Shown here in pieces: positions 1 to 64,000 of a stretch of DNA of 64,000 bases; within the stretch, counting starts at the first letter, position 1; every line of letters starts with the position of its first letter. The DNA comes from an uncultured SAR86 cluster bacterium (GTDB lineage: Bacteria; Pseudomonadota; Gammaproteobacteria; Magnimaribacterales; AG-339-G14). The stretch lies in contig CACEOL010000002.1 of NCBI GenBank assembly GCA_902561325.1, forward strand, positions 124,001 through 188,000, in the 5' to 3' direction. The notes below the pieces were generated by a model. The model worked only from the letters and a program-made list of their open reading frames with translations. It was not told where the DNA came from and did no database searches. A program made the translations under genes and the position numbers.

Positions 1-1
1 C

Positions 2-496
2 TGTGTTATTGGATTTGTAAGTTCTAAGTTATTAACTGGAGAGGGGGTATATAGACATATAGATTGGCCTGTTGTTATTTTATTGGCAGCAATGATTCCA
101 ATTGGAAATACTTTAATTTCCTATGGAATTACTGATTCTGTATCTTCCTATTTAGCAGGTCTATCTACAGTTGTGGATTACGTTTGGCTGGTAGTTCTGA
201 TAATGATTATTACAATGTTTTTATCAGATATTATTAACAATGCTGCAACAGCAGTGATTATGGCTCCTTTAGCTGTATCTCTCGCAGACAAAATTAATCA
301 ACCAATTGAACCTTTCTTGATGTCAGTAGCTATTGGAGCAAGTTGTGCATTCCTTTCACCTATTGGACATCAATGCAATACCTTGGTAATGGCTCCCGGA
401 AATTATAAATTTGGCGATTATTGGAAAGTAGGATTACCTTTGGAAATTCTTATTATCTTAATAAGCGTTCCCGCAATAATCTTTTATTGGGGTTAA
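2..496 (+). CDS. SLC13-family (citrate/anion transporter-like) permease, C-terminal part; 5' truncated by window edge
   Basis: Open frame continues upstream of the listed ATG to base 2 (CVIGFVSSKLLTGEGVYRHIDWPVVILLAAMIPIGNT...); hydrophobic with SDIINNAATAVIMAP motif. Confidence 0.8.
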   Translation, partial: CVIGFVSSKLLTGEGVYRHIDWPVVILLAAMIPIGNTLISYGITDSVSSYLAGLSTVVDYVWLVVLIMIITMFLSDIINNAATAVIMAPLAVSLADKINQPIEPFLMSVAIGASCAFLSPIGHQCNTLVMAPGNYKFGDYWKVGLPLEILIILISVPAIIFYWG

Positions 497-499
497 TTT

Positions 500-814
500 T
501 TAAGATAAATTCTTTTTAGTTGCATTTTTTTGAACGCTTTCAATTCCTTTCTTTAAGGAATTCTCAGATTTATATCCTTGGCTAGTAGCTATTACCTTAT
601 TATTCCCTGCAATTACATTAAAGAAGAACTTTCCAGCTTTATTTTTTAAAATTCTAAAAGATTTTTTCTTTTTAGAATTTAATATTAAGGATTTCGCTCC
701 TTTGGAGCATGCACTTTTTGTAGTGTAGGACTGACTAGCACATATTATTTCCCCATTTTTAGCTTTTAACCTAAATCTAAATTTTCCAGATTTATCTTTA
801 TATATCTCAAACAA
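500..814 (-). CDS. YegP/DUF1508-family protein with two tandem repeats
   Basis: Repeats FEIYKDKSGKFRFRLKAKNGEIICASQSYTTKSACSKG and FRILKNKAGKFFFNVIAGNNKVIATSQGYKSENSLKKG. Confidence 0.8.
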   Translation of the reverse strand: MFEIYKDKSGKFRFRLKAKNGEIICASQSYTTKSACSKGAKSLILNSKKKKSFRILKNKAGKFFFNVIAGNNKVIATSQGYKSENSLKKGIESVQKNATKKNLS

Positions 815-891
815 TTTTCTCTCCTATATTTCAATTAAATAATATATAAATTTCACTCTATGTAAATTTTCTAATAGAATCAATCCCCAAT

Positions 892-1920
892 ATGAAACTT
901 TTTGAAAAGTATTTTAATGATTTCATTGGATATTTAATTCTTCTAAATGTTATCCATCAAATATTAGTCTCTGGATATTCGTTATCCGACAACCTATCAA
1001 CTTTATCAGAAAACTTTATTTTATTTTCTTTCATCATTTATATATTTGAAGCAATTTTAAGAATTTACAAAGAGAGAAAATTTTCAACCTTACTTTTAAT
1101 TGATATTGTTGTTATTTTTAATCATCTATTTATTAGTATCATTGATTTAAGAATCTTCAGAATTTTTAGAGCTTATTCAATTTTTAGTCGATTCAGAATT
1201 TTACTTCCAACAAATACATTGTTAAAAACAATATGGAAACAAAGGCTTTCAATATTAGGAACTCAAATCGTTGTCTTTTCTCTGCTCTTAATATTTTCAG
1301 TAATTATCCATTTTCTTGAAAAGGATCTTCAGCCAGAAGCATTTGGAAATATACTTGATTCAATGTGGTATGGAATAGCTACTCTTACTACTGTTGGATA
1401 TGGCGATGTCACTCCTGTCTCTGATTTAGGAAAACTTATTTCCAGTTTTGCAATGTTTTTAGGTATTGCTATGTTTGCTTTGCCAGCAGCAATTCTTGCT
1501 TCAGCTTATTATGAGGATATTCAGAAAAGAAATTTTTTAGTTTCACTTGAGGCAATAACAGAAATAAATTTATTTTCAACTCTTCCTATAGGAGCAATTA
1601 CTAAAATAAATTCAAAACTAGAACCGTTAGTTTTACCAGCAAAACAAATTATTTTTGAAAAGGGGGATATTGCAGATGCTCTATACATAATTGAATTTGG
1701 CAGTGTACAAGTAGAAATTGAAACTCCAGTTGTATTAGGTTCTGGAGATTATTTTGGAGAAACTGGCTTAATAAGCCAAGCAGAAAGAAATGCAACTATA
1801 TCTGTATTAGAGGAGGCTAAACTGTTAAAGCTTTCAAAGGAATCTTTAGATGAATTAACTGATGAATATCCAATTTTGTTTGAAGATTTAAAGAAAACTT
1901 CTGAAGATAGGACAGGATAA
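892..1920 (+). CDS. Voltage-gated K+ channel with C-terminal cyclic-nucleotide-binding domain
   Basis: Selectivity filter TLTTVGYGDVTP; Arg-rich S4-like DLRIFRIFRAYSIFSRFRIL; C-terminal phosphate-binding-cassette-like GDYFGETGLISQAERNATI. Confidence 0.88.
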   Translation: MKLFEKYFNDFIGYLILLNVIHQILVSGYSLSDNLSTLSENFILFSFIIYIFEAILRIYKERKFSTLLLIDIVVIFNHLFISIIDLRIFRIFRAYSIFSRFRILLPTNTLLKTIWKQRLSILGTQIVVFSLLLIFSVIIHFLEKDLQPEAFGNILDSMWYGIATLTTVGYGDVTPVSDLGKLISSFAMFLGIAMFALPAAILASAYYEDIQKRNFLVSLEAITEINLFSTLPIGAITKINSKLEPLVLPAKQIIFEKGDIADALYIIEFGSVQVEIETPVVLGSGDYFGETGLISQAERNATISVLEEAKLLKLSKESLDELTDEYPILFEDLKKTSEDRTG

Positions 1921-1922
1921 TT

Positions 1923-3020
1923 TTATGATTCTATTTCGTGGCTGGATTCAACATAAACTGATCTAGATGGGAAAGCGAAGTCAGATCCATTTTCTCTAAC
2001 AATTTCCATTACTTTATGCACAAGCTTTTGCTTTAAGTCAGTGTAGTGAGAATAATCTCTCTCGGCTGAATAGCATAGAATTTCAACATCAATTGAACTT
2101 GCTCCAAACTCAACTGCTTTTGCAAAAGATTCTTGCCCAGGATTGATTGCAAAGCCTTCCTTGTCATTATTTATGTATTCGCCTATTTCATCACATATTG
2201 ATTTCAGTTGTTCTACTGAAGTTGAGTATAAAAGATTAATCTGCCATTTAATTCTTCTATATCTTAACTCTCCATGATTAGTTACATTGACATCTGAAAG
2301 GTCTTTATTAGGAATTATCATAGGCGAAGTATTAAAAAGTCTTATCATAGTTGATCTAAATCCAATGGTTTCCACGATTCCGTGTAATTTACCATCAACC
2401 TCTATTCTGTCTCCAGGTTGAAATCTATTTTCTGCAATAATAAGGATTCCTGAAATAAGATTTTTAAACAAATCTTGAGCTCCTAAAGCTACGGCAACAG
2501 AAAAAAGACCTAACCCAGCAATAATAGGTCCTATTTCAACTCCAAATATATCTAAAATAATAGCAATAGCTAAAATCCAAATTAGAACTCTTGTAAATCT
2601 TTCTAACCACATAGACAAAGCTGCAGTTACCCAAGATTTTATTGCGAGAAGTTCAAAGATTGGTCCGATTGCTTTTGTAAGAACACTAAATATTGTAAAA
2701 GCAATTAAGGCTTTTACTGAATTAGTTAAAAAAACATCTGCAATTCCAGATAAAGGTAATAACTCTATTATTAGGTAAAGCCCTAAAGCTAGAGGAACAT
2801 TTCCAATGGGCTTTTCAAGAGTTTCAAGAAGAATATCGTCTGCCTCTGTCTCTGTTTCTTTTGCTAAATTTTCTAAAAATTTAAATACTCTTGAAATAAT
2901 CAAAGCTCTCAAAACTAAGGAGAAAACTATAATTACTATTGAAATAACAACGTTTCCAATAGAAATTCCTAGGAAATCTTGATTCCATACACTGGAGATT
3001 AAGTTAAAGAAGCCATCCAT
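1923..3020 (-). CDS. Mechanosensitive ion channel, MscS family
   Basis: MscS core IIAGLGLFSVAVALGAQDLFKNLISGILIIAENRFQPGDRIEV. Confidence 0.9.
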   Translation of the reverse strand: MDGFFNLISSVWNQDFLGISIGNVVISIVIIVFSLVLRALIISRVFKFLENLAKETETEADDILLETLEKPIGNVPLALGLYLIIELLPLSGIADVFLTNSVKALIAFTIFSVLTKAIGPIFELLAIKSWVTAALSMWLERFTRVLIWILAIAIILDIFGVEIGPIIAGLGLFSVAVALGAQDLFKNLISGILIIAENRFQPGDRIEVDGKLHGIVETIGFRSTMIRLFNTSPMIIPNKDLSDVNVTNHGELRYRRIKWQINLLYSTSVEQLKSICDEIGEYINNDKEGFAINPGQESFAKAVEFGASSIDVEILCYSAERDYSHYTDLKQKLVHKVMEIVRENGSDFAFPSRSVYVESSHEIES

Positions 3021-3025
3021 AATTA

Positions 3026-3820
3026 CTAGTTAAAATTATACGAAAATACTGTAGCAAATCCCTCTTCTTTTTTTACTGCATTTGAAGGGGGTTTTGAGTC
3101 ATAAAATGTATTGTATTGAAGAGAAATTTTAAAATTGTCATTTACGTGAAAATCAAATTGACCTATCAATGTTGCTTTATAGTCATTAAATGAACTTATT
3201 CCAGGTTGCAAAAAAGCAGATAAATCAAATACTATATTTTCATCAATTAAAAATTCGCTGTGAAAATAAGAAGACAATCTAAGTGTATTATCAGAAATTG
3301 CTGATAAATCTTCCTCATTTTCATTTATTATTCCTATTCCTATTTTAAAGTTATTTTCTAAATTAAATCTTGCGCCTAAACCAATCAATTCCCTTTTATT
3401 AAATTTTCTAAAGGGATTCTTAGAATACTGTATAAATGCCTCTAAACTTGGATCTTTATCAAATAAAAAATTTAGTCTTAGATGAGCTAATGTTGCAGAG
3501 TCATAATTACTTTTATTTATTTTCTTTTGAGATCTTTTAACAACAAAAAAAGTTTCTAAATTATCTATGTTGTAGTCTAGGGAAGATTGAATAGAAAAAC
3601 TGTCTCTATTTCGATTTCCTCTAGAGAAATTTAGAGAACCAGAAAGGTTTGCAAAAAAACCTTTTTCTCCATCTCTTCTAAGATCTTCAACATTTACAAT
3701 AGCTTCTGAATATATAAAAGAAGGAATCAAAATAAAAATAAGCAGAAATAACTTACTTGTTTTCCGCAATAAAGACTCCAGACCAGTTTTCAGGCAAAGT
3801 TTGCTTGGATAATTCATCAA
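3026..3820 (-). CDS. DUF481-like outer-membrane beta-barrel protein; start may be a TTG at 3769 overlapping the cyclase stop
   Basis: Signal peptide (KLFLLIFILIPSFIYSEA), alternating beta-strand pattern, terminal FSYNFN; N-terminal part of ORF overlaps upstream CDS. Confidence 0.7.
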   Translation of the reverse strand: MMNYPSKLCLKTGLESLLRKTSKLFLLIFILIPSFIYSEAIVNVEDLRRDGEKGFFANLSGSLNFSRGNRNRDSFSIQSSLDYNIDNLETFFVVKRSQKKINKSNYDSATLAHLRLNFLFDKDPSLEAFIQYSKNPFRKFNKRELIGLGARFNLENNFKIGIGIINENEEDLSAISDNTLRLSSYFHSEFLIDENIVFDLSAFLQPGISSFNDYKATLIGQFDFHVNDNFKISLQYNTFYDSKPPSNAVKKEEGFATVFSYNFN

Positions 3821-5933
3821 TCCTTTCTAAAAATAGCGTGTAGTATAAATTAAATTCAGGTTTAGAAAACCTATATTTATCAATGTGTTCTTTTGCTTTA
3901 TTCCAATTTTGACTTCTATAATTAACCAAAAAATTTCGATGGTCTTCAAAAAAGGCTTTATCGGTATCGATTTCCGTTTTATCAAATACTGTATAAATAG
4001 TTACGGGTTCTGATTTCCCTTTTACTGCAATTGAATCAAGTTCATAAATTATATATTTTTCCTCTGAAAGTCCCTTGATTGATCCTTCTCCAAGAATAAT
4101 TTGCATTCCATAATTACTAGATTGCCCTTCTAAACGAGAAGCTAAGTTAACTGCATCTCCTAGTACCGTATAATCAAATCTTTTATTCGAACCCATATTA
4201 CCAACAATACATTCACCTGTATTAATACCAATTCCAACAGATAATTTATCTTCATTTAATCTATTTAAATCTATATTCAATTGCTCTAAAGCTTTAGTCA
4301 TTGCAAAAGCTGCATTTATAGATTTCTCTCTGTGATCTGGATCTTCTGATGGAGCGTTCCAAAATGCCATAATACAATCACCCATGTATTTATCTATAGT
4401 CCCTTGATTATTCAAAATTTCATTTGACAGAACAGTTAATAAATTATTTATTAAGTCGGTTAAGGCTTCTGGATCACTTTTATATTTTTCAGAAATTGAA
4501 GTGAAACCTCTTATATCAGAGAATAGAAATGTCATTTCTTTTCGTTCTCCCCCTAATTTGAGAGATTCACTAGATTTTGCTAATTTTTCTACCATTACCG
4601 GCGACATATACTGAGAAAAGGCATTTCTTACCTTGCTTCTTTCTAATTCGGTAAAGAGAAAATTAAAAAAGGTGACTACCAGATAACATAAAAGACAAAT
4701 CACCAGTGGAGATATAGGATCTATAAGATAACTATAATTATTAAAAATATAGTAACTTCCTAAAATTGAAATACTATTCCCAAAAATAAAGACAGATAAA
4801 CCTCCTATAGGTCCTAAAGATTGGATAAAAAAAGTAATCAACAGAGCAAGTATAATTCCAGTTATCAGTTCCAAACCAAAAATCCAATCAGGTCTTTTAA
4901 GAAATTGTCCAGAAAGAATTTGATCAGTTAAATTAGCAATTATATTAACTCCAGGAACGTTATTTTCTAAAGGCGTGGATCTTAAATCAAATAATCCAGG
5001 AGCACTTGTTCCGACAATTAGAATTTTCCCTTCAAAGAAGTCAGCTGAATAATTAGAGCTCAGGACTTCCCAAATTGGAATGGTTTTAATAGGTTTTTTA
5101 GAATAATGAATCCATGCAGATCCATCTTCGTTTGTTGGAATGATTAGATTTCCTAATTTAACATGATTTATCCCAGTTTCTTCTCCAAAAGCCGTCTCTC
5201 CAGAGGCATTTGATGATTTTATCTGATAAGTAGACGCGCCAATGGCAACTCTTAAAATCTCTAATCCCAAAGAAGGAACTAAAGAATCATTTATATTTTC
5301 AAAAAGAGGAAGTCTTCTTATTATTGAGTCATTATTTCCTATACTCATGCTTCCTATGCCTTGGGCAGAATTGTCTAAAATATTCAAATTAGTTTGGATA
5401 CCTGAATATTTTTGTAGAAATTTTCTAGGATTATCGCCTTGCTCTATTAAGCCAAATTTTGATTTAAATGAATTATCTAAAGAATTACTTGGTATAGATC
5501 CTAAAACTACTCTCCCATGATTTTTTATTGACCTAGCAAATATATCGTCATTATCAGGGACTTCATTAAGTATATTTTGAAGAGATGGATTATCTTTATA
5601 TTGTTTTTTTAGTTCTTTTGAACCTGTTCTATCAAACTCAGCAAAAACAATATCAAAACCTAAAGAAGCAGATAGATATGTTTTGTCTACCAATTTTCCA
5701 AGAACACTTCTAGGCCAGGGCCATTGACCTATTTCCTGAAGTGATTTTTCATCAATATCAATAACTATTACAGCATCCGAAGAAATAGACTCTCTTGGAG
5801 AAATATTTTGAAAGAAATCAAACGCATTATTTCTAAGATTAGCAAAAGTATTTAGAGGGTCAAAAATTGGAATTAAGCTTACAAATAATGAGAAGGGTAT
5901 TAAAAGATATTTTCCAATTCTTGAGAAATTCAT
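3753..5933 (-). CDS. Class III adenylate cyclase with CHASE2 extracellular sensor
   Basis: CHASE2-like N-terminus, three TM segments, catalytic FLFSDIRGFTSISE, TIDKYMGDCIMAFW, FDYTVLGDAVNLASRLEG. Listed ORF starts at 5960; MNFSRIGKYLL at 5933 fits better. Confidence 0.88.
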   Translation of the reverse strand: MNFSRIGKYLLIPFSLFVSLIPIFDPLNTFANLRNNAFDFFQNISPRESISSDAVIVIDIDEKSLQEIGQWPWPRSVLGKLVDKTYLSASLGFDIVFAEFDRTGSKELKKQYKDNPSLQNILNEVPDNDDIFARSIKNHGRVVLGSIPSNSLDNSFKSKFGLIEQGDNPRKFLQKYSGIQTNLNILDNSAQGIGSMSIGNNDSIIRRLPLFENINDSLVPSLGLEILRVAIGASTYQIKSSNASGETAFGEETGINHVKLGNLIIPTNEDGSAWIHYSKKPIKTIPIWEVLSSNYSADFFEGKILIVGTSAPGLFDLRSTPLENNVPGVNIIANLTDQILSGQFLKRPDWIFGLELITGIILALLITFFIQSLGPIGGLSVFIFGNSISILGSYYIFNNYSYLIDPISPLVICLLCYLVVTFFNFLFTELERSKVRNAFSQYMSPVMVEKLAKSSESLKLGGERKEMTFLFSDIRGFTSISEKYKSDPEALTDLINNLLTVLSNEILNNQGTIDKYMGDCIMAFWNAPSEDPDHREKSINAAFAMTKALEQLNIDLNRLNEDKLSVGIGINTGECIVGNMGSNKRFDYTVLGDAVNLASRLEGQSSNYGMQIILGEGSIKGLSEEKYIIYELDSIAVKGKSEPVTIYTVFDKTEIDTDKAFFEDHRNFLVNYRSQNWNKAKEHIDKYRFSKPEFNLYYTLFLERIDELSKQTLPENWSGVFIAENK

Positions 5934-6006
5934 GCTAAATAAAATTTTATTTTTATCCAATATTAGTCTTATTTTTAATATAATCCTTTTTCAAATTGCC
6001 TTTTAC

Positions 6007-7347
6007 ATGAAAAACGTTCAGCTTTTGTTTAAAAAAATAAGTCTATTTATATGCCTTATATTAAGTATAAATCTTTTCACTCAAAATGTTCCACCATCAA
6101 TAAGCGATCCTGAAGAATTAAAAGCAACACAAATAGAAAGAGAAAAGGTATTTGATTCGATAATCGATGATCCTACTAATCTTGAAAATTTATTTAATTA
6201 TGCAAATTTGTCTATTTTAGTTGGTGATTTAGAGGCTGCGATTGGAGTTTTTGAGCAAATGTTAATCTATAAGCCAGATTTGCCAAGGATAAAGTTAGAA
6301 TTGGGTGTTTTATATTTTAGATTAGGAGCCTTTGCATCAGCTAAACGGTATTTAGATGATGTTGAAAATTATGATCCGCCTAAAGAAGTTAAAGAAAAAG
6401 TAGAAGTATTTTTAGACCAAATAGAAAACGAAACAAAACTATTCAAAACTCAATCAGTTGTTTCTTTTGGAATGGGCATGTCAGGCAATGCAAATGCAGG
6501 TCTTGATACAGATGTTGTTACCATAGTTGGAGATTTAGGAGCAATTGACTTGCAGATTTCTAACAAACCAAAATCAGATTTATATTATACAGCTGCATTT
6601 TCCTCTCAAATCACACAAGATTTAAGACACCCAAGAGGAGACACTCTCAATTATATCGTTTCTCTATCGAGGCAAACTTATAGAGATTTTTCTAATTTTG
6701 ATTCATCTACGGGCGTGTTCTCTTTAAATAGAGAGTTTAATATGCTTGATGATGAAAAACTTGGCCTAACAAATCAATCACTTACACCATCATTTACAGC
6801 ATTTAAAGTTTTTTTACAGGGCTCTGAACTACTTAGGTCTCATCGTGCTGAGGTTGATTGGAAAACAACATTGAGAGATTCCGGATCTTTTGGCTTAAAT
6901 GTATATCTTGATGAAAGAGACTTTCTTGGTTCGCAGAATAAGACAGGAGATTTTATCGGGGTAGGACTTAGTAGAAGTATAGTTTTCCCTAAGAGCGGTG
7001 TTTTCTTAAGTTATAAAACAAATTATGAGCATTTTTATGCAACTTCGCCTATTGAAACTTACATAAAAAGATCCTTCGACTTGAGTACTAGACGAGCGTT
7101 AAATTCAACAACTTTTGCAACCACAAACGTTGCTTATTCATATAAGGATTATGAAGAGAAAGACCCTTTTTTGGGATTGAGATCTGATAAATCCTTAAAC
7201 TTAAGATTTGGTCTAACCAAAATAATTGATTTGTGTTGGAATGCAGATTTTGGAGTAACTTTTTCAAATAATAAAAGTACTGTTGGACTATATTCACGTT
7301 CTAATGAGGGCCTAGCTGTAAAATTTAATTATTTATGTACAGATTAA
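6007..7347 (+). CDS. TPR-containing outer-membrane protein with C-terminal beta-barrel (Slam/DUF560-like architecture)
   Basis: Signal peptide MKNVQLLFKKISLFICLILSINLFTQ, TPR-like helices, then long beta-rich region. Start moved from 5932 to ATG 6007. Confidence 0.6.
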   Translation: MKNVQLLFKKISLFICLILSINLFTQNVPPSISDPEELKATQIEREKVFDSIIDDPTNLENLFNYANLSILVGDLEAAIGVFEQMLIYKPDLPRIKLELGVLYFRLGAFASAKRYLDDVENYDPPKEVKEKVEVFLDQIENETKLFKTQSVVSFGMGMSGNANAGLDTDVVTIVGDLGAIDLQISNKPKSDLYYTAAFSSQITQDLRHPRGDTLNYIVSLSRQTYRDFSNFDSSTGVFSLNREFNMLDDEKLGLTNQSLTPSFTAFKVFLQGSELLRSHRAEVDWKTTLRDSGSFGLNVYLDERDFLGSQNKTGDFIGVGLSRSIVFPKSGVFLSYKTNYEHFYATSPIETYIKRSFDLSTRRALNSTTFATTNVAYSYKDYEEKDPFLGLRSDKSLNLRFGLTKIIDLCWNADFGVTFSNNKSTVGLYSRSNEGLAVKFNYLCTD

Positions 7348-7348
7348 A

Positions 7349-8203
7349 ATGAAGAATCAATATATTTTAAGGGTTCAATGTCCTGATAAATATGGCATTG
7401 TTGCAAAAGTATCTTCTACGCTTAATAAAGCAAATCTTTTTATTTTAGATTCTGCTCATTACGGAGATCCTGAAAATAAAATTTTCTTTATGCGAGCAAA
7501 ATTAATTTACTCAAAAAAAATATTAGACTTAAATAAATTTTCTAAATTTTTTGAAAAAGAGTGTAAAAACTTAAACATGAAATGGTCCATTAAAGAAGAA
7601 GGATACAAACCTAATACGGCAATTTTTGTTTCAAAGTATGGACATTGCTTACAAGATTTATTGTATAGAGTTGATTCGGGAATTTTGCCTATGAATATTT
7701 CTTGCATTATCTCTAATCATAAAGATCATGAAAAAATAGCAAGTTGGCACGACATTCCTTTCTTTTATATTCCAATAAATAAAAATAATAAAAACAAGTC
7801 AGAACAAGAAACGAGAAAAATTATCAAAGAGCTAGATATAGACTTGATGATCCTCGCCAGATACATGCAGATATTATCTAACAAAATGTGTAAAGATTTT
7901 TATGGAAAAATAATTAACATTCACCATTCATTTTTACCAAGTTTTAAAGGAGCAAAACCATACCATCAAGCTTACGAAAAAGGAGTAAAAATTTTAGGAG
8001 CAACCGCCCACTATGTTTCTTCAGAATTAGATGAAGGTCCGATAATCGATCAAAGCGTTGAAAGAGTAGACCATGCTAAAACTCCAAAAGACCTTGAATT
8101 GATAGGAAGAGATCTTGAATCTATTACTTTAGCAAGAGCTGTAAAATATCATATAGAAAGAAGAATATTCATAAATAAAACCAAAACTGTAATTTTTAGC
8201 TAG
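7349..8203 (+). CDS. purU: Formyltetrahydrofolate deformylase
   Basis: N-terminal ACT domain (LRVQCPDKYGIVAKVSSTL), C-terminal formyltransferase fold INIHHSFLPSFKGAKPYHQAYEKGVKILGATAHYV. Confidence 0.95.
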   Translation: MKNQYILRVQCPDKYGIVAKVSSTLNKANLFILDSAHYGDPENKIFFMRAKLIYSKKILDLNKFSKFFEKECKNLNMKWSIKEEGYKPNTAIFVSKYGHCLQDLLYRVDSGILPMNISCIISNHKDHEKIASWHDIPFFYIPINKNNKNKSEQETRKIIKELDIDLMILARYMQILSNKMCKDFYGKIINIHHSFLPSFKGAKPYHQAYEKGVKILGATAHYVSSELDEGPIIDQSVERVDHAKTPKDLELIGRDLESITLARAVKYHIERRIFINKTKTVIFS

Positions 8204-10677
8204 TTATTGAATAGATTTTCTATCTTCCACCTTATCAACTTCTTATGATTTTCTGTAGCTTCGTTATGAGAAGATGAAAAGGTATATGCTTTTATTTTCT
8301 CCATAGAAGCTAAACTTGCAGATATTGAAGGGGAATCAAAACTCCCACTTTTAAATATCATTATTAGTCTTTTTAAATAATAGTTCTGAAGATTTTGATC
8401 GATACCATTTAATTTCCGAGATTTATTTTCATTAAAAATAGACGATGTTAAATCTCTAAATAATTCGTGTGGCAGATATTTGTTTCCATACAACGATGAA
8501 TCTGTAAGTCTTTTTAGAACTCTAGAATTGGTAAAGTGTTTTAGTACTTTCTTTTGCCCATTTAAAATCATCTTATGAATTTTTGGGTCTTCAGTTTTTC
8601 CAAAAAAATCAAAACTTCTTCTTTCTCGTTGCATTTTGCTTGCAATATTGGAAGGAAGAAAGAATTTATCACTATCAAAATAATATTCTGTAAGGATATT
8701 TATAGACTCTTTTTGAATGTCGTACGGCACAACTTCATATGGATTTTGTTTTTGATCCGACATAAAGCCTCTGTTAATATAAATTCCTCCTACTTGGCGT
8801 GAAATTATTTCCGCAGAGGTATGAATTTGTCTCAATAGTATCCTGTAGCCTTGATAAATACTTTCCCAACTATCAGAATTAACTTTTAAAGTATCGTAAA
8901 GACTGGGTATTAAATTTTGCGATAATATAATTCTATCTTTTGCATATCCAACAGGATTATTTGTCATATCTCCTGTATTAATTCTTGGGTCTATTCCTTT
9001 TCCGGGAGATCTCATGTCATCTCCATCGTTACCAAACAAATATTCATCAGAAGAATATTTATCTAGCATATTATTTAATTCTTTTTTTGAAAGTTCTGGA
9101 GTATATCCATATTTGATGGCCAAAATATCATACTTGCCCGGTTTTATATCGGCATATTGGCCTTGCTTTACACCAAGAGGAGCTATATTTAAAGCATGAT
9201 AGTCCATCACAGAAGAACTCAAACCTTCCTTATAGGTTAATTCAGGATTATGTATATCGGAATTATTATGAAGTGTTGAGGCTGCAAAATTATGATTAAG
9301 CCCTAATGTATGACCAACTTCATGTAAGATTAGTTGGTATAAGTCTTCCTCATATAATCTGCTTGCATCATTATCATTTAAATCTAATGCTTCACTAGCT
9401 AATCTTCCAAATATTCTATTTTCTTGTTTTATTAATGAATTAAGACAAAAATCTTTATTATGAATTTCTTGATTATCAAAAATTTCGGAATATCTCACTC
9501 TATTTGTCAGGTAAATCCATTCAAGCATGATATCCGCTCCAAGAATTTCTCCAGTTCTAGGATTAGTAAAACTAGGACCGTATCCGCCAAATGGCGGGTT
9601 GGGAGATGAAGTCCATCTAAGAACGTTATACCTTATATCGCCTGCGGTCCAATTCGCATCATCAGGTTGAATTTTAACTTCTATTGCATCGATAAAACCT
9701 GCCTCTTCAAAGGCAATATTCCAGGCTAAAACGGCATTTTTTATTATTGGCCTAAGTTCGTAAGGTGTAGTATTTTCTATCCAGAATAAAATAGGTTTTA
9801 TTGGGACAGATTTTTCTTTATCTTTATCTTTTTTTTCTAGATGCCATTTATTTATCAAATCTTCATAAGGAGTTATGTCGGTTGAAGTTAAATTAGTTTT
9901 TCTTTCAGAAAAAAAACCAATTCTTTGATCTTCAATTCGAGTTTCGAAATTATTTTCTGGATAATTAATAAAGCTGAATCTAAGAGATATTGAATTATTT
10001 CTAGAATCTTGATTTTCAATAGGTTTATTAGATGAGTTTGAAAAAACAAAGTTAACTTCAAAGTCGGTATTTTCAGGATAATTCAATACCGAGTTGATAC
10101 TAGATTTATTCTTGGATATTGAACCAATTTTAAAATCATCCTTAGGATTTTCCTTGTAAGGAGCGGCAGTTATTTTAGATAAATTTTCACTTAGCAATAA
10201 TGAAGTTACATCTATCAAGAATGTATCTTCTGATTCAGATGTTTTTTCAATTTTTAGTGAATCTATTAAGGAGTTAGATATATTTGCATTTTTTGATTTC
10301 GACAATGGATTTGTTTCATCAAATACATATGCGGTATTAACTCTATCAATTCTAATTTGATCAAAATACTTTACGAATTTAATGATGCCATTATCTAAAT
10401 AATTACCTCTCCAAGTTCCAGCTTCTACAATTCCATCTAGTATGTGAGCAAAATAAATAAATTCTTTTTCTAACTGATTTTTTTTTAATAAAAAATAAAC
10501 CTTTCCATCGTCATCATTTCTATAAATATCAATTAGTCCTGGAAAATGTGTTAAATCATTTAGAAAAGCTTCTAGCCCATCTTCTTTTTCTTCCTTTTTA
10601 GTATCTTCATCGGAAAAAATAGATATTGAAAGAAATCCAATAATAGCTATCCTAAAAAGTAATTTGTATAAAATCAT
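8200..10677 (-). CDS. Secreted zinc-dependent metalloprotease (DUF5117/DUF5118-type)
   Basis: Signal peptide, HEVGHTLGLNHNFAAS zinc motif, SSVMDYHALN downstream turn. Confidence 0.88.
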   Translation of the reverse strand: MILYKLLFRIAIIGFLSISIFSDEDTKKEEKEDGLEAFLNDLTHFPGLIDIYRNDDDGKVYFLLKKNQLEKEFIYFAHILDGIVEAGTWRGNYLDNGIIKFVKYFDQIRIDRVNTAYVFDETNPLSKSKNANISNSLIDSLKIEKTSESEDTFLIDVTSLLLSENLSKITAAPYKENPKDDFKIGSISKNKSSINSVLNYPENTDFEVNFVFSNSSNKPIENQDSRNNSISLRFSFINYPENNFETRIEDQRIGFFSERKTNLTSTDITPYEDLINKWHLEKKDKDKEKSVPIKPILFWIENTTPYELRPIIKNAVLAWNIAFEEAGFIDAIEVKIQPDDANWTAGDIRYNVLRWTSSPNPPFGGYGPSFTNPRTGEILGADIMLEWIYLTNRVRYSEIFDNQEIHNKDFCLNSLIKQENRIFGRLASEALDLNDNDASRLYEEDLYQLILHEVGHTLGLNHNFAASTLHNNSDIHNPELTYKEGLSSSVMDYHALNIAPLGVKQGQYADIKPGKYDILAIKYGYTPELSKKELNNMLDKYSSDEYLFGNDGDDMRSPGKGIDPRINTGDMTNNPVGYAKDRIILSQNLIPSLYDTLKVNSDSWESIYQGYRILLRQIHTSAEIISRQVGGIYINRGFMSDQKQNPYEVVPYDIQKESINILTEYYFDSDKFFLPSNIASKMQRERRSFDFFGKTEDPKIHKMILNGQKKVLKHFTNSRVLKRLTDSSLYGNKYLPHELFRDLTSSIFNENKSRKLNGIDQNLQNYYLKRLIMIFKSGSFDSPSISASLASMEKIKAYTFSSSHNEATENHKKLIRWKIENLFNN

Positions 10678-10703
10678 AATCGGAAATAAATTATCTTAGG
10701 TTA

Positions 10704-11468
10704 ATGAAAAACAATCAATCGGAAAGAAAAAAAAGTTCTATGCCCTTAAGGATTAACAGAAAGAGTTTCCTGGGAGTGCTAAGCATAATTTCTCAAGAAT
10801 TGATTGAAGCTATATCTACAAAATTTAAAATCAAGAAACCAAAAGAAGAAGAAGTTCTATCTGATGTGAGGTTAAAGGCTGAGATAAATAATCCTAATTC
10901 TGTTCTAAGCGTAATTGATAACTATGCATATAAAAAAACTTTTCTTATGAATATTGGAGATGAAAAAGGACTTCTATTAGAAAATGCAATTAGTGAATCA
11001 AAGGCAAAAAATATACTTGAGTTGGGAGTTTATTTAGGGTACTCGACTATTAGAATTTTAAAAAACTTAAATGAAAATTCTAAGCTCACCTCAATAGAAT
11101 CAAATAACAAATTTGCTGAAATTTCATCTGAAATCATAAGTATCGCTGGATTATCAGATAAACATAATTTAATAATAGGAAGATCAAGCGAAATAATTCC
11201 AAATCTAAATGAAAAATTTGATTTCATTTTTATAGATCATTGGAAAGATTTATATCTAAAAGATTTAAAATCTTTAGAAGAAAATGATTTAATCGAACGC
11301 AATGCTTGGATTTTTGCAGATAACGTAATTCTATTTAATCTTGAAGATTATTTAGATTATGTAAGGTCGTCTCCAAAATACACAAGTAAATTCATTCCTG
11401 CTAAAAGAGAATATTCAAAATCACATCCTGACGGCGTGGAAATATCAATTTTTACAAATGAAGTTTAA
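10704..11468 (+). CDS. Class I SAM-dependent O-methyltransferase
   Basis: AKNILELGVYLGYSTIRI, KFDFIFIDHWKDLY; catechol-O-methyltransferase-like. Confidence 0.8.
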   Translation: MKNNQSERKKSSMPLRINRKSFLGVLSIISQELIEAISTKFKIKKPKEEEVLSDVRLKAEINNPNSVLSVIDNYAYKKTFLMNIGDEKGLLLENAISESKAKNILELGVYLGYSTIRILKNLNENSKLTSIESNNKFAEISSEIISIAGLSDKHNLIIGRSSEIIPNLNEKFDFIFIDHWKDLYLKDLKSLEENDLIERNAWIFADNVILFNLEDYLDYVRSSPKYTSKFIPAKREYSKSHPDGVEISIFTNEV

Positions 11469-11682
11469 TACTCTTGATTTGCATGGGGTTAAACATGCAG
11501 ATGTAAAAATTGAAGTAGAAAATTATCTTTATTTAAATCAAGAGGATTGTCCGATATTAATTATCTGTGGAAACAGTCAAAAAATGATATCTTTAGTTGA
11601 AGAAGTTCTTGTCGAAATTAAATCAAGTTTTGAATTAGGTTCAGGCAATAATTATGGGACTATTATGGTGAGGTCAGTTTAA
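11458..11682 (+). CDS. Stand-alone Smr-domain small protein (74 aa)
   Basis: LDLHGVKHADV...GSGNNYGTIMV; overlaps upstream CDS by 11 nt. Confidence 0.65.
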   Translation: MKFNTLDLHGVKHADVKIEVENYLYLNQEDCPILIICGNSQKMISLVEEVLVEIKSSFELGSGNNYGTIMVRSV

Positions 11683-11684
11683 AA

Positions 11685-13022
11685 ATGAGTAATTTTTCTT
11701 TGGTTTTAAAAAATTGTAATTTAGTGAATGAAGATTCTATTGAGCCGGTTGATATAGGTATTAAAGGCGACAGAATAGAAAAAATAGCTTCCCAAATTAC
11801 TTCAGAATCTAATGAAATTATTGATCTTGAAGGTAATTACTTAGCGCCTGGAATAATCGATGATCAAGTCCACTTTAGAGATCCAGGACTAACTGAAAAG
11901 GGGGATATACGTTCTGAATCTTTGGCAGCAGTATTTTCAGGAGTTACTTCTACCTTTGATATGCCAAATGTCGATCCCAACACAACTACTATTGATTTAT
12001 TAAATGATAGGAATTTGCTTGGAGCAAATAAATCCTGGACTAATTATTCTTATTATTTTGGAGCTACTGAAACTAATTTAGAAGAAATAAAAAAACTAAA
12101 TCCCAAAGAAACTTGCGGCTTAAAAGTTTTTATGGGTACTTCTACTGGAACTTTATTGGTAGAAGACGATTTTGCTTTAGAGCAAATCTTTGAATTTTGT
12201 CCCGTAACAATTGTTACTCACTGTGAAGATAACGAAACTATTAAAAATAATACAGTTAAAGTTAATTTACAAAATCAGACTTTAGATGCAAGTTTTCATC
12301 CTATCATTAGAGACGATGAATGTTGTTACAAATCATCATCTAAAGTTATTGATTTAGCCAAAAAATATTCATCAGATTTGCATGTACTTCATTTAACTAC
12401 TAAAAAAGAAATTGAGCTTTTTGAAAATATAGATTTAAAAAATAAAAAAATAACCTGTGAAGTTTGTGTTCATCATCTGTGGTTTGATGAAAGAGATTAT
12501 GAAAAGCTAGGAAATTTTATTGTTTGTAATCCCGCTATAAAAAAAGTATCTGATAAAGATGCTCTTAGAAAAGGTCTTAAAGATGGCTTTATAGATTATG
12601 TAGCCACTGATCATGCTCCTCATTCCTTTGAAGATAAAAAACTCCCGTATGGAAAAGCTCCAGCAGGCATACCTTTGATTGAGCATTCTTTCCATATGAT
12701 GATAGAGCTTTATAAACAAGGACATTATTCTCTTGGCGAAGTTATTTCATACATGAGTCACAAGGTAGCCGATAGATTTTCTATTCAGGATAGAGGATAT
12801 ATAAGGGAGGGTTACAAGGCAGACTTTATGATGTTTGACCTTGATAAAACAACATCTGTATCAAACAAGACTGAAAAAACTAAATGTGGATGGACTCCTT
12901 TTGATGGATGTACATTCAATTCATCTGTCTTGGGAACAATCATAAATGGAAAACCTATTGTGGTTAATGGAAAACTCACAGCAGAGAATTCTTCTGCAGA
13001 ACAAATATCATTTAATAGATAA
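11685..13022 (+). CDS. pyrC: Dihydroorotase / amidohydrolase
   Basis: IIDDQVHFRDPGLTEKGD, DYVATDHAPHSFEDK, APAGIPLIE. Confidence 0.9.
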   Translation: MSNFSLVLKNCNLVNEDSIEPVDIGIKGDRIEKIASQITSESNEIIDLEGNYLAPGIIDDQVHFRDPGLTEKGDIRSESLAAVFSGVTSTFDMPNVDPNTTTIDLLNDRNLLGANKSWTNYSYYFGATETNLEEIKKLNPKETCGLKVFMGTSTGTLLVEDDFALEQIFEFCPVTIVTHCEDNETIKNNTVKVNLQNQTLDASFHPIIRDDECCYKSSSKVIDLAKKYSSDLHVLHLTTKKEIELFENIDLKNKKITCEVCVHHLWFDERDYEKLGNFIVCNPAIKKVSDKDALRKGLKDGFIDYVATDHAPHSFEDKKLPYGKAPAGIPLIEHSFHMMIELYKQGHYSLGEVISYMSHKVADRFSIQDRGYIREGYKADFMMFDLDKTTSVSNKTEKTKCGWTPFDGCTFNSSVLGTIINGKPIVVNGKLTAENSSAEQISFNR

Positions 13023-14464
13023 TGAATAATTCAGAATATTTTTCTTATGATGCTCTTGGATTAGCTGAGCTAATAAGGACAAAGCAAATATCATCTTCGG
13101 AGCTTTTAGAAGTAGCAATAGGATTGACAGAAAAATTAGACCCCAAATTAAACGCTATTCCAATTAAACATTTTGACCTAGCAAGACAAAATTTAAAAAA
13201 TCAAAATAATGCAGGTATATTTAATGGCGTTCCATTTTTACTGAAGGATCTTAATAATTATCTAGAAGGAACCGTAACCTCAGGCGGTTCAAGAGTTTTA
13301 GAAAATATCAATGCAGATCATTCGAGTGAATTGGTAAAAAGGACATTAGATTCAGGATTAAATATTTTTGGTAAAACTAATTCTCCAGAACTTGGCTTAA
13401 CTGTTACTACAGAACCAGTGTTGTACGGACCAACTAGAAATCCTTGGAATTTAGATAGATCTTCAGGAGGATCCAGCGGCGGAGCCTCATCTGCTGTTGC
13501 TTCAGGGATTGTTCCAATGGCTCAAGCAAGTGATGGAGGCGGCTCTATCAGAATTCCTGCTTCTTGTTGTGGACTTTTTGGTCTTAAACCTACAAGAGCC
13601 AGAACACCTTTAGGTCCAGTATCTCTTGAAGGATGGGGAGGACAGTCAATTTTTCATTGTGTTTCTGTTTCTGTAAGAGATTCTGCTGCTCTTTTGGATG
13701 TTACTTCAGGTCATGAAAAGGGAGCTCCATATAGAACTGCCTATCAAGAAAAAAAATTTTTAGAGCAAATTAATATCGATCCAGGAAATCTTAAAATTGG
13801 CTATTTAGAAGATTCAAGTATTTCTATCGACGAGGACGTCAAAGAAGTAATGAACTCAACAATAAACTTATGTCAAAAATTAGGACATTCAGTTGAGAGT
13901 ACAAAAATTAACTTTTCTTCTGAAGAAATTTCTTTAGCTATCGTTACAATTATCTCCTCTAATGTAGCTTATGCGGTTAAATCACAGTCTGAACAAACAG
14001 GAAGAAAAATTTCAAATGAATTCTTTGAAAACGTAACTCTTCAAATGGCAGAAAATGGAAACAATTTTTCCGCCAGTGATTATATTAATGCAATTAAAGT
14101 AAATCATAGATTAGGGCAAGAATTAGAAAAAATGTTTGATCAATATGACGTACTTTTATCGCCAGTTTTGGCATTACCTCCAGTAAAAATTGGCACTATA
14201 GATATGAACACTAATGATATGAAAACATACATAGAAAGACTCACGGAGTACTCTCCATTTACAGGGATATTCAATCAGTCTGGACAACCTTCCATGTCTG
14301 TTCCCTTATTTAGAACAAAAGATAATTTACCAGTGGGATCTATGTTTTCCGCATCTTTTGGAAACGAAAATTTATTATTTTCTTTAGCAGGTCAATTAGA
14401 GCGGGCACAACCATGGGCTGAATCTCTTAATGATATGAGAAAAAAATTGTTGAAAACTATTTAG
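13022..14464 (+). CDS. Amidase (amidase-signature family)
   Basis: GVPFLLKDLNNY, RSSGGSSGGASSAVASG, QASDGGGSIRIPASCCGLFGLKPT. Confidence 0.93.
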   Translation: MNNSEYFSYDALGLAELIRTKQISSSELLEVAIGLTEKLDPKLNAIPIKHFDLARQNLKNQNNAGIFNGVPFLLKDLNNYLEGTVTSGGSRVLENINADHSSELVKRTLDSGLNIFGKTNSPELGLTVTTEPVLYGPTRNPWNLDRSSGGSSGGASSAVASGIVPMAQASDGGGSIRIPASCCGLFGLKPTRARTPLGPVSLEGWGGQSIFHCVSVSVRDSAALLDVTSGHEKGAPYRTAYQEKKFLEQINIDPGNLKIGYLEDSSISIDEDVKEVMNSTINLCQKLGHSVESTKINFSSEEISLAIVTIISSNVAYAVKSQSEQTGRKISNEFFENVTLQMAENGNNFSASDYINAIKVNHRLGQELEKMFDQYDVLLSPVLALPPVKIGTIDMNTNDMKTYIERLTEYSPFTGIFNQSGQPSMSVPLFRTKDNLPVGSMFSASFGNENLLFSLAGQLERAQPWAESLNDMRKKLLKTI

Positions 14465-14615
14465 ATTCTAGATAGCTAGCTCTACTTTCTTCTTCTATTT
14501 CTTTTCTGAAATCTGATTCTTGAATGAAGTATCCGAGAAGGCCAAGAAGAAATGTCAATCCGGCAATGAGAAGAAAAAAAACGATTAAATTTTTGGTGAT
14601 TTCAGAGTCTTTCAT
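14457..14615 (-). CDS. Putative single-TM microprotein (52 aa), not in supplied ORF track
   Basis: Reverse-strand reading MKDSEITKNLIVFFLLIAGLTFLLGLLGYFIQESDFRKEIEEESRASYLESK*; fills an otherwise empty gap; overlaps amidase 3' end by 8 nt. Confidence 0.6.
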   Translation of the reverse strand: MKDSEITKNLIVFFLLIAGLTFLLGLLGYFIQESDFRKEIEEESRASYLESK

Positions 14616-14650
14616 CCTGATATAATACATAATAATCCCTTCCGCAAAGA

Positions 14651-15919
14651 ATGATTGTCACAAAAAGATATACCTTTAGAGAAAAATTTTCTTGGTCTCT
14701 GTATGATTGGGCAAATTCTGTTTTTGCCACTACTGTCTTGGCAGGTTTTTTTCCTCTTTTTTTTAAATCCTATTGGGCAGGAGACCTTGATGATGCTACC
14801 TCAACTGCTTTGCTGGGAACTGCAAGCTCTCTAGCAGGGCTAATTATTGTTTTGATTGCGCCCTTACTAGGAGCAATGGCTGATTTATCTCGAAAGAAAA
14901 AGCTTTTTTTATCAATTTTTGCTTTGTTAGGAATTATTTCAACAAGTTTTCTTTTTTTTATTTCTTATGGATTCTGGCAATGGAGTTTAGTAATTTTTGG
15001 CTTATCGGTTATTGGTTTTTCTGGAGCTAATATTTTTTATGATTCTCTTTTAATAGATGTTTCCTCTAATGATGATAGGAATTACGTCTCCTCAATGGGA
15101 TATGCCTTAGGATACTTAGGGGGAGGAATCTTATTTTTAATTAATGTTTCTATGTATTTGTACCCTTCATTTTTTAATTTAAATTCTCAAACTGAAGGAA
15201 TTTTGTATTCTTTCCTGTCTGTTGCTGTCTGGTGGTTTGTATTCTCAATTCCTTTATTTTTATTTGTTAAACAACAAAAATTCGAGCAAATAACAGATTT
15301 TAAAAATCCCTTTAAAGAATCTTTTTTAAGGGTTTTTAATACCTTTAAAGAAATTAAGAAATACAAGGCTGTATTAATATTTTTAATTGCATATTGGTTT
15401 TATATTGATGCTATAGATACTATTGTGAGAATGGCTGTTGCATATGGAACAGACTTGGGTTTTGATTCTTCAAAATTAATAACTGCCTTAATTTTTACTC
15501 AATTTGTTGGCTTTCCTGCAACCTTTGGATATGGGTATTTAGCTGAAAAATTTGGATTGTTTAATATGCTAGTAGTTGGAATTTTGATTTATATTTTTAT
15601 TTGTATCTACAGTTTATTTATTACGAGTGCTACGGATTTTTTTATTCTTGCTGGTCTTGTTGGATTAGTACAAGGAGGTGTTCAATCTGTAAGTAGGACA
15701 ATATTTAGCAGATTAATACCTCAAGAAAAGGCAACTGAATTTTTTGGCTTTTACAATTTAATTGGAAAGTCTGCTGTTGTAGTTGGGCCAGCTCTAGTAG
15801 GCTGGATGGCTTATATATTCAATAACCCTAAAGCTGGAATTATAAGTTTATTAATTCTATTCATTCCTGGAATCTTAATTTTATTTTATGTGCCTAGAGC
15901 AAGTTTAGTCAGAGATTAG
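14651..15919 (+). CDS. MFS transporter, UMF1 (Atg22-like) family
   Basis: FSWSLYDWANSVFATTVLAGFFPLFFKSYW, 12 TM pattern. Confidence 0.88.
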   Translation: MIVTKRYTFREKFSWSLYDWANSVFATTVLAGFFPLFFKSYWAGDLDDATSTALLGTASSLAGLIIVLIAPLLGAMADLSRKKKLFLSIFALLGIISTSFLFFISYGFWQWSLVIFGLSVIGFSGANIFYDSLLIDVSSNDDRNYVSSMGYALGYLGGGILFLINVSMYLYPSFFNLNSQTEGILYSFLSVAVWWFVFSIPLFLFVKQQKFEQITDFKNPFKESFLRVFNTFKEIKKYKAVLIFLIAYWFYIDAIDTIVRMAVAYGTDLGFDSSKLITALIFTQFVGFPATFGYGYLAEKFGLFNMLVVGILIYIFICIYSLFITSATDFFILAGLVGLVQGGVQSVSRTIFSRLIPQEKATEFFGFYNLIGKSAVVVGPALVGWMAYIFNNPKAGIISLLILFIPGILILFYVPRASLVRD

Positions 15920-16642
15920 ATCTCTTTCTTTCATTACTTTCATAAGCAATTCTGGCTCATCAGTAACAATCCCATCAACTCCAACATCTATTAAGTTATT
16001 AATTGTATCTCTATCATTTACTGTCCATACGTGAACAAGTAAGTTATTTTTATTTGCTTTTTGAATTAAATTTCTTGTTAATACTTTGATTCCTTTCCAT
16101 CTAAGAGGGATTTGTATAATTTTGATGCCTTTATTATAGAGTTTAAAAAACTTAAATAGAGCTACATCTTTCATGCCCATTGAAACGATTGCATTTTGAT
16201 TATGATGCAATACTTTTTTAGTGTGACCTGAATGAAAGGAAGCAAAACAAACTCTTTCGAATGCATTTAATTCCGCAACAACTTTAATACTATCTTGAAC
16301 TACGTCTTTAACTTTTAAATCGATATTAAAATATGTATCAGGAAATTTCTTCAAAGCATCCTCAAGAGTAAGTAAGCTACAATTTTTTTCTTTAAACAAA
16401 TTATCTATTTCCTTGAATGTAAGATCTCTTACCTGCAAGTCAAGCTCAAATAACCTCTTTAAATCTGCATCATGAAAAGCTATAACTTTTCTATCTAGAG
16501 TCATTCTTAAATCAGTTTCTATGTATTTATAACCCATTTGAATGACAGAATTAAAAGCTTCGAAACTATTTTCAATAAATTTTTTAGAATTACCCCTATG
16601 AGATAAACCAATAAAAAGATCTTTTTGAAAACTATTTTTCAT
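15905..16642 (-). CDS. Glycerophosphodiester phosphodiesterase
   Basis: GLSHRGNSKKFIENSFEAF, ETDLRMTLDRKVIAFHD, VWTVND. Confidence 0.92.
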   Translation of the reverse strand: MKNSFQKDLFIGLSHRGNSKKFIENSFEAFNSVIQMGYKYIETDLRMTLDRKVIAFHDADLKRLFELDLQVRDLTFKEIDNLFKEKNCSLLTLEDALKKFPDTYFNIDLKVKDVVQDSIKVVAELNAFERVCFASFHSGHTKKVLHHNQNAIVSMGMKDVALFKFFKLYNKGIKIIQIPLRWKGIKVLTRNLIQKANKNNLLVHVWTVNDRDTINNLIDVGVDGIVTDEPELLMKVMKERDLISD

Positions 16643-16678
16643 ATAGAAAAAAATGATATTAGGATTTAATATGAATAG

Positions 16679-17650
16679 GTGAATTATTTTTTATTTTCTG
16701 TTTTTTTAATTCTAGTTATCATCTTTGTTCCATATATCTATTCGTCAATTAAATTAAAAAATCCATCTAAAATTGTTAAACCTGAGTATGGAAAATTTGC
16801 AGAATTAAAAAATGGGAATATTTTTTATCAAGAATTTACTTCGAGTAATCCAATAGGACAGATTGTTGTTTTGGTGCATGGTTTTTCTACTCCGAGTATT
16901 GTTTGGAAGGGAATTATCCCTTATTTGACTGATGCCGGGTATGACGTTGTCGCCTATGATCATTATGGAAGAGGTTATTCGTCAAGACCAAAAGTTGATT
17001 ACACAAAAGATTTTTATATCTCAACACTTTTAGAATTAATTGATTATCTAAAAATAGAACAGAAAGTTCATCTCGTTGGTTATTCTATGGGAGGTCCAAT
17101 TGTTGGATATTTTGCTAATGAAAATCCAGACAAAGTAAGGTCTGTTAATTTTATAGCTCCTGCTGGATATATGTTTAAAAGAAAATCTCAATCAAATTTT
17201 TATCTTAAGATTCTAAATTTTTCATTTGTTAGCAAATATATTTCTATTGTATTTCCATCTTTAATGTATGGGGGTAATTCATCTATCGAACTTTCAACTG
17301 AAGAAGATGAGAATAGGTTATCTCAAAATGAATTACATAAGGTTTACAAAGAACAGATGAAGTATGAGGGATTTACAAGATCTCTTATTTCAACAGCAAG
17401 TAATTTTAATTTATTTAATACTCAAAAGATGTATCAAGAATTAGGAATGAAAAAGATAGATGCTTCTGTTATATGGGGCGATGAAGATGAGATTGTACCT
17501 TTTGATGGTTTGAGTTATCTAAAATCAGATTATCCAGAGATAAACTATAAAGTAGTTGAGAAAGGTCATCATGATTTAACTTATGCATTGCCAAGCATAG
17601 TTGGTAAATTTTTATCTCAACAATTACAAAGTTTTTCAAACAGTGAATAA
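16679..17650 (+). CDS. Alpha/beta hydrolase with N-terminal TM anchor (GTG start)
   Basis: VVLVHGFSTPSIVW, HLVGYSMGGPIVGYFA nucleophile elbow. Confidence 0.9.
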   Translation: MNYFLFSVFLILVIIFVPYIYSSIKLKNPSKIVKPEYGKFAELKNGNIFYQEFTSSNPIGQIVVLVHGFSTPSIVWKGIIPYLTDAGYDVVAYDHYGRGYSSRPKVDYTKDFYISTLLELIDYLKIEQKVHLVGYSMGGPIVGYFANENPDKVRSVNFIAPAGYMFKRKSQSNFYLKILNFSFVSKYISIVFPSLMYGGNSSIELSTEEDENRLSQNELHKVYKEQMKYEGFTRSLISTASNFNLFNTQKMYQELGMKKIDASVIWGDEDEIVPFDGLSYLKSDYPEINYKVVEKGHHDLTYALPSIVGKFLSQQLQSFSNSE

Positions 17651-19001
17651 AAAAATAGGGATTACGGAGGTTGTTCTTAGAGATGGAAATCAATCACTGC
17701 TTTCTACACGCCTAAAGATAGAAGACATAATTCCTATTGCTTCTAAATTGGACGATATAGGTTATTCCTCAATTGAGAGCTGGGGAGGGGCAATTTTTGA
17801 TTCTTGTGTACGTTATTTGGATGAGGATCCTTGGGAAAGATTGAGAGAATTAAAAAAAGCTATGCCAAAAACAAAACAACAAATGCTTTTAAGGGGCCAA
17901 AATTTGGTTGGTTATAAACATTATAGTGATGAGATAGTCTCTAAATTTATTGAAAAGTCTATTCTTAATGGAATTGATATTTTTAGAATTTTTGATGCAC
18001 TGAATGATCTGAGAAATATAAAACATAGCGTAGAAATAGTTAAAAAGAATGGCAAGCATGCGCAGGGGACAATTGCTTATACAATAAGTCCAGTTCACAC
18101 ACTTCAAACTTGGCTTGATTTAGCTAAAGAAATTGAAGATTTAGATTGCAATTCTCTGTGTATAAAAGATATGTCGGGAATATTAAGCCCTGAATTTGCT
18201 TATGATTTAATTTCTAAATTAAAAACAGAAATATCAATTCCCGTTCATCTTCATACTCATGCTACAACCGGCATGTCTAATTTAACAAATATGAGAGCAG
18301 TTGAAGCAGGAGTTGATAATATCGATACCTCTATTTCATCAATGAGTATGGGTTATGGACATTCCGCTACAGAGACCATGATTTATTTACTAAATGAAAG
18401 AAATATAGATGTGGATATTAATTTGAATGACTTGTTAAAAATCTCAGAATATTTCAAAACCATAAGAGATAAATACAGAGAATTTGAAGGAAGTATGAAA
18501 GGCGTTGACTTACAAATGCTTATCAATCAAGTTCCAGGAGGAATGCTATCCAATTTAGAAACTCAATTAAAAAATCTTGGTAAGGAGGAGCTTCTAGATG
18601 ACGTTGTATCTGAGATTTATGAAGTTCGAAAAGATGTTGGCTTTGTTCCATTGGTAACACCAGCATCACAAATCATAGGTGCACAGGCTCTTTCTAATAT
18701 CCTTAATGAAAAATATGAAACATTATCGATAGAAATAATTGATCTTATTCTGGGTTATTATGGAAAACTTCCAGGGGAAATAAATACAAATTTATTTAAA
18801 AAAGCTTTAGAACAAAAAAACAATATTAATGAACGTCCTGCAGATTTACTTAAAGATAGGTTTGAAGACTTTAAAGAAAATCTCAAACAGTACTGTAATA
18901 AATTGAAAATTAGAGATTTAAGTAATATTGAAGAAAATATCCTTACATTTATTCTAATACCTTATGGAAGTGAAAAAATTTTTAAAAAGATGTCTTCTTA
19001 G
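17643..19001 (+). CDS. Carboxyltransferase subunit (oxaloacetate decarboxylase alpha / pyruvate carboxylase B-like), no biotinyl domain visible
   Basis: ITEVVLRDGNQSLLSTRL, GIDIFRIFDALNDLRN, IPVHLHTHATTGMSN. Likely GTG start at 17643 rather than 17601. Confidence 0.85.
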   Translation: MNKKIGITEVVLRDGNQSLLSTRLKIEDIIPIASKLDDIGYSSIESWGGAIFDSCVRYLDEDPWERLRELKKAMPKTKQQMLLRGQNLVGYKHYSDEIVSKFIEKSILNGIDIFRIFDALNDLRNIKHSVEIVKKNGKHAQGTIAYTISPVHTLQTWLDLAKEIEDLDCNSLCIKDMSGILSPEFAYDLISKLKTEISIPVHLHTHATTGMSNLTNMRAVEAGVDNIDTSISSMSMGYGHSATETMIYLLNERNIDVDINLNDLLKISEYFKTIRDKYREFEGSMKGVDLQMLINQVPGGMLSNLETQLKNLGKEELLDDVVSEIYEVRKDVGFVPLVTPASQIIGAQALSNILNEKYETLSIEIIDLILGYYGKLPGEINTNLFKKALEQKNNINERPADLLKDRFEDFKENLKQYCNKLKIRDLSNIEENILTFILIPYGSEKIFKKMSS

Positions 19002-19626
19002 AAATTGAGAATACTATTCCGTCATCATCTAAATCCCTAGAAGCTTTTGCATTATAAAAATAATAATCAAGCGATATTGAAAAACCTTTCTGTAAAGTAT
19101 TTATTCCTAAAGCATAATTTGAACCATTAGAAAAATTATCATTTTTATATGAATCAAAATCACCATAAGACAAATAAAGTGAAATATCTTGAAAATCATA
19201 GTTATATGAAATTTCATAATAATCAGGAAAACTATCCAAGCCTATAAAATAAGATATTTCAAAATTAAAAAAAGAAATATTTGTTTTTATTTCATCATAA
19301 TTATCGATTTTAGAATTTGGATAATTCGTTCCTACATAGTTCACAGAAAGATAAATCTCTTTATTTAAATTTTTTTCATATCCAAATTCGTATCCTATTT
19401 CTCTATTTGGATAGGAGGAATTTCCTGAACAGCAATTTTCAATCCATGCACCAGAAAAAAATCCATTATCTAAGGAAAAATAAATATTAGCTCCTACTGT
19501 TGGCTTTCCATTATTTTGTGTAATACCTCTCCAAATTGAATCGCTATTTAGCGAGAATTCAATTTCACTTTCAGAAGTCAATAAATTTGAAAAGATTAAT
19601 AAGATTAAAAGATGAAAGATTTTCAT
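18982..19626 (-). CDS. TorF/Gcw_chp-type putative outer-membrane protein, paralog 1
   Basis: Signal peptide; EFSLNSDSIWRGITQNNGKPTVGANIYF motif. Confidence 0.75.
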   Translation of the reverse strand: MKIFHLLILLIFSNLLTSESEIEFSLNSDSIWRGITQNNGKPTVGANIYFSLDNGFFSGAWIENCCSGNSSYPNREIGYEFGYEKNLNKEIYLSVNYVGTNYPNSKIDNYDEIKTNISFFNFEISYFIGLDSFPDYYEISYNYDFQDISLYLSYGDFDSYKNDNFSNGSNYALGINTLQKGFSISLDYYFYNAKASRDLDDDGIVFSISKKTSF

Positions 19627-19631
19627 AAAAA

Positions 19632-19656
19632 AAAGCCTCTCACAGAGAGAGGCTTT
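19632..19656 (-). terminator. Rho-independent terminator after paralog 2
   Basis: Minus strand AAAGCCTCTC-tgt-GAGAGGCTTT followed by T-run. Confidence 0.85.
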
Positions 19657-19677
19657 AATTTTAACTTAAAAAAGTTC

Positions 19678-20301
19678 TTAAAATGACCTACCAATTGATA
19701 CATAAGCACCATCGTCATCAGACATAGATCCAGCAGTATCAGCTTCAAAGTCATAGTAATAGAAGCCAATGGTGAAATCACCAACGCCCCAATCGTATCC
19801 TACAAGTGTGTTGTCACCAGTATCTTCGTATGAACCATGTGAAATACTAAAAGAACCAGGTCCAGCTTCAGTAGAATATCCAATTTCACTATAAGAAGGT
19901 CCGTTGTTTTGACCATCAGAGTAAAGAATACTTAACCCATAAATATCAAAGCCAACATACGCTTCTTCAAAGTCAAGCGCATCATTACCAGGATAAATTA
20001 CAGAAATATAACCTACGTTATAAGTCATGTTTTCTGCCATTTCTCCAGAGAAACCAAGGTATACATCTAATTCCATAGAAGCAGTGCCTGCACTAGCATT
20101 AGATGCCCAGGTTCCTAAGTAGAAGCCCATATCTGTAGAAAGATCAAATCCTCCGCTAACTGCTATGTCACCGGACGTTTGAGTCATTCCACGCCAAATG
20201 TAGTCACTACTTAAGCCTACATTTCCAGAAATTTCTACTGCGGATGCATAAGAACTCAAGACTAAAAACATGCTTGTTAAAGCTATTTTTATTGTTTTCA
20301 T
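19678..20301 (-). CDS. TorF/Gcw_chp-type putative outer-membrane protein, paralog 2
   Basis: SGNVGLSSDYIWRGMTQTSGDIAVSGGFDL; start refined to MKTIKIALTSMF. Confidence 0.85.
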   Translation of the reverse strand: MKTIKIALTSMFLVLSSYASAVEISGNVGLSSDYIWRGMTQTSGDIAVSGGFDLSTDMGFYLGTWASNASAGTASMELDVYLGFSGEMAENMTYNVGYISVIYPGNDALDFEEAYVGFDIYGLSILYSDGQNNGPSYSEIGYSTEAGPGSFSISHGSYEDTGDNTLVGYDWGVGDFTIGFYYYDFEADTAGSMSDDDGAYVSIGRSF

Positions 20302-20418
20302 ATCATCTCCGTTTATAAATTTATAAAAGATAAACGCATTAAACATCAAAAAAAAGGCTGTTAAAAGAACTTTTTAAGTTTTTTTATTAAAAAAAACACA
20401 AAAGAAAATAAAAAACAA

Positions 20419-20457
20419 ACAAACCTCTTAAAATAATTCAGACTTTAAGAGGTTTGT
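20419..20457 (-). terminator. 14-bp perfect hairpin, likely terminator for paralog 3
   Basis: ACAAACCTCTTAAA / TTTAAGAGGTTTGT with 11-nt loop, T-rich tail on minus strand. Confidence 0.65.
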
Positions 20458-20558
20458 AAACTAAATAAGTAAGTTCTAAGAAAGGGGAATAAAACTTACT
20501 ATTCAGTTTTTTTGGGACCCCCCAGTAAGCAACTGGGAGGATTTAAATATTTATTTAA

Positions 20559-21188
20559 TTAGTAACTAATTGTGAAATACCCACCATCTTCGTCAGATGC
20601 AGAGGTAGTATCATGATTAAAGTCTGAGTAATAAAAACCTAAAGTAAAGTCACCAACAGTCCAATCATAACCAACTAAATAGTTAGTTCCTGTATTTTCA
20701 TAATCTCCATAAGAAATTGAGAAACTACCAGGACCAGCATCAACTGAATAACCAATCTCAGCATAATTATTTGCAGGACCTTCTCCCGCAGCATACATCA
20801 CATATACACCATAAAAATCAAAAGATATGTAAGCCTCTTCAAAATCCCAAGAATCAACACCAGGATATGTATAAGCTATATAACCAACATCGTATCCAGC
20901 ATTTTCACCTAAGGAACCCGCGTACCCTAGATATCCATCAAGTTCTAAAGAACCTGTAGCTGAACCATCTGAAGCTAAAACATTTGCTGCCCATGCACCA
21001 AAGTAAAAACCACTATCATCTTCTAGGTCAAAACCACCACTTACAGAGGGGTCACCTGCATTTTGTGTCATTCCTCTCCAAACATAATCAGTTGTTAATG
21101 CAATATTTCCAGATAAGGAAACTTCTGCAAAACTAAAACTGCTTAATGAAAGAAATAAAGTAAAAAACATTTTTTTTAAAATATTCAT
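20559..21188 (-). CDS. TorF/Gcw_chp-type putative outer-membrane protein, paralog 3
   Basis: SGNIALTTDYVWRGMTQNAGDPSVSGGFDL; closely similar to paralog 2. Confidence 0.85.
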   Translation of the reverse strand: MNILKKMFFTLFLSLSSFSFAEVSLSGNIALTTDYVWRGMTQNAGDPSVSGGFDLEDDSGFYFGAWAANVLASDGSATGSLELDGYLGYAGSLGENAGYDVGYIAYTYPGVDSWDFEEAYISFDFYGVYVMYAAGEGPANNYAEIGYSVDAGPGSFSISYGDYENTGTNYLVGYDWTVGDFTLGFYYSDFNHDTTSASDEDGGYFTISY

Positions 21189-21415
21189 GAATACTCCTTT
21201 TTAAAAATTCAAAAAAATAATTATACAAGTGCAAAAATTAGGGATTTCAGTCAGTACTTTCCTTCAAAAGCTTGCTTTTTGGTACATAAGAGTGCTTTTT
21301 ATAAAAAAAAAGAATAATTGATGATAATTTTCAGTGCAATATTGTTGATAGTTTTTTTAATAATTCATAAAACCTTTTTAAGAGGTTCCGTCTATGTTTA
21401 AATAAGTTTTTTGAT

Positions 21416-22402
21416 ATGGATTATCGAGCTCTAATTACATCTGAAGATAATAAAACTTTTATCAATTCAATTGAAAAAAGAAATATTACAGATCTTCCCA
21501 ACAATGACACACTAATTAAGGTTAAATATTCTTCTTTAAATTATAAAGATGCACTTTCTGCTTCTGGAAATAAAGGGGTGACTAGAAATTATCCACATAC
21601 TCCAGGAATTGATGCAGCAGGTATCATTGAAGAAACTTCAGGAAATGTATTTAAACCAGGAGATGAAGTCATCGTTACTGGTTATGACATGGGTATGAAT
21701 ACTTTTGGAGGTTTTGGAGAGTATATAAAAGTTCCTCAAGAATGGATTGTTAAAAAACCTGATAATCTTTCTCTTTCTGAATCAATGGCTTTTGGAACAG
21801 CAGGTTTAACAGCTGGTTTATGCTTAAGAAAACTTTTAGCTCATGGATTAAAGCCTGAGGATGGAGATGTTTTTGTTTCCGGGGTTACGGGCGGAGTAGG
21901 AATTATTGCTTTGATGCTTTTTAAAAAATTAGGTTTCAATGTGACAGCAATAACTGGAAAACTAGATCAGGAAGAATTTTTAAAAAACTTAGGTGCAAAT
22001 CAAGTAATTGACAGAAATACTTTAGATTTAGATTTAATTTCTCCTTTGCAAAAACCTATATATTCTGGCGGAATTGATGCCGTAGGTGGAAAAATCCTTG
22101 CAAATTTAATTTGCTCTACATCTCAAAGAGCGGCAATTGCATGTTGTGGAATGGTAGGCGGACTATCTTTAGATACAAGTATATTTCCTTTTATTCTTAG
22201 AGGTTTAAGCCTTTTCGGTATAGACTCTGCAGAATCTTTAATAGATGTTAAAAAAGAAATATGGAGTAACTTTTCATCTTCATGGAAATTAGAAAATATT
22301 GATGAAAACATAAAAAATATTTCTTTGGACGAACTTCCGAACGAAATAGAGAAAATTTTAAAGGGAAACCAAATTGGCAGAGTGAGGATTGTGTATGACT
22401 GA
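21416..22402 (+). CDS. acuI: YhdH/AcuI-family NADPH-dependent acrylyl-CoA reductase / quinone oxidoreductase
   Basis: YSSLNYKDALSASGNKGVTRNYPHTPGIDAAG, VSGVTGGVGIIAL. Confidence 0.85.
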   Translation: MDYRALITSEDNKTFINSIEKRNITDLPNNDTLIKVKYSSLNYKDALSASGNKGVTRNYPHTPGIDAAGIIEETSGNVFKPGDEVIVTGYDMGMNTFGGFGEYIKVPQEWIVKKPDNLSLSESMAFGTAGLTAGLCLRKLLAHGLKPEDGDVFVSGVTGGVGIIALMLFKKLGFNVTAITGKLDQEEFLKNLGANQVIDRNTLDLDLISPLQKPIYSGGIDAVGGKILANLICSTSQRAAIACCGMVGGLSLDTSIFPFILRGLSLFGIDSAESLIDVKKEIWSNFSSSWKLENIDENIKNISLDELPNEIEKILKGNQIGRVRIVYD

Positions 22403-22517
22403 AAATAATTTCAACGAAAAAATAGCTAATGAAGATAGCAAGTTAGATTCACTTATGTCTATTTTGATTATTCTTGCAATAACAGGAATTATAGTCTTTT
22501 GGGTGGCTACACAGTAA
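22395..22517 (+). CDS. Putative single-TM microprotein (40 aa), not in supplied ORF track
   Basis: MTENNFNEKIANEDSKLDSLMSILIILAITGIIVFWVATQ*; ATGACTGA overlap upstream and TAATG overlap downstream. Confidence 0.65.
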   Translation: MTENNFNEKIANEDSKLDSLMSILIILAITGIIVFWVATQ

Positions 22518-23491
22518 TGTCTGTTTCAGAGCTTTTCAAAGAAACTAGATTGCCGGTGTTGGCTGCACCTCTTTTTATTATTTCTTATCCAGAACTTGTA
22601 ATTGCCCAATGCAAAGCTGGTGTAATAGGTTCATTTCCTGCTTTAAATGCACGGCCGGCTGAAGAACTTGAAAAATGGATTATTAAAATATCATCAGAAT
22701 TAGAACAATTCAAAAAAGATAATCCAAATGAAATTGTTTCTCCATTTGCTGTAAACCAAATATGTCATAGTTCTAATGATAGGCTTGAGCATGATGTAGA
22801 TGTTTGTGTTAAACATAAAGTGCCAATGGTTATAACTAGTCTAAGAGCTCCCAAATTTGTTGTTGATTCTATTCATAGTTACGGAGGCGTTGTGATGCAT
22901 GATGTTATAAACGTTAGGCACGCAAAGAAAGCAGTAGATGAGGGCGCGGATGGATTAATTTTAGTCTGTGCTGGAGCCGGTGGTCATGCCGGAACATTAA
23001 GTCCGTTTGCATTAGTAAGAGAAGTAAGAGAATTTTTTGATGGACCAATTGCTTTATCTGGAAGTATCTCTGAAGGTTCTTCAGTTTTATCTGCTCAAGC
23101 TTTAGGTGCAGATTATGCATACATTGGAACAAGATTTATTGCTACAAAGGAAGCTAATGCTTCTCCCGGGTATAAGCAAATGATAGTTGATAGTGCTGCT
23201 AACGACATCATGTATAGCCCAACTTTTACTGGTGTTAATGGAAACTATTTAAAGCCTAGCGTAGTAAATGCTGGATTGGATCCAGATAATCTTCCTCATG
23301 CGGATAAGAACGATATGAATTTTGGTAGTTCAGGCCTTTCAGGAGATAATTCAAAAAAAGCTTGGAAAGATATTTGGGGATCGGGTCAAGGAATTGGATC
23401 TATAAAAGAAATAACCTCTGTAAAGGATACTGTTGATAAATTAGTTTCTGAATATCAATCATCAAAAGAAAGACTGAATAAAATTAGCTAA
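22517..23491 (+). CDS. Nitronate monooxygenase / 2-nitropropane dioxygenase family
   Basis: LPVLAAPLFIISYPELVIAQCKAGVIGSFPALNAR, LVCAGAGGHAGTLSPFALVREVR. Start at ATG 22517 (TAATG), not TTG 22499. Confidence 0.9.
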   Translation: MSVSELFKETRLPVLAAPLFIISYPELVIAQCKAGVIGSFPALNARPAEELEKWIIKISSELEQFKKDNPNEIVSPFAVNQICHSSNDRLEHDVDVCVKHKVPMVITSLRAPKFVVDSIHSYGGVVMHDVINVRHAKKAVDEGADGLILVCAGAGGHAGTLSPFALVREVREFFDGPIALSGSISEGSSVLSAQALGADYAYIGTRFIATKEANASPGYKQMIVDSAANDIMYSPTFTGVNGNYLKPSVVNAGLDPDNLPHADKNDMNFGSSGLSGDNSKKAWKDIWGSGQGIGSIKEITSVKDTVDKLVSEYQSSKERLNKIS

Positions 23492-23492
23492 T

Positions 23493-24212
23493 TTAATCTT
23501 TAAAAAATTCTCTGGATAAGAGAAATTGATCGTAGTCCATATGCATGATAGATTGATCGCTTTGATAGGTTAGAGCATTAACACTTCTCTTTATCATTTG
23601 TGCAGGTAATGCAGGCTTTGAGGCATATTTTTTAGCAAACTCAGTAGTCTTTTTTTCTAAATCCTCATCTTTAAGGAGCTCATCTATAAAACCCCAATTA
23701 AAAAGGGTATCAGCATTCTCAATATCACCACTTATTACCATTCTTTTTGTTTTTGAGGGGCCTATAAGCCTTAAAAGCAATGGGAGACCAAACCAATTAA
23801 GATTCATTCCTAGGTCTATTTCAGGATAGGCAACTAAAGTGGTTTTGGAGGCAACCCTAAAATCACAGGCTGATGCAATACATGCTGCCCCTCCTAAACA
23901 GTATCCTCTCAAAGAAGCTATTGTAATTTGATTTAATTTTAAAATTGATTCTATAGCTTCTTTTCCTAAATTTGATTTCCAAATTTCTAATTTAGATAAT
24001 TTATTTTGACTTTCTTTAATATCTGCGCCTGCAGAGAAATCTTTTCCTTCAGACCTATATACAACAACTTTTATCTTTGAATCACTTTCAAGCTCATAAT
24101 TTACAGAAATTAATTCTTTGAGTGTTTGTCTATTGAGTGCATTTAATGATTTAGTTCTTGAAAATGAGACATAAGCAATTTTATTTCTTTTTTCCAGTTT
24201 AAGAAATTTCAT
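23493..24212 (-). CDS. Enoyl-CoA hydratase/isomerase family
   Basis: GKDFSAGADIKES, LRGYCLGGAACIASACDFRVAS. Confidence 0.9.
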   Translation of the reverse strand: MKFLKLEKRNKIAYVSFSRTKSLNALNRQTLKELISVNYELESDSKIKVVVYRSEGKDFSAGADIKESQNKLSKLEIWKSNLGKEAIESILKLNQITIASLRGYCLGGAACIASACDFRVASKTTLVAYPEIDLGMNLNWFGLPLLLRLIGPSKTKRMVISGDIENADTLFNWGFIDELLKDEDLEKKTTEFAKKYASKPALPAQMIKRSVNALTYQSDQSIMHMDYDQFLLSREFFKD

Positions 24213-24236
24213 GTATCTAATTAAGTGATTAAAAAT

Positions 24237-27553
<3,317 letters not shown>

Positions 27554-27564
<11 letters not shown>

Positions 27565-28108
27565 GCTTTTCTTAGTATTTTTATTTCTTCCATTTCTTGT
27601 TTTTACTTGCCCAGAACTTAATAATCTTAATATTTATGGTCAATCTACCAAGACAATATCATTAGATTATGTTCAATCTTTTGAAGGTAAAAATAAATCT
27701 AATATCAAAGGACAAGTTTTTTTTGAGAAACCAAATTTCTTTAAAATAGTAACTTCAAAACCTTCTAAAACTGAGTTGATTGTAAATAATCAAGATGTTT
27801 ATAGGACAGATTATGAACTCAATGAAACAATCAAATACAAACTAAAAAATATTGAATCGCAAATTCCTGCTTTATTGTTATTAAAGTCTAAAAAAAAGCT
27901 TTGTAATTTTTTAAAAAATTCTGAACGGTCTGAATTCATATCTGATGTGAATTTAATCAGTAAAAATAAAATTTTAAAAACGATTTCATACAAAGATCAG
28001 TTTGGAGTAAATACACAAATAAATTTCATTAATATTAATTTAAATGAAGAGCTAGATAAGAAAATATTTGACTATAATAAGAAAACTACTCTCTTAATTC
28101 TCAACTAA
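27554..28108 (+). CDS. lolA: Outer-membrane lipoprotein carrier protein
   Basis: Signal peptide, GQVFFEKPNFFKIVTSKPSKTELIVNNQDVYRTD; conserved position between ftsK and serS. Confidence 0.85.
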
Positions 28109-28109
28109 T

Positions 28110-29378
28110 ATGCTTGATATTAATCTCTTAAGAAACAACCTTGAAGAAATACGGAAAAATCTCCAAAGAAGAGGTTTTGACTTAGACGTAAAGTTATTCG
28201 AAAGTCTAGATTCAGAAAGAAAAAGACTTCAAGTAGAAACAGAATCTCTTCAAGAAAAATCTAATATTGTTGCCAAGGAAATTGCTCAAGAAAAAAATAA
28301 AAATACTAAGAATCAAAATCTCGAAGATGCAAAAAAAAATTCAAATGATTTAAAAAAAATTAAAACAAAGCTTGATAAAGCTTTAATAGATTTAAATAAC
28401 TTTCTACTGGAAATACCCAACGTCTTATCAAAAGACGTTCCAGAAGGTAATTCTGAAGAAAATAACAAAGTCATATACGAAAAAGGAACTATTCCAGAAT
28501 TTTCTTTCAAAATTAAAGATCATCAGGAGCTGGGAGAACTATCTAATGGAATAAATTTTGAAGAATCTGTAACCATTGCAAAATCTAGATTTGTAGTTAT
28601 GAGAAAAGAAATGGCTAAATTACATAGAGCACTAGCTCAATACATGCTGGATACTCATGTAGAAAATGGCTATGAAGAAATTTATGTGCCATATCTTGTA
28701 AACAAAAATTCATTAGAAGGAACAGGACAGTTACCAAAATTTGAAGAGGATTTATTTAAAATATCTAAGGAGGAAATGTATCTCATACCAACGGCTGAAG
28801 TTCCCGTATCAAATATTTATAGAAATAAAATTTTAAATTCAGAAGAATTACCTTTTAATTACGTTGCTCATACTCCATGTTTTAGAAGCGAAGCTGGCAG
28901 TTATGGAAAAGACACAAAAGGAATAATTCGCCAACATCAATTTGATAAGGTCGAACTCGTAAAATTTGTGCATCCTGAAGATTCTGAAAAAGAACTTGAT
29001 ACTTTAACCAATGATGCTGAAAGTATCTTGATTAACTTAAATTTGCCTTACCGAAAGGTTATTTTGTGTAGCGGTGATACAGGCTTTGCGTCTTCAAAAA
29101 CTTTTGACTTAGAAGTCTGGTTTCCAAGTCAAGATACATACAGAGAAATTTCATCTTGTTCTAATTTTAAAGATTTTCAAAGTAGAAGGATGAAAATCAG
29201 AATCAAACAATCTAAAGAAAATATTTTTTGTCATACTATCAATGGTTCTGGCTTAGCAGTTGGTAGAACATTAGCTGCTATTTTGGAAAATAATCAGACT
29301 GAGAAGGGGACAGTTATTATTCCTGAAGTTCTAGTTGATTATATGGGTGGAATAAAAGAATTAAATCTGTCTAGATAA
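28110..29378 (+). CDS. serS: Seryl-tRNA synthetase
   Basis: MLDINLLRNNLEEIRKNLQRRG, class II motifs (CFRSEAGSYGKDTKGIIRQHQFDKVE). Confidence 0.97.
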   Translation: MLDINLLRNNLEEIRKNLQRRGFDLDVKLFESLDSERKRLQVETESLQEKSNIVAKEIAQEKNKNTKNQNLEDAKKNSNDLKKIKTKLDKALIDLNNFLLEIPNVLSKDVPEGNSEENNKVIYEKGTIPEFSFKIKDHQELGELSNGINFEESVTIAKSRFVVMRKEMAKLHRALAQYMLDTHVENGYEEIYVPYLVNKNSLEGTGQLPKFEEDLFKISKEEMYLIPTAEVPVSNIYRNKILNSEELPFNYVAHTPCFRSEAGSYGKDTKGIIRQHQFDKVELVKFVHPEDSEKELDTLTNDAESILINLNLPYRKVILCSGDTGFASSKTFDLEVWFPSQDTYREISSCSNFKDFQSRRMKIRIKQSKENIFCHTINGSGLAVGRTLAAILENNQTEKGTVIIPEVLVDYMGGIKELNLSR

Positions 29379-29409
29379 TTATATTTTTCCTGATAAACTC
29401 TTTCGCCTT

Positions 29410-30426
29410 ATGGAATTTTTAGTTGATTATGGGTCTTTTTTGCTTAAGACCATCTCTTTTATTATTATAATCTCAATACCTTTTCTAATTTTATTTTCAT
29501 CAAAAGGGAAAGATGCTTCACTTTCTGGCACATTAAAAATTACAAATTTATCAGACAAGCTAGATAATATGGCTGGAGCGGTTAAGTCTTTAACATTAAA
29601 TAAAAATGAAAGAAAAAAGCTTCTAAAAGAAAAGAAAAGAAATTTAAAGGCTAAAAAAAATAAGTCCATTTCAAAGCCAGTTTTTGTTTTGAATTTTAAT
29701 GGTGATATTGAGGCCTCAAGTGTTGAGAATCTTAAAGAAGAGATAACAGCTATATTAAAAAGTGAAACTAAATGCCAAGAACTAGTTTTGAGATTAGAAA
29801 GCCCAGGTGGGACTGTTATAGGATATGGTTTGTGTGCTGCTCAATTACAAAGATTAAGAGATGCAGGAATTAAAGTAACAGCCTGTGTAGATAAAGTAGC
29901 TGCATCAGGTGGATATATGATGGCATGTGTATGCAATAAAATAGTTTCATCTCCTTTCGCAATTATCGGATCCATAGGAGTAGTTGCAGCTATTCCAAAC
30001 TTTCATAAAGTACTCAAGAAAAATAATGTGGATTATGAACTTCATACCGCGGGAGAATATAAAAGAACTATCACTATGTTTGGAGAAACTACTCCTGCTG
30101 GCAGGAAAAAGTTTAAAGAACATTTGGAAGATATACACATTCTATTTAAAGATCACATTAAAAAATTTAGACCGTCTTTAGATATGAAAAAAATAGCTAC
30201 GGGTGAAACTTGGGAGGGTATTAAAGCTCTTGAGGTTGGATTAGTCGATGAAATTTCAACAAGTGACGAGTATCTTTTAAATCTATCAAAAAAACATGAA
30301 ATATTTGAAATTTCCTTTATAACAAAACAGAATCTTCAAGATAAATTAAGCTTTTTTATTTCCAATACCTTAACAAGACTAATTTCTTCTCTAGAAACTT
30401 TTTTTAATAAGAATAAATATAGGTAG
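29410..30426 (+). CDS. sohB: Inner-membrane peptidase SohB (S49)
   Basis: RLESPGGTVIGYGLCAAQL, DKVAASGGYMMACVCNKIVSSPFAIIGSIGVV. Confidence 0.92.
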   Translation: MEFLVDYGSFLLKTISFIIIISIPFLILFSSKGKDASLSGTLKITNLSDKLDNMAGAVKSLTLNKNERKKLLKEKKRNLKAKKNKSISKPVFVLNFNGDIEASSVENLKEEITAILKSETKCQELVLRLESPGGTVIGYGLCAAQLQRLRDAGIKVTACVDKVAASGGYMMACVCNKIVSSPFAIIGSIGVVAAIPNFHKVLKKNNVDYELHTAGEYKRTITMFGETTPAGRKKFKEHLEDIHILFKDHIKKFRPSLDMKKIATGETWEGIKALEVGLVDEISTSDEYLLNLSKKHEIFEISFITKQNLQDKLSFFISNTLTRLISSLETFFNKNKYR

Positions 30427-30454
30427 TAAGAATCTGAAAAATTATTTTTTTAAG

Positions 30455-30682
30455 TTATTTCTTTAAGATTGCAAAAATTATTATCAAAGAAACAAGAGCT
30501 AAAAGACCATTTTCACCAAAAAGATTCATTACCTCAGAAAAATTTGTTAAAACATTTCCAAAGACAGGGGTTTCAGGACCAAAGATAAGTCCTATCAATA
30601 AAGATATAGCAATAAATAAACCTAGGACTTCGGTAGACTTATAAAGAAATTTCCTGATTTTTTTAAATTTAAATATTTCCAT
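30455..30682 (-). CDS. Small hydrophobic membrane protein (75 aa), paralog of the next
   Basis: Two TM-like segments; AAGAGGTATAAATG Shine-Dalgarno context. Confidence 0.65.
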   Translation of the reverse strand: MEIFKFKKIRKFLYKSTEVLGLFIAISLLIGLIFGPETPVFGNVLTNFSEVMNLFGENGLLALVSLIIIFAILKK

Positions 30683-30696
30683 TTATACCTCTTAAA

Positions 30697-30723
30697 TTGA
30701 GCCGAAGTAAAACTCCGGCTCAA
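30697..30723 (-). terminator. Intergenic hairpin between the two microprotein genes
   Basis: Minus strand TTGAGCCGGAGT-TTT-ACTTCGGCTCAA (12 bp incl. one G-U). Confidence 0.55.
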
Positions 30724-30731
30724 AGCTAAAA

Positions 30732-30953
30732 TTACTTAAGTAATTTATAAAGCAGTGCTGCAGCTAGAAGACCTACAATCCCTGCATCACCCAATTGTTG
30801 GATGACTCCCAAAAGATTGCCAAGAACTCCGCCGAAGAACCAAGCATTATTATCAAAAACAATACCGGCAACAACACCAAGACCGATTACACCAACTAAG
30901 ATTCCAGTTAACCCAGAAACTAAGTCTCTAATCATATCAAACGCTTTATCCAT
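30732..30953 (-). CDS. Small hydrophobic glycine-rich membrane protein (73 aa)
   Basis: Strong Shine-Dalgarno GGGGAGGTACCTTATG places start at MDKAFDMIRDL rather than MGRYL. Confidence 0.7.
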   Translation of the reverse strand: MDKAFDMIRDLVSGLTGILVGVIGLGVVAGIVFDNNAWFFGGVLGNLLGVIQQLGDAGIVGLLAAALLYKLLK

Positions 30954-31111
30954 AAGGTACCTCCCCATTTATATGTGATTTAGCTAACTAATAAAAACAC
31001 AGGGAAATTGGTCCTTCAATTTTTTAAATTTTTTAGCTACTATCTAAGTCAATTTCTGTCAAACTTATATTGTTAACAGAAATTAAATTTAAAAATAACA
31101 CAAGTATAAAA

Positions 31112-32677
31112 ATGAAAATTCCTGAAAATAAAACAGTACAAGAATTATTTGAGTGGCGCTTTGATAAAACTCCAAAATCTATCGCCCATAAATTCCAAGA
31201 CCGTGAAACTACCTATGAAGAGTTAGATATATATTCAAATCAAATAGCAAATGGATTAATAAATCTTGGATGCAAACCTGATTCAAGAATTGCCTATTAC
31301 GGAAAAAATTCTGATTATTTTTTTGAATTTTTAATTGGAACCTTAAAATCCAATACAGTTGCAGTTGGAGTGAACTGGAGATTGGCTCCTCCTGAGGTTA
31401 GCTATGTATTGAATGATTCGAAAAGCGAAGTTTTGTTTGTTGGAGAGGAATTTTATCCAGTTATAGATGAAATTCTTAAAGATTCACCAAACATTAAAAG
31501 AGTTATTGCTGTTGATGGGGGACACGATAAATATGAAGATTATTTGACTTGGCGGAATTCTCAAAACTCTTCTAAAACTGGTCTCAAATCTGCTGATCAA
31601 GATGACATTCTTCAATTGTATACATCTGGAACAACAGGACACCCAAAAGGCGTTCAGCTGACTAATAGAAATTTTGCAGCAGCTAATGAATCTATAGACG
31701 GAATTGTTCCATTTGAAGAAGGAACTACAAACTTAGTTTGTATGCCTGGATATCATGTTGCTGGAACTAATTGGGGTATTTGGGGTTATATCTTTGGTTG
31801 CAGAAATATAATCATTGCCGATATTGACCCAGGATTAATTTTAAAACTTATTGAGCAAGAAAAAATTAGATCAACTCTTTTTGTTCCTGCAGTAATTTTA
31901 TTTTTAATCAGTCACCCTGATGCTGAAACAACGGATTTTTCTTCTCTAAATTTTGTTCTTTATGGTGCATCGCCAATTGCAGATGACACCATAATAAAGG
32001 CTAAAGAAATTATGCAGTGTGATTTGTATCAAGTTTACGGCCTTACTGAAACTACCGGTGCAATTACTATTATGATGCCAGAAGATCATAATCCAGAAAG
32101 AGGAAAGCTAAGGTCCTGTGGCAAAGCTCTCAAAGGCGTTGAATTAAAAGTAGTAGATGAAGATGGAAAAGATTTAAAAACTGGTGAAATTGGAGAAGTC
32201 ATTTCTAAATCTGACTTAAACATGAAAGGTTATTGGAACAAACCTGATGCAACTAAAGAATCCATAGTTGATGGATGGTTTTATTCAGGAGACGCAGGTT
32301 TTTTTGATGATGAAGGATATTTATTTATCCATGACAGAGTTAAAGACATGATTGTTTCTGGTGGTGAAAATATTTATCCAGCTGAAGTAGAAAATGCTTT
32401 GATGAGTAATGAATTAATTCTAGATGCTGCTGTTGTGGGTATTCCTGATGATAAATGGGGTGAATCAGTAAAAGGGTTCGTAGTTATTGCAGAAAATACT
32501 TCTTTATCAGAAGATGAAATTATTAGTTATACGAGAACGCAAATCGCTGCTTACAAATGTCCCAAATCTATAGAATTCATTGAAGAACTACCACGAAACC
32601 CTTCAGGAAAAATCCTCAGACGTGAATTAAGAGATCCTTACTGGGAAGGTGTTGACCGGAAAGTTTCAGGAAATTGA
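31112..32677 (+). CDS. AMP-dependent acyl-CoA synthetase/ligase
   Basis: LQLYTSGTTGHPKGVQLTNRNF, YGLTETTG, GWFYSGDAGFFDDEGYLFIHDRVKDMIVSGGENIYP. Start refined to ATG 31112. Confidence 0.93.
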   Translation: MKIPENKTVQELFEWRFDKTPKSIAHKFQDRETTYEELDIYSNQIANGLINLGCKPDSRIAYYGKNSDYFFEFLIGTLKSNTVAVGVNWRLAPPEVSYVLNDSKSEVLFVGEEFYPVIDEILKDSPNIKRVIAVDGGHDKYEDYLTWRNSQNSSKTGLKSADQDDILQLYTSGTTGHPKGVQLTNRNFAAANESIDGIVPFEEGTTNLVCMPGYHVAGTNWGIWGYIFGCRNIIIADIDPGLILKLIEQEKIRSTLFVPAVILFLISHPDAETTDFSSLNFVLYGASPIADDTIIKAKEIMQCDLYQVYGLTETTGAITIMMPEDHNPERGKLRSCGKALKGVELKVVDEDGKDLKTGEIGEVISKSDLNMKGYWNKPDATKESIVDGWFYSGDAGFFDDEGYLFIHDRVKDMIVSGGENIYPAEVENALMSNELILDAAVVGIPDDKWGESVKGFVVIAENTSLSEDEIISYTRTQIAAYKCPKSIEFIEELPRNPSGKILRRELRDPYWEGVDRKVSGN

Positions 32678-32734
32678 AAAATTTCCAGGAGATTTTGTAG
32701 AAAATGTACTTGTTCCATTTGGATGGATGAAATA

Positions 32735-32772
32735 AAAACCACTATGCCAATGTAGTTCGGCATAGTGGTTTT
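32735..32772. terminator. Bidirectional rho-independent terminator
   Basis: AAAACCACTATGCC / GGCATAGTGGTTTT, 14-bp stem between convergent genes. Confidence 0.9.
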
Positions 32773-32778
32773 ATAATT

Positions 32779-33468
32779 TTAATTAACTCTTACAGAGTAG
32801 GCTGCTCGAATAAAATCTCCTGAAGGATCTTTATTTATACCCGTCCAGTATTGATTCCATTCTTTAGAAGCATTTCTTTTTTCTATTTTCTTTTGTAAGT
32901 CTGACCAACTTTCTCCAGCCATTACAAAAAATACCTGTCCTAAACCTGAAGAATAAGTGTAAGCATCTAAATCATATTTTTTAGATATCGCTATACTTTT
33001 TTGCATGCTTTCAATCATGTCAACTGCACGACCAGGAAAAGCTTCCCAAGCAGAAAAGTGAACTACATTTGCATCTTTCCAAATATTCTTATCTGCAGAA
33101 GGTTCTAAAACATTATTTAAACTATAACTTGCGAGGACATTAGGTCCTAAAATTGACCAGTACTCAGAAATCCAATTTTGAAATTCTTCACTTTGCGCCA
33201 ACTTATCCTTAAATGAAGCCCATTCAGATCCGGTATTGAATCTAATAACATATGAGACAACATTATCTCCCATAACATCATGTTGCCAATACTCTACTTT
33301 GGCGCCTAGATTTTCCTGTATGGCCTTTACTTCATCGAATATAGAGAAGGTAAGGGCAGTACTGCCATCTATAGGTTTGATGTCCCATGCCTCAAAGTTA
33401 TCGCTAACTGCAAAAGATGTAAATCCAAAAAGCAGTATTACTAAAGATATTTTTTTTATATATTTCAT
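32779..33468 (-). CDS. Secreted protein of unknown function
   Basis: Signal peptide MKYIKKISLVILLFGFTSFAVSD; intact ORF. Confidence 0.6.
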   Translation of the reverse strand: MKYIKKISLVILLFGFTSFAVSDNFEAWDIKPIDGSTALTFSIFDEVKAIQENLGAKVEYWQHDVMGDNVVSYVIRFNTGSEWASFKDKLAQSEEFQNWISEYWSILGPNVLASYSLNNVLEPSADKNIWKDANVVHFSAWEAFPGRAVDMIESMQKSIAISKKYDLDAYTYSSGLGQVFFVMAGESWSDLQKKIEKRNASKEWNQYWTGINKDPSGDFIRAAYSVRVN

Positions 33469-33589
33469 TTTTTCTCCTTTTAAAATTAAATATAAATTTC
33501 CTCAAAAATCATTAGAGGAAAATTGATTTGACTACAATTTTTTTCTTTATTCAATATCTTAGGGAGATATGTATAATCCAAAGTTTAAT

Positions 33590-33681
33590 GGAGGGGTGGC
33601 AGAGCTTGGTTGAATGCACCGGTCTTGAAAACCGGCAGGTCAGCAATGGCCTCGTGGGTTCGAATCCCACCCCCTCCGCCA
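33590..33681 (+). tRNA. tRNA-Ser (anticodon TGA), CCA encoded
   Basis: Acceptor GGAGGGG/CCCCTCC, anticodon arm CCGGT-CTTGAAA-ACCGG, long variable arm, GGTTCGAATCC T-arm, GCCA end. Confidence 0.97.
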
Positions 33682-33770
33682 TTTTTTTTAAAAAAGTCTT
33701 GCTCATAATTTTAAGAGATAAAAGAATTTTTTTTTATGAAAACATAGTCTTAAAAGAGTGATTTTCGCTA

Positions 33771-33798
33771 TTGCAAATAAGTCTGAGTTGCATAAAAT
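33771..33798 (+). promoter_or_regulatory. Sigma70-type promoter for the RNA candidate
   Basis: TTGCAA - 16 nt - TAAAAT. Confidence 0.5.
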
Positions 33799-33804
33799 TA
33801 TTAA

Positions 33805-33992
33805 CAAGCTTTAGTGAAAAATTTACTAACTCGAGACGGTAAAAAGGAAGCTAAAGAATAGAAGGAAAAGGGTGAGAAGACGTAAGAAATTACGCCACCT
33901 GCAGGGAGAAGGGTTTTTCGCCTGCGCTAGTCAACCCACTAGACCCCTTTAACTTCGGTTAAAAAACACCACTTCGTTGGTGTTTTTTTTTA
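33805..33992 (+). ncRNA. Unassigned structured small RNA candidate (~185 nt)
   Basis: No ORF of note; stems TTAGT/ACTAA, GGTG/CACC enclosing CGTAA-GAAA-TTACG, GCAGG/CCTGC, CTAGT/ACTAG, TTTAAC-TTCG-GTTAAA, plus terminator. Confidence 0.6.
33965..33991 (+). terminator. Rho-independent terminator
   Basis: AACACCA-CTTCGT-TGGTGTT followed by T-run. Confidence 0.9.
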
Positions 33993-34002
33993 TACTATTC
34001 AA

Positions 34003-34986
34003 ATGTCTTCTGTTTTAACCGGTATTACCACAAATGGTTCTCCACATTTGGGAAATTACGTTGGAGCTATGCGTCCAGCGATAGAATTATCTAAAAAATC
34101 AAAATCTTTTATTTTTTTAGCTGATTATCATTCGTTGATAAAACAGCAAGACCCTAAGCTAACTCATCAGTCTACTCTATCGATAGCTGCAGCTTGGATT
34201 GCATGTGGTTTGGATCTCAAAAATACAATCTTCTATAGACAGTCTAGTATTCCACAAATTATGGAATTAAATTGGATACTCACTTCTATTACGCCTAAGG
34301 GATTAATGAATAGAGCGCATGCCTATAAAGCAATACAAGATATAACTAGCGGTAAAGATAAAGATAAAAACGTTCAAATGGGTTTGTTTAATTACCCAAT
34401 TTTAATGTCGTCTGATATTTTGATTTTTAATGCTGACTTAATTCCTGTTGGTAGAGACCAAAAACAACATATTGAAATGACAAGAGATATTGCCAATAAA
34501 TTTAATTTAACCTATGGGTCTTTCTTTAATCTTCCAGAACCGCTAATCGATGAAACAACTTCTTATCTTCCTGGTTTAGATGGAAATAAAATGTCGAAAA
34601 GCTATTCAAATTATATTGATCTTTTCTCGGAAGAAAAAAAACTACAAAAACAAATAAATCAAATCAAAACTGACTCTTTGGAACCAGGAGAAAAGAAACC
34701 TAAAGATTCAACTCTCTATAAATACTTTAAATGTTTTTCCAGCGATAAAAATATAAAACAAATTGATGCATATTTTAATGAGGGAATGGGCTGGGGAGAT
34801 CTTAAAAAAGAATTATTTGAATTAATTAATATGGAAATATCTCCAGCAAGAAACAAATATTTTGATTTAGTAAATAACCCGAAAAAAGTAGAAAAGCTTT
34901 TGAAAGAGGGTGAAGCTAAAGCTTTAAAGATTGCTTCCAAAAATCTTAAAGAGATAAGGTCATTGGTAGGTATTAAATCTTTATGA
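34003..34986 (+). CDS. trpS: Tryptophanyl-tRNA synthetase
   Basis: SVLTGITTNGSPHLGNYVGAMRP, LPGLDGNKMSKSYSNYIDLF. Confidence 0.96.
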   Translation: MSSVLTGITTNGSPHLGNYVGAMRPAIELSKKSKSFIFLADYHSLIKQQDPKLTHQSTLSIAAAWIACGLDLKNTIFYRQSSIPQIMELNWILTSITPKGLMNRAHAYKAIQDITSGKDKDKNVQMGLFNYPILMSSDILIFNADLIPVGRDQKQHIEMTRDIANKFNLTYGSFFNLPEPLIDETTSYLPGLDGNKMSKSYSNYIDLFSEEKKLQKQINQIKTDSLEPGEKKPKDSTLYKYFKCFSSDKNIKQIDAYFNEGMGWGDLKKELFELINMEISPARNKYFDLVNNPKKVEKLLKEGEAKALKIASKNLKEIRSLVGIKSL

Positions 34987-35537
34987 CTAACAAAAACAAT
35001 ATTATTTCCTTCCCAGACAATTTAAACATTAAACTTTCGGGGATTGATACCATGCGCTTACATGAACATGGCCAAGCAATTTTTGTACATTTGTCTTTTG
35101 ACGAAAAACTAAGTTCCATCCAAAGTTCTTTTCTTATAAAGCAGATCTTAGAAAAAGGAATGCTTGATTTTCAGTTAACTGATTTTATGTTTAATAGAGC
35201 GAAAGGATTTCATGGTCCTTATAAAAGCAAACTATTAAAAAATTCAGATTTTAAAAAAATTGATGAGAATAATTTTTTTGAATCAATCCATAAAGTTATT
35301 ACAAAAGAAAGAAAGGATACACCTTCAATTTTAGATGGTCGTAAAGATGCTTTTATGGAAAAAATCGAATTAATGACTAAGAAAGATACAGATTTTTTTA
35401 TTCTAGATAGAGAACTATCAAATGAACCGAAAAAGTTTGAACACGAATGGAGTCATGCTTTAACTGAATATCATGAATTTCTTATACTAAATTATTCAAC
35501 TAATAATATTTTTTGTCTTTTATTAGCGTATGACTGA
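34983..35537 (+). CDS. Hypothetical protein (184 aa)
   Basis: Intact ORF overlapping trpS stop (ATGA) and next CDS. Confidence 0.6.
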   Translation: MTNKNNIISFPDNLNIKLSGIDTMRLHEHGQAIFVHLSFDEKLSSIQSSFLIKQILEKGMLDFQLTDFMFNRAKGFHGPYKSKLLKNSDFKKIDENNFFESIHKVITKERKDTPSILDGRKDAFMEKIELMTKKDTDFFILDRELSNEPKKFEHEWSHALTEYHEFLILNYSTNNIFCLLLAYD

Positions 35538-36768
35538 AAAAAAGAAAACTCCAAATTCTATATGGGCTTTATCTGCTGCCTTGGCATGCATTGGGGCAGG
35601 ACAATCCACAATTTTTATCCTTGTGCCCCAAGAAATACGATTATTGGGATTCAATGAATTTCAAGTTGGATTAATTTTTTCTATTTCAGCATTAGCTTGG
35701 ATTTTTTTTAGTCCATTTTGGGGTAGATTAAGTGATCGTATTGGAAGAAGTAAAGTTTTTATGCTCGGAATTATTGGCTTTGCCATTTCTTTATTTCTTT
35801 TTGCAGCGATTATTAAATTTGCACAACTTTTTCCAATTTCATTCTCTCTACTATTTATATTGCTTATTGGTGCAAGACTTATAAACGGTCTTCTAGGCAG
35901 TGCTGTTAGACCATCAGCAGGTGGAAGAATTGCTGATATAACTGATACATCAAATAGAACATCTGGATTTGCAAGATTAGATGCCGGTTGGCAATTTGGC
36001 GTTGTTTTAGGACCAGTTGCGGTTGGATTAATCATGTTGCTTTCTGGAAATAATATATTGATGCCATTTATTTTTTTGAGTTTATTAGGACTATTGATAG
36101 GTTTTTTTAATTTTAAGTTACTCAGAAAGGATGATTCTTTATTTTTGAATAATGAGGATATCTCACCTCTAAAGTTTAACGATAGAAGAGTTTTTCCTTC
36201 GTTAATGATTGCGGCTTTTTTAGGAGTATCAAATGCTTGTATTGTTTTTACATCATCATTATTTGTAAATGATGTAATTTTAAAATCAACTGAAGATTTA
36301 TATTTTTTTGTTTCAATAGGTTTTGCAATAGTCGCCTTATCAGGATTGCTTACACAGCTTTTAATTGTTGATAAATATTCATTGAATCCAAAAGGTTTGG
36401 TTTTTATAGGATTATTTCTTATGTCTTTGGTTTTTTATCTTTTGTCTAATGTTAATCAGATATTTTCTTTTTATATAATATTGGCTGTATATGGTTTTGC
36501 AGGTGGACTTGCAAGACCAGCTAATGTTTCTATTCTTTCTTTATCAATAAATAAAAATGAGCAGGGTTCTGCATCAGGCTTGATGGGAAATGTTTTCCCA
36601 ATAGGGCACTTGCTTACGCCATTTTCGATTATGCCGTTGTATATGTTAAATCCAAGTTATCCATATTTATTAATTTCTTTTTTGGGGTTATTTCTTGTCT
36701 TATATATGTTCTATAATCACAAGCTATTTTTTAATTTTATAAAAACAGAGGTAAGAGAGGATGTTTAG
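35530..36768 (+). CDS. MFS transporter (TetA/multidrug-like)
   Basis: SPFWGRLSDRIGRSKVFMLGIIGF motif A. Confidence 0.9.
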   Translation: MTEKKKTPNSIWALSAALACIGAGQSTIFILVPQEIRLLGFNEFQVGLIFSISALAWIFFSPFWGRLSDRIGRSKVFMLGIIGFAISLFLFAAIIKFAQLFPISFSLLFILLIGARLINGLLGSAVRPSAGGRIADITDTSNRTSGFARLDAGWQFGVVLGPVAVGLIMLLSGNNILMPFIFLSLLGLLIGFFNFKLLRKDDSLFLNNEDISPLKFNDRRVFPSLMIAAFLGVSNACIVFTSSLFVNDVILKSTEDLYFFVSIGFAIVALSGLLTQLLIVDKYSLNPKGLVFIGLFLMSLVFYLLSNVNQIFSFYIILAVYGFAGGLARPANVSILSLSINKNEQGSASGLMGNVFPIGHLLTPFSIMPLYMLNPSYPYLLISFLGLFLVLYMFYNHKLFFNFIKTEVREDV

Positions 36769-37654
36769 TAAAGACGCATTGAAAGAGCAAAGAATTCTTG
36801 TAACTGGAGGAGGCTCTGGATTAGGAAAAGAAATGTCCAGACATTTTTTAAAACATGGATCAGAAGTAGTTATTTGCGGAAGGAGAGAATCGGTTTTAGA
36901 AGACACAGTAAAAGAATTAACGGATGAAACGGGCGGAAATATTTCTTGTTTTGCTTTAGACATTAGAGATTCTTTGGCAATTGAATCTTCAATAGAGGAA
37001 TTATTTGCTGAAAAACCTATAACAGGTTTAATCAATAACGCAGCCGGAAACTTTATCAGCAGAACAAAGGATTTATCGCCAAATGGATTTAATGCAATTG
37101 CAAGTATCGTTTTTCACGGTACTTTCTACATAACAAATGCAATTGGTAAAAGGTGGATTGAAAATAAACAAAAGGGAAGTATTGTGTCAATCCTTGCTAC
37201 TTGGGTTTGGACTGGATCTCCCTATGTGATTCCATCGGCAATGTCTAAGTCGGGTATCAATGCAATGACTAAATCTTTAGCAGTTGAATGGGGTCAATAT
37301 GGAATTAGATTAAATGCAATAGCGCCAGGTCCTTTTCCTACAGAAGGAGCTTGGTCAAGGTTAATGCCCCAAACCGGAGACAGTAAAAAAGACGAAAAAG
37401 TAACTGGACAATATATGAATATCCCATTGCAAAGAGCTGGGGAAATGGAAGAGCTTGGAAATCTTGCTACATTTTTAATGGCAGATGGCTGTGAGTATCT
37501 TACTGGACAAACCATAGCAATTGATGGGGCGCAATATTTATCTTCTTCAGGGACTTTTGCTAACCTAAATAGCCTTTCCGATGAAGATTGGGATAACATA
37601 AGAAATACAATTAAAAAATCTAATGAAAAGGATAAAAAACAAAGATCAGTTTAA
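36761..37654 (+). CDS. SDR oxidoreductase, 2,4-dienoyl-CoA reductase-like
   Basis: LVTGGGSGLGKEMSRHF, NNAAGNF, catalytic region S-x-Y-x-x-K-like replaced by SAMSKSG context; RLNAIAPGPFPTEGAWSRL. Confidence 0.8.
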   Translation: MFSKDALKEQRILVTGGGSGLGKEMSRHFLKHGSEVVICGRRESVLEDTVKELTDETGGNISCFALDIRDSLAIESSIEELFAEKPITGLINNAAGNFISRTKDLSPNGFNAIASIVFHGTFYITNAIGKRWIENKQKGSIVSILATWVWTGSPYVIPSAMSKSGINAMTKSLAVEWGQYGIRLNAIAPGPFPTEGAWSRLMPQTGDSKKDEKVTGQYMNIPLQRAGEMEELGNLATFLMADGCEYLTGQTIAIDGAQYLSSSGTFANLNSLSDEDWDNIRNTIKKSNEKDKKQRSV

Positions 37655-37671
37655 TTAAAAGGGAGAATATT

Positions 37672-39123
37672 ATGAGTACAGAAACATTACAAGAAATGGA
37701 AAGCGTCCTAAAGCTGCAAAAAAAGCTTCATATTGAAGAAGGTCCTGCGAGCATAGAGCTTAGAAAAGATAGATTGAATCGTTGTATCAAGATGATTAAA
37801 GAATACAGTGATGAAATAATTGATGCTCTACAAAAAGATTTTGGAAACAGAGATCCAAAATCAAGTTTTTTAACTGAAATTGCTACAACTATTGGTGTTT
37901 TAGAACACGCTATAAAAAATGTAGATAAGTGGACAAAAGATGAAAAAAGACCCTCAAACGTAGATAGACCTTTTTTTATTAGAATGTTGATGGGATTATT
38001 AGGATCAAAATCTTATATTAAGTATCAGCCCCTTGGCACAGTTGGTGTTATTAGCCCATGGAATTTTCCAGTTAATTTGATTTTAGCTCCTTTAGGAGGA
38101 ATTTTTGCTGCTGGTAATAGAGCAATGATTAAGCCTTCTGAATTAACTCCGGCAACAAGTGAAGTTACCAAAAAAATGTTCGAAGCTTATTTTGATAAGT
38201 CTGAAGCAGCAGTCTTTACTGGAGATGCTGAAGTGGGAGCTGCATTTAGCGCTCTTCCATTTGACCACCTTCTATTCACAGGTGGAACACAAATTGGCAA
38301 AAAAGTTATGAAAGCTGCTTCGGATAACTTAGTTCCAGTAACTTTAGAATTAGGTGGAAAATCTCCAGTAATAGTTGATGAAGATGCAAATTTGTCAGAA
38401 GTTGCAAAAAAAGTGATGCGAGGAAAAACCATGAATGCTGGGCAAATTTGTCTAGCTCCTGATTATTTAATGCTTCCTAAAGGTAAAAGTGAAGAGTTCG
38501 CAAAAGCTTCAAATGAAGCTGTTACTGAGATGTTTGCAGATCTTAAATATAACGAAGACTATACTTCTGTAATTAACGAGAGACATTACGAAAGAATCAA
38601 TGAACTTGTTTCAGATGCTAAAGATAAAGGCGCAGAAGTCATTCAAATAAACCCTGCAGATGAAGACTTTGAACAACAAGAATTGCATAAAATTCCTCCA
38701 ACATTGGTTTTAAATCCAACTGATGAAATGAAAATTATGCAAGAAGAGATATTCGGACCAGTATTGCCTGTCAAAGAATATGAAGACTTCGATGAAACTG
38801 TTAATTATGTTAACTCTAAAGATAGACCTTTAGGACTTTACCTTTTTAGCAAAGATAAAAATAAGGAGAAGAAAGTTCTTGATAATACTACATCTGGCGG
38901 AGTCACTTTAAACGATGTTATTTGGCATATTGGTCAAGAAGAACTTCCTTTTGGAGGAGTAGGGCCAAGCGGTACAGGTTCTTATCACGGACACGATGGG
39001 TTTAAAGAATTTAGTCATGCTAAAGCAGTCTACAAACAATTTTCAGCAGATCTTATGGCTCAAATGATGCCTCCTTACAAAGGTAAAATGTTTGAAACCA
39101 TGAAAAATCAAATTAAAAAATAG
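37672..39123 (+). CDS. Aldehyde dehydrogenase (coniferyl aldehyde dehydrogenase-like)
   Basis: GVISPWNFPVNLILAPLGG, VTLELGGKSPVIVDEDANL, GQICLAPDYL. Confidence 0.92.
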   Translation: MSTETLQEMESVLKLQKKLHIEEGPASIELRKDRLNRCIKMIKEYSDEIIDALQKDFGNRDPKSSFLTEIATTIGVLEHAIKNVDKWTKDEKRPSNVDRPFFIRMLMGLLGSKSYIKYQPLGTVGVISPWNFPVNLILAPLGGIFAAGNRAMIKPSELTPATSEVTKKMFEAYFDKSEAAVFTGDAEVGAAFSALPFDHLLFTGGTQIGKKVMKAASDNLVPVTLELGGKSPVIVDEDANLSEVAKKVMRGKTMNAGQICLAPDYLMLPKGKSEEFAKASNEAVTEMFADLKYNEDYTSVINERHYERINELVSDAKDKGAEVIQINPADEDFEQQELHKIPPTLVLNPTDEMKIMQEEIFGPVLPVKEYEDFDETVNYVNSKDRPLGLYLFSKDKNKEKKVLDNTTSGGVTLNDVIWHIGQEELPFGGVGPSGTGSYHGHDGFKEFSHAKAVYKQFSADLMAQMMPPYKGKMFETMKNQIKK

Positions 39124-39139
39124 TTTTGAAACCTAAAAA

Positions 39140-40387
39140 ATGTCTCAAAACTATACGCCTTTTTATATAGCTTTGAGATATTTGAAAGGAAGAAAGTCAG
39201 GCTTTCTTTCTTTCATCTCTGCACTTGCTTTTATTTCTACTTCACTTGGTGTTGCAGTATTAATTATTGTTTCATCGGTTATGAATGGCTTTGAAAAAGA
39301 ACTGAAGGATAGAGTTTTAAATGTTATTCCGCATGCTTCAATTTATGGCTTAAACCCAATAAATGATTGGGAGAATATTGAATTAAATTTAAATAATGAC
39401 ATCAATATAAAAGGTATTTCTCCTTACATTGAAACCGAAGCTCTTATCAAAAGTAAATCAGCTGTCGCGGGAGTATTGGTGAATGGTGTTGTAGCTTCTA
39501 AAGATAAATCGGTTTCTGTCATTCACGAATTTATGCAGGCGGGTAACTTTGAAAATATCCAAGATGAAAACAATATTGTTTTAGGTAGGTTGCTTGCAAG
39601 AAAATTGAATGTTGATTTAGGAGATAAAATATCTTTAATGCTTCCTGATTCCAATTCCTCTTTTGCAGGATATTTTCCTAGATCTAAAGTTTTTAATGTA
39701 TCAGGAATATTTAATATAGGATCTAAAGATATCGACGAAGCTCTAGCTTATATTTCTCTTAAAAATGCTTCCATCCTTACTGGTTTAAGTAATCAAATAC
39801 ATGGTTTTCGATTAAAGTTTGATGATTTATTCGAAGCTCCTTATTTAGTTTGGCAGTCATTAATTTTTGCAGAAAAAAATTCTAGCGTCTTACTTAATGC
39901 TGAAGATTGGTCTTATACATATGGACCTTTATTTGAAGCAATCATGCTGGAAAAAAGTTTAGTGTTTTTATTATTAACTTTAATAATTGTCGTTGCAGCT
40001 TTCAATATAGTTTCTATGCTTATGACAATGATTAATGAAAAAAGAGGAGCAATTGCCATTCTACAGACTATGGGAATGGGGAATACAGAAATATTTAAAA
40101 TATTTTTATATTTAGGCGCTCTGATTGCCTGCATTGGCACATTTTTAGGTTTGATATTTGGATTAAGTATTACTTTTCTAATTGGTTCATCAATGTTTGA
40201 AACTCAGCTCACTTCATTGATGGAATACTTTGGCGCCTATTTTATATCCTACTTTCCATACGATATCCGTTTGGATACTGTTCTGATAATCATAGCGGCA
40301 AGTTTACTAATCACAATACTTTCAGTAATTTTTCCAGCTAGAACGGCGAGTAAGCTTCATCCAATTGAGATTTTAAGAAATGAATAA
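39140..40387 (+). CDS. LolC/LolE-type lipoprotein-releasing ABC permease
   Basis: FYIALRYLKGRKSGFLSFISALAFISTSLGVAVLIIVSSVMNGFEKEL, C-terminal FtsX domain. Confidence 0.92.
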   Translation: MSQNYTPFYIALRYLKGRKSGFLSFISALAFISTSLGVAVLIIVSSVMNGFEKELKDRVLNVIPHASIYGLNPINDWENIELNLNNDINIKGISPYIETEALIKSKSAVAGVLVNGVVASKDKSVSVIHEFMQAGNFENIQDENNIVLGRLLARKLNVDLGDKISLMLPDSNSSFAGYFPRSKVFNVSGIFNIGSKDIDEALAYISLKNASILTGLSNQIHGFRLKFDDLFEAPYLVWQSLIFAEKNSSVLLNAEDWSYTYGPLFEAIMLEKSLVFLLLTLIIVVAAFNIVSMLMTMINEKRGAIAILQTMGMGNTEIFKIFLYLGALIACIGTFLGLIFGLSITFLIGSSMFETQLTSLMEYFGAYFISYFPYDIRLDTVLIIIAASLLITILSVIFPARTASKLHPIEILRNE

Positions 40388-41048
40388 TTTATTGGAAGCA
40401 AGAAATTTATCTAAATTTTACAAAGAGGGCGATGAAGAAATTAAAGCAGTAAATAATATAGACTTTGTAATTAAAGAAAATGAAAAAATAGTCATTTATG
40501 GTAGATCCGGATCTGGAAAATCTACACTATTAAATTTATTGAGTGGATTGGATACATATTCTCATGGAGAAATTTCATACAAAAATTATAAGTATGACAA
40601 CCAGCATAAAAAGATAACTCAATTGAGAAAAGAGAGTATGGGTTTTGTCTATCAGTTTCATTATTTGCTTAAAGAATTTACTTCTGTTGAAAATGTAGCT
40701 CTAGGTTCGATGATCTTAGGAGAAAATAAAAAAAAATCTTTAAAAAAAGCTTCTGATATTTTAGATAAATTTGGCATGTCTGAACGATTGCATCATTTTC
40801 CTAATCAGCTTTCAGGAGGAGAAAAACAAAGAGTTGCAATGGCAAGGGCATTAATCAACAAACCTAATCTAATCTTTTTGGACGAGCCAACAGGAAATTT
40901 AGATAAAGATACATCCAAAGAAGTAATAAGTTATTTAGATGATTTAGCTGACGAGTTTAAATCTTCAATTATTGTTGCTACTCATGATCCTGAATTTAGA
41001 AATTTTAGCGATAAAATTCTTACCATGGATTCAGGCGTTTTCGTTTAA
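40380..41048 (+). CDS. lolD: Lipoprotein-releasing ABC transporter ATPase
   Basis: YGRSGSGKSTLLNLLSGLD, QLSGGEKQRVAMARALINKPNLIFLDEPTGNLD. Confidence 0.95.
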   Translation: MNNLLEARNLSKFYKEGDEEIKAVNNIDFVIKENEKIVIYGRSGSGKSTLLNLLSGLDTYSHGEISYKNYKYDNQHKKITQLRKESMGFVYQFHYLLKEFTSVENVALGSMILGENKKKSLKKASDILDKFGMSERLHHFPNQLSGGEKQRVAMARALINKPNLIFLDEPTGNLDKDTSKEVISYLDDLADEFKSSIIVATHDPEFRNFSDKILTMDSGVFV

Positions 41049-41060
41049 AATAAGCTTTCA

Positions 41061-43829
41061 ATGAAAATGAGCCCCTATTCAAGGATAATATCTTATGTCC
41101 TTCCAAATTTAGGATTCTTTCTTTTAAGTTCTCTGGGTTATTTTCTTTTTGCCATATCTCAAGTTGGGATTGCAGATTGGTTTAGACAAATTGTTGATTA
41201 CATTTCTCAACCAGATTTATCTTTAAACCTTTATTTGCCAGTTCTTTTATTGATTTTGGCACTTGGTAGAGGAATTGGTTATTTCATTGGAAATTTTTTT
41301 ATGGCAGTCGTCTCAACCAGGTTAGTTTTTGATTTAAGAAAAGACTTATTTAAGTCTTTAATTTATCTTCCTTCTAGTTTTTATGATTCTAATAATAGCG
41401 GTCATCTTCTTTCAAGAATTACCTTTAATGTTTCACAAATCAATGAAGCAGGAACAGCTGCAATAACAATTTTGGTAAGAGAAGGACTTATTGTTTTTGG
41501 TTTATTAGGCTATTTAATTTACCTAAATTGGCAATTAACAGCTTTATTATTTCTAGCATCGCCTTTTATTCTTTTGGTCGTCTCCATTGCAGGAAAAAGA
41601 ATGAAAAGAGTTAGTACAAGAATTCAAAACTCAATGGGAGATGTAACTCAAGTAAGCTCTGAATCAATTAATGCTAACAAAGAAGTTAAAATTTTTGGCC
41701 AGCAAAAGAGTGAGATTGATAAATTTAACTCTGTAAATTTAAATAATCGAATCCAAAATTTAAAACTGGAAACAACTAATTCTCTTCAGTCTCCAATTAT
41801 TCAAATTTTCTTAGCTATAGCTTTGGCAATTATTACATGGGTTGCATTGGATTCTTCTTTTTTTGAAAGAATGTCTCCAGGTACGTTTATTGCTTTTTTT
41901 GGTGCTGCTGCAATGCTGCCAAGACCAATCAGACAACTATCGATGACAAATTCAATGATTCAAAAAGGTCTTGCTGCTGCAGAAGTTATTTTTAATCAAA
42001 TGGATTTAAAATCCGAGATAGATGAAGGTACAAAAGAAATATCTGACATCAAAGGAAATATTTCTTTTGAAAATGTAAATTTTTCGTATAACGAAAACGA
42101 AAAAATTCTTGAGGACGTATCTTTTTCTATTTCAAAAGGCAATACTCTAGCAATTGTCGGTCAATCCGGTTCTGGAAAAAGCACAATAGTAAATCTAATA
42201 CCAAGATTTTATGAAATCTTAGAAGGAAGAATTGAAATAGATAGCCATAACATAAAAGAAATAAAACTTGATGAGCTTAGAAGCTTCATTTCAATAGTTA
42301 GCCAAAATACAGTTTTATTTAATGACTCTATTAAAAATAATATTAGTTATGCCATGCCCATGGCATCTGATGAAGACATTTTTGAGGCAGCAAAAAACGC
42401 AAATGCTCATGAGTTTATTGAGAGCCTTCCAAATGGATATGAAACAATAGTGGGTGATGATGGGACCTTGCTCTCGGGAGGTCAAAAACAAAGGATTGCA
42501 ATTGCTAGGGCATTATTAAAGGATGCACCAATAATAATTTTAGATGAAGCAACTTCAGCATTGGATTCAGAATCAGAAAATCAAATCCAACAGGCAATAG
42601 ATAACTTGAAAATTGGCAAGACAACTATTGTTATTGCTCACAGGCTTTCAACCGTGGAGAATGCTGAAAAAATTATTGTTTTAAAAGACGGCAAAATTGT
42701 AGAAAGTGGTACGCATGAAGATTTAATGAGTCTTGAAAAGGCATACTTTGAACTTTATAAGAATCAATTTAAAGATGATGCCGAACCCCTCAAGAAAAAG
42801 CTTCCAACTCTAAAATCTCAATTCGCTTTAACGGAGCATAAAACTAGCAACTTTATTGAAGAAGCTTGGTATGAAAATAAAAATTGGATAAAAATACTTA
42901 TTCCGTTTTCTTGGATTTATAGATTTTTATTTAAATTATTTCGAAAAAGAGACCTAGCTTCTGCATGGAAGCCTGAATTTAAGACAATAGTTATTGGCAA
43001 TCTAACAGTTGGAGGTACAGGAAAAACCCCACTAGTTATTTGGCTTGCTAATGAGCTCAAAAAAGAAGGTTTTCATCCAGGAATTGTATCAAGAGGATAC
43101 AAGAGTGCGGCTAACAAAAACCCTATATTGATATCACAGTCTTCCAATCCTAGTGAAGTTGGAGATGAACCATTAATTATTTTTAACAATACTAATTGTC
43201 CAGTAGTAGTAGGAACAAATAGAGTAAAAGCTGCAAAATTTTTAATACAAAACAGACACTGCAATGTTTTGATAAGCGATGATGGGCTTCAACATTTTAA
43301 ACTGGGAAGAGATATAGAAATTGCCATGATTGATGGGATGAGGAAATTTGGCAATAATCTTTTACTTCCTGCTGGACCCTTAAGAGAACCTATTAAAAAA
43401 TTAGATCAGGTAGATTTCGTTATCAATACAAATACTTTTTATTCAAAGGATGCCGAATCTAGAGATAATAATTTTTTGATGACTTACAAACCTATATCTT
43501 GGGTTAACTTATTTACACAAGAATCAATTGATGTAAACGATTGGAGCAAGGAAAGAATCGTTTATGGGATAGCAGGTATTGGAAATCCTAGTAGTTTCTT
43601 TTCTCTTTTAAGAAGTCTTGATTTTCAAGTAGTTGAAAAAGTTTTTCCGGATCATCATGAATTCATTGATACAGATTTCTTTGAGATGAATGATTTGCCT
43701 ATCGTAATGACAGAAAAAGATGCAATAAAGTGTAAGTTTTTAAAAAATCCTAATTGTTGGTATTTAAAAATTGAACCCATCATCAATGAAGATTTTAAAA
43801 CTGATTTATTTAAAAAAATAATAAATTGA
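41061..43829 (+). CDS. msbA-lpxK: MsbA lipid A flippase - LpxK tetraacyldisaccharide 4'-kinase fusion
   Basis: N-terminal ABC exporter (VGQSGSGKSTIVNL, LLSGGQKQRIAIARALL) then complete LpxK (WIKILIPFSWIYRFLF...KTIVIGNLTVGGTGKTPLVIWLANEL, VSRGY, ISDDGLQHFKLGRDIEIAMIDG). Confidence 0.93.
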   Translation: MKMSPYSRIISYVLPNLGFFLLSSLGYFLFAISQVGIADWFRQIVDYISQPDLSLNLYLPVLLLILALGRGIGYFIGNFFMAVVSTRLVFDLRKDLFKSLIYLPSSFYDSNNSGHLLSRITFNVSQINEAGTAAITILVREGLIVFGLLGYLIYLNWQLTALLFLASPFILLVVSIAGKRMKRVSTRIQNSMGDVTQVSSESINANKEVKIFGQQKSEIDKFNSVNLNNRIQNLKLETTNSLQSPIIQIFLAIALAIITWVALDSSFFERMSPGTFIAFFGAAAMLPRPIRQLSMTNSMIQKGLAAAEVIFNQMDLKSEIDEGTKEISDIKGNISFENVNFSYNENEKILEDVSFSISKGNTLAIVGQSGSGKSTIVNLIPRFYEILEGRIEIDSHNIKEIKLDELRSFISIVSQNTVLFNDSIKNNISYAMPMASDEDIFEAAKNANAHEFIESLPNGYETIVGDDGTLLSGGQKQRIAIARALLKDAPIIILDEATSALDSESENQIQQAIDNLKIGKTTIVIAHRLSTVENAEKIIVLKDGKIVESGTHEDLMSLEKAYFELYKNQFKDDAEPLKKKLPTLKSQFALTEHKTSNFIEEAWYENKNWIKILIPFSWIYRFLFKLFRKRDLASAWKPEFKTIVIGNLTVGGTGKTPLVIWLANELKKEGFHPGIVSRGYKSAANKNPILISQSSNPSEVGDEPLIIFNNTNCPVVVGTNRVKAAKFLIQNRHCNVLISDDGLQHFKLGRDIEIAMIDGMRKFGNNLLLPAGPLREPIKKLDQVDFVINTNTFYSKDAESRDNNFLMTYKPISWVNLFTQESIDVNDWSKERIVYGIAGIGNPSSFFSLLRSLDFQVVEKVFPDHHEFIDTDFFEMNDLPIVMTEKDAIKCKFLKNPNCWYLKIEPIINEDFKTDLFKKIIN

Positions 43830-44539
43830 AAAAAATCGTCGTAATTCCTGCAAGAATACAATCCGAAAGATTGCCTGAGAAGCCCTTGAGGTTAATTTTG
43901 AATAAGCCGATGATTAAATGGACTTTTGAAGCGGGATTAAAAACATCGGCAGATAAAATTTATGTAGCAACAGACTCAAAGAAAATTTATAACTTATTTT
44001 CAAAAGATAATGTAGTTATGACCTCTTCAAGTCATCATTCTGGTACAGATAGGGTGAATGAGGCTGTTTCAAAAATTGATTTACGTGATCATGATGTAAT
44101 CATTAATGTTCAGGGTGATGAACCTTTTATCAATCCAAAAGATATAAACAATCTTTTTGATTTAGTTTCTAAAGAAGAAATAACAATGGCAACTCTTTAC
44201 AGTGACCTAAAGTCTTTAGATGAATTAGAAGATTCAAATAAGGTAAAAATATTGGTTAATGATGGAATTGCATCAAACTTTTTTAGAGAAACATCCCTGG
44301 AGGATAATATATTCATTCATCAGGGAATTTATGCATTTAAATATAAGACTTTGAAAAGTTTTGTATCTTGGAGGCCAAGCGATAATGAAAAGAAATATAA
44401 ACTAGAACAGTTTAGAGCCCTAGATAATGGAATAACTATAAATGCAATCAAATCGGTATCTAAAATTCATTTGGGCGTAGACACAGAGGAAGATCTAAAA
44501 AAAGCTAATGAAATTGCAAAAGAAGATAGTTACAAATAA
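43826..44539 (+). CDS. kdsB: 3-deoxy-manno-octulosonate cytidylyltransferase (TTG start overlapping lpxK stop)
   Basis: VVIPARIQSERLPEKPL, INVQGDEPFI, HQGIYAFKYKTL. Confidence 0.94.
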   Translation: MKKIVVIPARIQSERLPEKPLRLILNKPMIKWTFEAGLKTSADKIYVATDSKKIYNLFSKDNVVMTSSSHHSGTDRVNEAVSKIDLRDHDVIINVQGDEPFINPKDINNLFDLVSKEEITMATLYSDLKSLDELEDSNKVKILVNDGIASNFFRETSLEDNIFIHQGIYAFKYKTLKSFVSWRPSDNEKKYKLEQFRALDNGITINAIKSVSKIHLGVDTEEDLKKANEIAKEDSYK

Positions 44540-45497
44540 AAATCTTAGGAAGTTTAATTCTCTACAAATAGCTATAAAGGCAAAATATTACATAGAGTGC
44601 AAAACAAATTCTGATTTGGAAATTGCTTTTCACTTCATAAGGAAAAATAAAATTAAATTCTTTATATTGGGGGAAGGGACTAATGTTGTTTTCACAAAAC
44701 CCTATGAAGGACTAATCATCAAAAATTTATTTAAAAAAGAAAAAAAGATATTTAAAAATAAAGTAAAAGTTTCCAGCGGTTATAACTGGGATAAGTTTGT
44801 TACATTTTGTATTAAAAACTCTCTTTATGGTTTAGAAAATCTATCAGGTATACCAGGAACGGTTGGAGCAGGTCCAATTCAAAATATTGGCGCTTACGGA
44901 GAAGAAATTTCTGATTACATAGAACATGTAGAAGTTTTTAACTTCAAGACAGGAAATATTGAAATGCTTAATAATATAAATTGTAATTTTGAATATAGAG
45001 ATTCATTTTTTAAAGAAAATAAACATTTATTCATTACAAATATCTTTTTTAAATTAAAAGATAAATTTGTTGCAAATAATTCATATCAAGATTTACAAGC
45101 TTATAGATTTAAGAAGGCCTCTGAACAAAGAGAAATGGTTTTAAAAATTCGTAACCAAAAATTAGAAAACCACCTAGCAAAGCCAAATGTAGGAAGTTTC
45201 TTTAAAAATCCATTAATCAAGAAGAAAGATTTAAAAATACTTCTTTCGCAAGAGGCTAATTTAAAATTTTATAAACATAACACATTAATAAAAGTTTCTG
45301 CCGCATGGCTTATTGAAAGATGCAACCTTAAAGGATTTCAATTAAATAAAGCACGAGTCTCAAAAAAACATTCTCTAGTGTTAATTAACGAAGATAAAAC
45401 CCCATATTCAATCTTAAAGCTAAAGAATAAAATAAAGGCTAAAGTTTTAAATAAATTCAATATTAGGTTGGAAGAAGAGCCTACAATAATTCAATGA
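44508..45497 (+). CDS. murB: UDP-N-acetylmuramate dehydrogenase
   Basis: ILGEGTNVVFT, NLSGIPGTVGAGPIQNIGAYGEEI, YRDSFFK, NVGSFFKNP. Confidence 0.94.
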   Translation: MKLQKKIVTNKNLRKFNSLQIAIKAKYYIECKTNSDLEIAFHFIRKNKIKFFILGEGTNVVFTKPYEGLIIKNLFKKEKKIFKNKVKVSSGYNWDKFVTFCIKNSLYGLENLSGIPGTVGAGPIQNIGAYGEEISDYIEHVEVFNFKTGNIEMLNNINCNFEYRDSFFKENKHLFITNIFFKLKDKFVANNSYQDLQAYRFKKASEQREMVLKIRNQKLENHLAKPNVGSFFKNPLIKKKDLKILLSQEANLKFYKHNTLIKVSAAWLIERCNLKGFQLNKARVSKKHSLVLINEDKTPYSILKLKNKIKAKVLNKFNIRLEEEPTIIQ

Positions 45498-46060
45498 CGA
45501 AAGAGATAAATACTAGTTCCTTGTTTCAGTCTATTTTGGAGGCTCAAAAAAATAATGAATTGCCGCCAGTGGAAAAATGGAACCCACCTCTTTGCGAAAA
45601 TGTTGATATGAAAATAGCAAGAGACGGAAAATGGTTTTTTAAGAACTCTCCAATAGGAAGAGAGAAAATGGTGAAACTTTTCAGTACCGTTATTAGATTT
45701 GATGATGATGGTTTTTATTATCTCGTAACTCCAGTCGAAAAAATTCAACTTAGAGTTGAAGACAAACCTTTTGTAATAAAGACGTTTAATAAGGAAATAA
45801 TAAATGGTAAAGAAGTTTTTTTATTTCAAACTAATGTAGATGATATTGTTACTTTAAGTAATGATAAGCCTCTGAGAGTTGAAATTAATGAAGACACTCA
45901 AGAGCCTTCTCCTTATATTTTAGTTAGAAAAAATCTTGAAGCGCTGATTAGCAGAAATGTTTTTTATCAATTAGTCGAGGAAGCAAAATTAAACTCCAAA
46001 ACTCAAGAGTTAGAAATTAATTCTGGTGGTGATGTTTTTTCTTTAGGCAAAGTCGTATAG
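45494..46060 (+). CDS. DUF1285-family protein
   Basis: PPVEKWNPPLCENVDMKIARDGKWFFKNSPIGREKMVKLFSTVIRFDDDGFYYLVTP. Confidence 0.85.
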   Translation: MTKEINTSSLFQSILEAQKNNELPPVEKWNPPLCENVDMKIARDGKWFFKNSPIGREKMVKLFSTVIRFDDDGFYYLVTPVEKIQLRVEDKPFVIKTFNKEIINGKEVFLFQTNVDDIVTLSNDKPLRVEINEDTQEPSPYILVRKNLEALISRNVFYQLVEEAKLNSKTQELEINSGGDVFSLGKVV

Positions 46061-46061
46061 A

Positions 46062-46364
46062 TTAAATATCTAATTTTTCTCCACATCTAATCATTTTTAA
46101 ACTAGCTGCTCCTCCCTCAAGTAAGGGCTCTAAGACATTAGCTAACCCTGTTTCCGCTCTCCAATTTGCATAGTTCGAATGATTATCCAATGATTCCCAA
46201 TCTTCTATCAAATAGATGGTATTTGTTGTTTTATCTTCATAAGTATCTATGGAAATACATCCTTCAAAAGCCCTAGTATCTACTAATGCTTCCTTAAGAG
46301 TATTTTTTAAATCTTCAAATTTTTCTTTTTTTGCTGGGAATTCAACGATAACTAAATTTTTCAT
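46062..46364 (-). CDS. Putative quinol monooxygenase (ABM domain)
   Basis: LVIVEFPAKKEKFEDLKNTLKEAL...TIYLIEDWESLDNHSNYANWRAETG. Confidence 0.8.
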   Translation of the reverse strand: MKNLVIVEFPAKKEKFEDLKNTLKEALVDTRAFEGCISIDTYEDKTTNTIYLIEDWESLDNHSNYANWRAETGLANVLEPLLEGGAASLKMIRCGEKLDI

Positions 46365-46418
46365 ATTTTTTTTAACTATATTAATATCAAAGACTATTTA
46401 ACTACATAAGGAGAAAAA

Positions 46419-46796
46419 ATGAAAAAACTAATTTTTGTTGTAATGTTAGGATTATCATCAATTGGCTTTAGCGGCCCTATTGTTGAAATTTATGAATGCC
46501 AAATCAATAAGGGTAAAACTTTAGAAGATTTATCGAATATGATGGATACATTTTCTACATATTTAAAGAAAGCTGGGTTATCAAGTTCCTACAAAGCTCA
46601 TGCAGGCTTTCAACAAATTCCTATCAAACCAGGTTCTGTAAATTGGATAGGAATTTCACCTACAGCGGAAGATTATGGTAAGGCCATAGAATGGTTTACT
46701 TCATCTAAAGATGGACAGGCTTTTGGAGAGTTATATCAATCTGTCTATACATGCCAAGAATCTTTTATGACCTTTATTACAACTTCTTCAAAATAA
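46419..46796 (+). CDS. Secreted small protein of unknown function
   Basis: Signal peptide MKKLIFVVMLGLSSIGFSG; AAGGAGAAAAAATG Shine-Dalgarno. Confidence 0.65.
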   Translation: MKKLIFVVMLGLSSIGFSGPIVEIYECQINKGKTLEDLSNMMDTFSTYLKKAGLSSSYKAHAGFQQIPIKPGSVNWIGISPTAEDYGKAIEWFTSSKDGQAFGELYQSVYTCQESFMTFITTSSK

Positions 46797-46830
46797 ATTT
46801 AATGTAAAAGGCTGATTTAAAATTGGCCTT

Positions 46831-48501
46831 TTACATATTTGGATAATTAGGTCCGCCCATACCTTCAGGAGTAACCCAAACAATATTCTGACTTGGATCT
46901 TTAATATCACAAGTTTTGCAATGCACGCAATTCTGAGCATTAATCTGAAATTTCTGTTCTCCATCTTTTTCAACAACTTCATATACTCCTGCGGGACAAT
47001 ATCTTTGAGCTGGTTCGTCATAATCAGGAAGATTTACGGAAATAGGGATAGAAGCATCTTTTAAAGTTAAATGACAAGGCTGATCTTCTTCATGATTGGT
47101 ATTAGAAAGAAACACAGAAGACAATTTATCAAAACTAACAACGCCATCTGGTTTTGGATAATCTATTTTCTTAGACTCAGAAGCTTTTTTTAAACACGCG
47201 TAATCAGGAGTAGGGTGATTTAAAGTAAATGGAAGTTTGCCTCTAAAGATAAATTGATCAATCGCAGCTAAGGCGACACCCAATAGTCCTTTGAAACCCC
47301 ATTTCAATCCATTGTGCAAAAAAGGTCCCCAGTTTCTAGCTTTATGCAATTCTTTGTTTACCCAAGAATTCGCAAATTTCTCTTCATATGAAATCAAATC
47401 TTCACCGAATGAATCTTTTAAAAGAGCTTCAAAAATAGTTTCGGCTGCAATCATTCCTGACTTCATTGCCGTATGAGTGCCTTTAATTTTTGGGAAATTA
47501 AGCGTACCAGCATTGTCTCCAACCAATAACCCTCCAGGAAAAGACATTTTTGGTCTTGATTGATAACCACCTTTAATTAGTGCTCTTGCTCCATAGGCAA
47601 CCCTTTTACCTTTTTCAAGAATCTTTTTAATATCTTTGTGTTGCTTCCATTGTTGGAATTCATCGAATGGACTTAAATGTGGATTTTCATAATCTAATGG
47701 AACTACGTAACCAAGATAGACTTGATTATTTTCCCCGTGATAAAAATAAGATCCTGAAATAGTTCCATTACTTGGCCAACCCATAGTATGCATTACAGTT
47801 CCTTCTTTATGATCTTCAGGAGAAATATCCCATATTTCTTTAAAACCTATTCCGTAATGCTGAGGATCTCTATTTTCATCTAGATTGTACTTTTTAATTA
47901 ACTGCTTACCTAAATGTCCTCTGCAACCCTCTGCGAATACAGTATATTTGCCTCTCAGTTCCATAGATGGTTGATAAGAAGGTTTCTTTTCACCATCTTT
48001 TGAAATTCCCATTTCACCAGTAAGAACTCCTTTTACGATATTCTCTTCAAAAATTACTTCGGCTGCGGTAAATCCAGGAAAAATTTCAACTCCTAGAGAC
48101 TCGGCCTGTGAGGCTAACCATCTTGTAAAATTAGCCAAACTCATGACGTAATTTCCATGATTGTTAAATGTTGGAATTAAAAAACTAGGAAATGGTATGT
48201 TGATAGAAGAATTTCCAGAAATCATGAATTTGACAACATCTTTGGTTGCAGGAGAATTTAAAGGAGCATCTTTTTCTTTCCAATCAGGAATTAGTTCATT
48301 TAATGCAGTGGGTTCGAATACATTTCCGGAAAGAATGTGAGCACCAATTTCAGAGCCTTTTTCAAGAACGCAAACAGAAACGTCTTTTCCTTCAGCGCTT
48401 GCTAATTGCTTAACTTTAATAGCTGAAGATAGTCCTGAAGGGCCTCCGCCAATAATGAGAACATCATATTCCATGACATCTCTTTCAACCTGTTCATTCA
48501 T
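46831..48501 (-). CDS. Electron transfer flavoprotein-ubiquinone oxidoreductase
   Basis: VLIIGGGPSGLSSAIKVKQLA, GAHILSGNVFEPTAL, NCVHCKTCDIKDPSQNIVWVTPEGMGGPNYPNM. Confidence 0.97.
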   Translation of the reverse strand: MNEQVERDVMEYDVLIIGGGPSGLSSAIKVKQLASAEGKDVSVCVLEKGSEIGAHILSGNVFEPTALNELIPDWKEKDAPLNSPATKDVVKFMISGNSSINIPFPSFLIPTFNNHGNYVMSLANFTRWLASQAESLGVEIFPGFTAAEVIFEENIVKGVLTGEMGISKDGEKKPSYQPSMELRGKYTVFAEGCRGHLGKQLIKKYNLDENRDPQHYGIGFKEIWDISPEDHKEGTVMHTMGWPSNGTISGSYFYHGENNQVYLGYVVPLDYENPHLSPFDEFQQWKQHKDIKKILEKGKRVAYGARALIKGGYQSRPKMSFPGGLLVGDNAGTLNFPKIKGTHTAMKSGMIAAETIFEALLKDSFGEDLISYEEKFANSWVNKELHKARNWGPFLHNGLKWGFKGLLGVALAAIDQFIFRGKLPFTLNHPTPDYACLKKASESKKIDYPKPDGVVSFDKLSSVFLSNTNHEEDQPCHLTLKDASIPISVNLPDYDEPAQRYCPAGVYEVVEKDGEQKFQINAQNCVHCKTCDIKDPSQNIVWVTPEGMGGPNYPNM

Positions 48502-48550
48502 AATTCATCTCTTTTGGGCTAATTATTAAGATATAACCCATTTTCCTTCG

Positions 48551-48581
48551 AGTATTTTAATACTTTGATGAAAAGTCATCA
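48551..48581. promoter_or_regulatory. Two stacked inverted repeats in the divergent ETF-QO / etfBA region
   Basis: AGTATT-tt-AATACT (48551-48564) and TGATGA-aaag-TCATCA (48566-48581), both perfect. Confidence 0.5.
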
Positions 48582-48636
48582 TCCTATAGAATATATGCTT
48601 CTTGAGTTATTCCACTAACCATTATAAAGGTAGTAT

Positions 48637-49389
48637 ATGAAAATTTTAGTACCAATAAAGAGAGTTGTAGATTACAACGTTAAAGTTAGGCCAAAAGCTG
48701 ACGAGTCGGGTGTAGACCTCAATAACGTAAAAATGGCTATTAATCCTTTCTGTGAAATTGCAGTTGAAGAAGCTGTAAGACTTAAAGAAGCTGGCTCAGC
48801 TACCGAAATAATTGCAGTTACTGTTGGAGCTGAAAATGCACAAGAACAACTTAGAACGGCACTTGCTTTGGGAGCAGATAGAGCCATTTTAGTTGAAACT
48901 GATTTGGAAGTTGAACCCTTAGGTATCTCAAAAGTTCTTAAGGCCGTCGTTGAAAAAGAATCCCCAAATCTAATTATTATGGGCAAGCAGGCCATTGATG
49001 GAGATAATAATCAAACAGGGCAAATGTTAGCCGCCTTAATGAATTATCCACAAGCAACTTTCGCTTCAGAGCTTAAAATTGAAGGAGAAAAGGCTGTCGT
49101 TACAAGAGAAGTAGATGGCGGTCTTCAAACTATTTCTATTAACTTACCTGCAGTGGTTACATCTGATTTAAGACTTAATGAACCAAGATATGCTTCTTTA
49201 CCAAATATAATGAAAGCAAAGCAAAAACCCTTAGATGTTATTAAATCTGACGATCTTGGAGTAGATTTAAATCCAAGAATTTCTACTTTGAAAGTTTCTC
49301 CTCCTCCAGAAAGAGAGGCGGGTATAATTGTCGAATCTGTCGACCAATTGGTTGAAAAATTAAAAAATGAAGCAAAGGTGATTTCATGA
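48637..49389 (+). CDS. etfB: Electron transfer flavoprotein beta subunit
   Basis: [42 protein letters not shown]. Confidence 0.97.
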
Positions 49390-50315
49390 CAGCATTAGTA
49401 ATAGCAGAACACGATAACAAAGAGTTAAAAGTCTCAACACAAAACACAATAAGCGCAGCATCTAAGCTGGATAGCGATATTCATGTGCTAGTTGCTGGTT
49501 CAGATTGTAACTCAGTTGCTGAAGAAGCAGCTACGTGTGAAGGAGTTTCAAAAGTTTTGTATGTTGATTCAAAAGAGTATGAAAATTTTCTCGCAGAAAA
49601 TATCTCAAACCTAATCAAAAACATTAGCGATGATTATTCTTCGATTTTGGCTCCTGCAACTACTAATGGTAAAAATTATATGCCAAGGGTTGCTGCTCTT
49701 TTAGATGTTGCTCAAATTTCAGATATAAGTTCAGTTGAGTCAGAAGATACTTTTCAAAGACCAATTTATGCTGGAAATTGTATAGCTACTGTTCAATCAT
49801 CTGATGCAAAAAAAGTAATCACTGTCAGAACTACTGCATTCGATGCAGCCGCTAAAGATTCTAATAGTGCTGAAATTTTAAAATTAGAAGAGGTAAATGA
49901 TGCCGGTATATCTGAATTTATTAAAGAAGAATTAGCTAAATCAGACCGTCCAGAATTAACAGCTGCTGAGGTGGTTATCTCTGGTGGAAGAGGCATGCAA
50001 AATGGGGATAACTTCACTTTGCTTGAAGGTATAGCAGATAAATTGGGTGCAGCCATAGGAGCTTCAAGAGCAGCAGTTGACTCGGGATTTGTTCCTAACG
50101 ACTATCAAGTTGGTCAAACTGGAAAGATAGTAGCTCCTAATCTATACATTGCTGTAGGTATTTCAGGTGCAATTCAGCACTTAGCTGGAATGAAAGACAG
50201 TAAAGTTATTGTCGCAATTAACAAAGATGAAGATGCACCTATCTTTCAAGTTGCAGATTATGGATTAGTTGCAGACTTATTTACCGCTTTACCTGAAATG
50301 GAGTCAAAAATATAA
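49386..50315 (+). CDS. etfA: Electron transfer flavoprotein alpha subunit
   Basis: [60 protein letters not shown]. Confidence 0.97.
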
Positions 50316-50318
50316 AAT

Positions 50319-50903
50319 ATGTCTGTGGTTACAATCTCAGATTCTGCTGTAACTTACCTTCAAGACTTACTTAATAGTCAAGAAGAAGAAACAAACATTA
50401 AAATTTTTGTTTCTGACCCTGGAACCATGAGGGCCGAAACATGTATTGTTTATTGTAAAGTTGGCGAAGAAGAAGAAGATGATGTCTTGATGGAAGTTGG
50501 AGATCTTTCTGTTTATCTGGAAAATGAAAGCCTTCCCTTTTTAGAAGATTGCAAGGTTGATTATCATCCTGATAAATTTGGAGGACAACTTACAATCAGA
50601 GCTCCCAATGCAAAAGTACCGAGTTTGAAAGAAGATAGTTCCATTGAAGAAAAAATTAATTATTATTTATATAGCGAGATAAATCCTTCTCTTGCATCTC
50701 ATGGAGGTGAAGTGAGTCTTGTAGAGGTAATTGATTCAAGCAAAGCCGTTTTGAGATTTGGTGGCGGCTGTCAAGGTTGCGGCATGGTTGACCTTACTCT
50801 TAAAAATGGTGTTGAAAAGACTTTAAAAGATAACATTCCTGAGATAACAGAAATAGTTGACTCTACAGATCATTCTTTTAAAGATAATGCGTTTTACAAA
50901 TAA
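50319..50903 (+). CDS. nfuA: Fe-S biogenesis protein NfuA
   Basis: INPSLASHGGEVSLVEV...RFGGGCQGCGMVDLTLKNGVEKTL. Confidence 0.95.
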   Translation: MSVVTISDSAVTYLQDLLNSQEEETNIKIFVSDPGTMRAETCIVYCKVGEEEEDDVLMEVGDLSVYLENESLPFLEDCKVDYHPDKFGGQLTIRAPNAKVPSLKEDSSIEEKINYYLYSEINPSLASHGGEVSLVEVIDSSKAVLRFGGGCQGCGMVDLTLKNGVEKTLKDNIPEITEIVDSTDHSFKDNAFYK

Positions 50904-50941
50904 CGTCTAATTTTGACGTTTGTTTCCCTTATAATTTAGAG

Positions 50942-52357
50942 ATGATTGCTTCAGACGATCTTTATGTTTTCTATGATACGGAAACAACTGGGCTAGATAT
51001 TAATTTCTCTCAAATCATTCAAATTGGATGTGTATTAACGGATAGTAATTTCAACGTACTCGAAGAGCTTAATTTAAGTTCAAAAGTTCTTCCATGGATA
51101 GTTCCTTCCCCAGATGCATTTTTGGTACATAAACAAACCGAATGCCTAGAGTCAGGTCAGTCTCATTTTGAGATGATGAAATCATTAAGAGATAAGTGGT
51201 TGTCATGGGGGAAAGAGAAAAATTTAATATTCATCTCATATAACGGCCATCGATTTGACGAAGAACTTGTTAGAAGGCAGTTTTATTGGAATCTTTTTGA
51301 ACCCTATATAACTAACACAAACGGTAATCGTAGACTTGATCTCATGAGTCTGTTTCAGATAATTGGAAATTTTTACAGTTCAAAAATAAAAGTTCCTCAG
51401 GATGAGGATAAAAATATCAGTTTGAAATTAACTGATTTAGCTGAGGAAAATAATATTTCTGTAGAAAATGCTCACGATGCAATTGTTGATTGCATGCTGA
51501 TGGTTAATTTGATGAAAAAAATTAAAAAGCATGCACCTGAAGCATTAGATGCAGCTGTAAAAGGATCTTCAAAAAATGGAAATATTGAACTGACTAAGTC
51601 CAGTCCTTTCTCTATTTTGGGAGAAATCTATCGGAAGAAAAAATACATCTATCCTGTAATTTCGTGTGGACAAAATCCCAATCAAACAAATCAGGTTGCA
51701 TTGATAGATTTATATTTTGATCCAAAAAAAATGTTTGATATGTCGGATTATGAATTATCAGAACAATTTGGAGCAGGAGGAGGGCTTAAAATAATTTCAA
51801 TAAATAAAAGCATTCCTTTAATGCCTGCAAACAAAATAACAAATATCGAAGAATTTCTTGACTCACCTCTAAAATTGTTAGAATCAAGAGCTCAGCAAGT
51901 TATTGAGAATACAGACTTTCAAAATAGAATTTGCGAACTATTATCTATCAATCAAAGAGAATATCCCCCCAACAAATATTTAGAACAAAAGGTATATGAA
52001 AGATTTCCCTCAAATAGCGACAAGCTTTGGATGGAAAGATTTGAAATATCTACTTGGGCAGAAAAAGCAAAACTCCTAAATGGGTTTGAAGATGAAAGGT
52101 ATAGAGAGCTCTCTCAAAGGCTCATAAATTATTTAAAACCTGAATTTTCCTCAAATAAAGAACAGGATAATTATCATGAATTTTTAAAGGAGCGACTTTT
52201 AACAAATGGTCCTTGGAAAATGACTTTGGAGAAAGCAATTTCAAGAACAAACTCATTGAAAATTGAGGCAGAAGAAAATAAAGAACAAGAGAAATTAGAA
52301 ATTATTAATTCTTTGTTAAACCACTATCAGGAAAAGAAATCTTTTTCTGAGCTTTAG
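50942..52357 (+). CDS. sbcB: Exodeoxyribonuclease I
   Basis: FYDTETTGLDINFSQIIQIGCV, FISYNGHRFDEELVRRQFYWNL, NAHDAIVDCMLM. Confidence 0.93.
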   Translation: MIASDDLYVFYDTETTGLDINFSQIIQIGCVLTDSNFNVLEELNLSSKVLPWIVPSPDAFLVHKQTECLESGQSHFEMMKSLRDKWLSWGKEKNLIFISYNGHRFDEELVRRQFYWNLFEPYITNTNGNRRLDLMSLFQIIGNFYSSKIKVPQDEDKNISLKLTDLAEENNISVENAHDAIVDCMLMVNLMKKIKKHAPEALDAAVKGSSKNGNIELTKSSPFSILGEIYRKKKYIYPVISCGQNPNQTNQVALIDLYFDPKKMFDMSDYELSEQFGAGGGLKIISINKSIPLMPANKITNIEEFLDSPLKLLESRAQQVIENTDFQNRICELLSINQREYPPNKYLEQKVYERFPSNSDKLWMERFEISTWAEKAKLLNGFEDERYRELSQRLINYLKPEFSSNKEQDNYHEFLKERLLTNGPWKMTLEKAISRTNSLKIEAEENKEQEKLEIINSLLNHYQEKKSFSEL

Positions 52358-53138
52358 TAAGCTTTATAAGCATCCCAAATTTTGGATGATCTACATAATG
52401 AAGTTCGCCACTTCGAAATTTTTTTGAGTGCTCAACTTCGTAAAGAACTTTTTGATTTTTTTCTTCATATATATCTAGCTCTTTTTCTTCATTGAAAACA
52501 TTTTTTCCAACTATTAATCTTTCATCTTGTGTAAATAAAGGATCTAACTCAGAAAGATATAGTTTTGCATTAAAGTGTAAAAAACGTTCTTTGTAGAGTT
52601 GAAAAAAACCAAATATCCTAGTCCCCTTAAAAAAATCACTATCGATAAAAATAAGCTCAGCTGCATCTTTACCCTTTATATTTTGAAACCATGATTTTGT
52701 GGAAATAACCCTAAAGTCTCTACTTCTTGCAATTTTAGAAACTTCAGCTGATAGAGAAAATTCTCTTGCAGAATCAATTTCAAATACAGATTTTTTTACT
52801 TCTAAGGTTGGAATAGTTTCAATGTCACTTGGAGCTTCATCTTCAGAAGTAGATAAATCTGAGTCTTCTTCAATTTTTACTGACATAAATAAATGTTGAA
52901 ATTTATATTCAAGATTTAACGGTAATGAATTAATTTCTAATTTGGGATAAGGAAACTCGGCAAGAAAAGTTATATTATCTGGAATATCGAGTTCAGGAGG
53001 GAGAAACTTTTCATTAGTTTCAAAATCAGGAAGATATTTGATTAAAATTAAATCAACCAAATAAAGCTGCTCCTCAGAAATTAAATTTATCGAAAGAAGA
53101 GTTAGCAAAAGAGATACTTTATTTTTCATTCTTATCAA
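52305..53138 (-). CDS. csiV: CsiV-family periplasmic protein
   Basis: Signal peptide, YLVDLILIKY, terminal RSGELHYVDHPKFGMLIKL; immediately downstream of mfd. Confidence 0.75.
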   Translation of the reverse strand: MIRMKNKVSLLLTLLSINLISEEQLYLVDLILIKYLPDFETNEKFLPPELDIPDNITFLAEFPYPKLEINSLPLNLEYKFQHLFMSVKIEEDSDLSTSEDEAPSDIETIPTLEVKKSVFEIDSAREFSLSAEVSKIARSRDFRVISTKSWFQNIKGKDAAELIFIDSDFFKGTRIFGFFQLYKERFLHFNAKLYLSELDPLFTQDERLIVGKNVFNEEKELDIYEEKNQKVLYEVEHSKKFRSGELHYVDHPKFGMLIKLTKAQKKISFPDSGLTKN

Positions 53139-56052
53139 GGAAACTTTCTAACTTTGACATTATAAAGGTTAGACGATTACTTTTAATATCTTTGGCGCTT
53201 ACTTTTATCTCCCTTATTTTTGAGGATGGGGGAATAAGTCTCGAATTATCAGCTAGTTTTAAAGAAAAATTTTTATCCCGATACTTGATGCCTAAAATGT
53301 TTAGCTTTCTAGCAATATTTTTTAGTTTTGATAATTCATAAAGATTAGTAATTTCTGAAGTTATATCACCAAAACGATCAATAAAATCCTTTTTATTTTG
53401 CTCTAGATTTTTATTTTCCTTTATAGATGATATTTCTTTGTAAATACTCAGCCTTAATTCTGCTTGCGGAATAATTTCTTCTGGAATAAATCCATAAATA
53501 CCAATATCAATATCTATATCGGCTTGATCTATAATCTTTTCTCCTTTTAAAATTTTTATAGCACTTTCAATCATTTTTGAAAATAAAGTTAAACCTACTA
53601 CATCTATAGGCCCGCTTTGCTTTTCTCCTAACAACTCACCGGCTCCTCTTATTTCTAAATCTCTCATTGCTAAGCTAAATCCAGATAAAAGTGATTCGTT
53701 CTCTTGCAGAGCTTCAATTCTTTCTGACGCCTTATTTTTTAATTCTTTATTTTCGTTAATGAAAAAATAGGCATAAGCCTCTCTTTTAGATCTTCCTACT
53801 CTTCCTCTTATTTGGTGAAGTTGAGATAATCCATAATTTTCTGATTCCTCCACAATTAAGGTATTTGCGTTCTCTATATCAATCCCACTTTCAATAATCG
53901 TTGTGCAAACAAGCAAATCAATTTCCTTCCTAATAAAACTTTCCATGACTTTACTTAATTCTTTTGGTCTAAGTTGCCCGTGAGCAAAAGCAATTTTTTT
54001 GGTTGGAAATCTATCCGAAATTTCTCTTTTCTTTTCTTCTAACATGCTCACGTTGTTTAAAAGATAAAAAACTTGACCATCTCTATAAAATTCTCTTTGA
54101 ATGGCTTCAAAGACGAGACTTTTTGAATATCTCGAGACAATTGTCTTAACACTTTTACGTCCTATCGGAGGAGTGGTGATTAAAGAAATATCTCTCACTT
54201 TAGACAGAGATAGATTTAAGGTCCTTGGAATAGGGGTCGCAGAAAGGGAAATGACATTGATGCCATTTTTCAAAGACCTTATTTTTTCTTTTTGTCTGAC
54301 GCCAAATTTATGCTCTTCATCGATAATAAGTAGATTTAAATTCATAAAAGAAATCTCCTTATTGAAAAGGGCATGAGTACCAATGATGATTGAGAAGTAA
54401 TTTTCTTTAATTTTTTTATATATTTCTGCTTTTTCTACTTTTGTTTGCTCTCTTGTAAGGAGACAAATCCTGTAAGGAAATTCGCTGAATCTTTCTTTGA
54501 ATACCTCAAAATGCTGTTTAGCTAATACGGTTGTTGGTGCGAGAATACAAACCTGATAATCATTTTGAGCTACTATGAAAGAGGCTCTTAAAGCTACCTC
54601 AGTTTTACCAAATCCTACCTCACCACAAATCAATCTATCCTGTGGTTTGTCAGAAATTAAATCAGCAATTACTTCTCTAATGACTCTTTCTTGGTCAGGA
54701 GTCTCTGTAAATTTGAAAGTGTCGCAAAACTTTTCATATTGACTTAGATTAAGTGATACTTTTTGTGATTCTTCTAAATTTCTTTTGGCTTCAGCTTCTA
54801 AAATTTCTGATGCAATATCAAAGGCTTTTAATCTAGATTTTTGTGATTTTTCACTCCATTTCTTTTTGCTCAAAGAATCTAAAGGGATATCTTTTACGCC
54901 AATGTATGGAGTAATTTGAGATATCGAATTTACCGGGACATAAAGTAACTCATTGTTTTGATACTCTATTAAAAAGCATTCCGTATTATTTAGATTTTTT
55001 AGACCTAAAAATTTTCCTATTCCATGATTTGCATGAACAACAAGCTCATCTTTTTTAAAATTCAATAACGAATCAAAATCTCTTTCTAATTCTTCTGTAC
55101 TAGAAGAGGAATCTTTAAAAGCTAAATCTAAAGATTTATCAAAAGATGTTTTTGGTAAGTTTATTGTTTCAGATTCAGATATTAAATTATTAATTTCATC
55201 TAGCGAATTAAAGATTTCTACAGGCTTAAGGATTGGTCTATTAACATCGCCTAAAAACTCTTCGTATCTATTATTTATTAATTCCCAATAATTTTTAGAT
55301 TCTGATTTAACATCGCCAACGATAAAGATATTAAAACCGTTGAGATAATCCTTTAAAGAAGGTTTTTCATCATAGAAAAGAGAAGAATAAAATTCTATTC
55401 CTGATATAAATTTTCCTTTACTGACGCTTTCAAAAACCTCACCATCGTCTTTAAACCTAGAACGCCAATTTTTTTTAAAAATCTTTATAGAGTTTATATT
55501 TAAAACAAAACCTCGTGATGGTCTCACAATGAATGAATTTATTTTCCTCAAAGTTTTCTGTGTGTCGGTATCAAAAATAGAAATACTTGAAATCAAATCG
55601 TCATCTAAATCTATCCTGACAGGATATTTGTTATTGGATGGAAATATATCTATTACAGAGCCTCTCAAGGCATAGCTGGAGGGTTTGGTTACTAAATCTG
55701 CAGGGTCATATCCATTTTCTACTAAATTTGAGATGAGCTCGTTTCTATCAATTTTTTGATTTTCTTTGAATTCAAGGTATAGAGTATTGATACTGGCTTT
55801 ATCAAAAAAAGGTTGAAAAAGAGCAGGAACTGTAGAGAAAGCTGTGATTGAATCTTTTTTTAGTAAATCTCTAAGAGCTATTAATCTTTTTGATGAAACC
55901 TCAGAATGTGGAGAAAAATTATCATAGGGTAAAACCTCTAAATCAGGAATTAAGATTTTTTCATCATTTGCGGAGTTAGACCAAGTTTTTTTAAGAAGCT
56001 CTGAGTTACTGCAAATTACCAAGTTCTTTTGATAACCAAATGTTATTTCCAT
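53119..56052 (-). CDS. mfd: Transcription-repair coupling factor
   Basis: LVVHANHGIGKFLGL RID, RLICGEVGFGKTEVALRASF, IGTHALF, LIIDEEHKFGVRQKE, IRGRVGRSKREAYAYFF. Confidence 0.95.
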   Translation of the reverse strand: MEITFGYQKNLVICSNSELLKKTWSNSANDEKILIPDLEVLPYDNFSPHSEVSSKRLIALRDLLKKDSITAFSTVPALFQPFFDKASINTLYLEFKENQKIDRNELISNLVENGYDPADLVTKPSSYALRGSVIDIFPSNNKYPVRIDLDDDLISSISIFDTDTQKTLRKINSFIVRPSRGFVLNINSIKIFKKNWRSRFKDDGEVFESVSKGKFISGIEFYSSLFYDEKPSLKDYLNGFNIFIVGDVKSESKNYWELINNRYEEFLGDVNRPILKPVEIFNSLDEINNLISESETINLPKTSFDKSLDLAFKDSSSSTEELERDFDSLLNFKKDELVVHANHGIGKFLGLKNLNNTECFLIEYQNNELLYVPVNSISQITPYIGVKDIPLDSLSKKKWSEKSQKSRLKAFDIASEILEAEAKRNLEESQKVSLNLSQYEKFCDTFKFTETPDQERVIREVIADLISDKPQDRLICGEVGFGKTEVALRASFIVAQNDYQVCILAPTTVLAKQHFEVFKERFSEFPYRICLLTREQTKVEKAEIYKKIKENYFSIIIGTHALFNKEISFMNLNLLIIDEEHKFGVRQKEKIRSLKNGINVISLSATPIPRTLNLSLSKVRDISLITTPPIGRKSVKTIVSRYSKSLVFEAIQREFYRDGQVFYLLNNVSMLEEKKREISDRFPTKKIAFAHGQLRPKELSKVMESFIRKEIDLLVCTTIIESGIDIENANTLIVEESENYGLSQLHQIRGRVGRSKREAYAYFFINENKELKNKASERIEALQENESLLSGFSLAMRDLEIRGAGELLGEKQSGPIDVVGLTLFSKMIESAIKILKGEKIIDQADIDIDIGIYGFIPEEIIPQAELRLSIYKEISSIKENKNLEQNKKDFIDRFGDITSEITNLYELSKLKNIARKLNILGIKYRDKNFSLKLADNSRLIPPSSKIREIKVSAKDIKSNRLTFIMSKLESFLDKNEK

Positions 56053-56133
56053 AATGATTTTTACTACGTATTAACAGATAAATGTTTGTGTATAATACTG
56101 ACTTCTAAGAATAAGACTATAAAGAGGTTTTAA

Positions 56134-57327
56134 ATGAATTTATCTTTCTCAGAAGAAGATCTTAAATTTCAAGATGAAGTGAGATCATTTATTGCGGAAA
56201 ATTATCCTGCTGATATCAAAAATAAAATGGATAATGGGATTCCTGTTTCTAAAGACGATATCCAAACTTGGCAAAGAATCCTTAGCAAAAAAGGTTGGTT
56301 TGCAGTTAATTGGCCTGAAGAATATGGTGGAACTGGTTGGTCTATTACACAAAAACATATTTTTCAAAATGAATTAGCTGACGCTAATACTCCAACTCTT
56401 GTTCCTTTTGGAGTTAGTATGTGTGGTCCAGTGGTTTATACTTTTGGAACTCAAGAACAAAAAGACAGATTTCTTCCAGGGATAATTAATAATGATGTTT
56501 GGTGGTGTCAAGGTTATTCAGAGCCTGGTTCTGGTTCTGATTTAGCATCGCTCAAGACTAAAGCAGTAAAGGATGGCGATCACTACATTGTTAACGGAAC
56601 GAAAACTTGGACAACCATGGCGCAACATGCAGATTGGATTTTTTGTTTGGTTAGAACGGAAACAACCGATATTAAACAGCAGGGAATAAGTTTTCTATTG
56701 ATTGACATGAAAACTCCAGGAGTTGAGGTGAAGCCTATCATTACTATTGATGGATCCCATGAAGTAAACATGGTCTACCTAGACAACGTCAAAGTTCCTG
56801 TCGAAAACCTAATTGGAGAAGAAGGTGCTGGTTGGAATATTGCAAAATTCCTTTTAGCTCATGAAAGAACTGGTATTGGCGGTATTCCTGCTCTTAAAAG
56901 AGAGATTCGAAGACTTAGAGAAATTACTTCAGAACTTCCTTTAGGCGAGGGTTTCTTGAAGGATGACGAGTTATTTATGGATAAACTTAATAAACTTGAG
57001 ATTGATTTGTTGGCTGCGGAATATAGCGAATTAAGAACTTTGGCAGCAATGTCAAAAGGTGGGCATCCTGGTCCAGAATCATCCATTCTTAAAATTAAAG
57101 GTACTGATTTACAGCAAGGTCTTTCTGACTTGTTTGTTGAAGCCCTTGGATATTATGCTCATCCTTTTATGTCGGAAGATGATTTAATTTCTAATGAAGG
57201 AAGAATTGGTCCAGATTTTGCAGCCAATGTCATGCCCCATTACTTAAACTATAGAAAAGTTTCTATTTACGGTGGAAGTAATGAAATCCAAAGAAATGTA
57301 ATTGCTAAAGCTGTTCTAGGTATTTAA
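56134..57327 (+). CDS. Acyl-CoA dehydrogenase
   Basis: WCQGYSEPGSGSDLASLKTKA, YGGSNEIQRNVIAKAVLG. Confidence 0.94.
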   Translation: MNLSFSEEDLKFQDEVRSFIAENYPADIKNKMDNGIPVSKDDIQTWQRILSKKGWFAVNWPEEYGGTGWSITQKHIFQNELADANTPTLVPFGVSMCGPVVYTFGTQEQKDRFLPGIINNDVWWCQGYSEPGSGSDLASLKTKAVKDGDHYIVNGTKTWTTMAQHADWIFCLVRTETTDIKQQGISFLLIDMKTPGVEVKPIITIDGSHEVNMVYLDNVKVPVENLIGEEGAGWNIAKFLLAHERTGIGGIPALKREIRRLREITSELPLGEGFLKDDELFMDKLNKLEIDLLAAEYSELRTLAAMSKGGHPGPESSILKIKGTDLQQGLSDLFVEALGYYAHPFMSEDDLISNEGRIGPDFAANVMPHYLNYRKVSIYGGSNEIQRNVIAKAVLGI

Positions 57328-58455
57328 ATGGATTTCTCATTATCTGAAGAACAATTATTGCTCAAAGATAGTATCACTACCTTTGTAGACAAAGATTATC
57401 TTTTCGATGTAAGACAAAAAAATATCAAGACTGAGTTGGGTTTTAGCTCAGATTTTTGGAAGACGTTTGCTGATTTAGGATGGTTAGGAATGCCTTTTTC
57501 AGAAGCAGATGGTGGCTATAATGGTGGACCAATTGACCTTATGGTTATCATGGAATCACTTGGAAGAGGGCTTGTCGTTGAGCCATATATCCCAAACGTT
57601 GTTCTAGCAGGTGGCTTAGTTAGCAGATTAGGTTCAGAAGAACAAAAAAAAGAACTTTTACCAAAAATAATTTCTGGTGAAATTCAAATGTCTGTTGCAT
57701 TTTCTGAACCTCAAAGTAGGTTCGATTTAAATGACGTTATTACATCTGCCAAAAAAGAAGGTGATAGTTACATTCTTGATGGTTACAAGTCAGTAGTCAT
57801 GAATGGTCCTTCTTCAAATAATACTATAGTTGTTGCAAGAACATCTGGAAATCAGCTTGATAAAGAAGGCCTATCTTTATTTATTGTTGATCCTTCTTTA
57901 AAAGGGGTGTCTTTAAGAAACTATTCAAATGTAGACGGGTCTAAAGCTTCAGAGATAACGCTTGAAAACGTATCTACGCCAGCATCTTCTCTATTGGGAA
58001 ATGAAGGCGATGCTTTTTCTGCGTTAGAAGAAGTCATTGACTTAGCAACATTAGCTATATCAGCTGAAGCAGTTGGTATTATGGAAAAAATGAATGAAAT
58101 TACCTTAGAATATACTAAGACAAGAGAACAATTTGGTGAGACTCTTAGTTCATTTCAAGCACTGCAACACAGGATGGTAGATACTTTCATGGCATATGAA
58201 CAAACTAAATCCTTGCTTTTAATGTGTGCCGCAAAACTTACTGATAAGTCAGACGATGCTAAAAAAGCTGTTTCAGCTTTAAAATATCAAGTTGGTATCG
58301 CTGCTAAGCATGTTGGTGAAGAATCTGTCCAGCTGCATGGTGGAATGGGTGTAACTGACGAGACAAATATTGGTCACTACTTTAAGCGTTTAACAACAAT
58401 TAGAGCAATTTTTGGAAATACTGATTATCACCTGAAAAGATATTCTGCTTTGTAA
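57328..58455 (+). CDS. Acyl-CoA dehydrogenase (second subunit-like)
   Basis: MDFSLSEEQLLLKDSI, LEYTKTREQFGETLSSFQALQHRMVD, ESVQLHGGMGVTDE. Confidence 0.93.
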   Translation: MDFSLSEEQLLLKDSITTFVDKDYLFDVRQKNIKTELGFSSDFWKTFADLGWLGMPFSEADGGYNGGPIDLMVIMESLGRGLVVEPYIPNVVLAGGLVSRLGSEEQKKELLPKIISGEIQMSVAFSEPQSRFDLNDVITSAKKEGDSYILDGYKSVVMNGPSSNNTIVVARTSGNQLDKEGLSLFIVDPSLKGVSLRNYSNVDGSKASEITLENVSTPASSLLGNEGDAFSALEEVIDLATLAISAEAVGIMEKMNEITLEYTKTREQFGETLSSFQALQHRMVDTFMAYEQTKSLLLMCAAKLTDKSDDAKKAVSALKYQVGIAAKHVGEESVQLHGGMGVTDETNIGHYFKRLTTIRAIFGNTDYHLKRYSAL

Positions 58456-58458
58456 TAA

Positions 58459-59946
58459 ATGACAGCAATAAAATCTGACTCTAACCCTGATAAGAGGGAT
58501 AGAGCAAAACCGGATAATTATCTAGAAAACTGGATAGAAAGACAGTCGCTTGTTGAATCAATGATTCCCATCATTGGTAAATTTCACAGAGATAAAAATG
58601 TTCGAATTTTATTGTATGGAAATCCTTTAATTTCTCTTTCGGTAATAGAAATAATGCAAGCTCATAGAGCTGTAAGAGAAGTCGAGGAAAATGAACTAAG
58701 TGAATACGAAACATCAATGATTTTAGCTAGTTTAGACAAACTTGATCTAGGCCCTGCGCAAATAGACATAGGTATATTAGCTGCAGCTTTTATGTTCGAT
58801 GATCATGGACAAAATATAGATGAATTTGTAAATGATCAGGTTAAGAAAGCCATAGGAAATCACACTCCAGTACTTAAAAAACCTCAAGATGTAGTCCTAT
58901 TTGGTTTTGGGAGGATAGGAAGATTAATTACAAGATTAATTCTCGAGGATACGGGCGCAGGTGAAACTTTTTCTCTAAAAGCAGTAGTTGTAAGACAATC
59001 TAAATCAGAAGATCTTTTTAAAAGAGCTGAATTAATGAGAAGAGATTCTGTTCATGGTCCTTTTAAAGGAACAATCAGAGTAGACGAAGAATCCAATACT
59101 CTTGTAATGAATGGTAATCCTGTAAAATTTATCTACGCAAACAATCCTGATGAAGTGGATTACTCCAAGCATAATATTGATAAAGCAATTTTAATAGACA
59201 ATACTGGAGTCTATCGCGATAAAAAAGGGCTCTCAAAACATCTTAAATCTAAAGGGGTTTCAAAAGTATTGCTTACTGCTCCAACCAAAGGAGAATTAAA
59301 AAATATAGTTTATGGTGTAAACCATAAAGATATTACAGATAAAGATAAAATCTTAGGGGCTGCTTCTTGTACTACCAATGCAATTGTTCCTTTATTAAAG
59401 GCGATATCCGAAGAGTATGGTATTGATAATGGTCATGTTGAAACTGTTCATTCATATACTAATGATCAGAATCTAATTGATAATTATCATGATAAAGCAA
59501 GACGTGGGAGAAGTGCTGCACTAAATATGGTTTTAACTGAAACTGGAGCAGCAAAAGCCGTATCTCAAGTCCTCCCTGAATTAGAAGGAAAATTATCAGC
59601 AAATGCTATAAGGGTTCCAACTCCAAATGTTTCTATGGCAATTTTAAACCTTTACCTTGAGAAAGAATCAACCCTTGAAAAGCTTAATGATTTTTTAAGA
59701 AAAATGGCTTTTCACAGTATTTATAAAGACCAAATAGATTATACAAATTCTCCAGAAATTGTATCATCCGATATTATTGGAAGTAGGTTTGGATGTGTTG
59801 TAGATTCTCAAGCAACAATATGTAATGGAAAGAATGTGGTCATTTATGCCTGGTACGACAATGAGCTTGGTTACTGCGTTCAATTACTTCGAGTCTTAAA
59901 GAAAATGGCTGGTATTAAATACCTACGATTACCTCTATTTTTGTAA
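58459..59946 (+). CDS. gap: Long-form glyceraldehyde-3-phosphate dehydrogenase
   Basis: GFGRIGRLITRLI, GAASCTTNAIVPLLKAI, WYDNELGYCVQLLRV, N-terminal ~150 aa extension. Confidence 0.92.
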   Translation: MTAIKSDSNPDKRDRAKPDNYLENWIERQSLVESMIPIIGKFHRDKNVRILLYGNPLISLSVIEIMQAHRAVREVEENELSEYETSMILASLDKLDLGPAQIDIGILAAAFMFDDHGQNIDEFVNDQVKKAIGNHTPVLKKPQDVVLFGFGRIGRLITRLILEDTGAGETFSLKAVVVRQSKSEDLFKRAELMRRDSVHGPFKGTIRVDEESNTLVMNGNPVKFIYANNPDEVDYSKHNIDKAILIDNTGVYRDKKGLSKHLKSKGVSKVLLTAPTKGELKNIVYGVNHKDITDKDKILGAASCTTNAIVPLLKAISEEYGIDNGHVETVHSYTNDQNLIDNYHDKARRGRSAALNMVLTETGAAKAVSQVLPELEGKLSANAIRVPTPNVSMAILNLYLEKESTLEKLNDFLRKMAFHSIYKDQIDYTNSPEIVSSDIIGSRFGCVVDSQATICNGKNVVIYAWYDNELGYCVQLLRVLKKMAGIKYLRLPLFL

Positions 59947-59947
59947 C

Positions 59948-61294
59948 ATGCCTATAAAAATTTCAAAGGGATTGAATCTATCTCTTGAGGGAGAAATCAA
60001 CCATCAAGTTTTGCCAGAGGTTACAAATTTAACTTCAAGAGTCGCTGTCCTTGGAAAAGATTTTCACGGTATTCGACCGACAATGTTTGTCTCTGAAGGA
60101 CAACAAGTAACTCAAGGAGAAAAACTCTTTGAGGATAAAAAAAATCCCGGGTATTTTCACTTGTCTCCCGTGAATGGAACGATTTCAGAAATCAATAGAG
60201 GTGATAGAAGGTCTTTTCTTTCAATGGTCATAGAAAAGAGTAATGACGATGCTACTTTTGAAATTGATACAACATTTGATACAACCGATGACCAAGTTTT
60301 AAATTTTCTTAATAAATTTGGATTACTTAGTCTTTTTAGAACCAGACCTTTTTCTAAAGTTCCTTTGGTGGGTTCCCTGCCGAATAAAATCTTTATTTCT
60401 CTGATAGATTCGAATCCTTTATCATTTGATCCAGCTTTGGTCATTGAAAAAAACCTTGAAGCATTCAATAAAGGTTTGGAAGTTATTTCTCATCTTCCTA
60501 AAGAGAATATTAATGTTGGAATTTCTGAAAACAACACTTTAGATTTATTTAGATCTGAAAAAATAAGTTACCATATTTTTTCAGGACCACATCCTATAGG
60601 GCTTGTAGGTACACAAATTCATAAAATTTCTCCTGCATCATTAACTAATCAAATTTGGACTATTGGATATCAAGAATTAATTAAAATTGGAAAAACTGTT
60701 CTCACTGGCTTTCAATCAAACGAAAAATATTTATCTATTTCAGGTTCTCAAGTATTTAATCCAGAAATTGTTTTAACAAATTTTGGTGCATGCGTTGAAG
60801 AACTTACAGCAGGGAAGTTAGTTGAGGAGGATAATCGATTGATTTCTGGTTCTGTATTGTGCGGTCATATTTGTGAAGGGCCACTTGCTTATCTATCTAG
60901 TTTCTCTAATCAACTCACTGTCATAAGAGAAGTTAATCAAGATGATCGTGAATTTTTGAATTGGTTAAGACCTGAAATAAAGAAACATTCATCATTGAGA
61001 ATGTTTTTTGCATCGGCAATAAAAAATTATAAATATAACCTTACCTCTGCATTAAACGGCGGTTTTAGAGCAATTGTTCCGGTAGGTATCTATGAAGATA
61101 TTTTTCCGATGAATTTAATGATAACTCAACTTCTTAAAGCAATAGTAACTGAAGATACAGAATTGGCTCAAAGTCTTGGCGTTTTGGAATTGGATGAGGA
61201 AGATTTAGCTCTTTGTACTTACAGTTGTCCAAGCAAATATGATTACGGCTTAATCCTTAGAAATATTTTAGATAAAATAGAGAAGGATGGATAA
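59948..61294 (+). CDS. nqrA: Na+-translocating NADH:quinone reductase subunit A
   Basis: MPIKISKGLNLSLEGEINHQV, VSEGQQVTQGEKLFEDKKNPG. Confidence 0.95.
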   Translation: MPIKISKGLNLSLEGEINHQVLPEVTNLTSRVAVLGKDFHGIRPTMFVSEGQQVTQGEKLFEDKKNPGYFHLSPVNGTISEINRGDRRSFLSMVIEKSNDDATFEIDTTFDTTDDQVLNFLNKFGLLSLFRTRPFSKVPLVGSLPNKIFISLIDSNPLSFDPALVIEKNLEAFNKGLEVISHLPKENINVGISENNTLDLFRSEKISYHIFSGPHPIGLVGTQIHKISPASLTNQIWTIGYQELIKIGKTVLTGFQSNEKYLSISGSQVFNPEIVLTNFGACVEELTAGKLVEEDNRLISGSVLCGHICEGPLAYLSSFSNQLTVIREVNQDDREFLNWLRPEIKKHSSLRMFFASAIKNYKYNLTSALNGGFRAIVPVGIYEDIFPMNLMITQLLKAIVTEDTELAQSLGVLELDEEDLALCTYSCPSKYDYGLILRNILDKIEKDG

Positions 61295-61372
61295 AGGCAT
61301 AATATAGAAGAATATCTTCTAAAAACTAAATTGGTACTCTTAAATCATTAAAATTGCTTCTAAATCTAAGAG

Positions 61373-62587
61373 ATGAAAGATCCGTTAAGAAATTTTCTTG
61401 ATAAAATCAAACCTTCTTTTCAAGGAAAAGGGGGACTTTCCTATTACTTTCCAATATTTGATGTTATCGAAAACCTTTTTTATTCGTCCGATAAAAGAAC
61501 CAAAGGTTTAACCCACGTTAGAGATGGTTCGGATATCCAAAGGATTATGGTTGTGGTATGGCTTGCAACTTTTCCTACGATGTTTGCAGGAATGTATAAC
61601 CTTGGATATCAATCACTTAATGCAATAGAACAACTTACTCTAGCAAATACTGCTTTTGAAAAAGATTGGCATTGGCCGCTAATTACTTTTTTTACTTCGT
61701 TAAATCCAAATAGTTTTATGGATTGTTTAGTTTATGGAGCTATTTATTTTATTCCCATATACGTCGTTGTTTTTGCGGTCGGAATAGGCTGCGAATTAAT
61801 ATTTGCTCTTATACGAAGACATGAAGTTAGTGAGGGTGCTTTTGTTACTACTGTGTTATTTGCTCTATCTTGTCCGCCTAATGCGCCTTTATGGCAATGT
61901 GCATTGGGTATTGCAGTTGGATTAGTCATAGGAAAAGAAATATTTGGTGGTACTGGCAAAAATTTTTTGAATCCAGCTCTGACGGGTAGAGCATTTTTAT
62001 ATTTCGCTTATCCTGCTTCTTGGTCAGGAGATATGTCATGGGTTGCAATTGATGGTTACACAGCAGCAACTATTTTAGGAACAGCAGCTCAAGAAGGTTA
62101 TCAAAGTCTTGCTTACACGTGGAACAATGCTTTTTTTGGTTTTATCCCAGGTTCTATAGGTGAAACTTCAACTTTAGCAATATTAGTTGGTTTAGCTATT
62201 CTTCTTTATACAAAGGTTGCCTCTTGGAGAATAGTTCTTGGTGTAGCCATAGGTACAATCTTTACAAGTTATTTATTCAATCTTGTTGGTAGTGAAACCA
62301 ATCCTATGTTTTCTATGCCTTTTTGGTGGCATATGGTAATTGGTGGATATGCTTTTGGTCTGGTCTTCATGGCAACTGAGCCAGTTTCTGGGTCGCATAC
62401 TAATGCCGGTAGGTGGGTTTATGGAATCGTCATTGGTGTAATGGTGATTTTAATTAGAGTCTTAAATCCCGCTTTTCCTGAAGGCATGATGCTTGCCATT
62501 TTATTTGGAAACTTATTAGCCCCTTTGATCGATCATTTTGTGGTTCAAAATAATATTAAAAAAAGACTGACTCTTCAAAATGCCTAA
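61373..62587 (+). CDS. nqrB: Na+-translocating NADH:quinone reductase subunit B
   Basis: THVRDGSDIQRIMVVVWLATFPTMFAGMYNLG, GGTGKNFLNPALTGRAFLYFAYPA, MATEPVSGSHTN. Confidence 0.97.
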   Translation: MKDPLRNFLDKIKPSFQGKGGLSYYFPIFDVIENLFYSSDKRTKGLTHVRDGSDIQRIMVVVWLATFPTMFAGMYNLGYQSLNAIEQLTLANTAFEKDWHWPLITFFTSLNPNSFMDCLVYGAIYFIPIYVVVFAVGIGCELIFALIRRHEVSEGAFVTTVLFALSCPPNAPLWQCALGIAVGLVIGKEIFGGTGKNFLNPALTGRAFLYFAYPASWSGDMSWVAIDGYTAATILGTAAQEGYQSLAYTWNNAFFGFIPGSIGETSTLAILVGLAILLYTKVASWRIVLGVAIGTIFTSYLFNLVGSETNPMFSMPFWWHMVIGGYAFGLVFMATEPVSGSHTNAGRWVYGIVIGVMVILIRVLNPAFPEGMMLAILFGNLLAPLIDHFVVQNNIKKRLTLQNA

Positions 62588-63356
62588 GATCAATAAAGAT
62601 AGCACTTTGAATATAACATTCGTTGGAATTGGCCTTTGTTTATTGTGCAGCGCTATTATTTCATTTATTGCTATTCAACTTAGATCTGTTCAAGAGAATA
62701 ACGTTGTTTTAGACATGCAAAAAAAGATTGTTTCATCTGCAGGTTTAGACGAAGTCTATGGTTCAGTAGAAAATGCTATGTCAAACATAAAAACTTTAAT
62801 CATAGACTTAGATGAGGGTGAAATTGTAGACATAAATCCTGATACATATGAACTTTCAAAAGAACTTAGAGAGGATGGAAAATATAAATTTCTATCTGCA
62901 GAAGAAGATGTGGCTTCAATTAAAAAAAGAGAAAAATATTCAAAGATATATATCGAATATAAAGACGATGAAATAAATACTTTAATTTTACCAGTTAGAG
63001 GATACGGCTTATGGGGAATCCTTTATGGTTATCTGGCTATTGAAGGAGATTTTAATACTGTTGCTGGATTGGAATTCTACGAGCACAAAGAAACTCCTGG
63101 ACTTGGTGCTGAGATTGATAATCCTACGTGGAAATCTTTGTGGAAAGGAAAAAAAATATATCAAGCAAATGGTGAGGTTTCTTTAAAAGTGATCAAAGGA
63201 AGCGTTATGAAAACTAGTAATAATTTCAGCTATGAAATTGATGGATTGTCTGGAGCTACCTTGACCTGTAATGGAGTTACTAACCTAATAGCCTATTGGA
63301 TGGGTAGTGACGGCTTTTTAAACTTTATTAATAATTTACAAAAAGCAGATGTCTAA
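62580..63356 (+). CDS. nqrC: Na+-translocating NADH:quinone reductase subunit C
   Basis: [61 protein letters not shown] flavinylation site. Confidence 0.96.
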
Positions 63357-64000
63357 GTATTCAGAAATATTATTTCGACCTGTATTCAAAGAAAATCCCA
63401 TTGCTTTGCAAATGCTCGGTATTTGTTCCGCATTGGCAGTAACCAGCAAGCTTTATCCAACTTTAATAATGTGCGTAGCTTTGACAGTTACTGTCAGCTT
63501 ATCCAATTTCTTTATTTCTATGATAAGAAATATAACTCCATCAAATATAAGAATTATCGTACAAATGACAATTATTTCTTCCTTAGTAATACTTGTTGAT
63601 CAGGCTTTGAAAGCTTATGACTACGAAACAAGTAAAACTTTATCTGTATTTGTAGGTTTAATAATTACCAATTGTATTGTCATGGGAAGAGCTGAAGCCT
63701 TTGCAATGCAAAATCCTCCAGGAGTTTCTTTTCTTGACGGATTTGGTAATGGATTGGGTTATAGTGTGATTTTAATAATTCTTGGCACAATCAGAGAATT
63801 ATTTGGTACTGGAACCATTTTAGAGTATGAAATCTTTCCTCTGGTGCAAAACGGAGGTTGGTATGTGCCTAATAACTTTTTTCTTCTACCTCCTGTTTCT
63901 TTCATATTAATTGGTTTAATTATATGGGCCTTAAGAGCATGGCAAAAAGATCAAATAGAAGAACCAGAATTTAGAATGTCTCAGAATTCTCCTGAAATTG
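63349..64000 (+). CDS. nqrD: Na+-translocating NADH:quinone reductase subunit D, 3' truncated by window edge
   Basis: ATG overlaps nqrC stop; [41 protein letters not shown]..., [27 protein letters not shown]. Confidence 0.95.

Follow-up and report, generated by a model that had tools for sequence, protein, structure and literature searches.

Analysis of the locus showed five neighbouring genes that probably make up a self-contained cAMP circuit, in which an envelope signal would drive a CHASE2 cyclase and the cAMP produced would act on a dedicated K+ channel. The locus lies at positions 892-7347 of the window (the whole stretch of 64,000 nucleotides that was analysed), which belongs to a SAR86 genome of 1.17 Mb that is 87% complete. 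The sequence-only reading of this DNA had described four contiguous genes as a possible cAMP-gated module; Pfam placed all four where they had been described, and a fifth gene on the plus strand, coding for a TPR-barrel protein, had been missed. The features are listed in the table below.

Features of the SAR86 locus, with positions in the window
Feature	Position	Strand	Evidence
MloK1-like 6TM K+ channel with C-terminal CNBD, 342 aa	892..1920	+	Pfam, PDB, fold match
MscS-type mechanosensitive channel, accessory	1923..3020	-	Pfam MS_channel domains
DUF481 protein carrying a signal peptide, predicted outer-membrane barrel	3026..3769 (alternative start 3820)	-	Pfam PF04338 6e-14
CHASE2 + class IIIb adenylyl cyclase, 726 aa	3753..5933	-	Pfam; PDB CyaB 3r5g
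Intergenic region of 73 bp separating the divergent cyclase and TPR-barrel genes	5934..6006	.	Sequence
Predicted outer-membrane TPR + 14-strand barrel protein, 446 aa	6007..7347	+	Pfam TPR, AlphaFold, fold matches

The channel faces the MscS gene, as had been read from the sequence, with the stop codons of the two genes 2 nt apart, and the channel and cyclase genes are convergent and so do not form one operon. A scan for promoters and terminators was uninformative in this AT-rich DNA. All five genes gave dN/dS values of 0.02-0.12 against two relatives and are therefore real, maintained and under purifying selection. The same gene order was found in six genera (g1, g3, g8, g10, g19 and g21) representing three SAR86 families, with flanking genes that differed among them: the TPR-barrel gene points away from the cyclase, DUF481 and, in some genera, MscS genes, which run in one direction towards the oppositely oriented channel gene, and an extra helix-turn-helix-like ORF may stand before the cyclase in the same direction.

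The channel carried the Pfam domains Ion_trans (6e-19) and cNMP_binding (5e-15), and its closest PDB match was MloK1 (1e-36), the channel Mll3241 of Mesorhizobium loti. Channel residues 116-342 aligned to MloK1 residues 124-350, from S5 to the C-terminus, with no gap and a constant offset of 8 residues, which leaves no C-linker between S6 and the CNBD; MloK1 also lacks one (PMC6093708). The glutamate and arginine of the CNBD phosphate cassette, whose geometry had been singled out for checking, fell in register with MloK1 (E290 with E298, R299 with R307). Both residues were invariant in 25 SAR86 channel sequences down to 49% identity, and the same held for the TVGYGD selectivity filter, which had been recognised from the letters alone, and for the S4 arginines R87, R90 and R93. 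An AlphaFold model showed six TM helices, a pore helix and a CNBD, with cAMP-bound MloK1 as its top fold match (9e-17); the model packs the domains poorly (pTM 0.39, TM-scores about 0.35) and supports the fold class, not the geometry. A viral origin of the channel was rejected, as its profile gave no relative in viral contigs.

The cyclase matched CHASE2 at 2e-49 and Guanylate_cyc at about 3e-24, and its start is most likely the ATG at 5933 because relatives start there. The metal-binding D472 and D518, the substrate-binding K514 and the transition-state residues N595 and R599 were invariant in 24 cyclase sequences (counting the Met at 5933 raises the residue numbers by 1). These residues had been named correctly by the sequence-only reading, with the exception of its adenine-selecting K..D pair: the residue seven positions before the catalytic Asn is Thr588, not Asp, and it too was invariant in relatives. 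Together with Lys514 it forms the class IIIb adenylyl-cyclase pattern. The best PDB hits of the protein were adenylyl cyclases, headed by CyaB of Pseudomonas aeruginosa (3R5G, 7e-37). CyaB shares the class IIIb cyclase domain, but its solved chain is the catalytic domain alone, and CyaB has a different kind of sensory domain from CHASE2. It also has a Thr at the position matching Thr588. In sAC-like cyclases a threonine has been taken as a predictor of regulation by bicarbonate (PMC3383692); for the SAR86 cyclase such regulation is only a lead.

The DUF481 barrel gene begins, as previously read, at a TTG (3769) that overlaps the last codons and stop of the cyclase gene, with GGAG 6 nt upstream, an arrangement that makes translational coupling of the two genes likely. 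A DUF481 gene was present in every module locus that is not cut by a contig end. Next to it, the MscS protein matched the TM3, beta and C-terminal MscS domains (MS_channel 3e-18). MscS adjoined the DUF481 barrel in g1, g8 and g10 and was not in the locus in g3, g19 and g21, and DUF481-MscS pairs occurred with neither cyclase nor channel in G056 and G146. Its proposed membership of the module thus did not hold; as a core component it was rejected on its absence from the locus in three of the six genera, and where a lineage has it, it is an accessory.

For the TPR-barrel protein, Pfam detected TPR in all 15 relatives, and AlphaFold gave a TPR part followed by a 14-strand barrel (pLDDT 81), with fold matches to OmpG/CymA and to TPR-barrel export proteins of the BcsC/PelB type. 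TPR_Slam was matched weakly in 4 of the 15 relatives (best 0.005; models PF24575/PF04575), and the SlipAM model had no match among the SAR86 members. Homology between the TPR-barrel and the DUF481 barrel was rejected, as profile comparison gave none. No TPR-barrel match was obtained in 12 genomes (eleven lacking cyclase and channel, plus the partial locus of G016). G037, another genome lacking both, has a TPR gene in which the match begins only at residue 82, and an assembly gap may lie there.

Co-inheritance was followed in 203 SAR86-order genomes, many of them incomplete MAGs or SAGs. The class III cyclase was present in 48 and the CNBD channel in 45, always as one copy; 44 genomes had both, 4 the cyclase only, 1 the channel only and 154 neither (Fisher 1e-38, a statistic that ignores shared ancestry). 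In the 44 co-occurring genomes the two single-copy genes were adjacent. Four of the five exceptions involve contig ends: the cyclase-only G038 and G057 and the channel-only G016 stop at one, and in G090 the channel, in inverted orientation, is cut off at one. The fifth, G184, has a distant cyclase of 26% identity. The cyclase of G031 is inverted inside a 4.4-kb contig, which is probably an assembly fault. Tree distances of cyclase and channel proteins correlated at r=0.94, the trees of channel, cyclase, DUF481 and TPR proteins agreed at r 0.90-0.95, and the SAR86 channels were monophyletic with support 1.0 against nine outgroups. The protein trees would be explained most simply by one origin of the module and later joint loss, and random adjacency of its genes was rejected by their conservation.

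The channel was also the only receptor of the cAMP type to be detected. The window genome contained one PF00027 protein, the channel, and one PF00211 protein, the cyclase, and the same single pair was found in near-complete relatives, for example G176 (1 contig, 95%) and G027 (three contigs, 96%). None of the 203 genomes yielded a class I cyclase, and a CRP was not found in the window genome. Few other CNBD transcription factors were seen in the order, and they look FNR-like: the six examined (G055, G065, G156, G157, G161 and G162) had HTH_Crp_2 domains, N-terminal cysteines clustered as in FNR were present in five of them, and the FGE...RxA phosphate cassette in none. A CRP in module-bearing genomes was likewise rejected: a second CNBD protein is present in G161 alone, and it is FNR-like. 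Among the genomes read, many of which are incomplete, those with the module thus gave no cAMP-type CNBD other than that of the channel. A weak CNBD match was also seen in a protein of 961 aa in G182. A dedicated cAMP phosphodiesterase, such as one of the CpdA type, was not found in the window genome, where the metallophosphoesterases number three: ApaH, LpxH and one of the YfcE family.

In the proposed circuit, the TPR-barrel, the DUF481 barrel or both would receive an outer-membrane or periplasmic signal and hand it on to CHASE2 in the periplasm. From ATP the class IIIb cyclase would then produce cAMP, which would bind the CNBD of the adjoining MloK1-type channel and open it, so altering K+ flux and membrane potential. 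Stimulus and purpose may concern osmotic balance, membrane potential, surface contact or nutrients. Against the circuit count the convergent placement of channel and cyclase, the failure to find a dedicated cAMP phosphodiesterase, the many incomplete genomes and the scarcity of cyclases beside MloK1-like channels outside SAR86; cAMP may also have a target without a CNBD. The step from barrel to CHASE2 is modelled on Sinorhizobium meliloti, where the CHASE2 adenylyl cyclases CyaK, CyaD1 and CyaD2 are activated via the outer-membrane barrel NsrA (PMC7529298, PMC13001267). SAR86 shares with that system the CHASE2 adenylyl cyclase, and its co-inherited predicted outer-membrane barrels may by analogy be receptors; NsrA has about 1200 aa against 247 and 446 aa for the SAR86 barrels, which are likened to it in their putative role. 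The systems differ in output: the cAMP of the NsrA system acts on the CRP-family regulator Clr, whereas the neighbour in SAR86 is a K+ channel and no CRP-family cAMP regulator was found. With no cAMP-type receptor detected besides the channel, cAMP would act on ion conductance and not on transcription. The chances are about even that cAMP in SAR86 is solely an electrical or ionic messenger, with one K+ channel as its target and no transcription factor that responds to it.

If the circuit is real, a complete second-messenger pathway is contained in about 6.5 kb. MloK1 and SthK serve as structural models, and no established physiological role was found for them in the literature searched; here, in abundant marine bacteria, genetics link such a channel to a single cyclase and other cAMP-type receptors are not seen, and the role of a bacterial cAMP-gated K+ channel becomes testable with a short, defined gene set. 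The finding also suggests that genome-streamlined cells without the usual CRP pathway can keep cAMP signalling. The parts belong to known families; their dedicated arrangement, in which the channel alone was detected as a cAMP-type receptor, is a new variation on them. A literature search that covered few subscription journals found neither a SAR86 cAMP channel nor a gene pair of cyclase and CNG channel described.

The locus could instead be an envelope and ion-transport island, held together by a shared osmotic or envelope use, with cAMP not acting mainly on the channel. A DASS symporter, DUF1508 and MscS do lie near it, joined in some relatives by a second voltage-gated-type channel, and the DUF481-MscS pairs free of a cyclase fit such an island. 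It is nevertheless unlikely, because DASS, DUF1508 and MscS vary and only the TPR-barrel, cyclase, DUF481 and channel genes are always together, and because cyclase and channel share their absences throughout an order in which no other cAMP-type receptor was seen. An osmotic safety circuit, in which osmotic or turgor stress acts through CHASE2 and cAMP opens the K+ channel with MscS as a backup valve, had been proposed by the sequence-only reading and is very improbable. It draws on the position of MscS beside the DUF481 barrel in three genera and on the DUF481 protein YdiY, which is annotated as a salt-induced outer membrane protein. The absence of MscS from the locus in the other three genera counts against it, and the CHASE2-barrel pathway that has been studied senses an external protein, not osmolarity (PMC7529298).

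A further alternative keeps the circuit and changes its ligand or sign: the CNBD might answer to cGMP, or cAMP might close or merely modulate a voltage-gated channel. Substrate choice of class III cyclases is only predictable, but the class IIIb pattern of Lys514 and Thr588, the adenylyl cyclases among the best PDB hits and the cAMP bound in the structure of MloK1, the nearest solved relative, all speak for cAMP, and this alternative is accordingly quite unlikely. On its side, the invariance of the three S4 arginines means that voltage may matter, and cAMP is only a partial agonist in SthK (PMC6093708). The earlier proposal thus finds support in part: its link between cAMP and channel has gained more strength than the sequence alone could give it, with the cyclase-channel adjacency kept in relatives across three families, and the parts concerning MscS and osmotic stress are weaker.

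Outside SAR86, channel-profile matches were drawn from 369 genomes of the class and 399 of the phylum, and 33 non-SAR86 loci were read. A neighbouring cyclase was present at two of them. In G531 (L090) cyclase and channel lie on the same strand 2 nt apart, with an apparently frameshifted channel C-terminus, and in G823 (L129) a MloK1 ortholog stands behind a cyclase and a small-GTPase-like gene; the latter is the only one of five loci with MloK1-like channels about 90% alike (L125-L129) to have an adjacent cyclase. Adjacency of cyclase and channel is thus rare outside SAR86, with precedents, and since non-SAR86 MloK1-like channels mostly have no neighbouring cyclase, the coupling is lineage-specific. 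The SAR86 channels resemble MloK1 in the 6TM and CNBD architecture, the missing C-linker, the CNBD Glu and Arg and the K+ filter, but they form a clade of their own and always stand beside a CHASE2 cyclase.

Distant homologues of the TPR-barrel protein in other gammaproteobacteria matched Slam models. In G322 (L134) and G235 (L136) the TPR-barrel gene has CHASE2-cyclase and FecR-like genes within about 6 kb, and a gene for a CNBD protein stands next to the TPR-barrel gene in G235 and G305. The loci of G235 and G322 resemble the SAR86 locus in having a TPR-barrel and a CHASE2 class III cyclase in one neighbourhood, but differ in their FecR-like proteins, in larger distances and in that no ion channel was seen. 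Such gene neighbourhoods suggest that barrels, CHASE2 cyclases and CNBD effectors became associated at an earlier time, and in SAR86 the K+ channel would be the effector.

The MloK1-like K+ channel with a cyclic-nucleotide-binding domain (CNBD) was flanked in genera g1 and g10 by a two-repeat DUF1508 gene, with a DASS symporter on the other side of that gene. In many genomes of families f2 and f3, an additional ORF of about 200 aa separated the TPR-barrel gene from the CHASE2-cyclase gene, and it was not present in g1 and g3. This ORF showed a TetR-type helix-turn-helix likeness at its N-terminus, and its sole Pfam match was a weak one, to DUF6262. A second channel, of the Ion_trans voltage-gated type and about 250 aa long, adjoined DUF481-MscS in SAR86 genomes that lack both the cyclase and the CNBD channel; in genus g3 it adjoined the TPR-barrel. 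In one assembly (G029, L037), several genes were fragmented, including the channel and TPR genes, probably from indel sequencing errors.

Coordinates of features neighbouring the cyclase and channel genes
Feature	Location	Remark
Extra ORF, TPR-barrel/cyclase gap	L053:4090-4698	same gap in L055, L056, L057, L060, L066, L076, L078, L079
DUF1508 protein, two repeats	window 500-814	adjoins channel
Second Ion_trans-type voltage-gated channel	L098:2450-3205; L099:6830-7579; L047:3200-3925; L048:9051-9776	

Outside SAR86, two genes stood immediately upstream of the MloK1 ortholog in G823 (locus L129:8367-11196), one encoding an adenylyl cyclase and the other small-GTPase-like; four orthologs about 90% alike were without the cyclase. 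G531 had a HAMP-type cyclase and a CNG-like channel on the same strand, 2 nt apart (L090:8140-10841), and the channel's CNBD looks frameshifted. G235 (L136:7110-15687) contained a CNBD protein, a Slam-like TPR-barrel, a FecR-like protein, and a CHASE2-cyclase whose gene appears split into two ORFs.
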